Assembly: GCF_003572205.1 (NCBI RefSeq)
Contig: NZ_QXNY01000003.1
Coordinates: 310,001 to 374,000, forward strand
Direction: 5' to 3'
Length of the DNA: 64,000 nucleotides
Origin: Algihabitans albus
GTDB lineage: Bacteria > Pseudomonadota > Alphaproteobacteria > Kiloniellales > DSM-21159
A program made the translations under genes and the position numbers. Below the pieces are notes generated by a model. It had not been told where the DNA came from. It worked only from the letters and a program-made list of their open reading frames with translations, and ran no database searches. Shown here one piece after another: positions 1-64,000 of this stretch; position 1 is the first letter of the stretch, and each line of letters starts with the position of its first letter.

Positions 1-2
1 AG

Positions 3-23
3 GAAACGGGCCTGTTGCGTTAA
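3..23 (+). CDS. C-terminal end of an upstream gene, possibly a TRAP binding protein
   Basis: The first bases read in frame as E-T-G-L-L-R followed by a TAA stop, and a strong stem-loop starts 9 bases later. The next gene is a fused TRAP permease, whose usual upstream partner is the DctP solute-binding protein. The assignment rests only on this position; six residues cannot be identified by sequence. Confidence 0.3.
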   Translation, partial: ETGLLR

Positions 24-31
24 GCCCGCGC

Positions 32-58
32 GAGGGGCGGCCAATTTGGCCGCCCCTC
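32..58 (+). terminator. Perfect 11-bp stem-loop before the fused TRAP permease
   Basis: The arms GAGGGGCGGCC (32-42) and GGCCGCCCCTC (48-58) are exact complements around the loop AATTT. Only two T residues follow, so complete termination is doubtful. A partial terminator or an mRNA-stabilising hairpin between a binding-protein gene and its permease fits better. Comparable stem-loops follow the other three binding-protein genes of the window. Confidence 0.6.
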
Positions 59-112
59 TTCGCAGAGGCCAGCCCACTATCGCGCGAGCCGCGACCTTCG
101 GAGGCGAAATCC

Positions 113-2137
113 GTGCCGAAAGACAGCACGACCCCAGATAGCACGACTCCTGACGGCACCGCTCAAGCGGTATCGGCTATCAAGACGCTGACCCAGACAA
201 CCGGGACCGACGGGCAGACATGGCTCGATCGAGTCATCATCAGAGTCGGCGCGCCCGTCAGTCTGCTCTTCGCCTTCGCCACCGCGATTTCGATCTACGA
301 GATCGTTCTGCGTCACTTTTTCAACGCCCCCACTATCTGGGCGCATGAGACCGTCATCGCTCTCGTCGCCTTTTGTTATCTTTACGGCGGTATGCTGTGT
401 CTGGCCCGCGACCGGCACATCCGCATCGGCTTGATCTACTTCAGCACCGACGGCGGAACCCGGCGCCTGCTCGACGCTGTGAATGCCCTCCTCGCGCTGC
501 TGTTCGCCGTCGCGATCGCCTATGCCGCCTGGACCATGACCGAGCGCGCCTGGTTCGCTCCCGGCGGGGATATCCGACTGGAACGAACCGGATCGGCTTG
601 GAATCCTCCGATCCCGGCCTTCGTGAAGCTGGCGCTCTTCGTCACGGCCATCGTCCTAGCTGCGCAGTCCATCGGCCACTTCCTGGCAGCCCTGCGCGGT
701 CGCGGGCCGGGTCACGCAACGGGAAGCCGCCCCAACCCTGTCGCCCTACTCGGTATCGCGGCCGTGCTGGGCCTCCTGATCGTCGGCGCCGTCATTCTTT
801 TTACGAACGGCCGCAGTCTGGGAATCGAGACCGGCTCCATCATGCTGGTCCTCGGCATCATGGTGATGATTCTGACCGGCATTCCACTGGCCTTCGTCAC
901 GGGCCTGATCGGCGTGCTCTTCACCATAGCCTGGTTCGGAACCATGGGCGTCCCGCTGGTCTCCAGCCGGATCTACAGCTTCATCAACGAGTACGTCCTG
1001 GTCGCCATCCCGATGTTCGTGCTGATGGCGTCTCTGCTCGATCGCTCGGGAATGGCCCGGGATCTCTATGACGCCATGCGGCTGATCACGCGGCGGCTCA
1101 GAGGCGGTGTGGCGATCCAGACCTTGATCGCGGCGGTTTTCCTCGCGGCGCTGTCGGGCATCATCGGCGGCGAGATCGTACTGCTCGGCCTGCTGGCCTT
1201 GCCGCAGATGCTGCGGCTCGGCTATAGCCGGGCGCTTGCTATCGGCACCGTCTGTGCCGGCGGGTCGCTCGGCACGATGATCCCTCCATCGATCGTTTTG
1301 ATCGTCTACGGGCTCATCGCCAGCGTTTCCATCAGCGATCTCTTCCTGGCCACGGTGGTGCCCGGGCTGATGCTGGCGTCCTTTTACATCGTCTACATCT
1401 ACACCGTCTGCACCCTGCGCCCGGAAATGGCACCCGCCGTCTCGGCCGATGAGCAGGCGATGTCGTGGATGGAGATCTTCACCAAGATGAAGGGCGTGAT
1501 CCCGCCGCTGCTGGTGGCCTTCACCGTTCTGGGCTCGATCTACGGCGGGATTGCATCGGTCACGGAGGCGGCCTCGATGGGGGCCGTCGGCGTGCTGGTC
1601 TCCGCGATCATCCGACGCGAGGCGACCTGGGAGTTGATCAGCGGCGCCTTGAAGCAGACCCTCGAGACCTGCGGCATGATCATCTGGATCGGCCTTGGCG
1701 CTTCGGCGCTTGTCGGCGTCTACAACTTGATGGGCGGCAATCGTTTCATCGAAGGTCTGGTCCTGGACAGCGGTGCGTCCACCCTGGTGATCCTGCTCAT
1801 CATCATGGCGATCCTGCTGGTTCTGGGTCTCTTCATGGATTGGATCGGCATCGCGCTACTGACCATGCCCATCTTCGTGCCGATCATCATCCAACTCGGC
1901 CTGGACCCGATTTGGTTTGGCATCCTCTTCGCGATGAACATGCAGGTGTCCTACCTGTCGCCCCCCTTCGGACCGGCGGCCTTCTATCTGAAATCGGTCG
2001 CGCCGCCCGACATGACGCTGGCGGAAATCTTCCGCGCGCTCATCCCCTTCATCTGCATTCAGTTGGTCGCCTTGACGATCGTTCTCTTCTTCCCCGAGGT
2101 CGCACTGTGGCTTCCCAATCTGGTCGACGGCCGTTGA
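113..2137 (+). CDS. dctQM: TRAP transporter permease, fused small (DctQ) and large (DctM) subunits
   Basis: This 674-residue inner-membrane protein carries a DctQ-like four-helix domain at about residues 30-195, with the family-like RHFFNAPTIWAHE stretch, followed by a full DctM domain at about 225-670. The DctM part contains GGSLGTMIPPS and a symmetric second half. TRAP systems import organic and sugar acids with a sodium gradient and a periplasmic DctP protein. The start is a GTG with GGAGG eight bases upstream. The dehydratase gene follows after 17 bp, so both probably share a transcript and the substrate is probably an aldonic acid. The binding protein should lie just left of the window. 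The substrate is inferred from the neighbours. Confidence 0.9.
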   Translation: MPKDSTTPDSTTPDGTAQAVSAIKTLTQTTGTDGQTWLDRVIIRVGAPVSLLFAFATAISIYEIVLRHFFNAPTIWAHETVIALVAFCYLYGGMLCLARDRHIRIGLIYFSTDGGTRRLLDAVNALLALLFAVAIAYAAWTMTERAWFAPGGDIRLERTGSAWNPPIPAFVKLALFVTAIVLAAQSIGHFLAALRGRGPGHATGSRPNPVALLGIAAVLGLLIVGAVILFTNGRSLGIETGSIMLVLGIMVMILTGIPLAFVTGLIGVLFTIAWFGTMGVPLVSSRIYSFINEYVLVAIPMFVLMASLLDRSGMARDLYDAMRLITRRLRGGVAIQTLIAAVFLAALSGIIGGEIVLLGLLALPQMLRLGYSRALAIGTVCAGGSLGTMIPPSIVLIVYGLIASVSISDLFLATVVPGLMLASFYIVYIYTVCTLRPEMAPAVSADEQAMSWMEIFTKMKGVIPPLLVAFTVLGSIYGGIASVTEAASMGAVGVLVSAIIRREATWELISGALKQTLETCGMIIWIGLGASALVGVYNLMGGNRFIEGLVLDSGASTLVILLIIMAILLVLGLFMDWIGIALLTMPIFVPIIIQLGLDPIWFGILFAMNMQVSYLSPPFGPAAFYLKSVAPPDMTLAEIFRALIPFICIQLVALTIVLFFPEVALWLPNLVDGR

Positions 2138-2154
2138 CTCTTTAAGGAACAGGC

Positions 2155-3936
2155 ATGTCAAACACACGCGCCAACCGCCGCTTTCGATCCCAGGAGTGGT
2201 TCGACAATCCCAACAATCCGGGGATGACCGCCCTCTATATCGAGCGCTATCAGAACCAGGCCTTCACCCAGGAAGAACTGCAGTCAGAGCGTCCCGTGAT
2301 CGGCATCGCCAACAGTGGAAGCGATCTGGCGCCCTGCAACAAGATCCACGTGTTTCTGATGGATCGAATCAAAGCCGGCATCCGCGACGGCGGAGGCATC
2401 CCCCTGGAGTTTCCGGTTCACCCGATTCAGGAGACCGGCAAGCGGCCCACCGCGGCGCTGGATCGCAATCTGGCCTATCTCGGTCTCGTCGAAATTCTTC
2501 ATGGTTATCCCATCGACGGCGTCCTACTGACCACGGGTTGCGACAAGACAACGCCTGCCATGCTGATGGGCGCGGCGACGGTGGATCTGCCGGCCATCGC
2601 CCTTAACGGCGGACCGATGCTAGACGGCTGGTGGCGCGGCACACGCGCCGGCTCCGGCACGATTGTCTGGGAGAGCCGGCGCCTCCTGGCGGAAGGCAAG
2701 ATCGACTACCCGGAGTTCATGGCGCGCGCCTGCGCCTCCGCACCGTCGCTCGGCCATTGCAACACCATGGGAACGGCCTCGACCATGAACGCCATGGCCG
2801 AAGCGTTGGGGATGACGCTGCCGGGCAGCGCCGCCATTCCCGCACCCTTCCGCGAGCGCATGGCGATGGCCTACCTGACCGGCAAGCGGATCGTCGAGAT
2901 GGTCTATGAGGACCTCCGCCCCTCTCAGGTGCTCACGCGGGAGGCCTTCGAGAACGCGATCGTCGTCAACACGGCCATCGGCGGCTCCACCAATGCACCG
3001 CCGCATCTGCAAGCGATCGCGCGCCACGCCGGAGTCGATCTGACCGTCAAGGACTGGCAAGCGATCGGTCTCGACGTCCCGTTGATCGTCAACATGCAAC
3101 CGGCCGGCCAGTATCTCGGCGAGAGCTTCTTTCGCGCCGGCGGCGTCCCGGCCGTGATCGGGGAACTGATGGTGGCCGGCCTTCTGCACCGCGAGCCACT
3201 GACCGTCAGTGGAAAGCCGCTCGTCGAAGCTGTCGGCGACGCGCGCAGCCTCGATCAGGAGGTCATCACCACCGTCGAGGCGCCGCTGCGGCAAAAGGCC
3301 GGTTTCATCGTACTGTCCGGCAACCTCTTCGACTCGGCTTTGATGAAGACCTCGGTGATTTCGGACGACTTCCGCCAGCGGTTTCTATCGACACCCGGTC
3401 GGGAGGGCGTGTTCGAAGCGAAGGCCGTCGTGTTCGAAGGTCCGGAAGACTACCACGCGCGGATCAACGATCCCGATCTCAACATCGACGCGGACACAAT
3501 GCTGTTCATTCGAAACGTGGGCTGCGTCGGCTATCCCGGCTCGGCGGAGGTCGTGAACATGCAGCCACCGGACGCGCTTTTGAAAGCCGGTGTCTCCCAT
3601 CTGCCGACGGCGGGCGACGGGCGACAGTCCGGCACGTCGGAGAGCCCCTCCATCCTCAACGCTTCGCCGGAGGCGGTGGTGGGAGGTGGCCTTGCGTTCC
3701 TGCAGACCGGCGATCGCGTCAGGTTGGATCTGAAGGCTGGCCGTCTGGATGCGCTGGTCACCGATGACGAATGGCAAGAGCGAAGAGCCAGCTGGTCTAT
3801 GCCTGAACTCAAACATCAAACCCCCTGGCAAGAACTCTATCGCCAGCATGTCGGTCAACTGGCCGACGGCGGCTGTCTGGAGCTTGCAACCGCTTATCAG
3901 AGGATCTCCAAGGACTTGCCACGAGACAATCACTAG
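2155..3936 (+). CDS. xylD: IlvD/Edd-family aldonate dehydratase (D-xylonate or L-arabinonate type)
   Basis: This 593-residue cytoplasmic iron-sulfur dehydratase would convert a pentonate (D-xylonate or L-arabinonate) to the 2-keto-3-deoxy acid. Cysteines expected to hold the cluster are seen at C61 (APCNK), C129 (TTGCDKTTPA) and C202 (GHCNTMGTAS). The N-terminal RSQEWFDNP stretch, the GPMLDGWW segment and the C-terminal LPRDNH ending match the Caulobacter XylD and rhizobial arabinonate-dehydratase branch rather than biosynthetic IlvD. An AGGA box precedes the ATG. The XylX-like and semialdehyde dehydrogenase genes at 6.3-9.0 kb would complete a Weimberg-type route. The exact pentonate cannot be told from sequence, and hexonates are possible. 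Confidence 0.85.
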   Translation: MSNTRANRRFRSQEWFDNPNNPGMTALYIERYQNQAFTQEELQSERPVIGIANSGSDLAPCNKIHVFLMDRIKAGIRDGGGIPLEFPVHPIQETGKRPTAALDRNLAYLGLVEILHGYPIDGVLLTTGCDKTTPAMLMGAATVDLPAIALNGGPMLDGWWRGTRAGSGTIVWESRRLLAEGKIDYPEFMARACASAPSLGHCNTMGTASTMNAMAEALGMTLPGSAAIPAPFRERMAMAYLTGKRIVEMVYEDLRPSQVLTREAFENAIVVNTAIGGSTNAPPHLQAIARHAGVDLTVKDWQAIGLDVPLIVNMQPAGQYLGESFFRAGGVPAVIGELMVAGLLHREPLTVSGKPLVEAVGDARSLDQEVITTVEAPLRQKAGFIVLSGNLFDSALMKTSVISDDFRQRFLSTPGREGVFEAKAVVFEGPEDYHARINDPDLNIDADTMLFIRNVGCVGYPGSAEVVNMQPPDALLKAGVSHLPTAGDGRQSGTSESPSILNASPEAVVGGGLAFLQTGDRVRLDLKAGRLDALVTDDEWQERRASWSMPELKHQTPWQELYRQHVGQLADGGCLELATAYQRISKDLPRDNH

Positions 3937-4045
3937 AGCGCGACCGTCATAGCGATTTCATCTAAAGCGATCCGACGCAGGGGCAGTGAGCGGCAAAGAA
4001 CGATCCTTAGTTCAATTGCATTCTTGCGCAAAAGCAGATGGTATG

Positions 4046-4055
4046 TGGTATACCA
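4046..4055. promoter_or_regulatory. Palindromic operator candidate for a GntR/FCD regulator
   Basis: TGGTATACCA is a perfect 10-bp palindrome in the 254-bp gap between the dehydratase and the GntR gene. It fits the TGGT-N-ACCA style of sites bound by FadR/FCD-type GntR proteins. It lies about 140 bp upstream of the regulator start, so autoregulation is the simplest reading. The rest of this gap shows no gene. Confidence 0.5.
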
Positions 4056-4190
4056 AACTTGCGAACCTCGCGTGCTCGGGCCATGGGATACCTTTCCGGC
4101 CTTCCGAATTTGGCGCGGTACGCGGAACCGGCACGGCCGTCTCTCGGCCGAAACAGCGGCCGCTCGAGGTTTCAGGATGACGGTGATGAC

Positions 4191-4925
4191 ATGTCTTTGC
4201 TGATGGAAAACCACTCCGAAGACGACGAGTTGGCGATCTCCCGCCAGGCTCTGGCATCCCAAGTCGCTGATCGTCTGCGGGATTGGATCCTGGTCGAGAA
4301 GCTCGAGCCAGGCCAAGTCCTTGGAGAACGGGAACTGGCCGACCGGGTCGGCGTCTCGCGGACGCCGATGCGCGAGGCCTTGCGGATCCTGGCCGCCGAA
4401 GGGTTGGTGGACATGGTCCCCAATCGCCGCCCCCGGGTCGCCGATCCGACCTTGGAGCAGCTCCTTGCGTTGCTCGACGTGCTGGCCGCCCTGGAAGGGC
4501 TGGCGGGCGAGAAGGCAGCGGAGACCATAACCGAGGAAGAAGTCGCGGAACTGAAGGCCATTCTCGAGAAGCTGGCGACCTTCCCGGCAGAGGGCGACGC
4601 TCTGGAGTTCTTCCGGGCGGATATGAGCTTTCACCGCAGAATTGTGCGCGCCGCGAACAATCCCGCCCTGACCAAAACCCATGAGCAGTACAACGCGGCG
4701 GTCTTCCGCGCGCGTTTCATGTCGACGCGCTGGACGACGCGCCGGCCGCTTATGAAGGATCAGCATGGTCAGATTCTCGAGGCGCTGGCACGCCGAGACG
4801 GTCCGACCGCCAGTGCCATGATGCGCGAGCACCTTATGCAGCTCAAACGCAACATCTCCGAACTCTACGCCAACGATCGATCCGCACGCAGCGCCGATGC
4901 TATGCCGCGCAGGGTGCAGAGCTGA
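4191..4925 (+). CDS. GntR-family transcriptional regulator, FCD (FadR) subfamily
   Basis: This 244-residue DNA-binding protein has a winged helix-turn-helix at about residues 20-85, with GERELADRVGVSRTPMREAL typical of GntR proteins. An all-helical FCD ligand-binding domain follows, with the metal-site style D-x-x-FHRR and a C-terminal REHL segment. An upstream in-frame reading to 4038 exists, but residues before M52 of that frame do not resemble the family, so ATG 4191 is chosen. It sits between two dehydratase genes on the same strand and probably senses a sugar acid or keto-deoxy acid. A palindromic candidate operator lies at 4046-4055. Confidence 0.88.
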   Translation: MSLLMENHSEDDELAISRQALASQVADRLRDWILVEKLEPGQVLGERELADRVGVSRTPMREALRILAAEGLVDMVPNRRPRVADPTLEQLLALLDVLAALEGLAGEKAAETITEEEVAELKAILEKLATFPAEGDALEFFRADMSFHRRIVRAANNPALTKTHEQYNAAVFRARFMSTRWTTRRPLMKDQHGQILEALARRDGPTASAMMREHLMQLKRNISELYANDRSARSADAMPRRVQS

Positions 4926-5022
4926 CGCCCCGATCCCGGCGACGCCTACCGACTGCGTTCGACAATCACGCCAAGCATCTCGCCTTCGCATAGCGCTCAA
5001 CAGCAAGGGAAGCTCGCACCAC

Positions 5023-6315
5023 ATGTCTGCCCGCATCACGCGCGTCTCCGCTCATGACATCCGCTTCCCGACGTCCCGTCACCTGGACGGATCGGACGCC
5101 ATGAATCCCGCGCCGGACTATTCGGCCGCCTACGTGATCGTTGAGACCGATCACGGCCCGCATGGTCACGGCATGACCTTCACCATCGGTCGCGGCAACG
5201 AACTCTGCGCCGCGGCGGTCGATGCGCTTGCTCCCCTGATCGTCGGCCGTCCGCTGGACGATCTCTTCGTCGATATGGGCGGTACTTGGAAAAGCATCAC
5301 CGGTGAGAGTCAGCTTCGCTGGGTCGGGCCGGAGAAGGGCGTCATCCATCTAGCCGCAGCGGCGATCGTCAATGCGCTTTGGGACCTCTGGGGCAAGACA
5401 CTCGGCAAACCCGTTTGGCGCATCTTGGCTGACATGAGCCCGTCCGACACCGTGAAGCTGGTGGACTGGACTTATCTCAGCGATGCGCTCGACCCTGGCG
5501 AAGCACGCGAACGTCTGGAGGAGAGAGTCTCGGGCCGCGCCGCGCGGATCGCGGAAATGGAGGCCAAAGGCTACCCAGCTTATACCACCTCGGCCGGCTG
5601 GTTGGGTTATTCCGACGAGAAGATGCGCACACTCTGCCGAACGGCGGTCGCCGAAGGCTGGTCTCATTTCAAGATGAAGGTCGGCGGTGACCTGCAGGAC
5701 GATATTCGCCGGGCGGCGATCTTGCGCGAAGAGATCGGTCCCAACCGCAAACTGATGATGGACGCCAATCAGGTTTGGGGCGTGACGGAAGCCATTGCCA
5801 ACATGGGCGCATTGGGCCGCTTCGATCCCTGGTGGATCGAGGAGCCGACCAGCCCAGACGACATTTTGGGGCATGCCCGCATCGCGCGCGAGATCGCGCC
5901 GATCAAGGTCGCGACAGGTGAGCACTGCCAGAACGCGGTCATGTTCAAACAGTTCCTGCAGGCCGACGCCATCGCATTCTGCCAATTGGACTCCTGCCGT
6001 CTTGCGGGTCCGAACGAAATCGTCGGCGTGCTGCTGTTGGCCGACAAGTTCGGCGTTCCCGTCTGCCCCCATGCCGGCGGCGTTGGGCTTTGCGAATACG
6101 TCCAGCATCTCTCGATCTACGACTATGTCGCGGTATCCGCTTCTCTCGAGAATCGGGTTCTTGAGTATGTCGACCATCTGCATGAACACTTCCTCGATCC
6201 GGTGGTGATTAAGGACGGCCGGTACCTGCCGCCGGAAGCGCCTGGTTACTCGATCACCATGAAGGATGATAGCCGGCGCGCGCACAGCTTTCCAAACGGC
6301 GTTGCCTGGGCTTGA
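5023..6315 (+). CDS. fucD: L-fuconate dehydratase, enolase superfamily
   Basis: The 430-residue protein belongs to the mandelate-racemase-like enolase superfamily and matches the FucD/ENOSF1 branch along its whole length. It would remove water from L-fuconate to give 2-keto-3-deoxy-L-fuconate; related enzymes also accept D-arabinonate or L-galactonate. Visible catalytic features are the KxK motif (K217, K219), metal ligands D247, E273 or E274 and E300, and the general base H350 in CPHAGG. ATG 5023 is preferred because MSARITRV is the typical N-terminus and upstream residues are unlike the family. The following two pathway enzymes are encoded at 17.2-18.9 kb, not adjacent. Confidence 0.9.
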   Translation: MSARITRVSAHDIRFPTSRHLDGSDAMNPAPDYSAAYVIVETDHGPHGHGMTFTIGRGNELCAAAVDALAPLIVGRPLDDLFVDMGGTWKSITGESQLRWVGPEKGVIHLAAAAIVNALWDLWGKTLGKPVWRILADMSPSDTVKLVDWTYLSDALDPGEARERLEERVSGRAARIAEMEAKGYPAYTTSAGWLGYSDEKMRTLCRTAVAEGWSHFKMKVGGDLQDDIRRAAILREEIGPNRKLMMDANQVWGVTEAIANMGALGRFDPWWIEEPTSPDDILGHARIAREIAPIKVATGEHCQNAVMFKQFLQADAIAFCQLDSCRLAGPNEIVGVLLLADKFGVPVCPHAGGVGLCEYVQHLSIYDYVAVSASLENRVLEYVDHLHEHFLDPVVIKDGRYLPPEAPGYSITMKDDSRRAHSFPNGVAWA

Positions 6316-6336
6316 ACGATCACGGAAATCCACGGG

Positions 6337-7509
6337 ATGCGCTCAATGGAACATGATGGAATCGTCGCCTTGCCAGCATCGGGAACCTTTGCCGGCCGTG
6401 TCTGGCGGCCCGACCTGAAGGGTCCGTCTGTGGTGATCGTTCGGGACGGAACGGTGATCGATATCACCAGCCGAGACACGGCGACGCTTCGCGACCTGCT
6501 GGAGATCGAGGACCCGGCCGCATACCTGCGCGATGTGGAGGGCACGTCCCTAGGCAGCCTGCACGAGCTTTTCGCCAACAGCATCGGCGAGAAGGCGGGG
6601 GCCGACCACCCTCGCCTTCTGGCTCCCTGCGACCTGCAAGCCGTCAAGGCCTGTGGCGTGACCTTCGCCAAATCCATGGTCGAGCGCGTGATCGAAGAGC
6701 GCGCGGCCGGCGATCCGACCCGTGCAGAGGCCGTTCGCGCAGCGGTCGGAGCAATCATTGGAGACAGCTTGCAGAACCTGGTACCCGGCTCAGCACAGGC
6801 CATGCAGGTGAAAGCCGCCCTGATCGAAGAGGGTCTCTGGTCCCAGTACCTGGAGGTTGGGATCGGCCGCGATGCCGAGGTCTTCACCAAGTCTCAACCG
6901 CTGTCCGCGGTCGGTTGGGGCGCCGACATCGGTTTGCACCCGGTTTCGACCTGGAACAACCCGGAACCGGAGGTCGTTCTGGCAGTCGACAGCCAGGGCC
7001 GGATCAAGGGCGCAACCTTGGGCAACGACGTCAACCTGCGCGATGTCGAGGGGCGTTCGGCCCTTCTGCTCGGCAAGGCCAAGGACAACAACGCCTCCTG
7101 CGCCATCGGGCCTTTCATCCGCGTGTTCGACGAAACCTACGGCATCGACGATCTGCGCGTCGCCGAGCTTGAACTGACCGTCGAGGGTCAGGACGGTTTC
7201 CGCCTCAGGGGCGAGAGTTCCATGCGCGAGATCAGCCGGGACCCTCTGGACCTCGTCGCTCAAACCCACGGGCGGCACCACCAGTACCCCGACGGTTTCA
7301 TGCTGTTCCTGGGAACGCTGTTCGCCCCGACTCAAGATCGCGATATCGCCGGCGAAGGCTTCACCCACAAGATCGGTGACAGAGTGACCATCAGTAATGA
7401 CGAGCTCGGCAGCTTGACCAACAGTGTACGGCTCTCGACGGATTGCCCGGAGTGGACCTTCGGTTTCTCAGCGCTGATGCGGAACTTGAGCGCCAGAAAC
7501 CTGATTTAA
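6337..7509 (+). CDS. xylX: 2-keto-3-deoxy-pentonate dehydratase, FAH family (XylX-like)
   Basis: This 390-residue protein has an N-terminal cap region and a fumarylacetoacetate-hydrolase fold. Metal ligands are visible as E210, E212 and D231 in the NNPEPEVV and GNDVNLRDVEG segments. The close likeness to Caulobacter XylX, including GRVWRP near the N-terminus and HQYPDGFMLFLGTLFAPTQD, indicates dehydration of 2-keto-3-deoxy-D-xylonate (or its L-arabinonate counterpart) to alpha-ketoglutarate semialdehyde. It follows fucD by 21 bp and precedes the semialdehyde dehydrogenase by 16 bp, so the three are probably one operon. An alternative ATG nine bases downstream (6346) cannot be excluded. Confidence 0.87.
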   Translation: MRSMEHDGIVALPASGTFAGRVWRPDLKGPSVVIVRDGTVIDITSRDTATLRDLLEIEDPAAYLRDVEGTSLGSLHELFANSIGEKAGADHPRLLAPCDLQAVKACGVTFAKSMVERVIEERAAGDPTRAEAVRAAVGAIIGDSLQNLVPGSAQAMQVKAALIEEGLWSQYLEVGIGRDAEVFTKSQPLSAVGWGADIGLHPVSTWNNPEPEVVLAVDSQGRIKGATLGNDVNLRDVEGRSALLLGKAKDNNASCAIGPFIRVFDETYGIDDLRVAELELTVEGQDGFRLRGESSMREISRDPLDLVAQTHGRHHQYPDGFMLFLGTLFAPTQDRDIAGEGFTHKIGDRVTISNDELGSLTNSVRLSTDCPEWTFGFSALMRNLSARNLI

Positions 7510-7525
7510 CCGGAGACAGAGACAG

Positions 7526-9037
7526 ATGATACAGGGACAGCACTTGATCGCCGGTTGTTGGGTAGCGGCCGCAACCACCTTCGCATCCAAGCCCATACAA
7601 GGACCGGCTCACCGCTTCGCGGTCGGAACGCCAGATCATGTCGATGCCGCGGTAAAGGCGGCGGAGGAGGCCTTCTGGTCCTACGGCTACAGCGGCAGAG
7701 CCGCCCGCGCCGCCTTCCTGAACCGTATCGCCGACGAGATCGATGCACGCGGCGAGGCCATCACCGAGATCGGTTGCCAGGAGACCGGCCTGCCGGAGGC
7801 GCGGCTGGTCGGCGAGCGCGGACGCACTGTCGGACAACTCCGCCTCTTCGCCAGTCATATCGAGGCGGGCGCCTATCTCGATCGGCGGTATGACGCGGCC
7901 CAACCCGACCGAACGCCGCTGCCTAGGCCCGATCTGCGGTTGATCCAGAGGCCGGTCGGACCGGTGGCGGTATTCGGCGCCTCCAACTTCCCGCTGGCCT
8001 TCTCGGTTGCGGGCGGCGACACAGCCTCCGCCCTCGCCGCCGGCTGTCCCGTCGTGGTGAAGGGCCATCCGGCGCACCCTGGCACCGGAGAGATCATGGC
8101 GCAGGCGATCGAAGCCGCCATCGTGGCCTTGGATCTACCGGCAGGCCTGTTCTCGCTGATCCAGGCCGACGGCACCGAGGTCGGCGCCGCCTTGGCGCAG
8201 CATCCCCTGATCAAGGCGGTTGGCTTCACGGGCAGTCTTGCTGGCGGGCGGGCGCTGTTCGACCTCTGTGCCCGCCGGCCCGAGCCGATTCCCTTCTTCG
8301 GCGAACTTGGATCGATCAACCCGATGTTCGTGATGCCGGCTGCCCTGGCCGCGCGCGGCCCGGAAATTGCCCGCGGTTGGGCCGGATCGCTGACGATGGG
8401 CGCCGGTCAGTTCTGCACCAATCCCGGCCTTGCCATTCTGCCAGAGGGCCCGGAGGCGGAGGCCTTCACCGTTGCGGCGCGGGAGACGCTGGCGGCCGTC
8501 GCAGCCCAGAATATGCTGACTGAAGGGATCGCATCGGCCTATCGGGAGGGTGTTGCAAGGTTCCGAGACAAACCCGGAATTAAATCGCTCTTTGTCGCTG
8601 AAAGCGGCTCGCGGTCAGCCGCACCCAGTCTCTTCTCCGTCGATGCCGAGACTTGGCTCGCCGATGGCGACTTGGCGGAGGAAGTATTCGGACCGCTCGG
8701 GCTGCTGGTCAGAGTCGAGACTCCGGAAGAGATGCGGCGGATCGCCCAGGGGCTGCAGGGACAACTGACCTGCACCCTGCAGATGGACGCCGCCGACACC
8801 CAGGCTGCCAAGCAGCTCATGCCGATTCTCGAGCGCAAGGCCGGCCGCCTTCTGGCCAACGGGTTTCCGACTGGCGTGGAGGTTTGCGACACCATGGTTC
8901 ATGGAGGGCCCTATCCCGCCTCGACCAACTTCGGTGCAACCTCTGTCGGCACCATGGCGATCCGACGCTTCTTGCGGCCCGTGTGCTATCAGAACATGCC
9001 CATCGATCTGCTGCCCGAAGATCTCGCCGAGGCGTGA
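7526..9037 (+). CDS. xylA: Alpha-ketoglutarate semialdehyde dehydrogenase (XylA/KGSADH type)
   Basis: This 503-residue NAD(P)-dependent aldehyde dehydrogenase would oxidise 2,5-dioxopentanoate to 2-oxoglutarate, the last step of the Weimberg pathway. The oxyanion asparagine N154 (GASNFP), general base E260 (FGELGS) and nucleophile C297 (GQFCTNP) are all present. The FGELGSINP and GQFCTNPG segments are characteristic of the KGSADH group rather than of generic ALDHs. A GGAGA box lies nine bases before the ATG. It is the last gene of the first plus-strand operon and ends in front of a palindromic terminator region facing the convergent acetolactate-synthase-like gene. Confidence 0.88.
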   Translation: MIQGQHLIAGCWVAAATTFASKPIQGPAHRFAVGTPDHVDAAVKAAEEAFWSYGYSGRAARAAFLNRIADEIDARGEAITEIGCQETGLPEARLVGERGRTVGQLRLFASHIEAGAYLDRRYDAAQPDRTPLPRPDLRLIQRPVGPVAVFGASNFPLAFSVAGGDTASALAAGCPVVVKGHPAHPGTGEIMAQAIEAAIVALDLPAGLFSLIQADGTEVGAALAQHPLIKAVGFTGSLAGGRALFDLCARRPEPIPFFGELGSINPMFVMPAALAARGPEIARGWAGSLTMGAGQFCTNPGLAILPEGPEAEAFTVAARETLAAVAAQNMLTEGIASAYREGVARFRDKPGIKSLFVAESGSRSAAPSLFSVDAETWLADGDLAEEVFGPLGLLVRVETPEEMRRIAQGLQGQLTCTLQMDAADTQAAKQLMPILERKAGRLLANGFPTGVEVCDTMVHGGPYPASTNFGATSVGTMAIRRFLRPVCYQNMPIDLLPEDLAEA

Positions 9038-9046
9038 CCGTGGATC

Positions 9047-9189
9047 GCTAGAGCAGGTTGTGATCGTATGGAACCGCTTCGCGGCTTCGCCGATCACAGG
9101 AAAAATACTCCAACGATGTGACTCTAGACCAGATTCACCGCGATCACCGGACCCACACCGTGGGTCCGATGATCCCTATCTGGTCTAGA
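9047..9189. repeat. Composite palindromic element between convergent genes
   Basis: Three nested inverted repeats are visible. GTGATCG at 9060-9066 pairs with CGATCAC at 9091-9097 around a CCGCTTCGCGG hairpin. TCTAGACCAGAT at 9123-9134 pairs exactly with 9178-9189. Inside the latter, GGACCCAC at 9149-9156 pairs with GTGGGTCC at 9160-9167. The outer right arm contains the stop codon of the minus-strand gene. It can act as a bidirectional terminator, and its form also resembles dispersed intergenic palindromes found in many copies in alphaproteobacterial genomes. Confidence 0.6.
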
Positions 9190-10834
9190 GAGTGGTTGTC
9201 AGTTCGCCAAGGCGTTGGATCAGAGCCATGTTTTCGCGATAGTCGATGGGAATCACAATGAGGGACGGCCCCTGATGGGTAAGGGCCTTATCGATCGCCG
9301 CACGGAGGTCGCGGGCATTCATCACCTTCTGACCTTGCCACCCGAAAGCGGCGGCCAAATCGAGCCAGTCGGGATTACCGAAGGCAAGGTCGGTGTGCTT
9401 TTGGAACTCCTGTTCCTGTTTCCAGGAGATCAGGCCGTAACCACCGTCCTCCCAAACCATCACGGTGATGTCGCTTCCCAGGCGCCGAGCCGTCTCCATC
9501 TCCTGCACGTTCATCAGGAAATCACCGTCGCCGGCGATCGCGAAGATTCTGCTGTTCGGGGCCACGATATGGGCCGCGATCGCGCCGGGCAGCGGCATGC
9601 CCATGGAACAGAAGCCGTTTGGGATCAGACAAGTGTTTGGCTCATGGCAATGGTAGTAACGGGCGATCCACATCTTGTGAGCCCCCACGCCGGACAGCAG
9701 AATGTCGGAGGGGCCCAGAGCGGCGCGCACATCCCAAAGAGCTTTCTGGGGCCGGATCGAGCCTTCCGTATCGTCGTCTTTATGCGCCGCGAAATCCTCC
9801 GCCATACGCGCCCGCACCCTCGCCTGACCTTCAAGCGCATAGTTGGGAGCGCCGTCGCGCGCGACCCGCTCGTTCAGCATCCAGAGCCCATGCGCCAGAT
9901 CGCCGACCAGTTCGACGGCCGGGAGATACTGACTGTCGATCTCGGCCGGCAGGAAGTCCATGTGGATGATTGATTTGTCGCCCTTCGGGTTCCACAGGCG
10001 CGGCGGATACTCGACCAGATCGTAACCCAGCGTGATCACCAGATCGGCCTCGTCGACCGCCAACGCCACGTAGTCCTTTTGCTGCAGACCGATGGTGTAG
10101 AGGCAGTAGGGCGCGTCGCGGTCCACCGCGCCCTTGCCCATGAAGGTTGAAACGACGCCGATACCCGTCGCTTCGCAGAATTGACGAAGCTGCTTGGCGG
10201 CCCGCCGCCGGATGGCGCCGTTACCGGCAATGATAATCGGGGTCCGCGCGGCACGGATCCGGGCCCAGGCGGAGTCGGCGATCTTATCATCTACACCAGG
10301 ACGGCGGAAACGACGCGGCTCCAGAGGCGTCGATGCCGTGTCCTGCTTGGCAACGTCTTCCGGCAACTCGATCAGCACGGCGCCCGGCTTTTCCGTACGG
10401 GCCAAGCGCACCGCCTTGCGGACGATTTCGGGAATACTGTCGGCAGCGCGGATCGATTGCGCCCACTTCGTGACCGGCTCGTACATCGCCACCACATCCA
10501 TCACCTGATGGCTTTCCTTGTGCTGACGCGCGGTCGCAGCCTGGCCGGTCAGGACGAGAACGGGGGCACGATCCATATTGGCATCGGCAACGCCGGTAAT
10601 CAGGTTGGTCGCCCCGGGACCCAAGGTGCCGAGGCAAGCGGCGAGATCGCCGGTCAGCCGGCCGTAGACTTCGGCCATGAAGGCCGCGCCTTGCTCGTGC
10701 CGCGTGAGCACGAATTCGATCGAGGAGTCCTGAAGGGACAGCAAAAAGTCGGCGTTCTCCTCTCCAGGCACGCCGAAGATGTGGGTGATGCCTTCTTCCT
10801 CGAGGCAACGGACGAGGAGATCGGAAGCCTTCAT
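9185..10834 (-). CDS. Thiamine-diphosphate enzyme, acetolactate-synthase-like (AlsS type)
   Basis: The 549-residue protein has the three-domain layout of the acetolactate synthase/pyruvate oxidase family. The catalytic glutamate E47 lies in LTRHEQGAAFMA, and the diphosphate-binding motif begins GDGDFLMN and ends with the GYGLI stretch near the C-terminus. Its length and the absence of a neighbouring small-subunit gene fit the catabolic AlsS group, which condenses two pyruvates to acetolactate. Other carboligase or decarboxylase activities are possible. It is a single gene, convergent with the semialdehyde dehydrogenase and upstream of nothing on its strand, so its link to sugar-acid breakdown (pyruvate is an end product) is inference. 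Confidence 0.8.
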   Translation of the reverse strand: MKASDLLVRCLEEEGITHIFGVPGEENADFLLSLQDSSIEFVLTRHEQGAAFMAEVYGRLTGDLAACLGTLGPGATNLITGVADANMDRAPVLVLTGQAATARQHKESHQVMDVVAMYEPVTKWAQSIRAADSIPEIVRKAVRLARTEKPGAVLIELPEDVAKQDTASTPLEPRRFRRPGVDDKIADSAWARIRAARTPIIIAGNGAIRRRAAKQLRQFCEATGIGVVSTFMGKGAVDRDAPYCLYTIGLQQKDYVALAVDEADLVITLGYDLVEYPPRLWNPKGDKSIIHMDFLPAEIDSQYLPAVELVGDLAHGLWMLNERVARDGAPNYALEGQARVRARMAEDFAAHKDDDTEGSIRPQKALWDVRAALGPSDILLSGVGAHKMWIARYYHCHEPNTCLIPNGFCSMGMPLPGAIAAHIVAPNSRIFAIAGDGDFLMNVQEMETARRLGSDITVMVWEDGGYGLISWKQEQEFQKHTDLAFGNPDWLDLAAAFGWQGQKVMNARDLRAAIDKALTHQGPSLIVIPIDYRENMALIQRLGELTTTL

Positions 10835-11092
10835 GAGGTCGCGTCCCTAACAGTTCCGGGGATAAAGTTTCGAGCGCTCAAGGGCGAATCTACAGTATCG
10901 GCCCCTACCTTAGGTCGGTTGAAGTTTCTCACCTGCAACCCTCGTCAGACGGAATGAAGGTTGCCACGCATTCCCAGCACGCCTTCAGACCGCGGTGCCA
11001 GTCCGGCGCGGACAGATATCCCACCGAAGAGGTGGGCAACTGCCCTCCCGCTCGGACATGCGATGTCGAAATGCCAACGTCGGAACACCACG

Positions 11093-11839
11093 TCAGGATT
11101 TGCCTTCGACCACCTGCGGCTTCAGATCTCGGTAGGTCCCATAGTGATGCTGGAGATGTTCGCGCATTGCCGCCTCGGCCTGGTCGGGACTGCCGGCGGC
11201 GACCGCTTGGACAATCGTACAGTGGGCCCGATATGCGGCTTCGTCCTCACCCGGACGCTGCAACACAAGCGCCCGGCGGTCGTCCAGAAGCATCGCCAGA
11301 GTTTCGTGAAGTGCGACGACGATGGGGTTGCCGGTGGCCTGCGCAAGCGCGGCATGAAAGGCCACGTCGGAGAGCTTGAAAGCCGCTTCGTCACCCATCG
11401 CCGACCGATTGGCCGCCAAAGCCTCGTCGAGACGCCGCAGGTCCGCCTTTGTGGCCGATTCCGCCGCCGTGCGCGCGACGGCGACCTCGAACAAGACGCG
11501 GGCCTCTTGCAGGGCCGTCTGCCCGTCCGGCTCCTCCAGAAGACCACGCAGAGCCCCCGACAAGCGCGGGATCACCGCATCGAACGTCGGTTTGATGACG
11601 CGCGGGCGAGTGCCGCTGTGAATCGCAATGAACCCCAGCTTCTGGAGGTAAAACAAGGCTTCGCGAATAGCCGGACGGCCCACGCCGAACTGTTCCATCA
11701 GTTCGCGTTCGGACGGCATGGTGTCGCCGGCCTTGTAGTGGCCGTCGCGAATCTCTTTTTCCAGCCGTTCCGCCACCTGCTCCGAAAGCGTCCGACGCTC
11801 GATTTTGTACTTCTTCATACCTATGGTCGCGCTATTCAC
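11093..11839 (-). CDS. GntR/FadR-family regulator resembling NanR
   Basis: This 248-residue regulator has a winged helix at about residues 18-85 with PSERELMEQFGVGRPAIREAL, followed by an FCD domain. The wording of the HTH region and the following HSGTRPRV segment are close to E. coli NanR, a regulator that binds GGTATA direct repeats. GTG 11839 is preferred because an AGGG box lies five bases upstream; ATG 11818 is an alternative without a good ribosome site. It lies downstream of the second TRAP operon. The promoter region between that operon and altronate dehydratase carries two GGTATA-type repeat clusters, its probable targets. Confidence 0.85.
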   Translation of the reverse strand: MNSATIGMKKYKIERRTLSEQVAERLEKEIRDGHYKAGDTMPSERELMEQFGVGRPAIREALFYLQKLGFIAIHSGTRPRVIKPTFDAVIPRLSGALRGLLEEPDGQTALQEARVLFEVAVARTAAESATKADLRRLDEALAANRSAMGDEAAFKLSDVAFHAALAQATGNPIVVALHETLAMLLDDRRALVLQRPGEDEAAYRAHCTIVQAVAAGSPDQAEAAMREHLQHHYGTYRDLKPQVVEGKS

Positions 11840-11889
11840 CAGCGCCCTATCCGAACGAATCTTTGCGCCCTCGGGCGTCCCTGCCCCTA

Positions 11890-11918
11890 CCGCCTCGCTT
11901 CGATCTGACTCGAGGCGG
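11890..11918 (-). terminator. Weak stem-loop downstream of the second TRAP operon
   Basis: CCGCCTCG (11890-11897) pairs with CGAGGCGG (11911-11918) around a 13-base loop, in the 261-bp gap after dctM. There is no T-tract in the direction of transcription, so termination is uncertain. Nothing else was recognised in this gap. Confidence 0.3.
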
Positions 11919-12100
11919 AAGTGCGCGCAGGATGCGTCAAGTCGGGAGTAGACGCAAACGGGCGCGAGATCGGCAAGTCCTGTCGCCCAACGTCTTCTGC
12001 GCCGCCTTCGACCGCGAAGGCCGCGACCTCAATCGGCAGTGTCCCGGAAAACGGCCGACGTCGCCTTGGGCCGAACCTGAATCCGAGTAGCACCGCTGCG

Positions 12101-13483
12101 TCAGCGATACAGCAGATTCGGCAGCCACATCGACAAGGCCGGCACGAAGGTGATCAGCAGCAGCGAAACCACCAGTGGAATCAGAAACGGTGCGGTGCCG
12201 CGCATACAGCGCTCGAACGGCTCTCCAGACACCCGGGAGAGTACGTAAAGCACCATCCCGACCGGTGGGGTCAGCAAACCGATCATCAGGTTCAACACCA
12301 TGATGATGCCGAAGTGAACGGGGTCGACACCGACCTCGATCGCCACAGGCAGTAGAACCGGAACCAGGATGGTGATGGCGGCAACCGTTTCCATGAAACA
12401 ACCGACGATCAGCATGATGACAGTCATGAGCAGCAAGATGACGAAAGGATTATCCGTATAGCCGGTCAGCGCGGCGGCGAAGTAGCTGGTGAACTGATTG
12501 CTGATCAGAATCCAGGAGAAGATGGAAGCCGCCGCCACGACCAGAAGAATGATTGCGGTGGTCTCGATTGTCTCCATGCTGATGCGAACCAAGCGTCGAA
12601 GCGGCAGCGTGCGATAGACGACCAGGCCCAGGAAAAGGGCATAGACCACGGCAGCGATCGCAGCTTCGGTCGGTGTGAAGGCGCTGGAGAGAATCCCGCC
12701 GACGATGATGACGGGCGTCAGGAGAGACAGGAAGGCCCGAGTGAAGGTGGACCAGAGGCGGCGGAGGTCGAACCGGGTGTCGCGCGCATAACCGCGGCGC
12801 CGCGCGATCCAGGCGACCATGATCATCAAGGTCGCCGCCATGATCAGCCCTGGAATCAATCCTGCAACGAAGAGCTGTCCGATCGAGGCCGATGCCATGA
12901 CGCCGTATATCACCAAAGGCAGACTGGGCGGAATGATCGGACCGATGGTGGAGGAAGCGGCGGTGATGCCAATGGCGAACTCAGGGTCGTAGCCCCGCTC
13001 GCGCATCGCCTTGATCTCGATGGTACCGAGGCCGCCGGCATCGGCGACGGCCGCACCCGACATGCCGGAGAAGATGATGCTGGCCCCGATGTTGACGTGG
13101 CCGAGCCCCCCACGCATCCACCCCAGGAGGGCGTTGGCAAAGTTGAAGAGCCGGTACGTAATACCGGCGCCGTTCATCAGAACTCCGGCGAGAATGAAAA
13201 AAGGGATCGCCAGCAGGGGAAAGCTGTCGATCCCGTTAATCATCCTGTGCGCGACCACGAAGTCCGGCACTTGACCGGTGATATAGACGAACAACAGGCT
13301 CGAACCACCCAGGGCAATCGCCACGGGAATACCGGCGAGCAGCATGGTGAAGAGGGCGGCGAACAGAAAACCAAGGGTCTGACCGCTCCATAGCAACCAG
13401 ACGCAGAGCAGGCAGCCAAGCACAAGTGTGAGCGGCGCCAGAAGCCTGGAACGACCACCCAGGGATCGCGGAATCACGCTCAT
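12101..13483 (-). CDS. dctM: TRAP transporter large permease subunit DctM
   Basis: The 460-residue inner-membrane protein has about twelve hydrophobic helices and the DctM signature region SSTIGPIIPPSLPLVIYG. It forms the translocation channel of a tripartite sodium-driven importer. A longer in-frame reading reaching 13705 is rejected because its first 74 residues are arginine-rich, not membrane-like, and overlap dctQ; the ATG at 13483 overlaps the dctQ stop by four bases (ATGA), indicating translational coupling. It is the last gene of the dctP-dctQ-dctM operon. The substrate is probably a sugar acid, judged from the altronate dehydratase transcribed divergently. Confidence 0.9.
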   Translation of the reverse strand: MSVIPRSLGGRSRLLAPLTLVLGCLLCVWLLWSGQTLGFLFAALFTMLLAGIPVAIALGGSSLLFVYITGQVPDFVVAHRMINGIDSFPLLAIPFFILAGVLMNGAGITYRLFNFANALLGWMRGGLGHVNIGASIIFSGMSGAAVADAGGLGTIEIKAMRERGYDPEFAIGITAASSTIGPIIPPSLPLVIYGVMASASIGQLFVAGLIPGLIMAATLMIMVAWIARRRGYARDTRFDLRRLWSTFTRAFLSLLTPVIIVGGILSSAFTPTEAAIAAVVYALFLGLVVYRTLPLRRLVRISMETIETTAIILLVVAAASIFSWILISNQFTSYFAAALTGYTDNPFVILLLMTVIMLIVGCFMETVAAITILVPVLLPVAIEVGVDPVHFGIIMVLNLMIGLLTPPVGMVLYVLSRVSGEPFERCMRGTAPFLIPLVVSLLLITFVPALSMWLPNLLYR

Positions 13484-14070
13484 CTCGGACTCTCGTTGTT
13501 TCCGACTGCATCCTCGGCCGCCTGGCCCCATCCGCCCGATGCGGTTCCGGACGCCCGACGCCGCCAGTCGGAAGTGGCACGCTGCAGCGCCCGCAGCGTC
13601 ATAAGGACAAGCCCGGCGGCGGCCACGTAGTAGATCACGCTCTTCGGGACATCGACCGAAGTCATGTAGGAGTGCGTGCGCTGTGCCAAGGCATAGGACA
13701 GCCACGCCAAAGCCGCGAAGAACCCGATCCGAACGGTATCGACCACGGCCGCCGTCACGAGTTCCGCACGCGGCGACATGTAGCGATGGAGGAACTCCAT
13801 CATGATGTGGCTGTTGCGGCGCACCGCCATGGCGCCCCCCAGGAAGCCGACGCCGATCAGCAGGTAACGCGCCATCTCCTCGGTCCAGCCGATCGAATCA
13901 CCCAACACGAAGCGGGAGAAGAACTGCGCGAAAACGTTGGCGGCGAGCAGCCAGAAGACGAGTAGAACGGCATAGTCCTCAACGGCGTACTCGGAGAAGT
14001 GGAATGGGGGTTCGGCGTCGAGCTCCAAGATATCCGACTCAACCGGATTCGATGGGTCCGTGCCGGTCAT
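13480..14070 (-). CDS. dctQ: TRAP transporter small permease subunit DctQ
   Basis: This 196-residue protein has four predicted membrane helices and the DctQ-like pattern SRFVLGDSIGWTEEMARYL with RRNSHIMMEF in the second half. It pairs with DctM in the membrane. ATG 14070 is chosen because GGAGGTG lies directly upstream, whereas the further upstream TTG at 14082 overlaps that ribosome site. A perfect 12-bp stem-loop separates it from dctP. The acidic N-terminal region before the first helix (about 40 residues) is somewhat long. Confidence 0.88.
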   Translation of the reverse strand: MTGTDPSNPVESDILELDAEPPFHFSEYAVEDYAVLLVFWLLAANVFAQFFSRFVLGDSIGWTEEMARYLLIGVGFLGGAMAVRRNSHIMMEFLHRYMSPRAELVTAAVVDTVRIGFFAALAWLSYALAQRTHSYMTSVDVPKSVIYYVAAAGLVLMTLRALQRATSDWRRRASGTASGGWGQAAEDAVGNNESPR

Positions 14071-14094
14071 GGCCACCTCCAAATGGGAAGCTGC

Positions 14095-14137
14095 CGCGCA
14101 GTCCGCCCCTGTCGGGCAGACGGGAGCGGACTGCGCG
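14095..14137 (-). promoter_or_regulatory. Perfect 12-bp stem-loop between dctP and dctQ
   Basis: CGCGCAGTCCGC (14095-14106) is the exact complement of 14126-14137, with a 19-base loop. It follows the binding-protein stop in the direction of transcription and precedes dctQ. No T-tract follows. It probably protects the dctP mRNA end or attenuates read-through, giving more binding protein than permease. Confidence 0.6.
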
Positions 14138-14159
14138 AAGGAACGACTATACGGAGGAT

Positions 14160-15158
14160 CTACTTGAGCGCCTGGAGACGCTCGAAGATCTCGTCGGACC
14201 AGTCAACGGTCTCGCCCGTCAGATGCGGTTGCAAGGCCTCGCGAAAAGCCTCGCGGTCGACGTCCCGATTGACCGTGACACCGCGTTCCTCGAACCAAGC
14301 CACCAGTTCCTGCTCGGACTCCACGATGTCCTCGGTGATGCCGCGGGCGGCTTCCTGCAGGATCTCTCGCAAGATGGTCCGGTCCTCGTCCGACAGGGAG
14401 TCCCATGTCAGACCGCTGACGATGGTGAGTAGAGAGTCCCGGATATGGCCGGTCATGTTGATGTAGTCCTGCACCTCGTAGAAGCGCTTCGCCCGGATCG
14501 TGTTGAGGGGGTTCTCCTGAGCATCGACGGTGCCTTGCTGGAGAGCGAGATAAACCTCCGCGAAGGCGATCGGTGTCGGATTCGCACCGACGGCGTCCGG
14601 CATCATCATGTAAAGTTGAGCGTTGGGCGTACGGACCTTCAACCCCTCCATATCGGCCGGACTGTCGACTTTCTTGTCAGACGTGAGATGCCGCTCGCCG
14701 TAGTAGGCCAGGGAAATAATCTGGTTGCCGGTCCGATCACCGTAGCCGTCGGCCAGTTCCCGAAAGAGATCGCTTTCGGCAAAGGCTTGCCAGTGATCGA
14801 AATCGCGGAACACGTAGGGCGCACCTCCGATACCAATAGGCCCATAGGAGCGTCCGGCAAACTGGTTGCTGGTGTAGATAATGTCGACGGTCCCGAGCCC
14901 GAGGCTCTCGTTGAGATCCACTTCCTTGCCGAGCGTCGAGGCTGGAAAGACCTCCATCGAGAGACGCCCGTCGGTCCGCGTCTCCAATTCCTCGGCTGCC
15001 CAGACCGCCCACTCGTGAAAAGGCTCCGAAGTTTCATAGACATGCGCGAATTTCAGTTCCTTGGCGACAGCCGGAGCTACCGTCAGCGCAGCGCTCGCAA
15101 CAGCGGCAACCGTCAAAGCGAATAGGGCCGAACGGCCCGCACGCGTCATCTGTCCCAT
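14160..15158 (-). CDS. dctP: TRAP transporter periplasmic solute-binding protein DctP
   Basis: The 332-residue protein begins with a Sec signal peptide, probably cut after A32 (APAVA). The mature part contains the DctP-family arginine motif GLKVRTP and the ALQQGTVDAQENP segment. It captures the substrate in the periplasm, most likely a carboxylate bound by that arginine. ATG 15158 has GGAGG ten bases upstream; an earlier in-frame start would put charged residues before the signal peptide. It is the first gene of a minus-strand operon with dctQ and dctM and is divergent from altronate dehydratase. The shared promoter region holds repeated operator-like sequences. Confidence 0.92.
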   Translation of the reverse strand: MGQMTRAGRSALFALTVAAVASAALTVAPAVAKELKFAHVYETSEPFHEWAVWAAEELETRTDGRLSMEVFPASTLGKEVDLNESLGLGTVDIIYTSNQFAGRSYGPIGIGGAPYVFRDFDHWQAFAESDLFRELADGYGDRTGNQIISLAYYGERHLTSDKKVDSPADMEGLKVRTPNAQLYMMMPDAVGANPTPIAFAEVYLALQQGTVDAQENPLNTIRAKRFYEVQDYINMTGHIRDSLLTIVSGLTWDSLSDEDRTILREILQEAARGITEDIVESEQELVAWFEERGVTVNRDVDREAFREALQPHLTGETVDWSDEIFERLQALK

Positions 15159-15248
15159 GAGCTGTTTTCCTCCATGTGTTTTCGTTTTCCGTCTTGTCGA
15201 ACGCACAGCTCTGACGGCCGCTTGATTTTATCTTATGTGAAGAAAAAC

Positions 15249-15271
15249 TATACCTTTCATACCATCATGCC
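15249..15271 (-). promoter_or_regulatory. NanR-like operator, three hexamer direct repeats (site 1)
   Basis: Read on the minus strand, the site is GGCATG, two bases, GGTATG, three bases, GGTATA. E. coli NanR recognises direct GGTATA repeats with two- and three-base spacers. A NanR-like regulator is encoded at 11093-11839. The site lies about 90 bp upstream of dctP, where it could cover promoter elements. Confidence 0.6.
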
Positions 15272-15435
15272 AAACTAATTCAACTTACGCTGTTCCGCCT
15301 TCGTGAGTGACGCGCCCCACCCATCCATCTCGAATTCTGGCTTCAAGCAAGATTTTTCATGGGAACGCCGACAGTTGACGACCAGTCATCTCTTCCGCCT
15401 TCCCAAAGAGATGCCAGCGCTGAAAACTAAGAGAA

Positions 15436-15458
15436 TCGACCTTTCATACTATCATAAA
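15436..15458 (-). promoter_or_regulatory. NanR-like operator, second copy (site 2)
   Basis: The 17 bases at 15439-15455 match 15252-15268 at 16 positions. Spacing of the hexamers is the same as in site 1, but the outer hexamers are degenerate (TTTATG and GGTCGA on the minus strand). It lies about 95 bp upstream of the altronate dehydratase start, suggesting that one regulator controls both divergent operons. Confidence 0.5.
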
Positions 15459-15551
15459 TATACTATTCGACTGATGTACTGCGGGCTTCCGGCGGGCCCC
15501 CTATCCCCGCTTCCGCTTGCCGAACAAAACCGCCAGCGACGGAGGAGTGCC

Positions 15552-17150
15552 ATGGACGATCCCCAGACTCTGGCTCAGGCGACGGCTCCGCCCGAGACGA
15601 GCGAGGCGCGCAAGCATCCGACAGCGCCGGAGGCACAGCTGGTGGTGCGTCTCAATCGCCAGGACAACGTCTTGGTCGCGGCCCGCAGCCTCGCCGAAGG
15701 GGCCGTGCTGCCAGGTACGGATGCGGTTTGCCGCGACACCATTCCGGCTGGCCATAAGGTGGCCGCGGCGGCCATCCCCGCCGGAGCGGCGGTGCGCAAG
15801 TACGGTCAAATCATCGGCTTCGCGACTCACGATATCGACGCGGGTCAGCATGTGCATACGCAGAACTGCGGCATGGGTGACTTCAGCCGTGACTACGCCT
15901 TCTGTGAGGAAGCGCAGGCGACTGCCTACGTACCGGAGGCCGAGCGTGCGACTTTCCAAGGCCTTGTCCGGTCGGACGGCCAGGTAGCGACACGCAATCA
16001 TATCGGCGTGCTGACAACGGTAAACTGCTCCGCGACGGTGGCGCGCGCGGTGGCGGAGACCTTCGGCGGAACCGCGCTTGAGGCCTTTCCCAATGTCGAC
16101 GGCGTGACGGCCTTCGCCCACACGACTGGCTGCGGCATGGCCTCATCCGGCGAAGGCTTCGAACTGCTGCAACGTACGCTGCACGGCTACCTGACGCACC
16201 CGAACTTCGCAGGCATCCTGCTGATCGGCCTCGGCTGCGAGATCAACCAAATTCACCGTTTGACAGAACGCTACGGCCTTCAGTCCGGCGAGCGCTTTCA
16301 ATACATGACCATTCAGGAGGCCGGAGGCACCCGGGCCGCAATCGAGCAAGGCAAGGCCTGCGTGAAGGCCATGCTGCCCACGGCCAATGCCGTCGCCCGG
16401 CAGCCCCTGCCGGCCAGTCACCTCAAGCTCGCGCTGCAGTGCGGCGGGTCGGACGGTTACTCCGGCATCACCGCCAATCCGGCGCTGGGCGCCGCCGTGG
16501 ACAAGCTTGTGCGGAACGGCGGAACGGCGATCCTGAGCGAAACGCCCGAGATCTACGGCGCGGAACACCTTTTGACCCGACGCGCCGCCAGTCCCGAGAT
16601 CGGCGAAACACTGCTCGGCCGCGTCCGCTGGTGGGAAGACTATGCGGCCCGCCATGCCGGCAGTCTGGACAACAACCCTTCACCCGGAAACAAGGCGGGC
16701 GGCCTGACGACAATCCTGGAGAAGTCGCTCGGAGCCGCGGCAAAAAGCGGAACCACCAGGTTAGAAGCGGTTTACGACTACGCGGTCCCGATCACGGCCA
16801 AAGGCTTCGTGTTCATGGACTCGCCCGGCTACGATCCCTGCTCCGTCACCGGACAGATCGCCGCCGGCGCCAATATCGTCTGCTTCACGACGGGGCGCGG
16901 ATCGGTCTCTGGCTTCAAGCCCGCCCCCTCGTTGAAGCTCTGCACCAACAGCGTCACCTACAGACGGATGAGCGACGACATGGATATCGATTGCGGACCG
17001 GTGCTGGATGAAGGCGTTTCCATCGAAGCGATGGGCGACCGCATCTTCGATCTGATCCTGCGGACGGCCTCGGGCACAGCGACCTGCAGCGAAGCCTTGG
17101 GTTTCGGCGACAACGAATTCGTCCCGTGGCAGATCGGTGCCGTGATGTAA
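15552..17150 (+). CDS. uxaA: Altronate dehydratase, UxaA/GarD family
   Basis: The 532-residue protein has an N-terminal SAF domain (about residues 25-105) and a large C-terminal dehydratase domain with VATRNHIGVLTTVNCS, HTTGCGM and LQCGGSDGYSGITANPALG. The family dehydrates D-altronate (or related hexarates) to 2-keto-3-deoxy-gluconate with iron. Both domains are in one chain, as in E. coli UxaA. GGAGGAG precedes ATG 15552 by four bases. It is the first gene of an operon with a keto-deoxy-fuconate dehydrogenase and an FAH hydrolase, so its real substrate may be another aldonate such as a 6-deoxy or pentonic acid. Confidence 0.85.
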   Translation: MDDPQTLAQATAPPETSEARKHPTAPEAQLVVRLNRQDNVLVAARSLAEGAVLPGTDAVCRDTIPAGHKVAAAAIPAGAAVRKYGQIIGFATHDIDAGQHVHTQNCGMGDFSRDYAFCEEAQATAYVPEAERATFQGLVRSDGQVATRNHIGVLTTVNCSATVARAVAETFGGTALEAFPNVDGVTAFAHTTGCGMASSGEGFELLQRTLHGYLTHPNFAGILLIGLGCEINQIHRLTERYGLQSGERFQYMTIQEAGGTRAAIEQGKACVKAMLPTANAVARQPLPASHLKLALQCGGSDGYSGITANPALGAAVDKLVRNGGTAILSETPEIYGAEHLLTRRAASPEIGETLLGRVRWWEDYAARHAGSLDNNPSPGNKAGGLTTILEKSLGAAAKSGTTRLEAVYDYAVPITAKGFVFMDSPGYDPCSVTGQIAAGANIVCFTTGRGSVSGFKPAPSLKLCTNSVTYRRMSDDMDIDCGPVLDEGVSIEAMGDRIFDLILRTASGTATCSEALGFGDNEFVPWQIGAVM

Positions 17151-17228
17151 CGGCTTGCACCGGTTTGCATCCGCCTGGAACGGCAGAACGGTACTGCGAC
17201 CGAAACAGAAGTCGAAAAGGGAGACCTC

Positions 17229-17975
17229 ATGAGCCAACGCTTGACCGGAAAGACCTGCCTCGTAACGGCAGCGGGTCAGGGGATCGGACGGGCCACGGCG
17301 CTGGCCTTCGCCGGCGAGGGCGCCCGCGTGATCGCAACCGATATCGACGAAAGCACTCTGGGAAGGCTCGCAGCCGGCCAAGCCGGGATTCAGGTCGAAC
17401 GGCTCGATGTGCGTGACCCGGACGCGATCAATCTGGCGGCGCAGCGCCACCGCGACGTCGACGTCCTCTTCAATTGCGCCGGCTTCGTCCACCACGGCAC
17501 GATCCTGGAGGTCAGCGAAGACAACTACGACGTTTCGTTCGACCTGAACGTTCGAAGCGCCTTCCGCATGAGCCGCGCCTTCCTTCCGGCGATGCTGGAG
17601 CGTGAAAGCGGCTGCATCCTCGCGGTTTCCTCGGTCGCTTCCAGCATCAAGGGCATAGTGAACCGCTGTGTCTACGGCGCGACGAAGGCCGCGCTGATCG
17701 GTCTGACGAAGTCCATAGCCGCCGATTTCGTCGGTCGAGGAATCCGCTCCAATGCCATTTGTCCCGGAACTGTTCAGACGCCCTCGCTCGACGAACGGAT
17801 CGCGGAGCAAGGCGGAGATCCCGAGGGTGTCCGCCGCGCCTTCGTCACGCGCCAGCCGATGGGGCGGCTTGGGACGCCGGAAGAGATCGCCGCCCTTGCC
17901 GTCTACCTCGGGTCCGCGGAAAGTGCCTTCGTGACCGGGCAAGCTTTCGTCATCGACGGCGGCCTATCGATGTAA
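17229..17975 (+). CDS. 2-keto-3-deoxy-L-fuconate dehydrogenase, SDR family
   Basis: This 248-residue short-chain dehydrogenase has the nucleotide motif TAAGQGIG (residues 13-20), the FNCAGFVHHG segment and the catalytic set S135, Y149 and K153. The whole-length pattern, including SSVASSIKG and VNRCVYGATKAA, matches the Xanthomonas 2-keto-3-deoxy-L-fuconate 4-dehydrogenase and its human relative DHRS6. It would oxidise the FucD product to 2,4-diketo-3-deoxy-L-fuconate with NAD. It follows uxaA by 78 bp and precedes the FAH hydrolase by 44 bp. The strong family match makes the role likely, although fucD lies 11 kb away. Confidence 0.85.
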   Translation: MSQRLTGKTCLVTAAGQGIGRATALAFAGEGARVIATDIDESTLGRLAAGQAGIQVERLDVRDPDAINLAAQRHRDVDVLFNCAGFVHHGTILEVSEDNYDVSFDLNVRSAFRMSRAFLPAMLERESGCILAVSSVASSIKGIVNRCVYGATKAALIGLTKSIAADFVGRGIRSNAICPGTVQTPSLDERIAEQGGDPEGVRRAFVTRQPMGRLGTPEEIAALAVYLGSAESAFVTGQAFVIDGGLSM

Positions 17976-18019
17976 GATCACGCGATCCAAGCCATTCACG
18001 TCTATCCGAGGAGCAGCAG

Positions 18020-18862
18020 GTGAGACTTACCCGTTTTGGCACGCCAGGGGCCGAAAAACCGGCGATTTTGGACAGCGACGGCCGTCGGCGCGACCTGACG
18101 GGCATCGTATCGGATGTTACCGGCGCCGCCCTGTCGCCCGGGAGTTTAAGGCGGTTGGCGGAGGTCGATCCGGCGGGACTGCCGGCCGTTCCCGAGAGCG
18201 AACGCTGGGCTCCCTGCGTCGGCGGTATCGGCAAGATGATCTGCATCGGACTGAACTACGCCGACCATGCCGAAGAGTCCGGAATGGAGGTCCCCCCGGA
18301 ACCCGTAGTCTTCTTCAAGGCGACCAGCGCGATCTGCGGTCCCTACGACGAGGTCGAGATTCCGCGCGGTTCGACCAAGACCGACTGGGAAGTTGAGTTG
18401 GGTGTCGTGATTGGCACGCGCGCCAAGTACGTCACGCCCGAGGCGGCGATGGATCACGTCGCCGGCTATTGCATCGTCAACGACGTGTCCGAGCGCGATT
18501 TTCAGCTGCAACGCGCCGGGCAGTGGGTCAAAGGCAAGAGTCACGACACCTTCGGACCGCTCGGCCCCTGGCTGCTCACCGCCGACCAGGTGACCGATCC
18601 GCAGGACCTTGCGATGTCCTTGAGCGTCGACGGCCATCGCTACCAGAACGGCTCGACACGGACGATGGTCTATCGGGTCGATCACCTGATCAGCTACCTC
18701 TCCGGCTTCATGACGCTGGAGCCGGGTGACGTCATCTCAACCGGAACTCCGCCCGGCGTCGGCGCCGGCCAGAAACCGCCGGTGTTTCTGCGACCCGGCC
18801 AGGTGATGGAGCTGTCCGTCGAAGGCCTGGGCACACAGCGGCAAAAGACGGTGGCAGCCTGA
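18020..18862 (+). CDS. FAH-family hydrolase, probable 2,4-diketo-3-deoxy-L-fuconate hydrolase
   Basis: This 280-residue protein has the compact fumarylacetoacetate-hydrolase fold, with metal ligands E124, E126 and D155 in DWEVELG and VNDVSERD. Such enzymes split C-C bonds of acylpyruvates. Next to a keto-deoxy-fuconate dehydrogenase the expected reaction is cleavage of 2,4-diketo-3-deoxy-L-fuconate to pyruvate and L-lactate; ureidoglycolate-lyase-like annotation is common for this family. The GTG at 18020 is chosen because GAGGAG lies five bases upstream and the sequence then matches the family N-terminus. The gene ends 26 bp from the convergent glycerol-phosphate dehydrogenase. Confidence 0.85.
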   Translation: MRLTRFGTPGAEKPAILDSDGRRRDLTGIVSDVTGAALSPGSLRRLAEVDPAGLPAVPESERWAPCVGGIGKMICIGLNYADHAEESGMEVPPEPVVFFKATSAICGPYDEVEIPRGSTKTDWEVELGVVIGTRAKYVTPEAAMDHVAGYCIVNDVSERDFQLQRAGQWVKGKSHDTFGPLGPWLLTADQVTDPQDLAMSLSVDGHRYQNGSTRTMVYRVDHLISYLSGFMTLEPGDVISTGTPPGVGAGQKPPVFLRPGQVMELSVEGLGTQRQKTVAA

Positions 18863-18888
18863 AGGCGGTGATTTCCTGGAGCAGCCTT

Positions 18889-20406
18889 TCAGGCCGCCAC
18901 CTTCATTTCCATCCAGTTGGCGAAGGCGGTACGTTGAACCTCGCTCAAGAAGAGACCGTGCTTGGTACGACGCTCCAGAACGTCTTCGGGCGTGCGTGCC
19001 CATTCGCGCTCGATCAGCCAACGGACTTCGCGTTCGTAGAGGTGACCGCCGAAGCAAAGGCCCAAGTCGTCCAGCGACCCAACTCCTTCGATCAGCCGCT
19101 CGGCATCGGTGCCGAAGGCCCGTGCGTAGTGGCGAGCCAAGGTTTCCGGTAACCAGGGATGCGCCGCAGAGAAGCCGGAGAGCCAGCCTTCGAAGTCGGC
19201 ATCGGGAATGTCTCCGCCTGGGAGCGGCGCCGAGGCTGTCCAAGGTTCGGTCATGTGGGGGAAGAAGGGCTTGAGGCGCTCCAGTGCCGCCTCCGAAAGC
19301 TTCCGGTAGGTGGTGATTTTGCCGCCGAACGCGGACAGGATGGGTGCGCGGCCCTCGCCACCGTCCAACTCGAGCTCATAGTCGCGCGTGACCGCGGACG
19401 CACCCTTGCTTTCATCGTCGTCGAATAACGGGCGGACGCCGGAGTAGTCCGCCAGGACGTCGTCTGGCGTCAGGGCCGTCTCGAAGTAGCGGTTCAGAAC
19501 TTTCAACAGATAGTCCACCTCCGCCTGTTCGATCGCCACGTCTTCGGCCCGTCCTTCGAACGGGATATCGGTCGTCCCGACCAGAGCCAGATCTTCGAGA
19601 TAGGGATTCACGAAAATCAGCCGGCGGTCGGTATTCTGCAGGACATAACCATGCTCGCCCCGCCACCAGCGCTTTAGGATGATGTGACTGCCCTTGACGA
19701 GACGGACGCGCCGCTGCGCGTTCACGCCGACGACGTTCCCGAGCACCGTCTCAACCCAGGGCCCCGCCGTATTGACCAAGGCGCGTGCCATCACGTTGCG
19801 TGTCGTCCCAACTCCCTCATCCTGCAGCACCACCCGCCACAACGCACCTTCGCGACGCGCCGAAACGCAGGCGGTGCGGGTCACCACCTCTGCACCCAAA
19901 CGCGCCGCGTCCACGGCGTTCGACACGACGAGACGCGAATCGTCGACCCAGCAGTCGGCGTATTCGAAGGCGTTACGGAAACTCTCGCGCAAGGGAACTC
20001 CTTCCGGCGCCGCTCGCAGGTTGATCGATCGGCTGCGCGGCAGACGCTTACGCCCACCGAGGTGATCGTACAGAAACAGGCCGAGCCGAATCAGCCAGCG
20101 CGGTCTCTGCTCGGAACTGTGCGGCAGAATCAGACGCAGCGGCCACACGATGTGCGGCGCGGCGGCCAGCAGAACCTCGCGTTCGATCAGCGCCTCTCGG
20201 ACCAACCGGAACTCATAGTATTCAAGGTAGCGCAAACCGCCGTGGATGTACTTGCCGGACCGGGAGGACGTGCCCTCCGCCAAGTCGCCTTTCTCGCAGA
20301 GCAGGACGGACAGACCGCGCCCGGCTGCGTCACGGGCTACACCGGCACCATTGACACCACCCCCAATAACCAGAAGGTCGACGGTCCGCTCCACCTCTTG
20401 CGTCAT
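18889..20406 (-). CDS. glpD: FAD-dependent glycerol-3-phosphate (or erythritol-phosphate) dehydrogenase
   Basis: This 505-residue flavoprotein has the FAD dinucleotide fold VIGGGVNGAGVARDAAGRG at the N-terminus, the IHGGLRYLE motif and the GlpD C-terminal helical domain. It oxidises glycerol-3-phosphate, passing electrons to quinone at the membrane. The rhizobial erythritol-phosphate dehydrogenase EryB belongs to the same family and cannot be separated by eye. It is the last gene of the minus-strand polyol operon, 109 bp after the hydroxyacid dehydrogenase. In rhizobia glpD accompanies the GlpSTPQV glycerol ABC system, which this operon resembles. Confidence 0.85.
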   Translation of the reverse strand: MTQEVERTVDLLVIGGGVNGAGVARDAAGRGLSVLLCEKGDLAEGTSSRSGKYIHGGLRYLEYYEFRLVREALIEREVLLAAAPHIVWPLRLILPHSSEQRPRWLIRLGLFLYDHLGGRKRLPRSRSINLRAAPEGVPLRESFRNAFEYADCWVDDSRLVVSNAVDAARLGAEVVTRTACVSARREGALWRVVLQDEGVGTTRNVMARALVNTAGPWVETVLGNVVGVNAQRRVRLVKGSHIILKRWWRGEHGYVLQNTDRRLIFVNPYLEDLALVGTTDIPFEGRAEDVAIEQAEVDYLLKVLNRYFETALTPDDVLADYSGVRPLFDDDESKGASAVTRDYELELDGGEGRAPILSAFGGKITTYRKLSEAALERLKPFFPHMTEPWTASAPLPGGDIPDADFEGWLSGFSAAHPWLPETLARHYARAFGTDAERLIEGVGSLDDLGLCFGGHLYEREVRWLIEREWARTPEDVLERRTKHGLFLSEVQRTAFANWMEMKVAA

Positions 20407-20515
20407 GGCGTGAAACCTCTCTCCAGGTTGGCGGCGGCTCGCGCCGGCGCGGGAAGAAACAGGCCCTTGCCATCGGCCCGACGGAGAGTGTGTCGACCGT
20501 GGTTCATGGCCGCCC

Positions 20516-21559
20516 TCAACATCGATTCAGCGGAGGTTCGCCGGCGATATGGCGGCGTACCTCCTCGGCGGCGCTGCGCGCGGCGATCCGGACGGTCTTG
20601 AGTGACGCGCCGGCGATATGCGGCGTCAAAGTCACGTTGGATAGCCCGAGCAAGGGCCAATCGGCCGGCACCGGCTCGACCGCGAAGGTTTCCAGCATGG
20701 CCCCACGCAGATGGCTGGTGGCAAGCGCCCGATAGAGCGCCTGATAATCGACCAACGGCCCCCGCGCCGTATTCACCAGCACGGACCCGGGTTTCATGCG
20801 GGCAAGAGCCGCAGAGTCGATGAAACCCGTTGTCTCGTCTGTGACTCGGGCGTGCAAAGTGACGATGTCGGCTTCGGCGAGGAGTTCGTCGAGCGGCAGC
20901 AGACGCACGCCGTCGGCGACATCGACCGGGTCGAGCTGAACATAGGGGTCGGCGACCAGGACGCGCGCACCGAAGGCCTTCAGCAGCCGCACCACACGTG
21001 TCCCGATCGCGCCGTAACCGACCACTCCGACCGTCAGTTCGGACAGTTCTTCGCCAACAGTGTCTGCTCGGTAAAGATCTCCGCGCCAGCTCCCTTGGCG
21101 CAGGGCATCGTGACCGCGGGTGATGTTGCGCGTTTCTGTCAGAATCGCACCCAGCGTAAACTCCGCAACCGCCGAGGCGTTGCGTCCCGGTGCATTGACA
21201 ACGGTTACGCCGCGTGCCCTCGCTGCTGCCATGTCGATGTTGACCGGCCCGCCGCGCGTCACGGCGACCAACCTCAAGTCGGGGAGTCGGTCCAGCATGA
21301 CGGAGGACAAAGGAGCAAGATGCGTTACGAAGACAGGGGCGTCGGCGACATGTTCGATGACGCGCTCGGGCTCACCCATGTACTCCTTCAGTCCCTGCAA
21401 GCTAGAGACGCCGTTTCCAGACTGCACCATAGGTTCGTCCGGCCACGGCAGCTCCAAGGAGCGGCAGCGCACGGCGCCGCCGCAAACCTTCGACAGCTCC
21501 TCTTCGAAGATGGCCGGCAGCATGAAGCGGTCGCCAATGATCGCTACATCGATCTTCAC
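20516..21559 (-). CDS. D-isomer-specific 2-hydroxyacid dehydrogenase family protein
   Basis: This 347-residue NAD-dependent enzyme has the Rossmann motif GYGAIG (181-186) and the catalytic residues R266 (NTARGP), E295 (AVEP) and H314 (TPHIAG). Family members interconvert 2-hydroxy and 2-keto acids. The start overlaps the FGGY kinase stop by four bases, so the two are translationally coupled. A hydroxyacid dehydrogenase is not part of the classical glycerol or Brucella erythritol pathways, so this operon may degrade an oxidised polyol or sugar acid. The substrate cannot be assigned. Confidence 0.8.
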   Translation of the reverse strand: MKIDVAIIGDRFMLPAIFEEELSKVCGGAVRCRSLELPWPDEPMVQSGNGVSSLQGLKEYMGEPERVIEHVADAPVFVTHLAPLSSVMLDRLPDLRLVAVTRGGPVNIDMAAARARGVTVVNAPGRNASAVAEFTLGAILTETRNITRGHDALRQGSWRGDLYRADTVGEELSELTVGVVGYGAIGTRVVRLLKAFGARVLVADPYVQLDPVDVADGVRLLPLDELLAEADIVTLHARVTDETTGFIDSAALARMKPGSVLVNTARGPLVDYQALYRALATSHLRGAMLETFAVEPVPADWPLLGLSNVTLTPHIAGASLKTVRIAARSAAEEVRRHIAGEPPLNRC

Positions 21560-23124
21560 GCCGTCCCCTCCGTCCCGCTCCGCACCTCCGCGAGTTCACT
21601 CCAGATGGGGCGAAGCGCATGCCGCGTCTCCTGGTAGACGTGAAAAAGCGACTCATACTGAGTCGCCAGTTCGTCGTCGCTTCCGTCCGGCGGCCCCAAA
21701 AGCGGTGTCACCCAATCGGCAACGCAGGTCGAAAGATCCGAATAGAAGCCTTGCTGTACCGCGGCGATCATGACGGCACCGGCGGCGCCCGCCTCGGCGC
21801 GTTCGACCGACCGCACAGGCGCACGCAGTACAGCCGCCAGAATTTGCCGCATGGCGCGGGACTGTGCCGCGCCACCGGTCACGCGGATCTCCGACGGTAT
21901 GGGACCCAACGCCTCGTAACAATCGCGAGCGGCGAAGGCGAGGCCTTCGTATACGCTGCGCAGCAGATCGAAGAAGCCGGTCGTCTGGTCCAGACCCGTG
22001 AAACTGGCGCGGGCGTCCGGATCGGTGAAGGGTCCCCGCTCCCCTGCAGCCGAAATGTAGGGATGATAGAGTGCCGCTGCCGGACGCGCCGCCAGAACCC
22101 GCGCGTCCAACCCCTCCAGCAGATCGCGGCGGCTACGGGTGACGCAGCCAAGCGCCAGCACTTCGCGGGCCAGATCGAGCATCCAATCGAGGTTCAGCGT
22201 CGCCGCCATGTTGGTCTGCATCTGCGCATAGGCCTGGCCGGGAAAGGCCATGGTGTAGCCGCAGCGCTCCGGGTTCAGACGAACCTCTTCAGCGGAAGCG
22301 GCGAAGCGCATGTGCATTCCCGTGGAGCCGAGCACGCTCATGCCGGGCCGCACATCGGGATCGCAGAGCCCGCCGCCGAGAGCGGAGCACATGATGTCCA
22401 CATACCCCAGGATCACAGGCAAACCGGCCTTGAGCTCAAGCGCCTCGGCGGCCGCAGACGACAGCGCGCCCGCCGTTCGCGCGCCGTCGAGAATCGGCGG
22501 CAAGAGGCCTTGCTGATCGACCAGGTCGAGGGCTTCGAATACCGCATTCGAGTAGGTCCGCGTGCGGAAGTCGCCAAAGGTGAAAACACCCTCGGTCGGG
22601 CAGGTCGCACGTTGGCCGGTGAGCCGGAAGTAGATCCAATCCTTGGGGTGCAGAGCGGTCGCGGCACCTGCGAGAAGCTCCGGAGCCTGGCGTTTCATCC
22701 AGCGGAGCTGCGTTCGCATCTGACAGGCGTTCACGCCAGTCGCGGTGATGCGATAGATCAGCTCCGCCTCCGGCGATCCCTCCAGTGCTCGCACTTCCTC
22801 GGCCGCGCGCGCATCGAGCCAGATCCAACCGTCATGTACCGGCTCACCGTCTCGGTCGATCAGCCAACAGCCATCACCCTGTCCGGTGACGGCGAGCGCG
22901 GCGACTCGCTCCGACAGACCGGGATAGCGTTCGAGCAGCATGCGCAACACCGCCACGACATCGCTCCAGGTCCGCGTCATGTCCTGCTCCGCACCGCCGC
23001 CTGGCAGTCTGCGATAGGCGTTTGGGCGACTGGCCATTCCGATCTGGCGGCCATCCGCCTCGAAGGCGACGACCTTGATCACCGAGGTCCCACTGTCGAC
23101 ACCAATGAACACCGGGCTTCTCAC
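21556..23124 (-). CDS. FGGY-family carbohydrate kinase (erythritol kinase-like)
   Basis: The 522-residue protein shows the two-domain FGGY kinase layout, with the N-terminal phosphate loop GVDSGTS (residues 8-14), the catalytic aspartate in LGYVDIMCSALGGG and the C-terminal ATP-site segment RVTGGAAQSRAMRQI. The sequence style is nearest to erythritol kinase EryA and AI-2/xylulose kinase-like groups. It would phosphorylate the imported polyol or its derivative. ATG 23124 overlaps the stop of the ABC ATPase by four bases, and its own stop overlaps the next gene. The combination of kinase, GlpD/EryB-like enzyme and SorC regulator favours a tetritol or glycerol-like substrate. Confidence 0.82.
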   Translation of the reverse strand: MRSPVFIGVDSGTSVIKVVAFEADGRQIGMASRPNAYRRLPGGGAEQDMTRTWSDVVAVLRMLLERYPGLSERVAALAVTGQGDGCWLIDRDGEPVHDGWIWLDARAAEEVRALEGSPEAELIYRITATGVNACQMRTQLRWMKRQAPELLAGAATALHPKDWIYFRLTGQRATCPTEGVFTFGDFRTRTYSNAVFEALDLVDQQGLLPPILDGARTAGALSSAAAEALELKAGLPVILGYVDIMCSALGGGLCDPDVRPGMSVLGSTGMHMRFAASAEEVRLNPERCGYTMAFPGQAYAQMQTNMAATLNLDWMLDLAREVLALGCVTRSRRDLLEGLDARVLAARPAAALYHPYISAAGERGPFTDPDARASFTGLDQTTGFFDLLRSVYEGLAFAARDCYEALGPIPSEIRVTGGAAQSRAMRQILAAVLRAPVRSVERAEAGAAGAVMIAAVQQGFYSDLSTCVADWVTPLLGPPDGSDDELATQYESLFHVYQETRHALRPIWSELAEVRSGTEGTA

Positions 23125-24248
23125 GCCAAGCGACCTCCATGGCTGACGGCGGCTCCATTCCCGGCATCGAAGAAGTGAAGGTCTTCAGGTGCCAGGGCTA
23201 CAGCGACTCGCTCGCCGGGACGTACAGTGGCGCGGCGGTGCTCCACAGCCACCAGCACCCCGCCGGCGAACTCCGCTGCGATATGGGACTGGTCGCCGAG
23301 CCACTGGTTCACCGTGACGGTCGCCGGCACCCCCTCGGCGACCAGCCGAACCGCATGCGGCCGCACCCCGATCGCGATCTGGCCATGTTCCAGGAGCCGC
23401 GCGTGCACCGACTCTTCGAAGGCCGCGGCGGCATAGTTCAGCTCGGCACCCTCGCCCAAGCGCAAGCGCAGACGACCGTTCCCGCCACCGACCTTTGCGA
23501 CAAAGACGTTCATCGGCGGCTCGCCGATAAAGGTTCCCGTGAAGAGATTTGCCGGCCGGTCCTTCAGAACAGCCGGCGTCGCAAACTGTTGCAGTAGGCC
23601 GCCTTCCATCACCGCAATGCGGTCGGCCAGCGCATTCGCCTCGGTCTGGTCATGGGTGACCAGGATAGCGGTCATGCCGCGTTCCTTGATGTGATGTTTG
23701 ATCCGGCCACGCAGCAGCGCACGCAGTTGCGGCTCGAGCTGACCCATCGGCTCGTCGAGCAGGTGGAGATCGGCGTCGCGGACGAGCGCCCTGCCGAGAC
23801 TGGCGCGCTGCTGCTGACCGCCCGAAATCGAGGAGGGGTATCGCTCGAGGATGTCCTCGATTTCCAGAAGCCGTGCGATCTCCTCGACGCGGCGCGTCGT
23901 CTCCTCGCGTCTCAGCTTCGCAGACTTCAGTGCGAAGGCGATGTTCTCGCGCACCGTCAAAGGCGGATAGAGCGAATAGCCCTCGAAAGCCATCGCGACA
24001 TTGCGCCTGGCCGGGGCCAGGTCATGGATCTCCCGACCCTTCAGGCGAATTTGGCCTGCCGTTACCTCCTCGAACCCGGCGATCATCCGCAGGGTCGAGG
24101 TCTTTCCACAGCCGGACGCGCCCAACAGGGCGACGATCTCACCCGCAGCGACCTGCATCTTTAAGCCATGTACAGCCTGCACGGGATGCGCACTTCCGGG
24201 ATTGTAGATCTTGTCGAGTCCCTCGAGGATCAAAGCCGCCTCGTTCAT
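23121..24248 (-). CDS. ABC transporter ATPase, GlpT-like, with altered Q-loop
   Basis: This 375-residue MalK-type ATPase has Walker A GASGCGKT (43-50), signature ISGGQ (141-145), Walker B with catalytic glutamate E166, and switch histidine H199, followed by a TOBE regulatory domain. The Q-loop glutamine is replaced by glutamate E89 (AMAFEGYSLYPP), and the D-loop reads GQLEPQ instead of the usual SNLDAK. It pairs with the ATPase encoded immediately upstream; the genes overlap by four bases. Two unlike ATPases also occur in the rhizobial GlpS/GlpT glycerol importer. The retained E and H suggest that its own Walker site hydrolyses ATP. Confidence 0.85.
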   Translation of the reverse strand: MNEAALILEGLDKIYNPGSAHPVQAVHGLKMQVAAGEIVALLGASGCGKTSTLRMIAGFEEVTAGQIRLKGREIHDLAPARRNVAMAFEGYSLYPPLTVRENIAFALKSAKLRREETTRRVEEIARLLEIEDILERYPSSISGGQQQRASLGRALVRDADLHLLDEPMGQLEPQLRALLRGRIKHHIKERGMTAILVTHDQTEANALADRIAVMEGGLLQQFATPAVLKDRPANLFTGTFIGEPPMNVFVAKVGGGNGRLRLRLGEGAELNYAAAAFEESVHARLLEHGQIAIGVRPHAVRLVAEGVPATVTVNQWLGDQSHIAAEFAGGVLVAVEHRRATVRPGERVAVALAPEDLHFFDAGNGAAVSHGGRLA

Positions 24249-25363
24249 GCTGCGGCTCCTCTCACATCAGCACCGCGCCGGTTCGGATCGATCCTCAACC
24301 CGGTTTCACGATCGAACAGCAGCGCATGCGCGCTGTCGACGGCGATGTGCGCTATTCCGTCAGTCGGTCCAGGCTGGCCGGATGGGCGCGAGACCAGGAT
24401 CTCGCGCCCGCGGGCGGTGGTGACCAGGGTCACGATCTTCTCGTTGAGCGGCGTTTCCGCTTCGATGGTGACCGGAATGGCGCCGGCATCGCCGGCCTCG
24501 ACGAAGCGGATCGCCTCCGGGCGGAGCCCGAGCGAGCAAGCCCTGCCGATGGCGTGACCGAGCCCCGGATCGATCGGTGCCCTGAGCTTCGACAGACGTA
24601 CGAAGGGACCTTGAGCATCTTGCTCGGGCACAACGTCGAGGACATTGATGGTCGGATCGCCGAACAGACGCGCGATCTCCAGCGAGGCAGGTGAGAGATA
24701 AATCTCCTCAGGGGTGCCGAGTTGCGCGATGCGGCCGCGAAACAACACCGCGATACGGTCCGCTAGCGCCATCGCCTCCTTGTAGTCTTGGGTAACATAG
24801 AGCGTGCTCGCGCGCTCCGCCGCGAGCAGTCGCGGCAGCTCCAGCCGCATCTCGAAGCGCAGCTTGGCGTCGACATTGCGCAGCGGATCGTCGAGCAGCA
24901 GCAGAGACGGAGCCCCGGCCAGCGCGCGAGCGAGGGCCGTGCGCTGCTTCTGACCGTTGGAAAGAGCACGCGGCTTGTGGGTGAGCACCTGGTCGATCTT
25001 GAGCAGGCGGGCGACCCGATCCACCCCCTCGCGCACCCGCTCGGTGGGCCTGCGCTTGGCCGCCAAGGGACTGGCGATGTTGTCGAAGGCGTTCATATGC
25101 GGAAAGAGAGCGAAGTTCTGGAAGGCCATACCGATATCGCGCAGCTCGGGCGGAACGTCGAGCATGTTCCGACCGTTGAGGCGTAGGGTGCCATCGTCGG
25201 GCTCTATGACACCGGCGATCAGGCGCAGCAGAACCGTCTTGCCGGCACCCGACGGGCCGAAGAGAACCAGGGTTTCCCCCTCTGCCAAGCTCAGGGACAC
25301 ACCGTCAAGCACGGTCTCTTTCTTGTAGCGCTTAACGATATCAAGAAGCTCGATGGCCGCCAT
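24245..25363 (-). CDS. ABC transporter ATPase, GlpS-like, with a degenerate catalytic site
   Basis: This 372-residue MalK-type ATPase has Walker A GPSGAGKT (36-43) and Q82, but several key residues deviate. The signature is LSNGQ (134-138), the Walker B glutamate is replaced by D159 (LLLLDDP), and the switch histidine is replaced by Q192 (YVTQDYKEA). A TOBE domain follows. Together with its partner it would form a heterodimer with one weak and one active nucleotide site. It lies three bases after the inner-membrane permease gene and overlaps the second ATPase gene. The altered residues lie in an otherwise intact frame, so this is not decay. Confidence 0.85.
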   Translation of the reverse strand: MAAIELLDIVKRYKKETVLDGVSLSLAEGETLVLFGPSGAGKTVLLRLIAGVIEPDDGTLRLNGRNMLDVPPELRDIGMAFQNFALFPHMNAFDNIASPLAAKRRPTERVREGVDRVARLLKIDQVLTHKPRALSNGQKQRTALARALAGAPSLLLLDDPLRNVDAKLRFEMRLELPRLLAAERASTLYVTQDYKEAMALADRIAVLFRGRIAQLGTPEEIYLSPASLEIARLFGDPTINVLDVVPEQDAQGPFVRLSKLRAPIDPGLGHAIGRACSLGLRPEAIRFVEAGDAGAIPVTIEAETPLNEKIVTLVTTARGREILVSRPSGQPGPTDGIAHIAVDSAHALLFDRETGLRIDPNRRGADVRGAAA

Positions 25364-25366
25364 GAC

Positions 25367-26224
25367 TCACCCTTTCACCGCGCCGAGCGACAGTCCCTCG
25401 ACGAGATAGCGTTGCGCGTAGATCGCAAGTGCGAGGGTCGGCGCGATCGACAGGACGATGGCGGCGGCGATCTGCCCGAACTGAATGCCCGAGGCGGTCA
25501 CGAACGCGAGCGCGCCAACCGTGACGGGCTGCTTATCCGCCGAACCGAGCACGAGAGCGAAAACGAAGTTGTTCCAGGCGAAAATGAATGCCAGCAACCC
25601 AGCGGCGGCGATGCCCGGTCCCGCCAGCGGCAGGGCGATCTTGCGGAAGGTCGCGAACCAGGAATGGCCGGCGATGCGATAGGCGTACTCCACGTCCGCC
25701 GGAATGTCCTCGAAGTAGCCGCGCACGATCCAGAGAATCAGAGGCAGGCAGATCAGTTGGTAAACCCAGATCAAGCCAATGTAGGTATCGGCCAGCCCGA
25801 CATCCTGAAAGTAGAGCGCCAGCGGCAGAACCACGAGAAGCGGCGGCGCGAAGCGAAACGACAGCAGGGTGAAGGCAATGTCCTCCGATCCCCGGAACTT
25901 ATGACGTGCAAAGGCATAGGCGGCCGGAACGCCGAGCAACAATGCCACCGCAACCGATGAGACAGAGAGGATCACCGAGTTCTTCAGGTTCTGCATGAAG
26001 GAGATGTCGAGGGTTCCGGCCGCCGTCTCGAGCCGGCCCGTCAGCAGGGCCACGTAGTTGGATAGGGTCGGAACGAAAGCCATCGAGGGTGGATTGCGCA
26101 GAATCGTCTCGTTCGTCTGGAACGACATCAGGAGAATCCAGAAGATCGGGAAGATGAAGAACAAGACGACTGCCGTGATCGCAATACCGCGCAGGACCCG
26201 TTCCAAAATCGAGGTGTGTTCCAT
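25367..26224 (-). CDS. ABC transporter permease, MalG type
   Basis: The 285-residue inner-membrane protein has six predicted helices and the cytoplasmic coupling (EAA-like) loop EYAYRIAGHSWFATFRKIALP, which touches the ATPases. It belongs to the carbohydrate-uptake-1 permeases. It lies three bases downstream of the MalF-type permease and three bases upstream of the first ATPase gene. The loop starts E-Y-A-Y-R-I-A-G rather than the common E-A-A-x-x-D-G, the second A and the D being replaced, as is seen in glycerol-type systems. Confidence 0.88.
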   Translation of the reverse strand: MEHTSILERVLRGIAITAVVLFFIFPIFWILLMSFQTNETILRNPPSMAFVPTLSNYVALLTGRLETAAGTLDISFMQNLKNSVILSVSSVAVALLLGVPAAYAFARHKFRGSEDIAFTLLSFRFAPPLLVVLPLALYFQDVGLADTYIGLIWVYQLICLPLILWIVRGYFEDIPADVEYAYRIAGHSWFATFRKIALPLAGPGIAAAGLLAFIFAWNNFVFALVLGSADKQPVTVGALAFVTASGIQFGQIAAAIVLSIAPTLALAIYAQRYLVEGLSLGAVKG

Positions 26225-26227
26225 CGC

Positions 26228-27154
26228 TCAAGCCTCTCCGTGGGTGCGCTCGCGCAACCGCAGCCAATTCTTGATGAACAGGTTGGAGATGGCGAAGGTG
26301 ATCGCCCAGAGAATCAGCAACAGCGCAGCCGAACGGCCAACGTTGGTCGACTGGAAGAAGTTCAGGTAGGCCTCGACCTGAAACACCATCAGCGTGTCAC
26401 CGGGGCCGCCTTGAGTCATGGCATAGACGATGTCGAATTGCTGGATCGATTCGAGCACACGGAAGAGCGCGGCCGTCAGGATGTAGGGCGTGAGCATCGG
26501 CAGGGTGATGCGCAGGAAGACGAAGCTGCGCGGCACGCCGTCGAGCGCCGCCGCTTCGAAAGGTTGGCGTGGCAGGCTGCGCAACCCGGCCAGAAGCAGG
26601 ATCATGATGAAGGGCGTATAGACCCAAGTGTCGACCAGGACGACCGTCAGCAGGGCCGTATCTGGTGAGGAGGCCCAGCGAAAGTCCTCGAAACCGAGCA
26701 AAGAAACGAAGTAGCTGAGGATCCCGAAATTCGGGTTGGTCATCAGCTTCCACATCAGAGCCGCCAGCGCGGGCGCCGTCATCAGCGGTAGCAAGAGCAT
26801 GATCGAGACGAAATTGTTGAGCCGCGTCCGCTTCTGCAGCAACAACGCGATTCCCAGGCCAAGCAAAAGCTGCAGGCCCACGGTCAGAATCGTATAGGAG
26901 AGCGAGACCTGAAGCGTGTTCCAGAAACTGGGATCGGTCAGCAGCTGCCAGTAGGTCTCGCCCCAATTCATCTCCCGTGCCCAAGGCTGGCTCAAGCGAT
27001 AACGCTGAAGCGAGTAGTAGACGGCAGTGAAGAAGGGGATGAGAATCCCAATGCACACCAGCAACGCAGGCAGGCTCAACAGATAGGGTAAGGCGCGCGC
27101 ACCGATCCGGAATCGGCGGCGCGTCAGACTGTCCAACTCGGCGGTTGCGGCCAT
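26228..27154 (-). CDS. ABC transporter permease, MalF type
   Basis: This 308-residue inner-membrane protein has six predicted helices and a canonical EAA loop (PFEAAALDGVPRSFVFLRI). The start ATG at 27154 gives the typical short cytoplasmic N-terminus; a longer frame to 27235 adds 27 residues that overlap the stem-loop and look non-coding. It forms the channel together with the MalG-type permease. A 13-bp stem-loop lies between it and the binding-protein gene. Confidence 0.88.
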   Translation of the reverse strand: MAATAELDSLTRRRFRIGARALPYLLSLPALLVCIGILIPFFTAVYYSLQRYRLSQPWAREMNWGETYWQLLTDPSFWNTLQVSLSYTILTVGLQLLLGLGIALLLQKRTRLNNFVSIMLLLPLMTAPALAALMWKLMTNPNFGILSYFVSLLGFEDFRWASSPDTALLTVVLVDTWVYTPFIMILLLAGLRSLPRQPFEAAALDGVPRSFVFLRITLPMLTPYILTAALFRVLESIQQFDIVYAMTQGGPGDTLMVFQVEAYLNFFQSTNVGRSAALLLILWAITFAISNLFIKNWLRLRERTHGEA

Positions 27155-27208
27155 GGGGGCGTCCGTCGCTAGGCGGCTGTATGATGGCTCAGGGCTGGGC
27201 CGACGGCG

Positions 27209-27240
27209 GCACCGTGCCGCCCTGTCAGGCGGCACGGTGC
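27209..27240 (-). promoter_or_regulatory. Perfect 13-bp stem-loop after the polyol binding-protein gene
   Basis: GCACCGTGCCGCC (27209-27221) pairs exactly with 27228-27240 around the loop CTGTCA. It lies 8 bases after the binding-protein stop and 55 bases before the permease start in the direction of transcription. No T-tract follows, so it is more likely a processing or stability element that raises binding-protein expression over permease. Confidence 0.65.
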
Positions 27241-27248
27241 GCGGGACC

Positions 27249-28691
27249 TCAACCCAGGCCAGCCTCGGCGAGCTGCCTGTCGACGCTGTCCGCCAGGCGG
27301 TCCAACCCCTCGTCGACCCCCATCTGACCGGCCACCATCTCCTGCAAGGCGGCCGCCCATTCGGTGGTGAGATCGAAGAACAGGGGTTGGGGCGTGAAGT
27401 AGATCTGAGCGCCCGGCGCCGAGGCTTCGTATTGAGTCACATAACCGGGATAGGAGCCCTCCATGCGCGCCCGGAACATCTCGTCCGACCAAACCGACTG
27501 ACGCACCGGGTTGACGAAATCCTTCTCGCGCGCGCCCACCAGTGCATGCTCGGCACCCGAGGCCCACTGCAGGAAGTACCAGGCAGCGTCCGGGTTCCTG
27601 GAGAAGGACGACATCGCGAGCGACCAGATCCAGACGTTGGGTGTCGGCACCTGCGCCGCCGGGTTGGCGGCAAAGGGCGCATACCCCAAGTTGCCGGCCT
27701 CGGCGTTGTCGCCGCCGTTCATGAAGAAGCCCAGGATGTCGGCGTCGTAGATCATGGCCGAGGCGCCGGCCCCCAGGTCGCTTCCGACCTGATACCAAGT
27801 GTAGGTCGACCAGTTCCTGGGCCCGCTGTCCTGGATCATCTGGACCCACTGAGCATGAAAGGCCTTGGATTCCGGGGTGTTCATCGCCGCCGAGAGCTGA
27901 CCCTCCGCGGAGACGCTGAGATCCTTTTGTCCGAAGTTGGCGTAGGCCGACAGGAAACCCGGATGGATCGTGGCCCAGGAGCGCGAGCCGCGTACGCCGA
28001 TGCCGTAAGCGCCATCGATGTCGCGGTTGAGCTTCGCCGCAGCCTCGGCCAGTTGATCCATGTTCTCCGGCGGAGTGACACCGGCTCGGTCGAACATCAC
28101 GCGGTTGTAGGAGAGGTTGTTCAGCTCGAAACCCCAGGGGATACACCACTGCTTGGCGCCCTCTCCTCCCAAGGCATCGCCGGGGCGTCCGCTCCAGGCC
28201 GTGGACGCTCGCAAACCGGGTAGCACGTCCTCCCAGGCGTAAGCCGGTGCGGTCTTCTCCGGATCCTGAATCCACTCGGCCAAGTCGGTGCACCAGCCGG
28301 CTGGGCCATAGGTCCAGGTCATGTAGGCGCCGGTCATGAAAGCGTCGTACTCGCTGGAGCGCGAGGCGAGCGCCGCCGTCACCTTGTCGAAGTAGACGTC
28401 CTCCGGGAACACATCGTAGGCGACCTCCATGCCGGTGAGGGACTTGAAGCTCTCCAGATTGGCGATCATCGCGTCAGTGTAGGGATGCTTGTTCAGCAGC
28501 AGCTTGACGCCACTGCCGCTGTGACGCTTCCAGTCGAAATCCTGCGCCAAAGCTTGCGTGGTGGCCTTGTTGATCAGAAGATCGGCCGTCGCCGCGGTCA
28601 CACCGAGCGCGGCGAGACCACGCAAAAGGCCTCGCCGGCTGACCCGTCCGCGGACGAAGGCATCCACAAGGTCTTTTTCTTTCTCGTACAT
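27249..28691 (-). CDS. ABC transporter extracellular solute-binding protein (family 1)
   Basis: The 480-residue protein has a twin-arginine-like signal (SRRGLLRG at about residues 18-25, then a hydrophobic stretch ending TQALAQ), so it may be exported folded by Tat. The mature part shows the two-lobe family 1 binding-protein pattern, with VAYDVFPEDVYFDKV and conserved tryptophans in the binding face. It delivers the substrate to the two permeases. It follows the SorC regulator by 12 bases. The substrate is probably a polyol such as glycerol or a tetritol, judged from the kinase and GlpD-like enzyme in the same operon. Confidence 0.88.
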   Translation of the reverse strand: MYEKEKDLVDAFVRGRVSRRGLLRGLAALGVTAATADLLINKATTQALAQDFDWKRHSGSGVKLLLNKHPYTDAMIANLESFKSLTGMEVAYDVFPEDVYFDKVTAALASRSSEYDAFMTGAYMTWTYGPAGWCTDLAEWIQDPEKTAPAYAWEDVLPGLRASTAWSGRPGDALGGEGAKQWCIPWGFELNNLSYNRVMFDRAGVTPPENMDQLAEAAAKLNRDIDGAYGIGVRGSRSWATIHPGFLSAYANFGQKDLSVSAEGQLSAAMNTPESKAFHAQWVQMIQDSGPRNWSTYTWYQVGSDLGAGASAMIYDADILGFFMNGGDNAEAGNLGYAPFAANPAAQVPTPNVWIWSLAMSSFSRNPDAAWYFLQWASGAEHALVGAREKDFVNPVRQSVWSDEMFRARMEGSYPGYVTQYEASAPGAQIYFTPQPLFFDLTTEWAAALQEMVAGQMGVDEGLDRLADSVDRQLAEAGLG

Positions 28692-28703
28692 CGTCTTTCC
28701 TCC

Positions 28704-29753
28704 CTAAGGGTCGTTTGCACCAGCGGTTTTTTTCCGCTTCTTCCGGTCGTCCTTGCCGCTGTCCCGCACCAATCGGTCCGCTGTCGCTTCGTCGGTGATC
28801 AGGCCAGTGAAGAGTCCGCTTGCGAGGGCGGCATTGAGCGCCGCGACCTTCTGCGCGCCTCCGGCAACTGCGTAGACCTCGCGTCCGCGCAGGGTTTCGA
28901 GATCCGGCGCCATGACCCGTCCGTCATAGGGCGTCGAGATCGAGCGGCCGTCAGAGTCCAGGAACTGCCCCAAGACTTCGGCACAAGCACCTTGCCGGCG
29001 CAGTTCGCGCAGGGAGGTCTCGGAATCGAAGACGTTGGCGTGTGCGACGCTGCCCGACATGTCGACGGCGCCGATGCCCAGGATACAGACCGTCGCCGCC
29101 TCGATCGTCTTCATGATCTCCACCAAGCCGGCCTGCGCCAACATGATGTTGCGGTCCTCCGGCGTGTTCACGAACATGGGCGCCGGCATCAAGTAGGCTT
29201 CGGCACCGGTCTTCTCGGCCAGGCGGTGGATCACGTCGTAGGGATTGGCCGCGAACTTGCGAGTCAGACCGCCCAGGATCGAAACGAAGCGAGCACCGCC
29301 AGCCTCATACAGCGGCATCATGTCGACCATCGAAGCCATGGTGCGGCCATGACCGACACCGATCACCTCGTGATCGCGACGTTCAAGCAAACCCATGAGA
29401 AAGGAAGCGCCGGCTAATCCGAGTGCGCGCAGCGGAATCGGTCCGGTTTCGCCGAGATCGGGAACGACCGTGCAGTTCGCGAGGCCGTAGCGTTGCGTCA
29501 GCGTGGTTTCCAGCGAAATGCAGGTCGAGACTTCGGCGTCGACGAACACCCGCACCAAACCATCCTTCGCGGCGCGGGCGATCATGCGATGAGCCCGCGT
29601 CGTAGGAATGCCGAAGCGAGCGGCAATGGCGCTTTGCGTCATACCGCCAGCGTAATGCAGCCAAGCCGCACGTGCCGCGAGATCGCTGTCCTCAACCGGC
29701 TCCCTGGCCGTTCTGGCCGCCTTGCGCAAAGACCCTTCCTCCCGCATCACCAT
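28704..29753 (-). CDS. SorC-family (EryD-like) transcriptional regulator
   Basis: This protein of about 349 residues has an N-terminal helix-turn-helix (MTQSAIAARFGIPTTRAHRM) and a SorC sugar-phosphate-binding domain containing VGHGRTMASMV and VSILGGLTRKFAANPYDV. The layout and wording resemble Brucella EryD, the erythritol repressor. ATG 29753 is chosen tentatively; a TTG at 29786 extends the frame by 11 residues, and neither has a convincing ribosome site. As the first gene of the transporter and kinase operon it is probably autoregulated and released by a phosphorylated intermediate. The 142-175 bp upstream are AT-rich and hold the promoter but no other gene. Confidence 0.83.
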   Translation of the reverse strand: MVMREEGSLRKAARTAREPVEDSDLAARAAWLHYAGGMTQSAIAARFGIPTTRAHRMIARAAKDGLVRVFVDAEVSTCISLETTLTQRYGLANCTVVPDLGETGPIPLRALGLAGASFLMGLLERRDHEVIGVGHGRTMASMVDMMPLYEAGGARFVSILGGLTRKFAANPYDVIHRLAEKTGAEAYLMPAPMFVNTPEDRNIMLAQAGLVEIMKTIEAATVCILGIGAVDMSGSVAHANVFDSETSLRELRRQGACAEVLGQFLDSDGRSISTPYDGRVMAPDLETLRGREVYAVAGGAQKVAALNAALASGLFTGLITDEATADRLVRDSGKDDRKKRKKTAGANDP

Positions 29754-29928
29754 ACGTTGTGGTGAATTATTTTTCGTTGAACGCAATTTTTTCCATGTTG
29801 CGCTTTGGTGTCAAGCGCCTCTCATGGATGCTCACGCTGGGTCACAGAGATAATCGACGACCGTCGAAGCCCAAGCCTTTGCAGAGCGGCCTCTTCGATC
29901 GGTCGGCCGATCTGCGCAGGCACTTCGC

Positions 29929-31407
29929 TCAGCGCTTTGGCAAGCTTGCGTGGTAAGCGGCGGCCTGGCGGCCGGAGAGCGAGTCCCAGGCCGCACGAGC
30001 AGCCGGGTCGGGCGCGACGGTGATGCCGCTGCGGCTCATGGTTTCGGCCGCCGCAGCGAAGTCGACGAACCAACCTAGTCCCACAGCTGCCGACATGGCG
30101 GCCCCCAAAGACGAGGCTTCGAGGCTCTCGCTCAGCACGATCGGCAGGCCGGTGGCATCGGCGATCATCTGAACCCAAAGGGCGCTGTTCGCTCCGCCGC
30201 CAACCGCCAGGATGCGCTCAGGCGCCAAACCGTCGTCCGCCATCGCCGCTACGCAGCGCGCGGTCTCCAGGGTCAGAGCCTCCAGCGAGGCCCGATAGAG
30301 ATGCCCGATTCCGTGACCGGCTCCGAGTCCGAGAAAGCCGGCTCGTGCCTTCGGATTCCAATGGGGGTCCATGACGCCGGACAGGTAAGGGCAAACGGTA
30401 ACGCCTTCCGATCCCACGGGAATCGCGGTGGCGGCCGCCTCCAGTCGCGCAAAGACGCCGGGGTCGTCGCGACCGCCCGCGAAGGTGTCGACGAACCAGT
30501 TGACGAAGAAGGCGCCGGCGCGTTGACAGCCCTCTAGAAAATACCCCTGGCCGGTGGGCGACGTCATGGTGCGCCAGGCGCAACCGATGCGGGGAGTCGG
30601 CGACCAGGCGCCGGTGATGATGGCAGTTCCGAGGTTGAGATAGACGATCCCGCGCCGGACGGCATCGACGCCGAGGCCGGCGCACTGGCCGTCTCCGCCC
30701 GCGGCGAAAACCGGGGTTCCGGGCAGCAGGCCCGTCTCGCGGGCCGCCGCAGGGTTGACAGCACCGATCCGACTGCCCGGCTGCGCCAGTGCGGCAAAGC
30801 GATTCTCGGACAGATCGAGCTGCGCCAAAACCGCTTCGGACCAGGTCTTGGCCTCGATGTCGAACAGGCCGAAGGGATCGGCGCTGGTCCAGCTCGCGGT
30901 CGGGCGCCCGGTCAGACGCCCGGTCAGAAACCCATGGACGTCGAGAATACCCGCAGCCTTCAAAGCCTCCGGCTCATGCCGGCGCAGCCAGCTCAAGCGG
31001 TAGACAACCGGCGTGATGTCCGGCGGCTTGCCGCTCGTCGCGTGCAAACGCTCGGCACCAAAGGCGGCTGTCAACAACGGGATCTCATCGATCGCCCGCT
31101 CGTCGAGCCAGACAATCGCGGGTCGGGTCGCCTTCAGATCCTCGTCGACAAAGGCGACGGTCTCACGCTGGTTTGAGATCGCCAAGCCGGCGATCCGAGC
31201 CGGTTCCACCGCAGACGTCAACTCATGCAAGGAGGTGCAGGCCGCGCGCCACCAGTCCTCGATATCCTGCTCTGCGAAACCGGGCGCAGGTGTCGCCATG
31301 GGAATTGGCGCACGCCCCTCTGCGACCGCCTCTCCGCCACGGGTCCAGGCGACCGCCTTGGTCGACTGTGTGGAGCTGTCGAGTCCGACAATCAGGTCGC
31401 CGCTCAT
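29929..31407 (-). CDS. FGGY-family carbohydrate kinase (xylulokinase-like)
   Basis: This 492-residue kinase has the N-terminal phosphate loop GLDSSTQSTK, the segment SNQRETVAFVDE, the catalytic aspartate in AAGGDGQCAGLG and the C-terminal AVGGGANSALWVQMIAD ATP-site stretch. It would phosphorylate a ketose or polyol. ATG 31407 overlaps the stop of the SorC gene by four bases. It forms a two-gene minus-strand operon with that regulator, divergent from the long transport operon, which contains a second and different FGGY kinase. The exact substrate is unknown. Confidence 0.84.
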   Translation of the reverse strand: MSGDLIVGLDSSTQSTKAVAWTRGGEAVAEGRAPIPMATPAPGFAEQDIEDWWRAACTSLHELTSAVEPARIAGLAISNQRETVAFVDEDLKATRPAIVWLDERAIDEIPLLTAAFGAERLHATSGKPPDITPVVYRLSWLRRHEPEALKAAGILDVHGFLTGRLTGRPTASWTSADPFGLFDIEAKTWSEAVLAQLDLSENRFAALAQPGSRIGAVNPAAARETGLLPGTPVFAAGGDGQCAGLGVDAVRRGIVYLNLGTAIITGAWSPTPRIGCAWRTMTSPTGQGYFLEGCQRAGAFFVNWFVDTFAGGRDDPGVFARLEAAATAIPVGSEGVTVCPYLSGVMDPHWNPKARAGFLGLGAGHGIGHLYRASLEALTLETARCVAAMADDGLAPERILAVGGGANSALWVQMIADATGLPIVLSESLEASSLGAAMSAAVGLGWFVDFAAAAETMSRSGITVAPDPAARAAWDSLSGRQAAAYHASLPKR

Positions 31408-32426
31408 GAGTCCTCGCCAAGAAGCCTTGCCGCCGTATCGGCGTCGGTCACCAGATGCGTCGCATAGCCACCAGCCAGAACCGCCCGGATCGCTTTGATC
31501 TTCGCGGCCCCGCCGGCAGCGCAAACCCGGATGGGAATCGCGGGAAGCTCCTCCAGTGTCATACCGATCTGCCGCCCGCTGAGCGGGCCATCCACCTCCC
31601 TGCCGTCGGCATCGAGGAAGCGACCGATCAGGATCGCCAAACTGCCTGCGGCGAGATAACTGTCAACGACGGAAGCCGGCAAGAAATCCGTGTCGGACCA
31701 GACTGTCTCCGGCCCCAGTTCACCGACACCGAAGACCGTGAGATCGGCCGCGCGCAATCGTTCGAAGTGACGCCGCAAGCCCGGCTCGGCCAGCAGCGCG
31801 TCGCAAATTTCTTTGTTGGTCACCACCGCAGGCGCATGAAAGTTCTGGCAGCGCGCCCCAAGCCGCCCGGCAAAAAGGGCCGTGCAAGCCTCGGGGGAGG
31901 ATGCGTCGTCTCCGAGCGAACTGCCAGAGACCTGAACGATCTTGGTATGGGACAAGGTCATCTGCGGCAGCGCTTGAGCCACCTCCAGCATGGTGCGGCC
32001 CCAGGCAACGCCAATCGTTCTGTCGTCGACCAGCCAGGGAGAGAGCATCTGCGCCGCAGCACGCCCGATACGTCGGCGCAGTCGCACCGCTTGCGCCTCC
32101 GGATCGCCGCACTCCGGTTCGGGCGGCGTGACACAGGCGCCGATCAGCCCGAACCGCTCCGCAAGTGCCTGACCTTGCTGCACTTTGCCCAGCAGATTGG
32201 GGCTCAGACTGATGGTCACGAGACCGCGTCGGCGCGCTTCCGCCAGATAGTTGGCGACCGAGGCACGCGAGACGCCGAGCGCGCCAGCAACCTCGTTTTG
32301 CGTCAGCGCCTCGCCGTAGTAGAGCCAGGCCGCCCAAGCCAGAGCATCGCCGCCGAACTCGGGTGGCGTCTCGATCGCCGGATCGCCGGAAGAGGTCGAG
32401 CGCAAGGTCATACAGTCCGTCACCAT
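31404..32426 (-). CDS. SorC-family transcriptional regulator
   Basis: This protein of about 340 residues has a helix-turn-helix at about residues 37-60 (LTQNEVAGALGVSRASVANYL) and a SorC-type effector domain with GVAWGRTMLEVA and the C-terminal CAAGGAAKIKAIRAVL. It probably senses a sugar phosphate. The start is uncertain: ATG 32426 is used; TTG 32438 and ATG 32411 are alternatives. It is divergent from the glycerol-1-phosphate-dehydrogenase-like gene, and the 91-bp gap contains two near-identical 11-bp motifs that may be its operators. Confidence 0.83.
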   Translation of the reverse strand: MVTDCMTLRSTSSGDPAIETPPEFGGDALAWAAWLYYGEALTQNEVAGALGVSRASVANYLAEARRRGLVTISLSPNLLGKVQQGQALAERFGLIGACVTPPEPECGDPEAQAVRLRRRIGRAAAQMLSPWLVDDRTIGVAWGRTMLEVAQALPQMTLSHTKIVQVSGSSLGDDASSPEACTALFAGRLGARCQNFHAPAVVTNKEICDALLAEPGLRRHFERLRAADLTVFGVGELGPETVWSDTDFLPASVVDSYLAAGSLAILIGRFLDADGREVDGPLSGRQIGMTLEELPAIPIRVCAAGGAAKIKAIRAVLAGGYATHLVTDADTAARLLGEDS

Positions 32427-32434
32427 GGCCATTG

Positions 32435-32504
32435 GCAAATGTCAAGCGCCACCGGAAATCGTCATTGACAGCCCTCGGGTCGCTCGGCATCGTGCAATTG
32501 TCAA
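32435..32504. promoter_or_regulatory. Pair of 11-bp direct repeats between divergent operons
   Basis: GCAAATGTCAA (32435-32445) and GCAATTGTCAA (32494-32504) differ at one base and are 59 bp apart. A partial CATTGACA sits between them at 32463-32470. The second copy ends at the AGGAGG ribosome site of the downstream gene. Binding of the adjacent SorC regulator to both could loop or block both promoters. Confidence 0.45.
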
Positions 32505-32517
32505 GGAGGATTAGAAT

Positions 32518-33894
32518 ATGTCGGCCGAAGCGCCGCAACCTATTAGAGCGGCTCCAAACAAAGCGGATCATCTGCAGCCCGCCGGCGGCTGGACCGCACT
32601 GATCGACGACTTCGTCGCGGGTCGCTGGATCAGTCCTCTGACCGGCCTGCCGGCGCCGCGTCCGGCCACTCAGTCCCTCGCCATTTCCGAGAGCTTGAAC
32701 GGATGCGAGGCCGAACTTGTCGGCGCCTTGGGGGTCGACGGCAGGCTGGCGGTCGTCGCGGACGAAAACACCTGGGAAGCCCTGGGCCGCCGCGTTGCCG
32801 TGGCACTCGGAGCCGACGACAGGGCGGTTGTCCTAGGTCCGAGGCCGCACGCCGACCTGCCGAGCGCCGAAGCTCTGAAGGACAAGTTGACGGAAGTCGA
32901 GCACGTCGTCGCCGTCGGGTCGGGTACGATCAACGATCTCTGCAAGTACGTGACCGCGCAGGACGGACGCAGCTGCTCGGTCTTTGCAACGGCGGCCTCG
33001 ATGGATGGCTACACCTCCTCCACCGCCTCGATGGCGCTACCCTCCGGATTGAAGATCTCCTTGCCGGCCCACGCGCCGAAGGGAGCTTTCTTTGACCTGG
33101 AGGTCATCGCGGCGGCGCCGCCGCGAATGGCGGCGGCAGGCTTCGGCGACTGCCTCTGTTCCTCCGTTGCCCGGATCGACTGGTGGATGTCCCATCGCCT
33201 GCTCGACAGCTTCTTCATGGAAGAGCCCTACCTCGTCGCGGCAGAGAACGACAAGGAGATGGCCGCTCGGGTCGAAGGCATAGGCCGCGGCGAGGTGGAG
33301 GCGGTCGGATATCTGGTCCGCGCCCTGGTTCTATCAGGACTGGGCGTTGCACTGACCAAGGTCTCGAATCACGGCTCAATGGGCGAGCATCAGATTTCCC
33401 ACTACATCGACTGCTTCGCAGGGAAGCGCCATCCCGGCACGCTGCACGGTCAGCAGGTCGGCGTCGCCAGCCTGACCATGGCGCGCATTCAGGCGGAGAT
33501 TCTATGTCGAGACAGGCCGCCGGAACTGGCGCCGACACGGATCGACGAATCTGACATGGCCCGACGCATGGGCCTCTCCATCGCAACCGAGTGCGCGCGG
33601 GAGTATCGCAAAAAGGCGCTCGACGCCGATGCTGTGGAGGCCTTCAATAGACGCTTGGCGGAGCTGTGGCCGAGCCTGCGCGCCGAATGTTTGGCAGTTT
33701 CCGTACCGGTCACGCAGATGAAGGCCGAGTTGGAGGCTGCCGGCGGCGCGACGACCGCCGCAGAGCTGGGCCTGGACCCCGCTTTCTATCGCGAGGCCGT
33801 GCGACATGCCCACGAAATGCGGAACCGCTTTTCCTTCGCGGATATCGCCTGCGATGCGGGTTTACTCGACGACTTGGCGGCGGCGGAAGGCTAG
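32518..33894 (+). CDS. sn-glycerol-1-phosphate dehydrogenase-like enzyme (AraM/EgsA family)
   Basis: This 458-residue metal-dependent dehydrogenase of the dehydroquinate-synthase-like fold has the nucleotide motif GSGTINDL (134-141) and likely metal ligands D211 (GFGDC), H291 (GEHQ) and H310 (GTLHGQQVG). The family reduces dihydroxyacetone phosphate to glycerol-1-phosphate. It is longer than archaeal EgsA (about 350) and B. subtilis AraM (394). In a catabolic operon it may oxidise a polyol phosphate rather than make lipid precursor. An AGGAGG site lies nine bases before the ATG. It is the first gene of an eleven-gene operon. Confidence 0.82.
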   Translation: MSAEAPQPIRAAPNKADHLQPAGGWTALIDDFVAGRWISPLTGLPAPRPATQSLAISESLNGCEAELVGALGVDGRLAVVADENTWEALGRRVAVALGADDRAVVLGPRPHADLPSAEALKDKLTEVEHVVAVGSGTINDLCKYVTAQDGRSCSVFATAASMDGYTSSTASMALPSGLKISLPAHAPKGAFFDLEVIAAAPPRMAAAGFGDCLCSSVARIDWWMSHRLLDSFFMEEPYLVAAENDKEMAARVEGIGRGEVEAVGYLVRALVLSGLGVALTKVSNHGSMGEHQISHYIDCFAGKRHPGTLHGQQVGVASLTMARIQAEILCRDRPPELAPTRIDESDMARRMGLSIATECAREYRKKALDADAVEAFNRRLAELWPSLRAECLAVSVPVTQMKAELEAAGGATTAAELGLDPAFYREAVRHAHEMRNRFSFADIACDAGLLDDLAAAEG

Positions 33895-33939
33895 GGCCAT
33901 GACAGAACGAAACGACCGAGACGCCGAAAGGATCATCTT

Positions 33940-34653
33940 ATGAAGAAGGCCGAGAGGGAGCTGCGGCGCGAGATCATTGCGCGCTGCAAGGAGATGAACG
34001 TGAACGGCATCAACCAGGGCACATCCGGCAACATTTCGGCCCGCTTCGAAGACCGGATGCTCGTCTCGCCTTCGGCAACGCCCTACGACGCCTTGGAGCC
34101 GGACATGATCGCCTCAATGGCGCTCGAAGATACTTCGGGCGCCTGGGAGGGACCGCTCAAACCCTCCACAGAGTGGCGCTTCCACCATGCGCTACTGCGA
34201 GAGCGAGACGACGCGCACGCGGTCGTGCATGCCCATCCGACCTACTGCACGACCCTGGCCATCGCCCGACGGGAGATTCCCGCCTGCCACTACATGATCG
34301 CCGCCTTCGGCGGCAATAACGTGCGCTGTGCGGGCTATGCTCGTTTCGGGACGGAGGAATTGTCCGCCATGGCGGTCGAAGCCATGCGCGACCGTACGGC
34401 TTGTCTACTGGCCAACCACGGCATGATCGCGATCGGAGACACCTTGGCAAAGGCGATGTGGCGAGCCGTCGAGTTGGAGACGATCGCGCGGCAATACTAC
34501 CTCAGCCTTCAGATGGAGCGTGGTGTCATCCTGACGGATCGAGAAGTCGACGAGACCATCGCCGCCTTCAAGGGTTACGGTCTGCAGGACGATGCGGAGC
34601 GCCCGAAGAGCAAGCGGCAGAGAAGCCAGGCGAAAAGCAAGACGGCCGCATGA
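33940..34653 (+). CDS. Class II aldolase (L-fuculose-1-phosphate aldolase family)
   Basis: The 237-residue protein keeps the zinc and catalytic residues of E. coli fuculose-1-phosphate aldolase at a constant offset of five: E78 (STEWRF), H97 and H99 (HAHP) and H160 (ANHGMI). GTSGNISAR binds phosphate. It would split a ketose-1-phosphate to dihydroxyacetone phosphate and an aldehyde. The lysine- and arginine-rich tail after residue 220 is unusual. It sits between the glycerol-1-phosphate-dehydrogenase-like gene and the ABC permeases, so its DHAP product could meet that dehydrogenase. Confidence 0.87.
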   Translation: MKKAERELRREIIARCKEMNVNGINQGTSGNISARFEDRMLVSPSATPYDALEPDMIASMALEDTSGAWEGPLKPSTEWRFHHALLRERDDAHAVVHAHPTYCTTLAIARREIPACHYMIAAFGGNNVRCAGYARFGTEELSAMAVEAMRDRTACLLANHGMIAIGDTLAKAMWRAVELETIARQYYLSLQMERGVILTDREVDETIAAFKGYGLQDDAERPKSKRQRSQAKSKTAA

Positions 34654-34666
34654 TGAGAAACGTCGC

Positions 34667-35611
34667 ATGAGCAGAAACGTGTCAGCCGCGACCGGGCAGC
34701 ACGCACTTCTTGTGCGCCACCCCGGCTGGCTGCGCCTTCTGCTGCGTCCCTTCTCCGGAGACACACCCTTTCCCTGGCTGGCACCGCTGATCGCGATGCT
34801 GCTGCTCTTCACGATCTATCCGCTGATCTACAATATCTGGCTGTCCTTCCACGAGTACGCGCCTTTCCGGCGGCAGCTTGAATTTGTCGGTCTCGATAAC
34901 TGGCGGACCCTATGGCAGGACACCCGCTTCTGGGGTTCGCTCGGCGTCACCTTCACCTACTTCTTCATCGTCCTGAGCGTTCAAGTGGCGCTGGGGATGG
35001 CGATCGCCCTGCTGCTCGACAGCGACGAACCGGGCTTTGGCCTGCTGCGGGCCTTGCTGACCCTGACACTCGTCGTTCCGCCAGCAATTACCGGCATGAT
35101 GTTTCTGCTCATGCAGGACCCCGAGTTCGGAGTCATCACCTACATCCTGGAGTCGATCGGCCTGCTCGATGGCACGAGGCCGATCCTCTCCACCAGCTCG
35201 ACCGCATTGATCGGGGTGATGCTGGCCGACATATGGCAGTGGACTCCCTTCATGGTGCTGATCTTCCTGGCCGGCTTGCGGTCGCTGCCGCCGGAGCCCT
35301 TCGAGGCGGCGATGCTCGACGGCGCGTCGCCCTTTCAGATCTTCCGCCGGATCACCTTGCCGCTGATGTCCAAGGTCATCGCGGTCGCCGTGCTGATCCG
35401 CGGCATCGATGTCTTCCGAATGTTCGACTACGTCTTCGTCATGACCTCGGGCGGGCCAGGGACGTCGACCTATGTCCTGAGCCTCTACGCCTGGCAACAG
35501 ACTTTCAGCTTCGTGAAGTGGGGCTATGGCGCGACCATCAGTCTGGTCAGCCTCACCATCATCCTCATTATCGCAAATCTCTTCATCAAGCTTGCGAAGG
35601 TGCGCTGGTGA
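34667..35611 (+). CDS. ABC transporter permease, MalF type
   Basis: This 314-residue inner-membrane protein has six predicted helices after a 45-residue cytoplasmic N-terminus, and the canonical EAA loop PFEAAMLDGASPFQIFRRI. ATG 34667 follows the aldolase stop by 14 bases; a longer in-frame reading to 34592 overlaps the aldolase gene and adds basic, unrelated residues. It forms the importer channel with the next gene, with which it overlaps by four bases. Confidence 0.86.
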   Translation: MSRNVSAATGQHALLVRHPGWLRLLLRPFSGDTPFPWLAPLIAMLLLFTIYPLIYNIWLSFHEYAPFRRQLEFVGLDNWRTLWQDTRFWGSLGVTFTYFFIVLSVQVALGMAIALLLDSDEPGFGLLRALLTLTLVVPPAITGMMFLLMQDPEFGVITYILESIGLLDGTRPILSTSSTALIGVMLADIWQWTPFMVLIFLAGLRSLPPEPFEAAMLDGASPFQIFRRITLPLMSKVIAVAVLIRGIDVFRMFDYVFVMTSGGPGTSTYVLSLYAWQQTFSFVKWGYGATISLVSLTIILIIANLFIKLAKVRW

Positions 35612-36486
35612 TCGTTCAGTCGACATACCGCCGCCGCTGGCGGATCGCAGCCGCCTGGAGCGTAGTCGCGCTCTTCGTATTCCCGCTCTACTACTGGACG
35701 ACGACGGCTTTCAAGAATGCCCGGGATATCTTCGACAGACCGCCGACCGTCTGGCTTTTCGACCCGACCTTGAAGAACTTCGAAGAGGTCTTCGGCATCT
35801 CGTTGGGCTTCCTGCGCCAGCAGGAAGTTCTGCCGGGCGGTGGCAACTTCTACATGGCACCGCGCCTTTGGGACTCGATCGTGGTCGCGATCGGCTCGAC
35901 GATGCTCTCCGTCATGATCGCCACCTTCGCGGCCTATGCGCTCAGCCGCCTGGCTTTCCGTGGCCGTCACCTGTTCGTCAGCTGGGTGCTCTCGACTCGG
36001 ATGATGCCGCCGGTCGCCGTCGCGATCCCCCTGTTCTTCATCTACAAGGACGTCGGGCTGCTGGACAGCTACAGCGGCATCATCCTGATCCACGCTGTCA
36101 TGAACCTGCCTTTGGCGGTTCTGCTGATGAAGAGTTTCTTCGACGACATTCCCAAGGAGATCGACGAGAGCGCGATCATCGACGGCGCCTCCCGCTGGCT
36201 GATCTTCCGTCGCGTCATCTTGCCGATGGCGAAGGGCGGCATCGCCGCAACGGCCGTGCTCTGCTTCATTTTCTCCTGGACGGAGTTCGTCTTCGTCCTG
36301 ACCCTGACGCAGACGGGGCTGAAAACCGTGCCCGTCGTCTCTTCGAGCTTCGTCACCTCGACTGGGACGGCCTGGGGCAACATGGCCGCCCTCGGCGCCG
36401 CAGCCATGGTGCCCGCCTTCATCTTCATTCTTCTTGTTCAAAAACAACTGGTCCGCGGCCTGACCCTCGGCTCGTTGAAACAATAA
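35608..36486 (+). CDS. ABC transporter permease, MalG type
   Basis: This 292-residue inner-membrane protein has six predicted helices and the coupling loop IDESAIIDGASRWLIFRRVI. The GTG at 35608 overlaps the TGA of the MalF-type gene (GTGA), which supports both the start and translational coupling. The first periplasmic loop is somewhat long (about residues 35-85). The binding-protein gene follows after 44 bases. Confidence 0.88.
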   Translation: MIVQSTYRRRWRIAAAWSVVALFVFPLYYWTTTAFKNARDIFDRPPTVWLFDPTLKNFEEVFGISLGFLRQQEVLPGGGNFYMAPRLWDSIVVAIGSTMLSVMIATFAAYALSRLAFRGRHLFVSWVLSTRMMPPVAVAIPLFFIYKDVGLLDSYSGIILIHAVMNLPLAVLLMKSFFDDIPKEIDESAIIDGASRWLIFRRVILPMAKGGIAATAVLCFIFSWTEFVFVLTLTQTGLKTVPVVSSSFVTSTGTAWGNMAALGAAAMVPAFIFILLVQKQLVRGLTLGSLKQ

Positions 36487-36529
36487 TCGCCATGGGACAA
36501 TGGCACTCATCAACTGGGAGGAAACACCA

Positions 36530-38023
36530 ATGCGAGACAGCGATAGGAAACGTTACGTAGCCCGCCTGACTGATCGTTACGTCCGGCGCGAAATCAGCCG
36601 CCGCGACTTCCTGCGCGACGCCAGCCACCTCGGCCTCGGGATCGGCGCCCTCGGACTCGGAATGACAAGGCCCTTCGGCGGCAAACCGGCCTTCGCACAG
36701 AGCGAGGAACTGCGGCCGAACCAGGAAGTGCTCGATTGGGTGCGCGACGTCTCCACGCCCTTCCGCGGCACGACGCTCAAACTCGCCACCGAGTCGACGC
36801 CGCCGTCGAACGCCATCAACAGTCAGCTTAAGCCCTTCTTCGAAGAAGCCTCGGGCATGAGAGTCGAGATCGAAGTGCTGCCGCTGGAGCAGGTCCTGCA
36901 GAAGCTGACGCTCGACATCGCCAGCCAGCTCGGGACTTACGATCTCTACTACATCGACCAATCCTGGGCTGCCTTCACGGCGCAAGACGTCTTCGATCCG
37001 CGCGAGCAGATGGCGGATAAACCCGACCTCGCCATGCCCGACTGGAATTTCGACGATTTCCTGCCGGCCCTGGTCGACGGCATCGCCCGCTACGAGGACC
37101 GGATGGTCGGCGTGCCCTACGACATACCCATCTTCATCATGATGTACCGCCGCGATATCTGGGAGGAGATGGGCTTCGCAGCGCCTTCGTCGCTGGAAGA
37201 GTACTACGAGCAGGCGAAGGCGGTCACCGAAGCCGGCGAGCTCTACGGCGCGACCGGCCAGATGAAATCCGGCCACTACAGCCTGGAGTGCGACTGGACA
37301 GCCTGGCTCTGGGGCCACGGCGGATCGATCTTCGACGCGGACGGCAAGTTTGCCGGCCACGACGAGCGCGGCCTCGAGGCAATGGAGTACTGGCGCCGGC
37401 TCTACGAGACCATGCCCCCTGGCGTGACCGGTTGGACATGGGACGGACAGGGTCAGTCGATTGCGCAGGGCGTGGCGGCCTCCATGATGAGCTGGGGCGA
37501 GTTCTTCCCCTACTTCGACGATCCCAGCGCCACCAAAGTCTCGGGACTGATGGAGGCGGTGCGCTGCCCGCCGCCCAAGCATCCGTTGCGCACAGTCGAA
37601 CAGACGGGCTTCGGTGAGATCCCCGGCGTCGGCCACCAGGGCGGTTCGTCGCTCGCGGTTTCGCAGAACTCGAAGAATCCGGATGCCGCTTGGATCTTCA
37701 TGCAGTGGGCCACCAGCTACGATACGCAGGTACTCATCACCGCCCTGGGCGGTGGCACCGGCCCAACCCGCGGTTCGGTTTATGACGATCCGCGTATCAT
37801 CGCAAACCGCCGGGTGGGACCGGGCACGACCCGCCACCTCGATGTCGTGCGCGAGACCATCGCAAACGACATGGGGTCCGAGCCGGATCTGCCGGAGTGG
37901 GCCGAACTGGCGAACGATACGATCCCGGTACGTCTCGGCAAATACTTCGCCGGGGACTACGGCTCGGCTAAGGAGGCGATGGATGACGTCGCCCAGGCCG
38001 TCGACCGGATCGTCGGCGGCTAA
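36530..38023 (+). CDS. ABC transporter solute-binding protein with Tat signal
   Basis: The 497-residue protein starts with a clear twin-arginine signal, SRRDFLRD at about residues 24-31, a glycine-rich hydrophobic core and a probable cut after AFAQ. The mature part is a family 1 sugar-binding protein. ATG 36530 has GGGAGGA eight bases upstream. It is the periplasmic receptor for the flanking permeases. A 30-base perfect palindrome follows the gene. The ligand is unknown; the operon content suggests a polyol or ketose. Confidence 0.88.
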   Translation: MRDSDRKRYVARLTDRYVRREISRRDFLRDASHLGLGIGALGLGMTRPFGGKPAFAQSEELRPNQEVLDWVRDVSTPFRGTTLKLATESTPPSNAINSQLKPFFEEASGMRVEIEVLPLEQVLQKLTLDIASQLGTYDLYYIDQSWAAFTAQDVFDPREQMADKPDLAMPDWNFDDFLPALVDGIARYEDRMVGVPYDIPIFIMMYRRDIWEEMGFAAPSSLEEYYEQAKAVTEAGELYGATGQMKSGHYSLECDWTAWLWGHGGSIFDADGKFAGHDERGLEAMEYWRRLYETMPPGVTGWTWDGQGQSIAQGVAASMMSWGEFFPYFDDPSATKVSGLMEAVRCPPPKHPLRTVEQTGFGEIPGVGHQGGSSLAVSQNSKNPDAAWIFMQWATSYDTQVLITALGGGTGPTRGSVYDDPRIIANRRVGPGTTRHLDVVRETIANDMGSEPDLPEWAELANDTIPVRLGKYFAGDYGSAKEAMDDVAQAVDRIVGG

Positions 38024-38088
38024 GCGTTCGGAGGGAGCCGCAGGAACGCCGCCGCTGCCGGACGGCGGACCGACTGGAGTAGTGAGCC

Positions 38089-38118
38089 GCGCGGAGCCGG
38101 TTGCAACCGGCTCCGCGC
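38089..38118 (+). promoter_or_regulatory. Perfect 14-bp stem-loop after the second ABC binding-protein gene
   Basis: GCGCGGAGCCGGTT (38089-38102) and its complement (38105-38118) form a 30-base palindrome with a two-base centre. A C-run and then TTCG follow, not a T-tract. It lies in the 135-bp gap before the SDR gene and probably stabilises the binding-protein mRNA or partly terminates transcription. Confidence 0.65.
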
Positions 38119-38158
38119 GCCCCCCCTTCGCCCGACACAAGCGGGAAAGAAAGCCGAA

Positions 38159-38884
38159 ATGACAGACAAACCCCTCGTGGCGATCACCGGTGCCTCGTCG
38201 GGCATTGGAGAGGCCACCGCCCGGGCCTTTTCAGCCGACGGGCACCCGCTGCTGCTGATGGCGCGCCGTCTCGACCGGATGGAGGCTCTGAACCTGCCGA
38301 ATGCGATCTGCCGCCAAGTCGACGTCTGCGACCGCGCCGCCATCGCCGCGGCCGTCGCGGAAGCCGAAGCGCAGTTCGGACCGGTCGACATGATGTTCGC
38401 CAATGCGGGCATCGCACGACTGGCCGACATCGGCCGTCAGGACCCGGCCGAGTGGGACGAGATGATCGACATCAATACGAAGGGCGTGATGAACAGCGTT
38501 CACGCCGTGATGGCCGGCATGATCGCGCGTCGCGGCGGCACGCTGGTCATGATGAGCTCGATCGCCGGGCGCAAGGTTTACCCCGATCACACAGTTTATT
38601 GCGGCACCAAGTTCTTCGTGCATGCCGTTTCGGAATCCCTGCGCGCCTATCTCTCGGTGCACGATGTGCGTGTCCTCGTCGTCTCGCCCGGGGTGATCGA
38701 AACGGAAGTGCTGAATTCGGTCACCGATGAACGAACTCTTGCGGATTACAAAGCCAACAAAGCCAAGATGGGCGGCGGCATCGGCGCTGATATCGTGGCT
38801 CAGCTTATCCTCGACGCATACCGTCTACCGCAGAATACGCTCGTGCAGGAGATCTGTCTTACGCCGACACGCCAAGTCTACTAG
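38159..38884 (+). CDS. Short-chain dehydrogenase/reductase (YdfG/NADP type)
   Basis: This 241-residue Rossmann-fold oxidoreductase has the cofactor motif TGASSGIG (residues 10-17), the FANAG segment, the catalytic serine in MMSSIAG, and the YCGTKFF active-site tyrosine and lysine. The basic residues RR after the second strand point to NADP. It would oxidise a polyol or ketose in the operon. It is preceded by the stem-loop region and followed after 26 bases by the ABC ATPase gene. Confidence 0.83.
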   Translation: MTDKPLVAITGASSGIGEATARAFSADGHPLLLMARRLDRMEALNLPNAICRQVDVCDRAAIAAAVAEAEAQFGPVDMMFANAGIARLADIGRQDPAEWDEMIDINTKGVMNSVHAVMAGMIARRGGTLVMMSSIAGRKVYPDHTVYCGTKFFVHAVSESLRAYLSVHDVRVLVVSPGVIETEVLNSVTDERTLADYKANKAKMGGGIGADIVAQLILDAYRLPQNTLVQEICLTPTRQVY

Positions 38885-38910
38885 ACAGACTTTTCAAAGG
38901 AACCGCTTCG

Positions 38911-39975
38911 ATGGCCACCGTCGAATACCGCAACATAGCCAAGAGCTACGGCTCGTTCGCGGTCATGCACGACCTTAACCTCAGCATCGCAGACGGCGAA
39001 TTCGCGGTTCTGCTGGGTGCGTCCGGCTGCGGCAAGACCACGCTGCTGCGCATGACCGCTGGGCTCGAAACCGTCACAGCCGGAGACCTCTTAATCGACG
39101 ATCTACGGGTCAACGACGTTCCGCCGCGCGACCGGGACATCGCGATGGTCTTTCAGAACTACGCGCTCTATCCCACCATGACCGTCGCGGAAAACATCTC
39201 CTTCTCACTCGAAATCCGCTCCGTACCGAAGGTGGAGCGACGACGGCGCGCCGAGGACGCTGCAGCGCTCGTCGGCTTAACGGAGCACCTCAACCGCTAT
39301 CCTCGGGAACTGTCTGGCGGACAGCGACAGCGGGTCGCGATGGCACGCGCCATGGTGCGGGACGCGAAGGTCTTTCTGTTCGACGAACCACTCTCCAATT
39401 TGGATGCGAAGCTGCGCGCCCAGATGCGCTTCGAGATCCGGCAGTTGCACGACCGCCTCGGGACCACGACGATCTACGTCACTCATGACCAGATCGAGGC
39501 CATGACCATGGCGGACAAGATCGTGCTGATGCGGGGCGGAGAGATCGAACAGGTTGGCTCACCGGACGAGCTTTACGACCGACCGGTCAGCCGCTTTGCA
39601 GCCGACTTCATAGGGTCGCCGGCCATGAATTTCGTGGAGGGCACGGTGGAGGCGAACGGAAATGCCCCCACCTTCGTCGCCGAAGGCATGCATCTCGGAC
39701 TCCCGACCAGTGTCTCGGTGACGCCTGGTCATCAGGTCGTCTGCGGGATGCGGCCCGCCGACCTGATGCTGGACTCGGACGGCAGTGTCGAAGGTCATTT
39801 GATCTTGGCGGAGAAAACCGGACCCGATCTGCAACTTCATATGACCGTCGCGGGGCAAGACTTCATCGCAACGGCGCCGCGCGATGCTAAAGTGAGCGCC
39901 GGCGACCGAGTGCGTCTCGCAGTGGCGCCGGAGAATCTCCACCTGTTCGACCCAGTCAGCGGACAACGTCTGTGA
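38911..39975 (+). CDS. ABC transporter ATPase, MalK/UgpC type (canonical)
   Basis: This 354-residue ATPase has all standard motifs: Walker A GASGCGKT, Q-loop VFQNYALYP, signature LSGGQ, Walker B FLFDEP, and switch histidine in YVTHDQIEA, followed by a TOBE domain. As the only ATPase of this operon it should work as a homodimer, in contrast with the two-ATPase system at 23-25 kb. Its TGA overlaps the GTG of the next gene by four bases. Confidence 0.9.
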   Translation: MATVEYRNIAKSYGSFAVMHDLNLSIADGEFAVLLGASGCGKTTLLRMTAGLETVTAGDLLIDDLRVNDVPPRDRDIAMVFQNYALYPTMTVAENISFSLEIRSVPKVERRRRAEDAAALVGLTEHLNRYPRELSGGQRQRVAMARAMVRDAKVFLFDEPLSNLDAKLRAQMRFEIRQLHDRLGTTTIYVTHDQIEAMTMADKIVLMRGGEIEQVGSPDELYDRPVSRFAADFIGSPAMNFVEGTVEANGNAPTFVAEGMHLGLPTSVSVTPGHQVVCGMRPADLMLDSDGSVEGHLILAEKTGPDLQLHMTVAGQDFIATAPRDAKVSAGDRVRLAVAPENLHLFDPVSGQRL

Positions 39976-41051
39976 CATCCACAGGAAATCCATTCCAAGC
40001 GCTGCGCGACAGCGCCGACTTCGCCCGCCTGCGCGACCTTTCAGTCCGGATCGGGAGCGATCCACTTCAGGTTCAGGGCGCCGGCGGCAACACCTCGCTC
40101 AAGGGCGGAGGTGCCATGTGGGTAAAAGCTTCCGGCACCTGGCTTGCCGACGCCGGGACGAAGGACATCATGGTGCCCGTGCGGGCGGCGGACCTCGCTG
40201 CCGAGTTGGCTGCGGGCGGTGAGCCGGAAGCCGCCGCGTTCGTCGCGCCACCCGGGGCACCGAAGGGCTTGCGCCCCTCCATCGAGACCACTCTGCATGC
40301 CGCGATGCCGCAGCGAGTCGTACTGCATACCCATTGCGTTGCCACCATCGCGCTCGCGATTCGGGAGGACGGCACCGCAATCCTGCGCCGGGAATTGGCC
40401 GATCTGAATCCCATCATCTTACCTTACGTGATGCCGGGTCTGCCGCTCGCGCAGGCGCTTATGGCGGAGGCGAGTCCGGATCGCCCCGTCGCCGTTCTGG
40501 GAAACCATGGCCTGATCGTTGCGGGCGACAGTCCGGGCGGAGCCGAAGCTCTGCTGTTCGACGTCTCGGGACGGTTGGAGCGCGCCGTGGCACCGCCACT
40601 GGCGGCAGAGGCAACCGGACCCGACAGTCCGAATGCCCTATTCAGCTCTCGCTACCGACCGGTTGAAGCCGCTGCCCTTCAGGCTGTGGCGCGCTCGCCC
40701 CGGCACCTTGCCCTGGCAGCGCGCGGGCCCTTCTTTCCGGATCATGTTGTCTTTCTCGAGCCGGACCTTCGCATTGCCGATGAGAACGAGGACTTGGAAA
40801 CGGCAGCCGATCGACTGACCCGGGACGGACAGGCACCGACACTCGTCCTGCTGCCGGGTGTGGGGGCAGCCATCCGGCGCGATGCCTCGCCGGCCGCCGA
40901 GGCCATGGCACGCGGTCTCGGCGACGTCATCGCACGGGTACCTCCGGAGGCATCGGTACAGGCGCTGGCTCCAGCGGAGGTGGCGGAGCTCTTGGGTTGG
41001 GATGCGGAGAAGTATCGGCACGGACTCAGCTTGGCACCGTCGCAAGGATGA
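39972..41051 (+). CDS. Class II aldolase/adducin family protein (long form)
   Basis: The 359-residue protein carries an N-terminal class II aldolase domain with GAGGNTSLK (phosphate side), glutamate E105 (RPSIETTLHA), and metal histidines H119, H121 (HTHC) and H179 (GNHG). It is longer than simple fuculose-phosphate aldolases and resembles the aldolase half of bifunctional aldolase/short-chain dehydrogenases, here without a fused SDR. An SDR is encoded two genes upstream. The C-terminal 150 residues are of unclear function. The GTG start overlaps the ATPase stop, and its stop overlaps the next ATG. Confidence 0.8.
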   Translation: MTSTGNPFQALRDSADFARLRDLSVRIGSDPLQVQGAGGNTSLKGGGAMWVKASGTWLADAGTKDIMVPVRAADLAAELAAGGEPEAAAFVAPPGAPKGLRPSIETTLHAAMPQRVVLHTHCVATIALAIREDGTAILRRELADLNPIILPYVMPGLPLAQALMAEASPDRPVAVLGNHGLIVAGDSPGGAEALLFDVSGRLERAVAPPLAAEATGPDSPNALFSSRYRPVEAAALQAVARSPRHLALAARGPFFPDHVVFLEPDLRIADENEDLETAADRLTRDGQAPTLVLLPGVGAAIRRDASPAAEAMARGLGDVIARVPPEASVQALAPAEVAELLGWDAEKYRHGLSLAPSQG

Positions 41052-42346
41052 AGCGAGAGCCGGTGCAAAAGTCAGATCGCCTGGCACTCGGTATCGACGT
41101 CGGAACTTCCGGCGTCCGCGCGGCTTTGATCGATTCGAACGGAGCGTTGGCCGGCTTCTCGGCCGCCTGGATGGCCGATAACGGCAGCGACCTGCGCGAT
41201 CCCGCGGTTTGGGAGCGGACCTTAGCAGCGGCGTTGGCAGGGTTGGATCCTCTGTTGCGCTCGCGGGCCGGCGCCGTCTCGGTCGACGGAACCTCCGGTA
41301 CGGTGCTGGCGCTCGACGCGGACGGCGCGCCGCTTGGTAACGCACTGCTCTACAACGACAGAGTTGAGGGCCCAGGGATTCCAGCCGCGATCGCGGAGGT
41401 TGCACCCCGGACCAGCGCGGCGCATGGTTCGAGTTCGGGCTTGGCGCGCGCGATGGCTCTGGCCGCCAACCCCGGAACTCGGCGCATCGTCCATCAAGCA
41501 GACTGGGTCGCTGGCCTCCTGTCTGGCTGTCCCTGGATCAGCGACGAGTCCAACGCCCTGAAAACCGGCTACGACCCGCTTCTGCGGTGTTGGCCCATCT
41601 GGCTCGACGCACTGATCGCACCCGATCTATTACCCAAGGTGATGCCAGCCGGAGCGCAGGCGGGCATCGTGACGGCGGAGGCGGCCACGCGCTACGGTCT
41701 GCCTTCGAGTGCCATTGTGGTCGCCGGCATGACCGACGGCTGTGCATCTTTCTTCGCAACCGGCGCCGACCGTCCCGGCGACGGCGTCACGGCGCTCGGT
41801 ACGACCTTGACCCTTAAACTTCTGTCCCATGAGCCGATCTTCGACCCCGACTGCGGAATCTACAGCCATCGCATCGGGACCTACTGGCTTGCCGGTGGTG
41901 CCTCGAACTCCGGGGGCGGCGCCTTGGCAAATCACTTCACCGCGCAGGAGATCACGGACTTGTCGGCACGGATCGATCCGGATTGCGACTCCGGTCTCGA
42001 CTACTACCCCTTACCGCAAGCCGGCGAACGCTTCCCGCTTGCCGACCCGGAGCTCTCCCCGCGTGTCGATCCCCGACCAGACGACGACGCCCTGTTCCTC
42101 AAGGGACTGCTGGAAGGAATCGCCCGCATCGAGGCGACAGGCTACCGCCGGCTGGCTGGGCTTGGCGCACCGCCGCTCGCGCGCTTGCGCAGCGTTGGCG
42201 GAGGCGCCAGAAACACGGTCTGGAGCGCGATTCGGGAACGCATGCTTGCCGCCAAAGCGCTTCCTGCCGAGTCCGAAGAGGCCGCGGTAGGCGTGGCACA
42301 GCTGGCGCGTGCGGCGCTTGTCACTGCACCTGGGACCGACAGATGA
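41048..42346 (+). CDS. FGGY-family kinase (D-ribulokinase-like)
   Basis: This 432-residue kinase is short for the FGGY family. It has the phosphate loop GIDVGTSGVR, the VSVDGTSGTV stretch, a catalytic aspartate in VVAGMTDGCASF and the SVGGGARNTVWSAIRE C-terminal nucleotide segment. The YNDRVEGPG wording resembles the cyanobacterial and plant D-ribulose kinase-like group. It differs clearly from the kinase at 29929-31407. ATG 41048 overlaps the preceding stop by four bases, as does its own stop with the next gene. A ketopentose or ketotetrose is the likely substrate. Confidence 0.82.
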   Translation: MKREPVQKSDRLALGIDVGTSGVRAALIDSNGALAGFSAAWMADNGSDLRDPAVWERTLAAALAGLDPLLRSRAGAVSVDGTSGTVLALDADGAPLGNALLYNDRVEGPGIPAAIAEVAPRTSAAHGSSSGLARAMALAANPGTRRIVHQADWVAGLLSGCPWISDESNALKTGYDPLLRCWPIWLDALIAPDLLPKVMPAGAQAGIVTAEAATRYGLPSSAIVVAGMTDGCASFFATGADRPGDGVTALGTTLTLKLLSHEPIFDPDCGIYSHRIGTYWLAGGASNSGGGALANHFTAQEITDLSARIDPDCDSGLDYYPLPQAGERFPLADPELSPRVDPRPDDDALFLKGLLEGIARIEATGYRRLAGLGAPPLARLRSVGGGARNTVWSAIRERMLAAKALPAESEEAAVGVAQLARAALVTAPGTDR

Positions 42347-43161
42347 TTCCCGAGAGCCTCTCAGGTGTCGGCGAGATTGCGGAGCGGTTCGACGCCATTC
42401 TCCTCGATCAGTTCGGGGTGCTGCACGACGGCCGGGCGGCCTTCCCTGCCGCAAAGGATGCGGTCGCACGGCTTCGGGCGGCCGGACTGCGCTTGGCGGT
42501 ACTCTCCAACTCCGGCAAGAGGGCAGAGGCAAACAGCGCTCGTCTGGCTGTCCTCGGCTTCGACCCGGACCATTTCGACGCCGTCGTCACCTCGGGTGAG
42601 CTGTGCCGCGAGCACCTGACAGCACAGCTCGCCAGCGGCCAGTTGGCTGCCGGAGCCTCCGTCTATGTGATTGCCAGCAGCAACGAGGGCTCTCCACTCG
42701 AAGGTCTACCTGTGAGGCGCGCCACCTGCGCCGACGAGGCAGCGCTCGTCTTGATCGCCGGACGCGATCCGCAGAAAGAGACGCCGGAGGGCGAACTTGC
42801 AACGCTGCAGACTTTGGCGCGGCGCGGCGTTCCCTGTATCTGCGCCAATCCAGACCGGACGATCTATGCAGACGGCAAGCCGGCACCGGGTCCCGGCCTT
42901 CTGGCGAAAGCCTATGCGGAGTCCGGCGGGCCGATCGAGATAATCGGTAAGCCGCATGCCCCGATCTTCGAGGCCTCTCTGGAGGCACTCGGGCGGCCTC
43001 TTCCGACGCGCACTCTCATGGTCGGCGACAGCTGCGAGCACGACGTCACCGGGGCTTCCGCGCTTGGCCTGGCAACCCTGCTGATTGAAGGGGGTGTGCA
43101 GGCCAGCGCATCTTTCGACGGCGCCCTGCCCGACTTCGTCGCACCGATCTTCGCGTGGTAG
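42343..43161 (+). CDS. HAD superfamily class IIA hydrolase-like protein
   Basis: The 272-residue protein has the HAD nucleophile D22 in LLDQFGVLHDG, the threonine/serine motif LSNSGKRAE, the lysine motif GKPHAPIFEA and the acidic motif MVGDSCEHDV. The residue two after the nucleophile is F24, not the usual aspartate that acts as acid/base, as in the NagD-related TIGR01459-like group. Phosphatase activity is therefore plausible but may be weak. It is coupled to the kinase by a four-base overlap. Confidence 0.8.
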   Translation: MIPESLSGVGEIAERFDAILLDQFGVLHDGRAAFPAAKDAVARLRAAGLRLAVLSNSGKRAEANSARLAVLGFDPDHFDAVVTSGELCREHLTAQLASGQLAAGASVYVIASSNEGSPLEGLPVRRATCADEAALVLIAGRDPQKETPEGELATLQTLARRGVPCICANPDRTIYADGKPAPGPGLLAKAYAESGGPIEIIGKPHAPIFEASLEALGRPLPTRTLMVGDSCEHDVTGASALGLATLLIEGGVQASASFDGALPDFVAPIFAW

Positions 43162-43207
43162 CAACGGCCAGTTCAGACCTCAGTCCAGAAGTTAGGAGCC
43201 CGACCCG

Positions 43208-44137
43208 ATGGCGGCGCAGATCGAGCCGTTTACAGTTCCAACCACCGACGTAGACACAGCCTTCGATCGCTACGAAGCAATTCGCGTGCGCCTGCCCCAA
43301 GCCCACTTCGCAGCGGACAGCCGGCGGGTTCGCGATCTCGGCGCAATCGCCGACTCGTTCGATGTTTTCATACTGGATGCCTTTGGCGTCTTGAACGTCG
43401 GCGACCGCGCAATTCCCGGGGCCGTCGAACGAATCGCAGCCCTGAGAGCGGCTGGCAAACGGCTCTTCGTGCTGACCAATGCAGCCAGCTATCCGCGCTC
43501 CGTCGCGCTTGCCAAATACCGCAGCTTCGGCTTCGACTTTACACCGGAGGAAGTGGTGTCGAGCCGCGATGTGACATCGTCGGCCCTCGCGAACTTGGCC
43601 GATGGCGGGCTCTGGGCGGCTGCGAGCGGGCCGGCTCCGGACCTGTCGGACCTGACTGGGCGTATCGAAAATCTCGAGGAAGACCCGAGTCTGTTCGAGC
43701 GGGCCGACGGATTTCTGTTGCTGTCGAGTGCGAACTGGACGGCAGACCGGCAAAGCGCTCTCGTCACGGCCTTGACGGACCATCCTCGACCTTTGCTCGT
43801 CGGCAACCCCGATCTGGTCGCGCCGCGCGAAAACGGCCTGACCCTGGAGCCCGGCTGGTGGGCGCATGCCATCGCCGACCGTACTACCGTGGTTCCAGAG
43901 TTCTTCGGCAAGCCTTACGCCAATGCCTTCGCGGCGATCGAAAGGCGGTGTCCGGAGGTCAAGAGCCTACGCGTGGCGATGGTAGGCGACACCTTGCACA
44001 CCGATATTCTGGGGGGCCGTGCTGCTGGCTTTACTGCTATTCTGATCACCGACCACGGCCTGTTCGCCGGACGAGCCGCGGAGACCTACGTTGCACGCTC
44101 CGGTATCGTTCCGGACATCGTCTGCCGAACAACCTGA
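43208..44137 (+). CDS. HAD superfamily class IIA (NagD-like) hydrolase
   Basis: This 309-residue protein has nucleophile D57 in FILDAFGVLN, the VLTNAAS motif, the FFGKPYANAF lysine motif and the VGDTLHTD acidic motif. As in the preceding gene, an aromatic residue (F59) replaces the second aspartate. An N-terminal extension of about 50 residues precedes the fold. It lies 46 bases after the first HAD gene and is probably the last gene of the operon. The pair are similar in motif content but too different in sequence to be a recent duplication. Confidence 0.8.
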   Translation: MAAQIEPFTVPTTDVDTAFDRYEAIRVRLPQAHFAADSRRVRDLGAIADSFDVFILDAFGVLNVGDRAIPGAVERIAALRAAGKRLFVLTNAASYPRSVALAKYRSFGFDFTPEEVVSSRDVTSSALANLADGGLWAAASGPAPDLSDLTGRIENLEEDPSLFERADGFLLLSSANWTADRQSALVTALTDHPRPLLVGNPDLVAPRENGLTLEPGWWAHAIADRTTVVPEFFGKPYANAFAAIERRCPEVKSLRVAMVGDTLHTDILGGRAAGFTAILITDHGLFAGRAAETYVARSGIVPDIVCRTT

Positions 44138-44464
44138 GGGCAGTGGACGTCAGTCTGCGCTCATACGAAGCTTCGTAAGGTGTTCGGTTCACCCCTGTCG
44201 CCGAATGTCGCCCGCCGCTACTGTGAACAATCGGATAGAAGTGTAGGCAGTTCCGATCCCGGCGCCTCTCCTGGCCTCATCTTAAATGGCCGCGGGGGCG
44301 TTTCGATTGCGATCTTCGTAATGCACGGAACAATGGAATTGCAGCCGCCCCACGAGAGCGCGCCATCGGGAGGTGGGGTCTTTGAAAACAACAGCATTGG
44401 CTTCTGTTGTTTTGGTGTGTATTGCAGGTCGTAATCCCTGTATAGCAGTTCTCCAGATGCCGGA
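44138..44464. other. Intergenic boundary between the sugar operon and the polysaccharide locus
   Basis: This 327-bp gap has no convincing gene. It holds a 10-bp perfect inverted repeat, AAAACAACAG at 44385-44394 with 44404-44413, around a nine-base loop. This could be a weak terminator followed by TTGG, or a binding site 50 bp before the wecB start. Promoters for the downstream locus should lie here. Confidence 0.5.
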
Positions 44465-45595
44465 GTGAGCTTGGTAGTGAATAAAATTTTTCGAACCGGG
44501 CGCAGTTTCGAGCCGGCTTTGGTCGATCTTGTTATCGCGGCGCGTCCGAACTTCATGAAGATCTCGCCTTTGTATCGGGCTCTGTCGGCCGCCGGAATCT
44601 GCCGTCTGCGCCTGGTTCATACCGGCCAGCACTACGACGATGCCATGTCCGGGTCTTTCCTGCGGGAGCTCGGTCTGCCCGAACCCGACATACATCTGGA
44701 GGTTGGGAGTGGCAGTCACGCACAGCAGACGGCTGGCGTCATGACCGCCTACGAAGCGGCTTGCCTGGAGGAGCGGCCGGACTGGGTGGTCGTGCCCGGC
44801 GACGTGAACTCCACGATGGCCTGCGCTGTAACGGCGAAGAAACTCGGCCTGCAGGTCATCCATCTTGAAGCCGGTCTTCGCTCGTTCGATCGCAGCATGC
44901 CGGAAGAGATCAACCGGGTTCTGACCGACTCGATCGCGGATGTCTTTTGGACTCCGTCGGCTGATGCCGACGATAACCTGCGGCGCGAGGGAATGACTGA
45001 GAGCGCCATCGTGCGAATCGGCAATATCATGATTGATACGCTTGAGACGATGCGGTCGAGGATCGAAGCAGCAATGGCACCTGGTGAGCAGCATGAATTC
45101 GGGCTCGTGACCTTGCATCGCCCTGCGAACGTGGATACCCACGAGGCTCTGGGAGAGATCGTATCGGCGCTCGTGAAACTGTCCCGACATCTAAAGTTGA
45201 CCTTCCCCGTGCATCCTCGGACGGCCGGTCGCTTGCGTGAGTTTGGGATGATGGAGGCGTTGGACGCCGCGCCGGGCATCGAAGTGATCGCGCCACTCGG
45301 TTACATCGACTTCATGGCACGCGTTTTCCGGGCCCGTCTCGTCATCACCGATTCCGGGGGGCTGCAGGAAGAGACGACGTATCTCGGCATTCCCTGTATC
45401 ACTCTGCGGCCGAACACCGAGCGTCCGATCACCGTTTCCGTCGGAACCAACAGGCTAGTCGCGCGCAGCGACCTGATTGCCGCTGCCGAGCGCGCGCTCT
45501 CGGACCACACCGGAACGGGCGACGTGCCCGAACTCTGGGACGGGCGCACCGCCGAACGCGCGGCGTCGCACCTCGCAGACCTATTGAGCTGCTGA
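44465..45595 (+). CDS. wecB: UDP-N-acetylglucosamine 2-epimerase (non-hydrolysing)
   Basis: The 376-residue protein has the GT-B-like epimerase fold with ARPNFMKI, VHTGQHYDDAMS, VVPGDVNST, HLEAGLRS, PEEINRVLTD and the TLHRPANVD histidine. It interconverts UDP-GlcNAc and UDP-ManNAc for surface polysaccharides. The start is a GTG at 44465 or, with a better-placed GGAG, at 44477; the residues before LVIAARPN are longer than usual for WecB. It opens the plus-strand glycan locus and is followed after four bases by an amidotransferase gene. Confidence 0.9.
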   Translation: MSLVVNKIFRTGRSFEPALVDLVIAARPNFMKISPLYRALSAAGICRLRLVHTGQHYDDAMSGSFLRELGLPEPDIHLEVGSGSHAQQTAGVMTAYEAACLEERPDWVVVPGDVNSTMACAVTAKKLGLQVIHLEAGLRSFDRSMPEEINRVLTDSIADVFWTPSADADDNLRREGMTESAIVRIGNIMIDTLETMRSRIEAAMAPGEQHEFGLVTLHRPANVDTHEALGEIVSALVKLSRHLKLTFPVHPRTAGRLREFGMMEALDAAPGIEVIAPLGYIDFMARVFRARLVITDSGGLQEETTYLGIPCITLRPNTERPITVSVGTNRLVARSDLIAAAERALSDHTGTGDVPELWDGRTAERAASHLADLLSC

Positions 45596-45599
45596 GACG

Positions 45600-47546
45600 A
45601 TGTGCGGGATCGCCGGCGCCGTCGGCCTTCGCACAGAGGCCCTTGTCCTTGAGCGGATGCTGGACAGCATCCGTCATCGGGGTCCCGACGACAGCGGGAC
45701 GCTGATCGCCGGGGAAATCGCCATTGGGATGCGGCGCCTGTCGATCATCGACATCGCCCATGGTCACCAGCCGATCTTCAATGACGACGCGACGCTATCC
45801 ATCGTCTTCAATGGCGAAATCTACAACTACCGGGAACTCCGCCGTGAGCTCGAGGCGGAGGGGCGTCGGTTCCGTACCCAGAGCGATACCGAAGTCATCC
45901 TCCGCCTGTTCGAGCGTGACGGTCCGGATTGCGTCAGCGCGCTACGGGGGATGTTCACCTTTGCGATCGCTGATACCCGGCGCAACCGCCTGTTTATTGC
46001 CCGAGACCGATTGGGTATCAAACCGCTCTACCTGTATCAGGCTGGCCGCGAACTGGTGTTCGGCTCCGAAATCAAGGCACTGCTGGAGCATCCCGCAGTG
46101 CCGCGCGAGCCTGAGCCCGCGGCCCTGGCGGACTACCTGACCCTGCGCTACGTCCCCGGCCCCCGCAGCCTGTTTGCCGATATAGAGAAGTTCCCGCCTG
46201 CTCACTGGTTGCTTTGGGACAATGGCGAGCTGCGCTGGCAGCGCTACTGGGGACTGGAAGGGCTTGCGCCGGACAGTGCAGTGCGTCCTGACGGCGAGTA
46301 TCAGGAGCGTTTCGACGAGCTTTTCAACGAAAGCGTACGGCTGCGCATGATCAGCGACGTTCCGCTCGGCACATTCCTTAGCGGGGGTCTCGATTCCGGC
46401 GCTATCGCCGCCTCGATGTCCGGGCGGGCGGACTCGCCCGTGCGCAGCTTCTCCGTCGGCTTCGACTGGCAGGGCGACGAGTTGGAGGGCGCTCGCGAAA
46501 CTGCTCGGAAACTCGCCTGCAATCACACCGAGGTGCTTTGTCAAGCCGAGGACTTCGCGCAGCTGCCGCAACTGGTCTGGCACCTTGATGAGCCGGTCGG
46601 CGACGCCATCGTCATGCCCATGTTCCTGCTCTCGAAGCGCGCCCGCGAGGATGTGACCGTGGTGCTGACGGGCGAGGGGGCCGACGAGACCATGGCCGGT
46701 TACTTCATGCACAAGGTGCTTGATCGTACCGCGCTTTACCGACGGACCGTTCCCGCGCCGCTGCGGGCCTTGGGCCGTTTCGGCGCCGGCTTGGCCCCAC
46801 CGGCTTTGCTCGACCGCCTGTTCGACTATCCCGGCAGTCTCGGAGGTAAGGGCAAGCAGCGGCTGCTCGAATACCTCAAGGTGATAGAGACCGGCGATCT
46901 TGATGCGCGTTACCGCTTCCTGATCTCGCTTTTCGACTCTGACGACCTGAAGCGTCTGTGGCCCGATCGGCCTGAGCCGGCCGGAGATGCGACGGCTCTC
47001 GCAGCCGGGGCGCAGGATCTTGAGCGCATTCTGCGTCAACAATATGCGCACTGGTTGCCGGACGATATCCTGTGCAAGCAGGACAAGATGACCATGGCGA
47101 ACTCCGTTGAAGGCCGAGTCCCCTTCATGGATCACAAACTGGTGGAGTTCCTCGCCACCGTGCCAAGGCATCTGAAACTCGGTCGGGTCGGCAACAAGGC
47201 GATCCTGCGGAACTACCTGCACCGCCGCCTGCCGCACCTGGACCGCCGCAAGAAGGCAGCCTTCTACATTCCCGTCGATAACTATCTGCGACAAGGACCT
47301 CTGGCTAAACTTAGCGACGAACTGCTAAGCGAAGACAGCGTGAAGCGTCGCGGATTGTTTCAATGGGAAGAAGTCCGGCATTTGCGCAGCAGCGTCAGTG
47401 AGGGCGAATTCCTATACGGCAAGCAGGTTTTTTCCCTGCTTGCACTGGAGCTGTGGTTCAGGATCTTCATCGAAAACGAGAGCGGCTGGGATGTCGGACC
47501 ACCATCGCCGCCGCCACGCCATCTCGATTGGACACCTGCCAGATGA
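45600..47546 (+). CDS. asnB: Glutamine-dependent asparagine synthase-family amidotransferase
   Basis: This 648-residue enzyme has an N-terminal Ntn glutaminase domain, starting with nucleophile C2 (MCGIAG), RHRGPDDSG and FNGEIYNYREL, and a C-terminal ATP-pyrophosphatase domain with the PP-loop SGGLDS and GEGADE. Members in exopolysaccharide clusters, often next to exosortase genes, probably amidate sugar acids or peptides instead of making asparagine. No exosortase is seen in this window. Its stop overlaps the next ATG by four bases. Confidence 0.85.
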   Translation: MCGIAGAVGLRTEALVLERMLDSIRHRGPDDSGTLIAGEIAIGMRRLSIIDIAHGHQPIFNDDATLSIVFNGEIYNYRELRRELEAEGRRFRTQSDTEVILRLFERDGPDCVSALRGMFTFAIADTRRNRLFIARDRLGIKPLYLYQAGRELVFGSEIKALLEHPAVPREPEPAALADYLTLRYVPGPRSLFADIEKFPPAHWLLWDNGELRWQRYWGLEGLAPDSAVRPDGEYQERFDELFNESVRLRMISDVPLGTFLSGGLDSGAIAASMSGRADSPVRSFSVGFDWQGDELEGARETARKLACNHTEVLCQAEDFAQLPQLVWHLDEPVGDAIVMPMFLLSKRAREDVTVVLTGEGADETMAGYFMHKVLDRTALYRRTVPAPLRALGRFGAGLAPPALLDRLFDYPGSLGGKGKQRLLEYLKVIETGDLDARYRFLISLFDSDDLKRLWPDRPEPAGDATALAAGAQDLERILRQQYAHWLPDDILCKQDKMTMANSVEGRVPFMDHKLVEFLATVPRHLKLGRVGNKAILRNYLHRRLPHLDRRKKAAFYIPVDNYLRQGPLAKLSDELLSEDSVKRRGLFQWEEVRHLRSSVSEGEFLYGKQVFSLLALELWFRIFIENESGWDVGPPSPPPRHLDWTPAR

Positions 47547-49699
47547 GAGCCGTTCTCCAGAACTTCAAAACCGGTGCGATGGAAGTTGCGGAGGTTCCAC
47601 CGCCCGCCCTTAAGCCGGGTGGTGTGTTGGTGGCCAATGCGGCCTCTCTGATAAGCGCCGGTACCGAGAAGGCGGTGATCGAGCTGGCTAAGATGAATCC
47701 GCTGCAGAAGGCGCGGACTCGCCCCGATTTGGTCAAGAAGGTGCTGGCGAAAGCCGGGCAGGAGGGACTGCTTGGCACGGCGCGTATCGTCAACAACTTG
47801 GTCAGTGCGCCCTTGCCACTCGGTTACTCCTGCGCCGGAGTGGTAACGGCGGTCGGCGCCGGTGTTACCGATATTCAGCCCGGCATGCAGGTCGCCTGCG
47901 CAGGTCTTGGCTACGCCAACCATGCCGAAGTCATCTTTGTTCCGCGCAACCTCTGCACGCCGATCCCCGAAGGCGTCAGCTTCGCCGAGGCTGCCTTTGT
48001 CACCGTTGGGGCAATCGCCATGCACGGGGTACGTCAAGCCGAGCTGACCCTTGGAGAGAGCGTCGTTGTCGTCGGATTGGGACTCGTTGGGCAGCTTACC
48101 GTGCAGATCTGTCTGGCTGCCGGTTGCCGGGTATTCGGTATCGACCCTCAACATGAAAAGCTGGAACTCGCCCGGCAGCTCGGCGCGCAGGCGGCAGCCG
48201 CCCCGGGAAGAGAATTGACGGACCAAGTGCTCACCTTTACGGGCGGCAGAGGCACCGATGCGGTCCTGGTCACCGCCGCAACGAAGAGTAGCCAGCCAAT
48301 GGTCCAGGCCGCCGAGCTTGCACGCGATCGCGCACGGGTCGTTGCGGTCGGCGAGGTCGGAATGGACCTGCCCCGCCGTGCTTACTACGACAAGGAGATC
48401 GATATCCGCCTGTCACGCTCTTACGGGCCCGGACGCTACGACCCGGCCTACGAGGAGAAGGGGCAGGACTATCCGCTTGGCTACGTCCGCTGGACCGAGA
48501 ATCGCAACATGGCCGCTTTCCTGCAACTGGTCGCCGATGGGCGGCTGCGGACCGAGCCGCTGTTGACCCACCGCTACGCCATAGCCAAGGCTGAGACCGC
48601 CTATGGTCACCTGCTCGGCGAATCCATGGATCCCTATATCGGTATCCTGCTGGAGTACGATCCGCAGCGCGTCCAGCCAACCGCCGTGCCGCTGACCGAA
48701 GCCAAGCTTTCCGCGCGCGCACCGGATGGAGAGATCCGCTTCGGAGTCATCGGAGCCGGCCAGTTCGCCCAGGGGGTTCTACTGCCTCGGCTAAAGGCTG
48801 TTGCGGGCGTGCGCTTCCAGAGCTTCGCCACCGGCAGCGGCCTGACGGCCCGTGCCGTCGCGCAGAAGTATGGAGCGCAGACCTGTACGTCTGATTACCG
48901 GGAGCTGCTGCAGGACGAGGCCGTGGACGCGGTTTTGATCGCCACCCGTCATGACCAGCACGCTTCGATGGTAAGCGATGCCCTTAGGGCCGGTAAGCAT
49001 GTTTTCGTCGAGAAACCTCTGGTCTTGAGCCGAGATGAGTTGGAGACGGTTGCTGCCGCCTACCAAGGCGTCGGCAGGCAGCTCCTGATCGGCTTCAACC
49101 GGCGCTTCTCGCCGATGTCGCGCACGCTCAAAGAGGCTCTTTCCGGCGCGCCGCTGGTGATGACATACCGGATCAATGCTGGCCCGATTCCGGCAGGCCA
49201 CTGGCACCAGGATGCCGAGGTCGGCGGCGGCCGGATCGTCGGTGAGGTCTGTCACTTCATCGACGTGATGCAGTACCTGACGGGCGCGTCGCCGATAGAG
49301 GTGCATGCGCTCGCCGCGCAGACCGGTCAAGCTCTGCCGGCCGACCCGGACTGCCTGACCGTCAGTCTGAGTTTTTCCGACGGTTCGGTCGGCTCGATCG
49401 CCTACGTTTCGAACGGCGATCCAAGCTTTCCGAAGGAGCGGCTGGAAGTCTTCGGCGGCGGTATGACGGCCGTTATCGATAACTGGCGCAAGCTGCGCGT
49501 CCAGGGCGCCGGACGCAAGGTTTCGAAACGGGCTCTGTTCGAGGCCGAGAAGGGCCACGCGCAGGAGCTTCAAGCCTTTGTCGACGCCATCCGAACCGGG
49601 GATCCTGCGATCGCCTTCGATGACCTTCTGGCGACCACGACGGCGACCTTCGCAATCCAGGAGTCGCTGAGGCGAGGTGGGGGTGTTGAGGTGAGCTGA
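47543..49699 (+). CDS. Bi-domain oxidoreductase: MDR dehydrogenase fused to Gfo/Idh/MocA
   Basis: This 718-residue fusion has an N-terminal medium-chain dehydrogenase domain (about 1-375, NAD motif VVGLGLVGQL) and a C-terminal Gfo/Idh/MocA domain (about 385-718, motif GVIGAGQFAQG and the conserved EKPL). The cysteine and acidic residues that hold catalytic zinc in alcohol dehydrogenases are absent; the place reads SLISAGTEKAV. The fusion is known from exopolysaccharide loci, without an assigned reaction. ATG 47543 overlaps the amidotransferase stop, so the two proteins are co-produced. A sugar-nucleotide oxidation and reduction pair is plausible. Confidence 0.85.
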   Translation: MRAVLQNFKTGAMEVAEVPPPALKPGGVLVANAASLISAGTEKAVIELAKMNPLQKARTRPDLVKKVLAKAGQEGLLGTARIVNNLVSAPLPLGYSCAGVVTAVGAGVTDIQPGMQVACAGLGYANHAEVIFVPRNLCTPIPEGVSFAEAAFVTVGAIAMHGVRQAELTLGESVVVVGLGLVGQLTVQICLAAGCRVFGIDPQHEKLELARQLGAQAAAAPGRELTDQVLTFTGGRGTDAVLVTAATKSSQPMVQAAELARDRARVVAVGEVGMDLPRRAYYDKEIDIRLSRSYGPGRYDPAYEEKGQDYPLGYVRWTENRNMAAFLQLVADGRLRTEPLLTHRYAIAKAETAYGHLLGESMDPYIGILLEYDPQRVQPTAVPLTEAKLSARAPDGEIRFGVIGAGQFAQGVLLPRLKAVAGVRFQSFATGSGLTARAVAQKYGAQTCTSDYRELLQDEAVDAVLIATRHDQHASMVSDALRAGKHVFVEKPLVLSRDELETVAAAYQGVGRQLLIGFNRRFSPMSRTLKEALSGAPLVMTYRINAGPIPAGHWHQDAEVGGGRIVGEVCHFIDVMQYLTGASPIEVHALAAQTGQALPADPDCLTVSLSFSDGSVGSIAYVSNGDPSFPKERLEVFGGGMTAVIDNWRKLRVQGAGRKVSKRALFEAEKGHAQELQAFVDAIRTGDPAIAFDDLLATTTATFAIQESLRRGGGVEVS

Positions 49700-49768
49700 A
49701 TGAGCTATCGAAACGCGGACAGATGCCTCCGTTTACAGCAGATTGAATCATAGGAGCGGAAAGACGTC

Positions 49769-51808
49769 GTGAACGGTATCATTTTGAAGGGAAGAGCTGC
49801 CATTTTTCCGATTGTCGCCAGCATTCTAGCGCTGGTGCTCGCACTGTCCGCGACTGGATCGGATGCCGGTCCCATTTCGGGAGCGCTCGACATTCGAAAA
49901 AGCGATATTCTCAGCTTTGTTGAAATAATAAGAAATAGTGTCATTTTCGATCATTCAATCTACGTTCCAGTTGCGAATAAAATTTCGAGTGTTGTGCCAT
50001 TTCAGATACTGTTGAATGAAATCTCGGTGGGTGACCGTTCCTCAGAATATATTTTTATAATATTATATTCCTTACAAACATTTATATTGACATTCAGTAT
50101 CTTGGCGCTGAGTTACGTGGCGACCGGAAGTAAATCTGCCAGCATTTTATTCTTATGTGTGATTCTGACATCTCAAATTTCTTTGTTCTTCGATATTCGT
50201 GTCATATCATCGTCGCTTTCCATAAGCTTGGTCTTTTGGGCTCTGGCGGCTCTCCTTTCCGGGCGCGTGGTGTTGGCAGGCGCGATTTCCGGAGTGATCA
50301 CCTGCATCCATCCGACTTTTGGCTTGTTTGCGATGGCTGCGCTGGGGTTTTCGTTAATTCTGAGCGCGCCGCCCACTACAAAAGCAGGCCGGTCAGCGAT
50401 CATATCTTGTGTTGTCGCGTACTTTATCGCTAGCGCGCCGTTTTTCTTGTTGTATGCTCTCCATAGTGATCGGAATACTTTTAGTCTTCCTGATACAGAG
50501 ACCTGGTGGGGGTTGCTCCGCCAACTCAACAACTTGGCCTTTCCCTTGTCACGCGGTATTCCGCACGTGGCAGGCCATATGCTCACTTTCTTGCTGGCGG
50601 CACTTCTTATTGTTGCTGTCGATTGGAAGAGTTTGAAAAACAGGCTGATTGCATCGATGCTGTTGTTTTGTTTTTCGGCCTATCTAATTCAAATGTTTTT
50701 CACCTCTGTTATACAGAGCTCCTTGATTGCGCAAATGGCTTTGAATCACAGGGCCAACTCTATTGGGTTGCATCTGTCTTATCTCGCAATTATCGTTGCG
50801 ATGCTCAACATTTCAAATAATAGATTTGTATTGTCGTGGTTTTTTCTGGGATTAACTATGGTTTTTTTCAAGTCAACATTGTTTGAGGAGTCCGATCCTC
50901 ATTCGCTGTTTCTTGTTCTGCCGCGTGACGACTATGTAAGAGCGGATACTTTGCTACCTGTCGTTGCTGCCCTGGCCTTGGTTGTCATGGAACGAACCGT
51001 CACTTGGCGATGGGGCCTGCTTGCCCGCTTCATGATGGCTCTCGCAGTCGCCGCGCTGGCCATGAGCTGTGCCTGGGTTTTCCAAACGCCCGCATACCAT
51101 GGGTACGCCTTGGTGATGGGCGTTTGGGTCCTTGCCGAACTTCTATATCGGTTAGAGGGGCTGGCTGCGAGCGCGCTGGCGAAGGTGAAGTCAGTGGTCA
51201 TGGCGCGCGGGGCACTTCTGCGCTCTGCGACTCTTCCGTCGTCGATACTCGTTACGGTTCTCGCCCTATTTGCTACGGCTGAAGTGGCTACGCGCCTCCC
51301 TGTCAAAGAGCCCACTGAGCGTTGGGCGAAGCTGATCACGGATGGTAAGCGCGTTCCATGGATCAAGAGATTTCTCGACGAGCATACGTCACCCGAAGAT
51401 CGGGTGGTTCTGAAGCCTTTGCGGGCGGAGGGATTGTGGCTTAGCCCGTCACCTTGGCGCGGTGCCTATCTGGACAGTTATGAAGGGCATTTCTTGCTAT
51501 ACATGCCTTCGCATTTGGACGAATTCCTATCTCGCTTGCAGCCTTACAGCTACGATAAAGTAATCACCGACTCAGGAGAAATTGACGAGCGGACTTGGCA
51601 GCATGTCGTTGCTATCCGGCAGAAAATAACTGATGTCATGAATATTGACGATCGTGCAAAATGGGTTTTAACCTATAAACGTTATACCTGTGGAAAAGAT
51701 AAAATATATGCAACTTTCACAGAAAATGATGGACCCCCGTCTTTTTATACTGAACCGGTATTAATCCGAATCGAAGATCTCGATCCGACCTGTCTTCCAG
51801 ACGGATAG
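49769..51808 (+). CDS. Large polytopic membrane protein with C-terminal soluble domain, AT-rich
   Basis: The 679-residue protein has about ten to twelve hydrophobic segments up to about residue 520, then a soluble part of about 150 residues with GAYLDSYEGHFLLY. The membrane part includes a GRVVLAGAISGVITCIHPTFG stretch. The fold is reminiscent of GT-C glycosyltransferases, but no catalytic acidic loop is certain. Bases 49900-50950 and 51640-51770 are clearly AT-richer than the rest of the gene and its neighbours. A similar protein is encoded at 57339-59627. The start is GTG 49769, with AGGAG upstream. Function is not known. Confidence 0.7.
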   Translation: MNGIILKGRAAIFPIVASILALVLALSATGSDAGPISGALDIRKSDILSFVEIIRNSVIFDHSIYVPVANKISSVVPFQILLNEISVGDRSSEYIFIILYSLQTFILTFSILALSYVATGSKSASILFLCVILTSQISLFFDIRVISSSLSISLVFWALAALLSGRVVLAGAISGVITCIHPTFGLFAMAALGFSLILSAPPTTKAGRSAIISCVVAYFIASAPFFLLYALHSDRNTFSLPDTETWWGLLRQLNNLAFPLSRGIPHVAGHMLTFLLAALLIVAVDWKSLKNRLIASMLLFCFSAYLIQMFFTSVIQSSLIAQMALNHRANSIGLHLSYLAIIVAMLNISNNRFVLSWFFLGLTMVFFKSTLFEESDPHSLFLVLPRDDYVRADTLLPVVAALALVVMERTVTWRWGLLARFMMALAVAALAMSCAWVFQTPAYHGYALVMGVWVLAELLYRLEGLAASALAKVKSVVMARGALLRSATLPSSILVTVLALFATAEVATRLPVKEPTERWAKLITDGKRVPWIKRFLDEHTSPEDRVVLKPLRAEGLWLSPSPWRGAYLDSYEGHFLLYMPSHLDEFLSRLQPYSYDKVITDSGEIDERTWQHVVAIRQKITDVMNIDDRAKWVLTYKRYTCGKDKIYATFTENDGPPSFYTEPVLIRIEDLDPTCLPDG

Positions 51809-51823
51809 GGAAAGTGCAGACGC

Positions 51824-53506
51824 ATGAACCTTGTCCCCCCCCCCTATCTCGCACCGGTACTCGACCAGATTCCGCGATTGATTTCGCGCCTCGACCGGGA
51901 ACCCTTCTCCAAAAGCTACGGCTCGCTCGATCGCACCTACTGGGCTTGGAAGTTTACGGATTTCCCCGGCGCCCGCTTTCAGGAAGCGGCCTACAGCCTC
52001 GCCAAGCTCTATCGGCTCCGGCAGCCCGCCAATCCGCTGTTCGAGCATCCGCGTGCCTTGAGCTGGGCAAAGGCGATCTTCGCGAACTGGGCGAGCCTGC
52101 AATACCCGGATGGCTCCTTCGATGAAGCCTATCCCTACGAACACAGCCTTGCAGCGACGGCCTTCACCGGCTTCTACGTCGGTGAGGCCTATTGCATCCT
52201 GCAGGATCAGCTTGAGGCGGCCGAGCGCGTTCGACTCGTTGACTGCTTCCGGAAGGCCGGGGATTGGCTTCGCCGCAACGACGAAACGCATGGTGTGCTG
52301 TCCAACCACTTGGCTGCCGCCGCCGCGGCGCTGACGGTCATCGCAAAGATCACGGGTGATGAAGGCTACACGACACGGGCGCGGCATTTCCTGCAGCGAA
52401 TCTACGCCCATCAATCGAAGGAAGGCTGGTATGAGGAGTATGGCGGCGCCGACCCGGGCTATCAGACGCATGGCACCTTCTATCTTGCCCGCATCTGGCA
52501 ACTGACCGGCGACGATCAACTGCTGGAGAGTCTCAAGAAGTCAGTCGCGTTCCTAAAGCATTTCATCCATCCGGACGGCAGCCTCGGCGGAGAGTACGGT
52601 AGTCGCAACACGGCTTTCTACTTCCCGGCAGGTTTCGAAATTCTGGCTCCGGTCTGTGACGATGCAGCCTCTATCGCCCAGTTTATGCGAGCGTCCGTAG
52701 AGCGGCAGATTTGCGTCGGACTGGCAGCAATGGACGCTTACAACCTTCTACCGATGCTGAACAACTGTCTGGCCGCGGCCGAAGCGTTAGTCGGCAGTGA
52801 CAGAGATGCCGCGCTGACCACGCGTCGGAAGGTCTCTGTCCTGCCTTGTCAGACCGAGGGCCGCTGGAGTTTTCCCGACGCCGGGTTGTTCGTCCTTGCG
52901 GAGGGACCGAACTTCATGGTCGTCGGGGGGAGCAAAGGGGGTGTCGTCAAACTGTTTCGGCGGACCGGCGATGCGGCCCGCTTGGCCGCCAGCGATTGCG
53001 GGTGGTGGGTGCGCTTAGGCAAGGGGGTCGCGAGCAGTCAGCTGTTCGACCGCGGCATAGCGCTGACGTTAGGCAGCGAAGAGCTGTCGCTCGAAAGCGG
53101 ATTTGTGCGGGTGAACCAGCGCCTCATGACACCTTGGCTGTTCATGGCGTTTCGCCTGTTTTGCTTGCTCCTGGGCCGATCGCAGACTATTGCCTACCGA
53201 GTGAAGGCTCTGCTCGTGAAGGTTTTAGTCAGCCGCAAGCGACCTGTGCCACTGAGGATGAGACGACGCATCATGCTGAGCACCGGTCGGCTGGTAATCG
53301 AGGACTGCTTGGTACCTGAGGGGCCGCTGCGGGTGGATGAGCTTGGCCGCGGCGAGAACTTCGCCAGCATCCATATGGGGTCAGCACGCTACTATCAGCC
53401 ATCCGACCTGCTGACCGCGCCACCTCGCATGGAGCGGTCGCCCGATCTGCGGGCCTTATCCGCCGGTCAGCCGGTGACAACGCGCCTGGTGTGGGAGTTC
53501 GAGTGA
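51824..53506 (+). CDS. Toroid-like protein of a polysaccharide locus, function unknown
   Basis: The 560-residue protein has helix-rich repeats over residues 40-310 containing WASLQYPDGSFDEAYP, YEEYGGADPGYQTHGTF and HPDGSLGGEYGSRNT, like alpha/alpha-toroid glycan lyases, hydrolases or epimerases. The later part (about 340-560) looks beta-rich, as in heparinase-type C-terminal domains, interrupted by a hydrophobic stretch near residues 440-455. No signal peptide is visible. A run of ten C lies in codons 4-7. It follows the membrane-protein gene by 15 bases and overlaps a small ORF by four bases. A role in modifying the polymer is inference. Confidence 0.7.
   Translation: MNLVPPPYLAPVLDQIPRLISRLDREPFSKSYGSLDRTYWAWKFTDFPGARFQEAAYSLAKLYRLRQPANPLFEHPRALSWAKAIFANWASLQYPDGSFDEAYPYEHSLAATAFTGFYVGEAYCILQDQLEAAERVRLVDCFRKAGDWLRRNDETHGVLSNHLAAAAAALTVIAKITGDEGYTTRARHFLQRIYAHQSKEGWYEEYGGADPGYQTHGTFYLARIWQLTGDDQLLESLKKSVAFLKHFIHPDGSLGGEYGSRNTAFYFPAGFEILAPVCDDAASIAQFMRASVERQICVGLAAMDAYNLLPMLNNCLAAAEALVGSDRDAALTTRRKVSVLPCQTEGRWSFPDAGLFVLAEGPNFMVVGGSKGGVVKLFRRTGDAARLAASDCGWWVRLGKGVASSQLFDRGIALTLGSEELSLESGFVRVNQRLMTPWLFMAFRLFCLLLGRSQTIAYRVKALLVKVLVSRKRPVPLRMRRRIMLSTGRLVIEDCLVPEGPLRVDELGRGENFASIHMGSARYYQPSDLLTAPPRMERSPDLRALSAGQPVTTRLVWEFE
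51835..51844 (+). repeat. C10 homopolymer tract at the start of a coding region
   Basis: Ten consecutive C encode the end of V4 and P5-P7 of the toroid-like protein. Gain or loss of one base would shift the frame after six residues. No other homopolymer of ten or more was noticed in the coding regions. Confidence 0.85.
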
Positions 53507-53742
53507 GCAGTGACACCGTGACGGAATCTCTGCTGGCCGCCGACCGCGCAAATCGGCTATGCCCCACCGTGCGAAAACTGAATTTCAGCATCCGCACCGC
53601 GATCCGCACGGTGATTGTGGATCCAGCGTCGCTGCGTGCCTCAAGGCAGTCGTCGATCAGCCGCCAAGTCCAAGTCGCGGCGTCTGGCCGGCCGTCCCCC
53701 GTCTGGCACACAAAAGCGACCGCCTGTTGGAGGGGCGTGTGA
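53503..53742 (+). CDS. Small ORF coupled to both neighbours, unknown function
   Basis: The frame encodes 79 residues from GTG 53503, which overlaps the TGA of the preceding gene, to a TGA that overlaps the GTG of the glycosyltransferase (GTGA at both ends). The product is basic and serine- and arginine-rich, without a signal, helix or known domain. The coupling argues for translation, the composition argues against a folded enzyme. It might be a leader that links ribosome flow to the glycosyltransferase, or chance. Confidence 0.4.
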   Translation: MSSDTVTESLLAADRANRLCPTVRKLNFSIRTAIRTVIVDPASLRASRQSSISRQVQVAASGRPSPVWHTKATACWRGV

Positions 53743-54797
53743 TTTCCGTCATCTGTCCATTCTACAACGAAGCCGCGATCATCGAAGGCGCCACGCGACA
53801 CATGCTCGATCAGTTGGCCCAACTTGAAGAGCCTTGGGAGCTGATCCTGGTCGACGACGGATCGCGCGATGGTTCGCGCGACTTGTTGCAGCCCATCGCA
53901 AAGGAGTTCCCCGCCCTGCGGGCGATCGGCTACGCGCGCAACCGTGGCCGCGGTTTTGCCCTGAAGACCGGGATCGAGGCAGCGCGGGGAGATGTCGTGG
54001 TCACGACAGAAATCGACTGTTCCTGGGGCGACGACATTGTTGAGCGTCTGGTCGCCGAATTGCGCCGGCGGCCCGAGTTGGACATGGTGATCGCCTCTCC
54101 CAATCTGCCGGGCGGCGGTTACCGGAACGTGCCCGCCAAGCGGGTCTGGATCAGCCGGCTGGGCAACGCGCTGCTGCGTATCGGGAACAGCCGGGAGATC
54201 ACCATGTACACCGGCATGACCAGGGCCTATCGGCGCGAGCGTTTCCTGGAGCTGGTGATCGACGAACCCGAGAAGGAGTTCCATCTGGAGGTTGCGCGAA
54301 AGGCTCAGGCCTTCGACTTCAAGATCAGCGAAATACCGGCTGTCCTCGAGTGGAAGGATCACCGCTTCGCCAAACCCGAGAGTGGCAAGCGCAAGTCCTC
54401 CTCGAAGATCCCGAAGCTGATGCGCACGCATCTTGTCTTCGCAATCGCCGCCTCTCCCTTCCGCTACATTATTCCGCTTGGACTGTTCGTTGCGGCGGTT
54501 AGCGTAGTCTTGCTCGGCGCAGCCGTGATCAATCTCTTCAACGAGGCACCATCGATCAACTTGGCTGTGCTGTCAGCGGTGGTCTTTCTCTTTGCCTTCA
54601 TGATGATCGGCATCGGCGTGGTGGCCTACCAGGGCCGTGAGCTACAGAAGGAGATCTGGCGATTGCGGGGTGAGCAGAGGGAGATTGCACGCTCTCTGGA
54701 ACGTCCGACCTCCCTCGTCCTAGATTCTCCGGCACAACGCGTGACTCCGCCGCGAAGCGACGGCGCGCACACCCGCTCTGCTGACACAAACGGCTGA
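53739..54797 (+). CDS. GT2-family polyprenyl-phosphate-type glycosyltransferase
   Basis: The 352-residue protein starts with ICPFYNEAAII, then LVDDGSRDGSRDLL and TTEIDCSWGDD (the nucleotide-sugar and metal site), like DPM1, ArnC and GtrB enzymes, which load a sugar on undecaprenyl phosphate. Two C-terminal membrane helices (about 228-250 and 265-290) are followed by a charged coiled tail. GTG 53739 with GGAGG six bases upstream is chosen; a frame to 53559 adds 60 unrelated residues. It is followed by an ArnE/EmrE-like membrane protein, a typical lipid-sugar flippase partner. Confidence 0.85.
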   Translation: MISVICPFYNEAAIIEGATRHMLDQLAQLEEPWELILVDDGSRDGSRDLLQPIAKEFPALRAIGYARNRGRGFALKTGIEAARGDVVVTTEIDCSWGDDIVERLVAELRRRPELDMVIASPNLPGGGYRNVPAKRVWISRLGNALLRIGNSREITMYTGMTRAYRRERFLELVIDEPEKEFHLEVARKAQAFDFKISEIPAVLEWKDHRFAKPESGKRKSSSKIPKLMRTHLVFAIAASPFRYIIPLGLFVAAVSVVLLGAAVINLFNEAPSINLAVLSAVVFLFAFMMIGIGVVAYQGRELQKEIWRLRGEQREIARSLERPTSLVLDSPAQRVTPPRSDGAHTRSADTNG

Positions 54798-54832
54798 GAC
54801 GGCGGCGAGGCGACAAGTAAGGGATCTGCCTG

Positions 54833-55198
54833 ATGTATGGACTGCTCCTGGTCTTCTGCTCCGCCTTATTCCTCGCCGGCGGCCAGATCGTGTTCAAGCT
54901 CGTTAGCACCCGCATGGAAGGCGATGGCTTCTCCGGCGGCATATTCCAGTTCGCGCTGCACGCCCTCAGCCAACCTTACATCTGGATAGGGGGAGGGCTG
55001 GCCGCTGGCGGCTTCGCAATCTACGTCTACGGGCTTAGGCTTGTGGACTTGTCGCGCGGAGCCCCAATCGCTGGCGGACTAATCATAGTATTGACCGTCC
55101 TGCTGTCGGGCCTGTTACTGCGCGAGCAAATTGGGTTGACGCGCGGTATTGGCATTGCCGCTATCGTCATCGGGATTGCGCTGGTTAGCCGCAGTTAA
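54833..55198 (+). CDS. Small multidrug-resistance/EamA-like membrane protein (ArnE-like)
   Basis: The 121-residue protein has four predicted helices, the first containing ALFLAGGQIVFKL and the last GIGIAAIVIGIALVS. The GxxxPIAGGL-like third helix fits the SMR and ArnE/ArnF fold. Members next to polyprenyl glycosyltransferases flip lipid-linked sugars to the periplasm. It follows the GT2 gene by 35 bases and ends 13 bases before a convergent methyltransferase gene. The short length suggests that it works as a homo-oligomer. Confidence 0.8.
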   Translation: MYGLLLVFCSALFLAGGQIVFKLVSTRMEGDGFSGGIFQFALHALSQPYIWIGGGLAAGGFAIYVYGLRLVDLSRGAPIAGGLIIVLTVLLSGLLLREQIGLTRGIGIAAIVIGIALVSRS

Positions 55199-55211
55199 AG
55201 TGCCGATTGCA

Positions 55212-56114
55212 TCAGCCTGCCGACAGCGTGTAGTCGAGCACAGCGGCCTTCGACGGTCGTATTGCCGCCTCTGCGTAGGACATCGGCAGGGCAGCGGCGA
55301 CCAAGAGCCCGTAAACACGCAGGCGACCGCGTCGCCGGCTGCCGAGACTGCGCTTGATGAGGTTTTCTAAACTCATCGCCCACCCCGTAGGCATCGGGGT
55401 GTTGGTCGTGGCCTCGATCTTGAGGCCCCAGCGCTGCGAGCCTGCCTCCATGCCCTGCGGCGTGAAAAGAACCGTGTGATAAGGATAGTGCAGAGGCCCC
55501 CAATTCTGTCCAAAGAGCCGCCATGTTGCCGTCGCCACATTGGGCGTCTGTACCAGGATCACCCCATTCGGTGACAGGAGATGGCGCAAGCCCTGCATAG
55601 TGCTGTCGAGTTCGGTCAGGTGCTCGATGACATGGTGCATTCGAATCACATCGAAGGTGCGGCCAGCGTCCCGCAACTCACGTAAGCTGCCAACTCGAGT
55701 GACTTTTGGACGCGTCTCCCGTTCGGTCTCACGCAGGTTCGGCTCGTAGCCGACCAGATCGGTCATTCCTTCGGCTGCGAGATAGCCTAGGAAGCTACCG
55801 TCACCGCACCCGAAATCAAGCATGCGCGCATCCTGCCCGACCTGCCTTACGAAGGTCTGCGCCGCGCGTCGCTGCGCCATGCTGAGGAGCTTTGACAGCA
55901 GAGGAACATCCGGCCGCTCGTAGTTCTGATAGTCGGCGGGATAGAAGGCTAGCGCCTCCGCTTTGTCCGGCCAGGGATGCTGGAACAGTGAACCGCAGGT
56001 GCTACACTGGCGAACTTCGGTCGGCACGGCGCGCTCGACGAAGTACTCGAAGTCTTTGGGCGCGGCGATCGCCGTCGTGCTGAAATCCGATCGGCAAGCT
56101 TGGCAGGCCGTCAC
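55212..56114 (-). CDS. SAM-dependent methyltransferase with N-terminal zinc-ribbon
   Basis: The 300-residue protein has four cysteines in two pairs (C4, C7, C37, C40) forming a likely zinc ribbon, and a class I methyltransferase domain with LDFGCGDGSFLG and the MHHVIEHL motif. The layout is common in sugar methyltransferases of O-antigen loci. The C-terminal 50 residues contain a basic and then a hydrophobic stretch, perhaps membrane-associated. Its GTG overlaps the desaturase stop by four bases. Confidence 0.83.
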   Translation of the reverse strand: MTACQACRSDFSTTAIAAPKDFEYFVERAVPTEVRQCSTCGSLFQHPWPDKAEALAFYPADYQNYERPDVPLLSKLLSMAQRRAAQTFVRQVGQDARMLDFGCGDGSFLGYLAAEGMTDLVGYEPNLRETERETRPKVTRVGSLRELRDAGRTFDVIRMHHVIEHLTELDSTMQGLRHLLSPNGVILVQTPNVATATWRLFGQNWGPLHYPYHTVLFTPQGMEAGSQRWGLKIEATTNTPMPTGWAMSLENLIKRSLGSRRRGRLRVYGLLVAAALPMSYAEAAIRPSKAAVLDYTLSAG

Positions 56115-57079
56115 GCGCTATCCTTCATCAAAGCTTTCAACACCGGCAGATGCGATCGGGTATAGCGGTTCGGATCGCCTTCGACTGGGCGCGCCAGCGC
56201 GCGCAGGGCACGGAACGGAAGATGCGGCTTTGCGTGGTGCTCGTGGTGGAAGCACATGAGATGCGACGAGATCAGTATCCGGTCTAGCCAGGTGCCATCG
56301 ACGGTCCGGCTTACATTGCTGTCAGCGAAGACGGCCCGACCGTGCGGATCGATCATGACGTGTTGCCCGTAAAGACGCAGGCGGCTGAGCAAGGGATACA
56401 GCGTGACAAGCGACGCATAGTACACGGCCCAGATCTCGGGGTGAGCGAACAGCATGGTCGTGCCAAGGAAGAGAAACTGCACAACTATGACCGGCCAGTA
56501 CTGCCGAAGCGCCGAAGTCAGCGCGCCGTTTTGGCCGCCTGCGGAAGGGGCGCCGCCGTCGCTGACGGGTTTCAGACGATTAACGATTACCTGCAGATAG
56601 CTTAAGACGGCGGTCAGGCCACTCAAATCGCGCAGCAGCGCCAATACGACGCTGCGACGGTCCGTGACAATCGCGTAAACCGTATCCGGATCCTGAGCAT
56701 TGAAGAAACGTTTCACGCCGTGATGCTCGAAGTGGCTGCGCCGCATCGCCGCGAGTGGCAAACCGAACAGGGCGGCTAGCATCCATGTGGAAACGAATGC
56801 GTTGGTCCGGCGCTCCGGGTGAATGTTGAAGTGTAGCCCCTCATGCAGCCACTCCGACGCATGCCGTTGATGCACTGCGCAGACGGGCAGTGATAGAAGC
56901 ACCGCTGCCCAAAGCGGCAGAGCCGTAAAGGCGAACACAAGCCACGCCGTCAACGCCGCATGCATGGCTGCAATTTCGGCGATGTTGCGCCGCCCGTCGG
57001 CCAACGTCAGATAAGCTCTACGGCTCACCCGTTCGCGCACCCCTTTGGCAGCCAATGGGCTCACACTCCGGTCTTCCAC
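56111..57079 (-). CDS. Membrane fatty-acid desaturase family protein
   Basis: The protein of about 322 residues has the three histidine boxes of di-iron desaturases and hydroxylases: HEGLH (about 79-83), HFEHH (about 116-120) and HHEHH near the C-terminus, and four predicted membrane helices. GTG 57079 is preferred because AGGAGG lies eight bases upstream; ATG 57097 and TTG 57133 give longer versions without a good site. It introduces a double bond or hydroxyl group into an acyl chain or other lipid. Its place between methyltransferase and membrane-protein genes suggests modification of a lipid carrier or glycolipid. The 259 bases upstream show no gene. Confidence 0.85.
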   Translation of the reverse strand: MEDRSVSPLAAKGVRERVSRRAYLTLADGRRNIAEIAAMHAALTAWLVFAFTALPLWAAVLLSLPVCAVHQRHASEWLHEGLHFNIHPERRTNAFVSTWMLAALFGLPLAAMRRSHFEHHGVKRFFNAQDPDTVYAIVTDRRSVVLALLRDLSGLTAVLSYLQVIVNRLKPVSDGGAPSAGGQNGALTSALRQYWPVIVVQFLFLGTTMLFAHPEIWAVYYASLVTLYPLLSRLRLYGQHVMIDPHGRAVFADSNVSRTVDGTWLDRILISSHLMCFHHEHHAKPHLPFRALRALARPVEGDPNRYTRSHLPVLKALMKDSA

Positions 57080-57338
57080 GCGGATTCCCTCCTGCATCTT
57101 GCGCGAAGTATTGGTTCTGCAACGCTTCGTCAAGCACGAGCAGTCCAGCAGGTCAGGGCCGATCAGTCCTGCTGCACCAGAGTTTCACGTTGACCGCGTG
57201 GATACGACTGATGTCGGCGACCGGCGTGACAGACCCCAAGCAATACTGTCCCGATAAGAGTGGAAATGCAGCCCCCCTGTTCGGCGATCCTAAGCCGACC
57301 CTCTTCCCAGGAACAATGTGGCAAGTACCCAGTACGCT

Positions 57339-59627
57339 TCATTCCGGGTTCCAAGTACACGCTGCGGAAGCGACATCTTTCAAGGCGACGAGATAGTGCC
57401 CCTTTGTCTCTGCGAGGATCTTGTCCTCTTCGCAGGCGTGGCCGCGCTGGATCACGGCATAGCGAAGGCGCGGCATGTCAGCCTGCATATCGTCGATACG
57501 AGCCCGCCAGCCATCATTGTATTCTCTGGCGCGGACAAAATAAATAGTTCTATTGCACATGTAGACCCACAGATAACGATCCGCCCATCTGCAATATTGG
57601 TCGTCGAGTATTTTGTCCAGGTCAAGATTGTAGTTTTCCAGGCGTCGGACCACCATCCCGATAAGCTCTGGTGCGTAGAGCACGAACTGGCTTTCCGCGA
57701 AGCCGAGGTATACGGCCCGTTCTGTCAGGATGTGGTTGGAGATGTAGTTTTGGTGGGGCACCTGCAGGATGGCATCGTACTCGGTAGTGTAGCGCTTCAG
57801 CAGCTCGACGACGGCCGCGGCTTCGGCGTCGCTTGCCACGGTCGTCGACGTTCCCAGACTCTCCAAAGTGCGAAAGCCGCGCTTAACCATGTCGTTGCTG
57901 GACAACATCAACCAGATGCTGAGCGGAACGACGACCGCCAAAAACCAGCCTGGCGAGATTGGGTGCCGCAAACGCGGAAGAATCTGGATCCGGTAACCGC
58001 TCTGGACGACCCAGTTCGAGAGGAGTGCGAGCAGGCAGAAGACGTATGTCGGCTTTCCGTCGAAGGCGAGAATTGCGATGACGGCTGCCACGATGGCAGC
58101 GACCTCGGCAAAGGCGGCCCCTCGCCCCCGGAGAGTCAGGCAGAGGGCTGTCAGCAGAAAGACCAGGACATCGAAATGCCTGGCAATGGCGTAATCGAAC
58201 GCATCCGCAGTGATCCCGTGCAGGTGGTCCGAGATCAAGGGCGCCAGATCGGGCGCCGAGAACAGCTGGTCCAACTGTTGCGCTGAGGCGGCGAGCAGCA
58301 AGAACACCCAGGGGATCGCTGTAGGCGGTCGGCTCGCGGCGTTCCGGAACCCCCACCTCGCGGCAATCAGCGTCGCGACGATGGCGAAGATGCCGACGTA
58401 AGGCGTGGCTCGGGTGAATACGATCTTGATCACCATCTCGGCGGGGCGCCAGTGCGTGAAGTAGACCTGTATGCACCAGAAGCCGAGAAGGACGGCGACG
58501 CACCAGAAGCCGCGAATCAGTATGGCCAGGTCTTGATCGAGCTTGTCTTGGAGACGCAGCGCGACCAGACGGCCCCAGAGGGCGAGCAGAACGGCGATCG
58601 CAGCGATGATCGACGCGACAACCGGAACACCATCGCCCATCGGCAGCGGATTGCTGGTCTTCGCGGTCAGAAACTTCAGCCAGAGCTCGTAATCGATGCT
58701 TCCGACAGCGCCGGCATTCGTCAGGTACTGGACGAAGAAGGGAACGGTGATCAGGCATATCGCGCAGCACTGCAGGTAAAGCTTCAGGGTCCGCCGGTTG
58801 CCCTGCAACAGATCCCACAGGGTCATGAGCGACAGAAAGCCCATGACGAAGATCATCAGAATGCCGGCATGAACCGCGTGGAAATAGAACATGACTGCCG
58901 CAATCAGCACGGCCCAGCGGAACCGCCCCATCAGGAAGAGCGCCAGAGCTAGAAATCCAAGACCAAGAACGATGGTCGAGGGAATGGCCTTTCCGTAGTA
59001 CACAAACCGCATAAAGCGGCCAAAGGGGCCGAAAACCGCAAGTGGTATCATGAAGACCCCGAGAAGACGCAGTGAAAATGGCAAGCTAAATGTGAATAAA
59101 AATACCGTTTTCCCCAATGATGTAAAAAAAATCATTAAAAAGTAGAAAATTGAATATTGAATTTGCGCGCTAATACCCCAACCCCAAAGATGATCGCTTA
59201 TCGCAATGAATAAATTTATCTCTCTGACACGTAGAGAGACCTCGTAGAGTAATGTTCCGGCATACTTTTCACTGTGATCTAGGATCTGCGACATGCTGAT
59301 GAAGTCGTTGTCGTCCAGCGCGAACGACTCGCCGACCGAATAAGCGAAGAGGAACAGAAAATTCAGCAAGATACAGAGCAGTGTCGCCAGAATGGCGTAC
59401 TGTGTCAGCGGATGTTGGTCCAACCAGAAGTGGGCGCGCCGAATTCCCTGCCATCCCCGTTTGCTCTGCCCCAAGGCCTGCTCGAAAGCAGGGACACGGT
59501 TCAGCAGAGCTTCGGCTATCTTGGCGACCCGGGCAGTGAGCGATCCCACACCACCTTGCATCTGCAACCCCTTGGAAACGGTCGAGAAGGGACCGCCTAG
59601 GACCCCCCCGGTGAGAGCTTGTGGCAT
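57339..59627 (-). CDS. Large polytopic membrane protein, second paralogue
   Basis: The 762-residue protein has a cytoplasmic N-terminus of about 75 residues, about twelve hydrophobic helices up to about residue 590 and a soluble C-terminal part of 150 residues containing RAVYLGFAESQFVLYAPEL. The last part aligns with the protein at 49769-51808, where GAYLDSYEGHFLLYMPSHL is found, and both have a helix with FHAVHAG or IHPTFG. ATG 59627 or ATG 59561 may start translation. Bases 59080-59230 are AT-rich. A GT-C-like enzyme or a glycan-handling membrane protein is possible, unproven. Confidence 0.68.
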   Translation of the reverse strand: MPQALTGGVLGGPFSTVSKGLQMQGGVGSLTARVAKIAEALLNRVPAFEQALGQSKRGWQGIRRAHFWLDQHPLTQYAILATLLCILLNFLFLFAYSVGESFALDDNDFISMSQILDHSEKYAGTLLYEVSLRVREINLFIAISDHLWGWGISAQIQYSIFYFLMIFFTSLGKTVFLFTFSLPFSLRLLGVFMIPLAVFGPFGRFMRFVYYGKAIPSTIVLGLGFLALALFLMGRFRWAVLIAAVMFYFHAVHAGILMIFVMGFLSLMTLWDLLQGNRRTLKLYLQCCAICLITVPFFVQYLTNAGAVGSIDYELWLKFLTAKTSNPLPMGDGVPVVASIIAAIAVLLALWGRLVALRLQDKLDQDLAILIRGFWCVAVLLGFWCIQVYFTHWRPAEMVIKIVFTRATPYVGIFAIVATLIAARWGFRNAASRPPTAIPWVFLLLAASAQQLDQLFSAPDLAPLISDHLHGITADAFDYAIARHFDVLVFLLTALCLTLRGRGAAFAEVAAIVAAVIAILAFDGKPTYVFCLLALLSNWVVQSGYRIQILPRLRHPISPGWFLAVVVPLSIWLMLSSNDMVKRGFRTLESLGTSTTVASDAEAAAVVELLKRYTTEYDAILQVPHQNYISNHILTERAVYLGFAESQFVLYAPELIGMVVRRLENYNLDLDKILDDQYCRWADRYLWVYMCNRTIYFVRAREYNDGWRARIDDMQADMPRLRYAVIQRGHACEEDKILAETKGHYLVALKDVASAACTWNPE

Positions 59628-59673
59628 GGTGCTAAAATGCCCTCAACCCCGCGCAGGGGCACGGCTTGCTCGT

Positions 59674-60492
59674 TCAGAGTTTCGTGAAGCGCACATAAAT
59701 CAGAAGTCCGAGCCAGCGGTCCAGCAGGCGTCTCACCCACATCGGCGGCGGCGATCGAAAGAGAAAGCGCGTCGGAAAGAAGTGCAGTTCGACGCGGTCG
59801 ACGCGGCAACCGGGCAGCATGTTCAGAAAGGCGCGCCGATCGTAAGCTCTGCCTATCGGATTTTCATTGCCATCGTAGAGACGGACCAAGTCTTCGGGAC
59901 TCGCGACCTTGCCGAAATCGTTGCGGCCCGGTACCGCCGCGAACAGGAGCCGGACGAAGAAGCGCGTGATCGGCCAGATGCTCGGTTTCAGCAGAAAGTG
60001 GCGGTAGTAGAGAGCGATCATGCCACCGCTGCCTCGCCGAATGACACGAACGGCTTCTGCCATGGCCTGTTCCGTGTTGGGCGTGTGGTGCAAAACGCCG
60101 CTCGAGGTCACGAAATCGAAGCTCTCGTCATCGAAAGGCAGCCGCTCGGCGTTGCCGACCAGGAGTGTTGCCGATAGTTCGGACAATTGCAGACGCGAGC
60201 GAGTTAACTTGACCGCCGCCCGCGTCAGATCGATGCCGGTCGTTCGGGCCGCGCCCCGGGCAAAGTTCTCGACCAGCCAACCGTTTCCGCAACCGATATC
60301 CAGCACGCGCTGACCTGCGTGGCGATCGAATTCGTAGATTGACCGGGCAAACAGACCCTCGTCCTGTTCGCGGATACGATTGAAGTATTCGAAGAATGCC
60401 GGGGTCCCTGGTTCGGCTGCGACCTCGAGACTGCCCAGAGGGCGGCTCTCCCAGTAAGCGCGCACGGCTCCGATGTCGGGTTCTCGATCCAT
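59674..60492 (-). CDS. Class I SAM-dependent methyltransferase (UbiE-like)
   Basis: The 272-residue protein has the SAM motif VLDIGCGNGWL, the acidic ribose contact GIDL, and SSGVLHHTPN. The N-terminal helix region starts with AVRAYWESRPLGSL, often seen in polysaccharide or lipid methyltransferases. The C-terminal part has hydrophobic segments, suggesting a membrane-near acceptor. It lies 8 bases after the preceding methyltransferase gene, so they form a pair. The acceptor is unknown. Confidence 0.83.
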   Translation of the reverse strand: MDREPDIGAVRAYWESRPLGSLEVAAEPGTPAFFEYFNRIREQDEGLFARSIYEFDRHAGQRVLDIGCGNGWLVENFARGAARTTGIDLTRAAVKLTRSRLQLSELSATLLVGNAERLPFDDESFDFVTSSGVLHHTPNTEQAMAEAVRVIRRGSGGMIALYYRHFLLKPSIWPITRFFVRLLFAAVPGRNDFGKVASPEDLVRLYDGNENPIGRAYDRRAFLNMLPGCRVDRVELHFFPTRFLFRSPPPMWVRRLLDRWLGLLIYVRFTKL

Positions 60493-60499
60493 ATTCGGA

Positions 60500-61198
60500 C
60501 TAGAGCCTTACGTTTACAGTGTAGACGAGGTTGATATCGGCGAACGGCAGGCGCAAAGGGAACCAGTGTTCTTGCCGTTGAGGAAAAAGAAATCGGATCA
60601 AGGCCACCAACCGATAGCAGGCGTTGATGTGCTCGCGCGCGATGATGTAGTCCAAATTCAAGCCTTCTTTACGGAAGGAGCGCCGAGTGGTGAGCCAGCG
60701 ACCCAGATTCCACGCGATACCGCCTTCCGTCGGAATTGAAATACTCAATACGCCACCCGGCCGTACCACTCTAGCCCACTCGTCTAAGACAGCGTGCGGC
60801 GCTGGCAGATGCTCGAGATTGTAGACCGAGATCAAGCGATTGAAGTGGTCGTCGGGAAAAGGAAGCCGCGTGGCGTCCGCGATAGCGCACGTCACTCCGG
60901 CCTTCCCGGCATGGCGCTGCGCAGCGCGCGCCAAAAGGCCTTCGTTGATGTCGGTCAGCCAGTAGCTGTCGAAGCGGTGACGAACGCTGTCGAGATGATG
61001 TCCCGAACCGGCTCCGACCTCGATCACGCGGGCAAAGTGAGACTCCGGACTGAAGGAGCGTTCGATCTGGCTGTGGCCGGCATTGTTGACGGCGGCAACG
61101 ACCGGATTGCTTTCATAGTAGATGCGGTCGTAAATGCGAGGTGCTTGCTCCTGCCACCTTCGCCACTCCTCCTCACTCTGTACCTGGTTCTTGGCCAT
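60500..61198 (-). CDS. Class I SAM-dependent methyltransferase
   Basis: The 232-residue protein has the SAM motif VIEVGAGSGHHL, the LTDINEGLLARAA acidic contact and SVYNLEHLPAP, with a GGVLSISIPTEGG loop typical of O-antigen locus methyltransferases. It is the first of the two tandem methyltransferase genes. The upstream region contains no related gene but an insertion-sequence relic. Confidence 0.82.
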   Translation of the reverse strand: MAKNQVQSEEEWRRWQEQAPRIYDRIYYESNPVVAAVNNAGHSQIERSFSPESHFARVIEVGAGSGHHLDSVRHRFDSYWLTDINEGLLARAAQRHAGKAGVTCAIADATRLPFPDDHFNRLISVYNLEHLPAPHAVLDEWARVVRPGGVLSISIPTEGGIAWNLGRWLTTRRSFRKEGLNLDYIIAREHINACYRLVALIRFLFPQRQEHWFPLRLPFADINLVYTVNVRL

Positions 61199-61458
61199 AG
61201 CCCCGCTACCCTAAGACATGCTGCACCCTGCATCTTCAGCGGCATGAGATCAACGTAACCTCAGCATTGCTACCAAGGCAGTACTGCGTCAGACACCGAT
61301 TCAGCAAGGAAGACTTGCCAACCTGTGTGAAAAAGCGAGATCTCATCGACCATCAGGAGTACCGTCGGTTCGGTCGGCTCTTAGATGCCTTATTGATCAG
61401 GCTCACCAGCCTGGGGCGAACACAAAGAGGGGCGTCGGAGACCGCCCGCTGACTCTCT
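61199..61458. other. Intergenic stretch without a recognised gene
   Basis: No reading frame here resembles a known family. A 61-codon frame from 61267 to 61452 is basic and low in complexity and is not called. The promoter for the methyltransferase genes is probably within the first 100 bases. Confidence 0.4.
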
Positions 61459-61877
61459 ATGAATGGGGCGTTCGCGGGCGGGCTGCCCACCAATATCCAA
61501 GGTCCTGCTCGATGCCAAGTAGCTCGCAGTTACCCTCAAGATCCCCCCCCGGCTAAGTCATGACGGCAGCAGTGAGGCCAATCTGCTGGAAGATCTCGAC
61601 ACCGAACAGGTGCTACTGCGCCTACGAGTCCAATGCCCTGCGTCAGGTCATGGAAAAGCGCAACGCCTGCATCTGCATCAAGCCAGCGCCAGGCCGCCTC
61701 GGCCCGCCGGCCTTCTGTCCCTTCCTCTAATGCTACCTTTCCGAAGGTTTCTTTAACAAATTCAAACATTTCCGAGCAGTCGCCACGCGCTACGAAAAGC
61801 GCACCAAACACGACACAGCCCTCGTCAAGCTCGCTGCAACTAGACTTTAGCTACGCACTTATGGGGCGGTGACCTAG
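61459..61877 (+). pseudogene. IS5-family transposase relic, frameshifted
   Basis: In pieces of different frames the plus strand reads GGLPTNIQ, then VLLDAK followed by a stop and LAVTLKI, then ANLLEDLDTEQVLL, then AYESNALRQVMEKRN, and after a TAA, GFFNKFKHFRAVATRYEKR. This order and the YESNALR and FNKFKHFR-ATRYEKR wording are those of the C-terminal half of IS5-group transposases. At least two in-frame stops and two frameshifts make it inactive. No clear terminal inverted repeats were found. It sits between the Wzz-like and methyltransferase genes. Confidence 0.75.
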
Positions 61878-62055
61878 TCAGGTGCAAACCAAAGACGTGG
61901 AAGAAGCGAGCATAGCCGTCGGATCCATTAGCGCATTAAGACGGAATCGGCGCAACATTGCTCGAAGAGGCGGCGGTAGCCTTAGGAAGCGGTTGCTCGA
62001 GAGCCGAGTTCGGCACTCTCCGAAGGTGGTGCAATGGCGCACAGGACGGCCAGCA
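61878..62055. other. Intergenic remainder after the transposase relic
   Basis: The 178 bases between the relic and the Wzz-like stop show no gene or clear repeat. They may contain the right end of the insertion element. Confidence 0.35.
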
Positions 62056-62835
62056 TTATGGATGTGCCTCCGCGTTGTCTTGGCGGCTTGCTCTGAATGC
62101 GTCGAAGGCACCGAGGACGAGCGCCGCGAAGAGGCCGAGTGCTAAGCCGAAAACGACGCTGATCGCACTGATCTGTCCAATGCTACGGCCACCAGACCGC
62201 AGCTCCGCTTGGCCTGTGGGTTGAGCCTTTCGCAATTGAGCGACGCGAAGTTCGAAATTGAGTAGATTCCAGCGCTCGTTGACCAAGCTCTTTCGCCAAC
62301 TCATTTCTGAATTCTCATAGAGAACAATCTCGCCCACTTCTGGACTAACTTTCTCGAGCTTCGCGATTGCCGTCTCAGCGATTCGGATTTGCTGGAAGCG
62401 CAGTTCCCTCTGCTCGTCCATTATCTCAGTCACGGCGCGGGCATGGACGTTGAACAATTCAGCCGCGGAGGTCGCTGCAGCATCCGCATGGGCGAGGGCC
62501 TCGCTGGCCGAAAGGGCCGAGCAGGTGACCTCAAGAGTCGGAAACGTAAGGTTAAGAGCGACTGTAGAGCAGCCTTGATAATCAGCGGAGTCGAAGCCTC
62601 CTTCATTCAGGAACCGCTCCACCCGGTTTACGTTACTCAGATATTCCGGCACATACTCGCGATAATCGGGCGGCACCCAGCCCCAGAGAACTGAGCTAGA
62701 GGCCCGGTACGAGGAACCACCCACTTGCCCCCAATAGAAGATCGCAACGCCGGAAATCAATGCCAAAAATAGACTGAGTATAGCGCGTCGACGCGCAGCA
62801 GCCAACATCGACCATATTGAGATAGCGGGCGTCAT
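62056..62835 (-). CDS. Wzz-like polysaccharide chain-length/co-polymerase protein
   Basis: The 259-residue protein has two membrane helices, at about residues 19-37 and 222-245, flanking a periplasmic domain with a long helix (about 110-200). This is the Wzz/PCP-1 layout, which regulates the length of O-antigen-type polymers. The sequence between the helices shows no strong family words and the proline-rich segment near TM2 is weak, so the call rests on topology and on the adjacent Wzy-like gene. The C-terminal cytoplasmic tail is short and lacks a kinase domain. Confidence 0.6.
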   Translation of the reverse strand: MTPAISIWSMLAAARRRAILSLFLALISGVAIFYWGQVGGSSYRASSSVLWGWVPPDYREYVPEYLSNVNRVERFLNEGGFDSADYQGCSTVALNLTFPTLEVTCSALSASEALAHADAAATSAAELFNVHARAVTEIMDEQRELRFQQIRIAETAIAKLEKVSPEVGEIVLYENSEMSWRKSLVNERWNLLNFELRVAQLRKAQPTGQAELRSGGRSIGQISAISVVFGLALGLFAALVLGAFDAFRASRQDNAEAHP

Positions 62836-62873
62836 GATCTAGGCATTACCTCCGTGTTGGCCGCTGATATCTT

Positions 62874-63998
62874 CTACATTTGGGACTCTTTAGGCGATCG
62901 AAATATCTCTGACCTTTTGGGCCGGTCTCTATAGACGGCGAGACCAGTGGCGGCCGCTGCGACGGCCAGCCACGGCCATAAGTCATTTACAAACAGACCA
63001 GCCTGCAATACGAGCGTGATGGCAACCACGTCCAGTGCCTCTGGCCGGTGTTCGGCAGATACCATAAACCAAAGTGCAATAACGAAGGGTACACTACCTA
63101 CAAGTCCGAAGGCGACCAGCAGAACTATAGGAAATGTGTGGGACATGTAGCCGGCGAAACGCGTTCGCTCCACCGCCGCTTCTCCGATGCCCAGCATAGG
63201 ATGCTTAGCAAAAAGGGACATCAAGTCTATGTTGGTCGCAAGTCGCGAGACTGCGCTCAGGCGGTCGTCAGAAGAACCGAGCAAGGCATTGGCATGAGCT
63301 TGGATCAGCGGTAGGCCGAAGGCCAAGAGCAAGAGCGCGGCCAGAGTTATGCTCAAGCCCAGCCAAGCCCCCCTCAAAGAACGATCCGCGCGTAACAGAT
63401 ATCGCGCTGCCATGAGGATTGCCAGAACGACGAAGCCACCACGAGCGCCGTTCAGTCCGAAGTGTAGTAGGGCGAAGCCCGGCAGCAGAGCATGAACTGC
63501 GACCGGCGGCAGGCCGCGATTTAGGAACCAGCCATAAAAGCATGCGAAGACGAGCAGAAACGAGATTCCGTTGCGCTGAACGAACTCGCCAGGGTTAGCG
63601 CCAAGCGCCGGTAGGCCGAACTGGTGCAGCAGGAGCAGCAGTAGGTGGACTCCCGCGATCGCCAATGCCATCCAGAAGAGACAGGAGAGCAAAAGCAAGA
63701 GATCCCCAAAGGCATCGCGATAGGCGCGCGCAAGCAGAAAGCCTGAATAGAAGACGGCTAGATCGATCAGCAACGGGCCACCACTGCCCGGCGCTTCCAT
63801 CCGGTGAAATGTCACGACGGCCGCCCCGATCGCCCACGCCACGATGAAGATGACGTCGACCGGATACAGCGCTTGCGTCTTGCTTTCGTAGCGCGCTGTG
63901 AAAACCATGGCCAGGAAGAGCACTGCGACGAACGGCAAGAGATAAGGAGGGCGACCGCCGAGCAACGGCAGCGGCAAGGCCCATATCTCGATGATCAA
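62874..63998 (-). CDS. O-antigen ligase/polymerase family membrane protein, cut by window edge
   Basis: At least 374 residues of a polytopic protein with about ten hydrophobic helices are visible. The Wzy_C-like part contains LNGARGGF, then a periplasmic loop with DRLSAVSRLATNIDLMSLFAKHPMLGIG; the H-P-x-x-G-x-G motif is typical of WaaL and Wzy families. The 5' end probably lies outside the window, because only a TTG near the edge is available. Together with the Wzz-like gene 38 bases downstream it suggests Wzx/Wzy-type polymer assembly. Confidence 0.72.
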   Translation of the reverse strand: MIIEIWALPLPLLGGRPPYLLPFVAVLFLAMVFTARYESKTQALYPVDVIFIVAWAIGAAVVTFHRMEAPGSGGPLLIDLAVFYSGFLLARAYRDAFGDLLLLLSCLFWMALAIAGVHLLLLLLHQFGLPALGANPGEFVQRNGISFLLVFACFYGWFLNRGLPPVAVHALLPGFALLHFGLNGARGGFVVLAILMAARYLLRADRSLRGAWLGLSITLAALLLLAFGLPLIQAHANALLGSSDDRLSAVSRLATNIDLMSLFAKHPMLGIGEAAVERTRFAGYMSHTFPIVLLVAFGLVGSVPFVIALWFMVSAEHRPEALDVVAITLVLQAGLFVNDLWPWLAVAAAATGLAVYRDRPKRSEIFRSPKESQM

Positions 63999-64000
63999 GC

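Follow-up and report, generated by a model that had tools for sequence, protein, structure and literature searches.

Paired ATPases of a putative sugar or polyol importer: one probable degenerate ATP site in a variant of the CUT1 family

In the textbook type I importer the two ATP sites are identical, and a long-standing question is whether both have to fire. An operon of Algihabitans albus raises it anew: its importer has two unlike ATPases, here called S and T, each with non-canonical residues. At which of its two sites would such a pump hydrolyse ATP? The window, meaning the whole stretch of DNA that was analysed, is 64,000 nucleotides long (contig NZ_QXNY01000003.1, positions 310,001 to 374,000).

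Operon and ATPase pair

The operon combines two BPD_transp_1 permeases and an SBP_bac_1 solute-binding protein (Pfam), as expected for an ABC importer of type I and of the CUT1 kind. With two distinct ATPases beside these genes, a sequence-only reading that described an importer with two unlike ATPases and intact frames was right on both points. The S and T genes overlap by four bases, as do T and the FGGY-family kinase, and the junctions S-T, S-permease 2 and T-kinase all overlap or almost touch. TOBE_2 scored above the cut-off in S and T, placing a C-terminal TOBE/OB regulatory domain in each, and OB_MalK scored below its cut-off only. The ATPase motif given for CUT1-type importers, G[IV]RPE[DH] (PMC11519228), reads GLRPEA in S and GVRPHA in T, and its strict form occurs in only 25/70 unpaired control ATPases. 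S and T appear to be the ATPases of a CUT1-type importer whose putative substrate is a sugar or polyol. The MptABCDE erythritol transporter was considered as the identity of the system, and nothing was found that spoke for or against it.

An ATPase homodimer is the typical CUT1 arrangement (PMC11519228). Here there are two ATPase genes, and S adjoins T in 98/99 loci; in the exception, the start of T lies 57 bases away from the end of the available sequence. Therefore, S/T is a variant of the CUT1 family.

Genes of the importer region and motif residues of S and T (window positions)
Feature	Position	Strand	Basis or conservation
Glycerol-3-phosphate dehydrogenase-like protein	18889..20406	-	
2-Hydroxyacid dehydrogenase	20516..21559	-	
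FGGY-family kinase	21556..23124	-	
T, ATPase chain, T-side type, 375 aa	23121..24248	-	ORF, Pfam ABC_tran + TOBE_2, ortholog alignment
S, ATPase chain, S-side (non-canonical) type, 372 aa	24245..25363	-	ORF, Pfam ABC_tran + TOBE_2, ortholog alignment
Permease 2, MalG-like, altered EAA coupling loop at 25664-25696	25367..26224	-	Pfam BPD_transp_1
Permease 1, UgpA/MalF-like, canonical EAA loop	26228..27235	-	Pfam BPD_transp_1
Solute-binding protein	27249..28691	-	Pfam SBP_bac_1
SorC/LsrR-type sugar-binding regulator	28704..29786	-	
S D159, replaces Walker B catalytic Glu; preceded by D158	24887..24889	-	94/95 S rows, 1 gap
S Q192, replaces switch His, in VTQD	24788..24790	-	94/95 S rows, 1 gap
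S signature LSNGQ, residues 134-138, N136 for Gly; serves T's composite site	24950..24964	-	N136 in 94/95 S rows, 1 gap
T E89, replaces Q-loop Gln, in AFEGY	23982..23984	-	96/96 T rows
T D-loop MGQLE, residues 168-172, E172 for usual Asp; serves S's composite site	23733..23747	-	E172 in 96/96 T rows
T E166, retained catalytic Glu	23751..23753	-	95/96 T rows, 1 unread codon
T H199, retained switch His, in VTHD	23652..23654	-	96/96 T rows

Fixation of the residues across orthologs

The sequence-only reading had listed the non-canonical residues of both chains and proposed an alignment to see if the changes are family-wide. Its residue calls proved accurate, and our alignment places the changes throughout the family. 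Among 96 distinct T rows, window included, M168 and Q170 of the D-loop are as invariant as E89, E172 and H199 (each 96/96). The T signature, ISGGQ in the window (residues 141-145), has Gly at its third position in 91/96 rows. The Q-loop (Q82) and D-loop (D165) of S are normal, and neither these two residues nor the Walker A lysine K42 shows a substitution across S rows. Synonymous codons vary among the rows while the residue states stay fixed.

Part of these rows come from a scan with six peptide patterns, from which the best 80 of 577 relatives were used; two of the patterns contain E89 or the D-loop and so bias it toward those states. In the rows obtained independently of these two patterns, each residue state is found in 19/19, window included. 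Sequence error, which the sequence-only reading had named as a possible source of the odd residues, is thereby refuted: 94-96 fixed rows, synonymous change, the 19/19 pattern-independent rows and the intact frames leave error or pseudogene decay with practically no probability.

Paired CUT1-type ATPases in four genomes

A survey of four genomes gave 178 matches, and we read pairs by eye among the matches listed. There were 14 adjacent pairs among these, of which three were S/T orthologs already in the set and 11 were added; one added pair, L164, is the same as L136. Candidate controls were 60 matches that had no neighbour among the matches listed, so that a lower-ranking neighbour may have been overlooked. 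Four of them (L224, L226, L227 and L228) form two split pairs, subfamily X5, and were moved out of the controls before scoring, which left 56 from the survey; with another 14, taken from the window's genome, the unpaired controls number 70. Searching 114 genomes for the family was of no help in finding pairs; its best matches listed were all canonical.

Side labels for X1-X4 (X3 and X4 being one pair each) came from a first tree that included the motif columns, and X5 labels were first assigned by the state of the switch His; a later tree built without motif columns agrees with every S-side label. In that tree the S-side chains form a single clade (UFBoot 97, SH 0.82). Across eight paired subfamilies, S-side chains have lost catalytic Glu or switch His eight times and a signature or D-loop residue once, whereas T-side chains show no Glu/His loss and eight signature/D-loop losses (Fisher p 0.0004, a guide only, as the subfamilies share ancestry). 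The sole exception to this pattern is N136 of the window's S. All 70 unpaired controls retain the S/G/G signature, Glu, D-loop Asp and His.

Most of the paired CUT1-type kinds surveyed have a degenerate site, but not all: in X2 pairs each chain retains its Glu, His, signature and D-loop Asp, and the only change in X1 pairs is in the T-side signature. That degenerate paired sites are less usual in importers, as had been supposed, fits the literature consulted, although one is described for the RbsA/NupO importers (PMC11466899) and they occur in most of the paired kinds found here.

The survey also bears on E89. Each chain of the X2 pairs also has Glu in the Q-loop, as does the ATPase of one single-ATPase operon (L220/L231), all with canonical residues in the remaining scored motifs, and for this reason E89 probably does not amount to a simple loss of function. 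Pairing of E89 with R183 of permease 2 was rejected as a general rule, since L234, an X2 operon, has Glu in the Q-loop but an EAA loop of the canonical type; within the S/T family such pairing may occur.

Composite ATP sites and known systems

ATP sites of these transporters are composite, with the Walker side of one chain facing the signature and D-loop of the other (PMC7756269). By this rule, D159 and Q192 of S fall together with E172 of T in site 1, and E89 of T with N136 of S in site 2. Glu and His are thus lost in one composite site and retained in the other, where T contributes E166 and H199 and S the D-loop Asp. The altered LSNGQ signature falls in this second site, and site 1 receives the ISGGQ of T. 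An earlier claim of reciprocal loss of catalytic residues needs correction: each chain carries some of the changes, but T keeps both Glu and His and the changes are uneven between the sites.

Our preferred reading, to which we give a probability of about 0.72, is that S and T form a heterodimer, working as an importer, in which one site is degenerate and the other is altered but probably hydrolytic. Site 1, to which S supplies Walker A/B and the Q- and H-loops and T the signature and D-loop, would bind ATP with hydrolysis slow or absent. It may be slow and not inactive, because a Walker B Asp can still support slow hydrolysis and ABCC1 kept transport when its active-site His was changed to Gln (PMC7756269). 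Site 2, with the Walker A/B and H-loop of T and the signature and D-loop of S, would do most of the hydrolysis, and its Q-loop Glu would be a tolerated, family-specific change. The pump thus probably burns ATP mainly at site 2, in a cycle resembling that of TAP or TM287/288 but serving import. The residues and their fixation, the operon context, the regular adjacency of S and T and the S-side clade are observed; heterodimer formation, the identity of the hydrolysing site and the number of ATP molecules used are what we infer.

Site 2 is itself not fully canonical, and invariant non-canonical residues in each site (D159, Q192 and E172; E89 and N136) would also suit a protein impaired at both, acting as a slow, binding-driven importer or a sensor. 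We consider this improbable: E166, H199 and D165 of site 2 are kept in all readable rows, and the X2 chains and the single-ATPase operon carry a Q-loop Glu among otherwise canonical motifs. Somewhat less probable still is that a T homodimer does the work, with S as an ATPase-like chain in an accessory or regulatory role. Both sites of such a dimer would have Glu, His and ISGGQ, but the near-constant adjacency of S and T, the absence of substitutions at K42, Q82 and D165 of S, and the retention in S-side chains across subfamilies, N136 here excepted, of the signature and D-loop that a partner needs all argue against this.

GlpS/GlpT offer a close parallel to the S/T pair. They belong to the glycerol importer GlpSTPQUV of Rhizobium leguminosarum VF39, with similar genes (Rmet_2229-2234) in Cupriavidus; the available part of that paper contains no statement on degenerate sites for GlpS/GlpT (PMC7912956). 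Like the S/T system, this CUT1-type importer has two permeases and a pair of unlike ATPases; GlpS falls in the same clade as the window's S, and the losses gather in the site formed by the S Walker side and the T signature. In contrast to S, GlpS retains the Glu, and its His is replaced by Thr or Ser; GlpT has LTADx in place of LSGGQ, and both Q-loops are normal. Identity of S/T with GlpS/GlpT was rejected, as GlpS/GlpT are encoded elsewhere in this genome, in an operon of their own whose losses differ, and S and T lie in separate clades.

MalK, AlgS, SugC and other CUT1 ATPases share the domain order of S and T and are their closest relatives of solved structure. TAP (ABCB2/B3) and TM287/288 are heterodimers with one degenerate site that has a Walker B Asp (human TAP1 D668; TM287/288), but they are exporters. 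TAP1 also has Gln at the switch His position. In ABCB2/B3, loss of Glu goes together with an H-loop deviation, and degenerate sites of this type usually face an altered partner signature (PMC7756269), whereas T keeps ISGGQ in most rows. RbsA and NupO are importers with one predicted degenerate site; they are type II, have fused ATPase domains, and are altered in the second Walker A lysine and signature (PMC11466899). DppD/DppF also serve an importer with two different ATPases, but there each ATPase has its catalytic Glu (E179, E187), and the two are both proposed to hydrolyse ATP (PMC12136057).

A wider evolutionary reading, which taken as a whole we rate at slightly under an even chance, is that an inherited S-side ATPase was long ago set aside as a weak or non-hydrolytic partner. 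On the tree, its switch His would have gone at least four times, replaced by Pro, Thr, Ser or Gln. The varied T-side partners would have retained Glu and His but lost signature or D-loop residues serving the same site. In this way sugar importers would have converged on a TAP-like single-site cycle, and the S/T pair, in which the Q-loop is altered and one permease has a remodelled coupling loop, would be among the most altered versions.

The window is not unique in having a probable single degenerate site in a paired CUT1 importer, and GlpS/GlpT, RbsA-type importers and TAP-like exporters are known parallels. A natural importer family with one fixed non-canonical site provides ready material for the two-site question, since X1 and X2 among its sister systems are nearly canonical and Glp, A/B, X4 and S/T stand at the strongly altered end. 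It is also a warning for annotation that some UgpC-like ATPases come in asymmetric pairs.

Gene content and residues of the S/T operon

The two unlike ATPase chains of the importer, S and T, are encoded by minus-strand frames that overlap by four bases, and T likewise shares a four-base overlap with the FGGY kinase frame. Genes for a SorC-type regulator, a solute-binding protein and two permeases lie upstream of S, and those downstream of T encode the kinase, a 2-hydroxyacid dehydrogenase and a glycerol-3-phosphate dehydrogenase-like (GlpD-like) protein. Using 8 kb flanks, we found a common order (regulator, binding protein, permeases, S, T, kinase, dehydrogenase, GlpD-like) in an S. meliloti genome (L079) and three ortholog loci (L042, L104 and L116). 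The annotated pSymB and Shinella records of the operon have a class II aldolase as an extra gene, and no GlpD-like gene is listed in the annotated Shinella stretch. Gene content and order therefore define a CUT1-type importer within an operon for the catabolism of a sugar or polyol. A second FGGY kinase (29929-31524, minus strand) lies beside this operon.

Coordinates of the importer chains and of features used for comparison (window positions unless a locus is named)
Feature	Location	Strand	Remarks
S	24245-25363	-	372 aa ORF
T	23121-24248	-	375 aa ORF, after S
Altered EAA coupling loop of permease 2	25664-25696	-	DVEYAYRIAGH; ortholog alignment
GlpR-GlpD-GlpS-GlpT-type operon	L009, window genome C3:728000-741075		separate operon, own pattern of losses
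Third ATPase pair (A/B) of the window's genome	L010:8659-10895		one chain with Q-loop Asp and Pro for switch His, the other with broken signature
ATPase of single-ATPase operon	L231, around 3158-4279	-	Glu at Q-loop Gln, other motifs canonical

Re-reading both frames bore out the residues reported in the sequence-only reading: S has an LSNGQ signature, D159 in Walker B and Q192 for the switch His, and T has E89 in the Q-loop and an MGQLE D-loop while retaining E166 and H199. That reading had also proposed checking whether the changes are family-wide, and they are fixed in the S and T alignments. Among the 99 loci that carry a T homolog, a set in which some genomes appear twice, S adjoins T in 98; at the sole exception, T starts 57 bases from the edge of the available sequence. 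Removal of identical T rows left 96 T and 95 S rows. E89, Q170, E172 and H199 are each present in 96/96 T rows and E166 in 95, the remaining one having an unread codon; N136, D159 and Q192 each occur in 94 of the 95 S rows, with a gap in the other. Identity to the window protein spans 0.52-0.83 among T rows and 0.40-0.86 among S rows, truncated S rows included. The contig scan, which retained the best 80 of 577 relatives, is biased in that two of its six peptide patterns include states under test, and 17 of its 77 distinct T rows match solely by such patterns; among rows from other searches plus the window, every state is found in 19/19. By strict E-value, T orthologs occur in 16 of 61 genomes from the order and in 6 of a 385-genome sample of the class.

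Both codons are used for E89 (GAG 60, GAA 36), D159 (GAT 68, GAC 26), Q192 (CAG 88, CAA 6) and N136 (AAC 77, AAT 17). A single base change separates each of D159, Q192 and E89 from the usual residue, and the lack of reversal despite this short distance speaks for selection maintaining them. In permease 2, R183, G186 and H187 are present in 77/77 ortholog rows, and the usual Asp position of the loop holds Ala (62), Gly (13), Ser (1) or Asp (1). Permease 1 has a canonical EAA loop. The permease 2 change may be part of the same asymmetry.

Paired CUT1-type ATPases

The window's genome encodes two more CUT1-type ATPase pairs, according to a match list read by eye. For GlpS/GlpT, whose original description is reportedly Ding et al. 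2012, cited in later work, we read 30 loci (matches in 45/385 genomes). The switch His of GlpS is replaced by Thr (29) or Ser (1), and GlpT has LTADx in place of LSGGQ in every case; the comparison suggested by the sequence-only reading thus found GlpS/GlpT altered too, but with a different set of losses. The four A/B loci, from 4/385 genomes, are uniform: in chain B the switch His is replaced by Pro and the Q-loop Gln by Asp, whereas chain A has lost an intact signature and carries Glu at the D-loop Asp position. Among the matches listed for four large genomes, we fetched 11 further pairs (four Glp, three X1, two X2, one X3 and one X4); X5, a split pair, surfaced among the control ATPases.

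Across these eight subfamilies, S-side chains show eight Glu/His losses and one signature/D-loop loss, and T-side chains show none and eight, respectively (Fisher p 0.0004, only a guide because subfamilies share ancestry and two are represented by one pair each). The sole exception is N136 of S. Because the only change in X1 is in the T-side signature, and both X2 chains retain Glu, His, the signature and the D-loop Asp, degeneracy is common in such pairs, not universal. Unpaired controls retain S, G, G, E, D and H in 70/70 and the Q-loop Gln in 69/70. One control, a single ATPase with fully canonical motifs (L003; 38911-39975, plus strand), lies in the window. It belongs to a carbohydrate operon that neighbours the S/T operon in the opposite direction, also encodes a binding protein, a permease, class II aldolases and an Fe-ADH_2 protein, and provides an internal control.

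In trees built with 14 motif columns excluded, the S-side chains group into a single clade that covers all eight subfamilies (20 chains, UFBoot 97, IQ-TREE with 64 taxa; 33 chains, SH-like 0.82, FastTree with 136 taxa). T-side chains do not. Support inside the S-side clade is weaker (74-95 and 0.50-0.84, respectively), and branching order there differs between the methods. A hand count on the IQ-TREE order, assuming no regain, gives at least four losses of the switch His.

Composite sites and interpretation

As described in PMC7756269, one chain supplies Walker A/B plus the A-, Q- and H-loops of an ATP site and its partner supplies the signature; in TM287/288 a D-loop extends from its own chain to the partner's nucleotide. 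Applied to S/T, this places D159, Q192 and E172 in site 1 (S Walker, T signature). E89 and N136 fall in site 2 (T Walker, S signature), where E166, H199 and D165 of S are intact. On this assignment, catalytic losses are concentrated in site 1, and what looks reciprocal between the chains is not so between the sites. The reciprocal loss proposed from the sequence therefore holds as a division of changes between chains, but not between sites; the observation stands and its interpretation is supported only in part.

The same source describes slow hydrolysis as possible with a Walker B Asp and transport as retained after His to Gln in the ABCC1 active site, so site 1 may still work slowly instead of being dead. 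Two TAP papers describe Asp668 in Walker B of human TAP1 (PMC5441636) and ATP staying in the degenerate site (PMC12422388). A reading with one degenerate site is complicated by site 2, which is itself not fully canonical, and the sequences are also compatible with T homodimers. The Q-loop Glu of site 2 recurs in X2 and X3, where both chains have it, and in the otherwise canonical ATPase of the L220/L231 operon, where no second ATPase was present among matched frames of the fetched 8 kb. Because of this recurrence, E89 is probably a tolerated state. For ABCC1, replacement of the Q-loop Gln by Asn was judged to have no direct link to hydrolysis (PMC7756269).

Other papers describe homodimers as the typical arrangement of CUT1 ATPases (PMC11519228), RbsA and NupO as having a degenerate site (PMC11466899), DppD/DppF as having two hydrolysing ATPases (PMC12136057) and GlpST as part of a glycerol importer (PMC7912956). 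We found no paper on degenerate sites in paired CUT1 ATPases by title or abstract start, and this absence is weak evidence of novelty since most subscription journals lay outside the search. Together, the alignments suggest that S/T is an importer whose asymmetry is shared by its whole family, and that it belongs to a wider set of paired CUT1-type importers, which tend to have one degenerate composite site.
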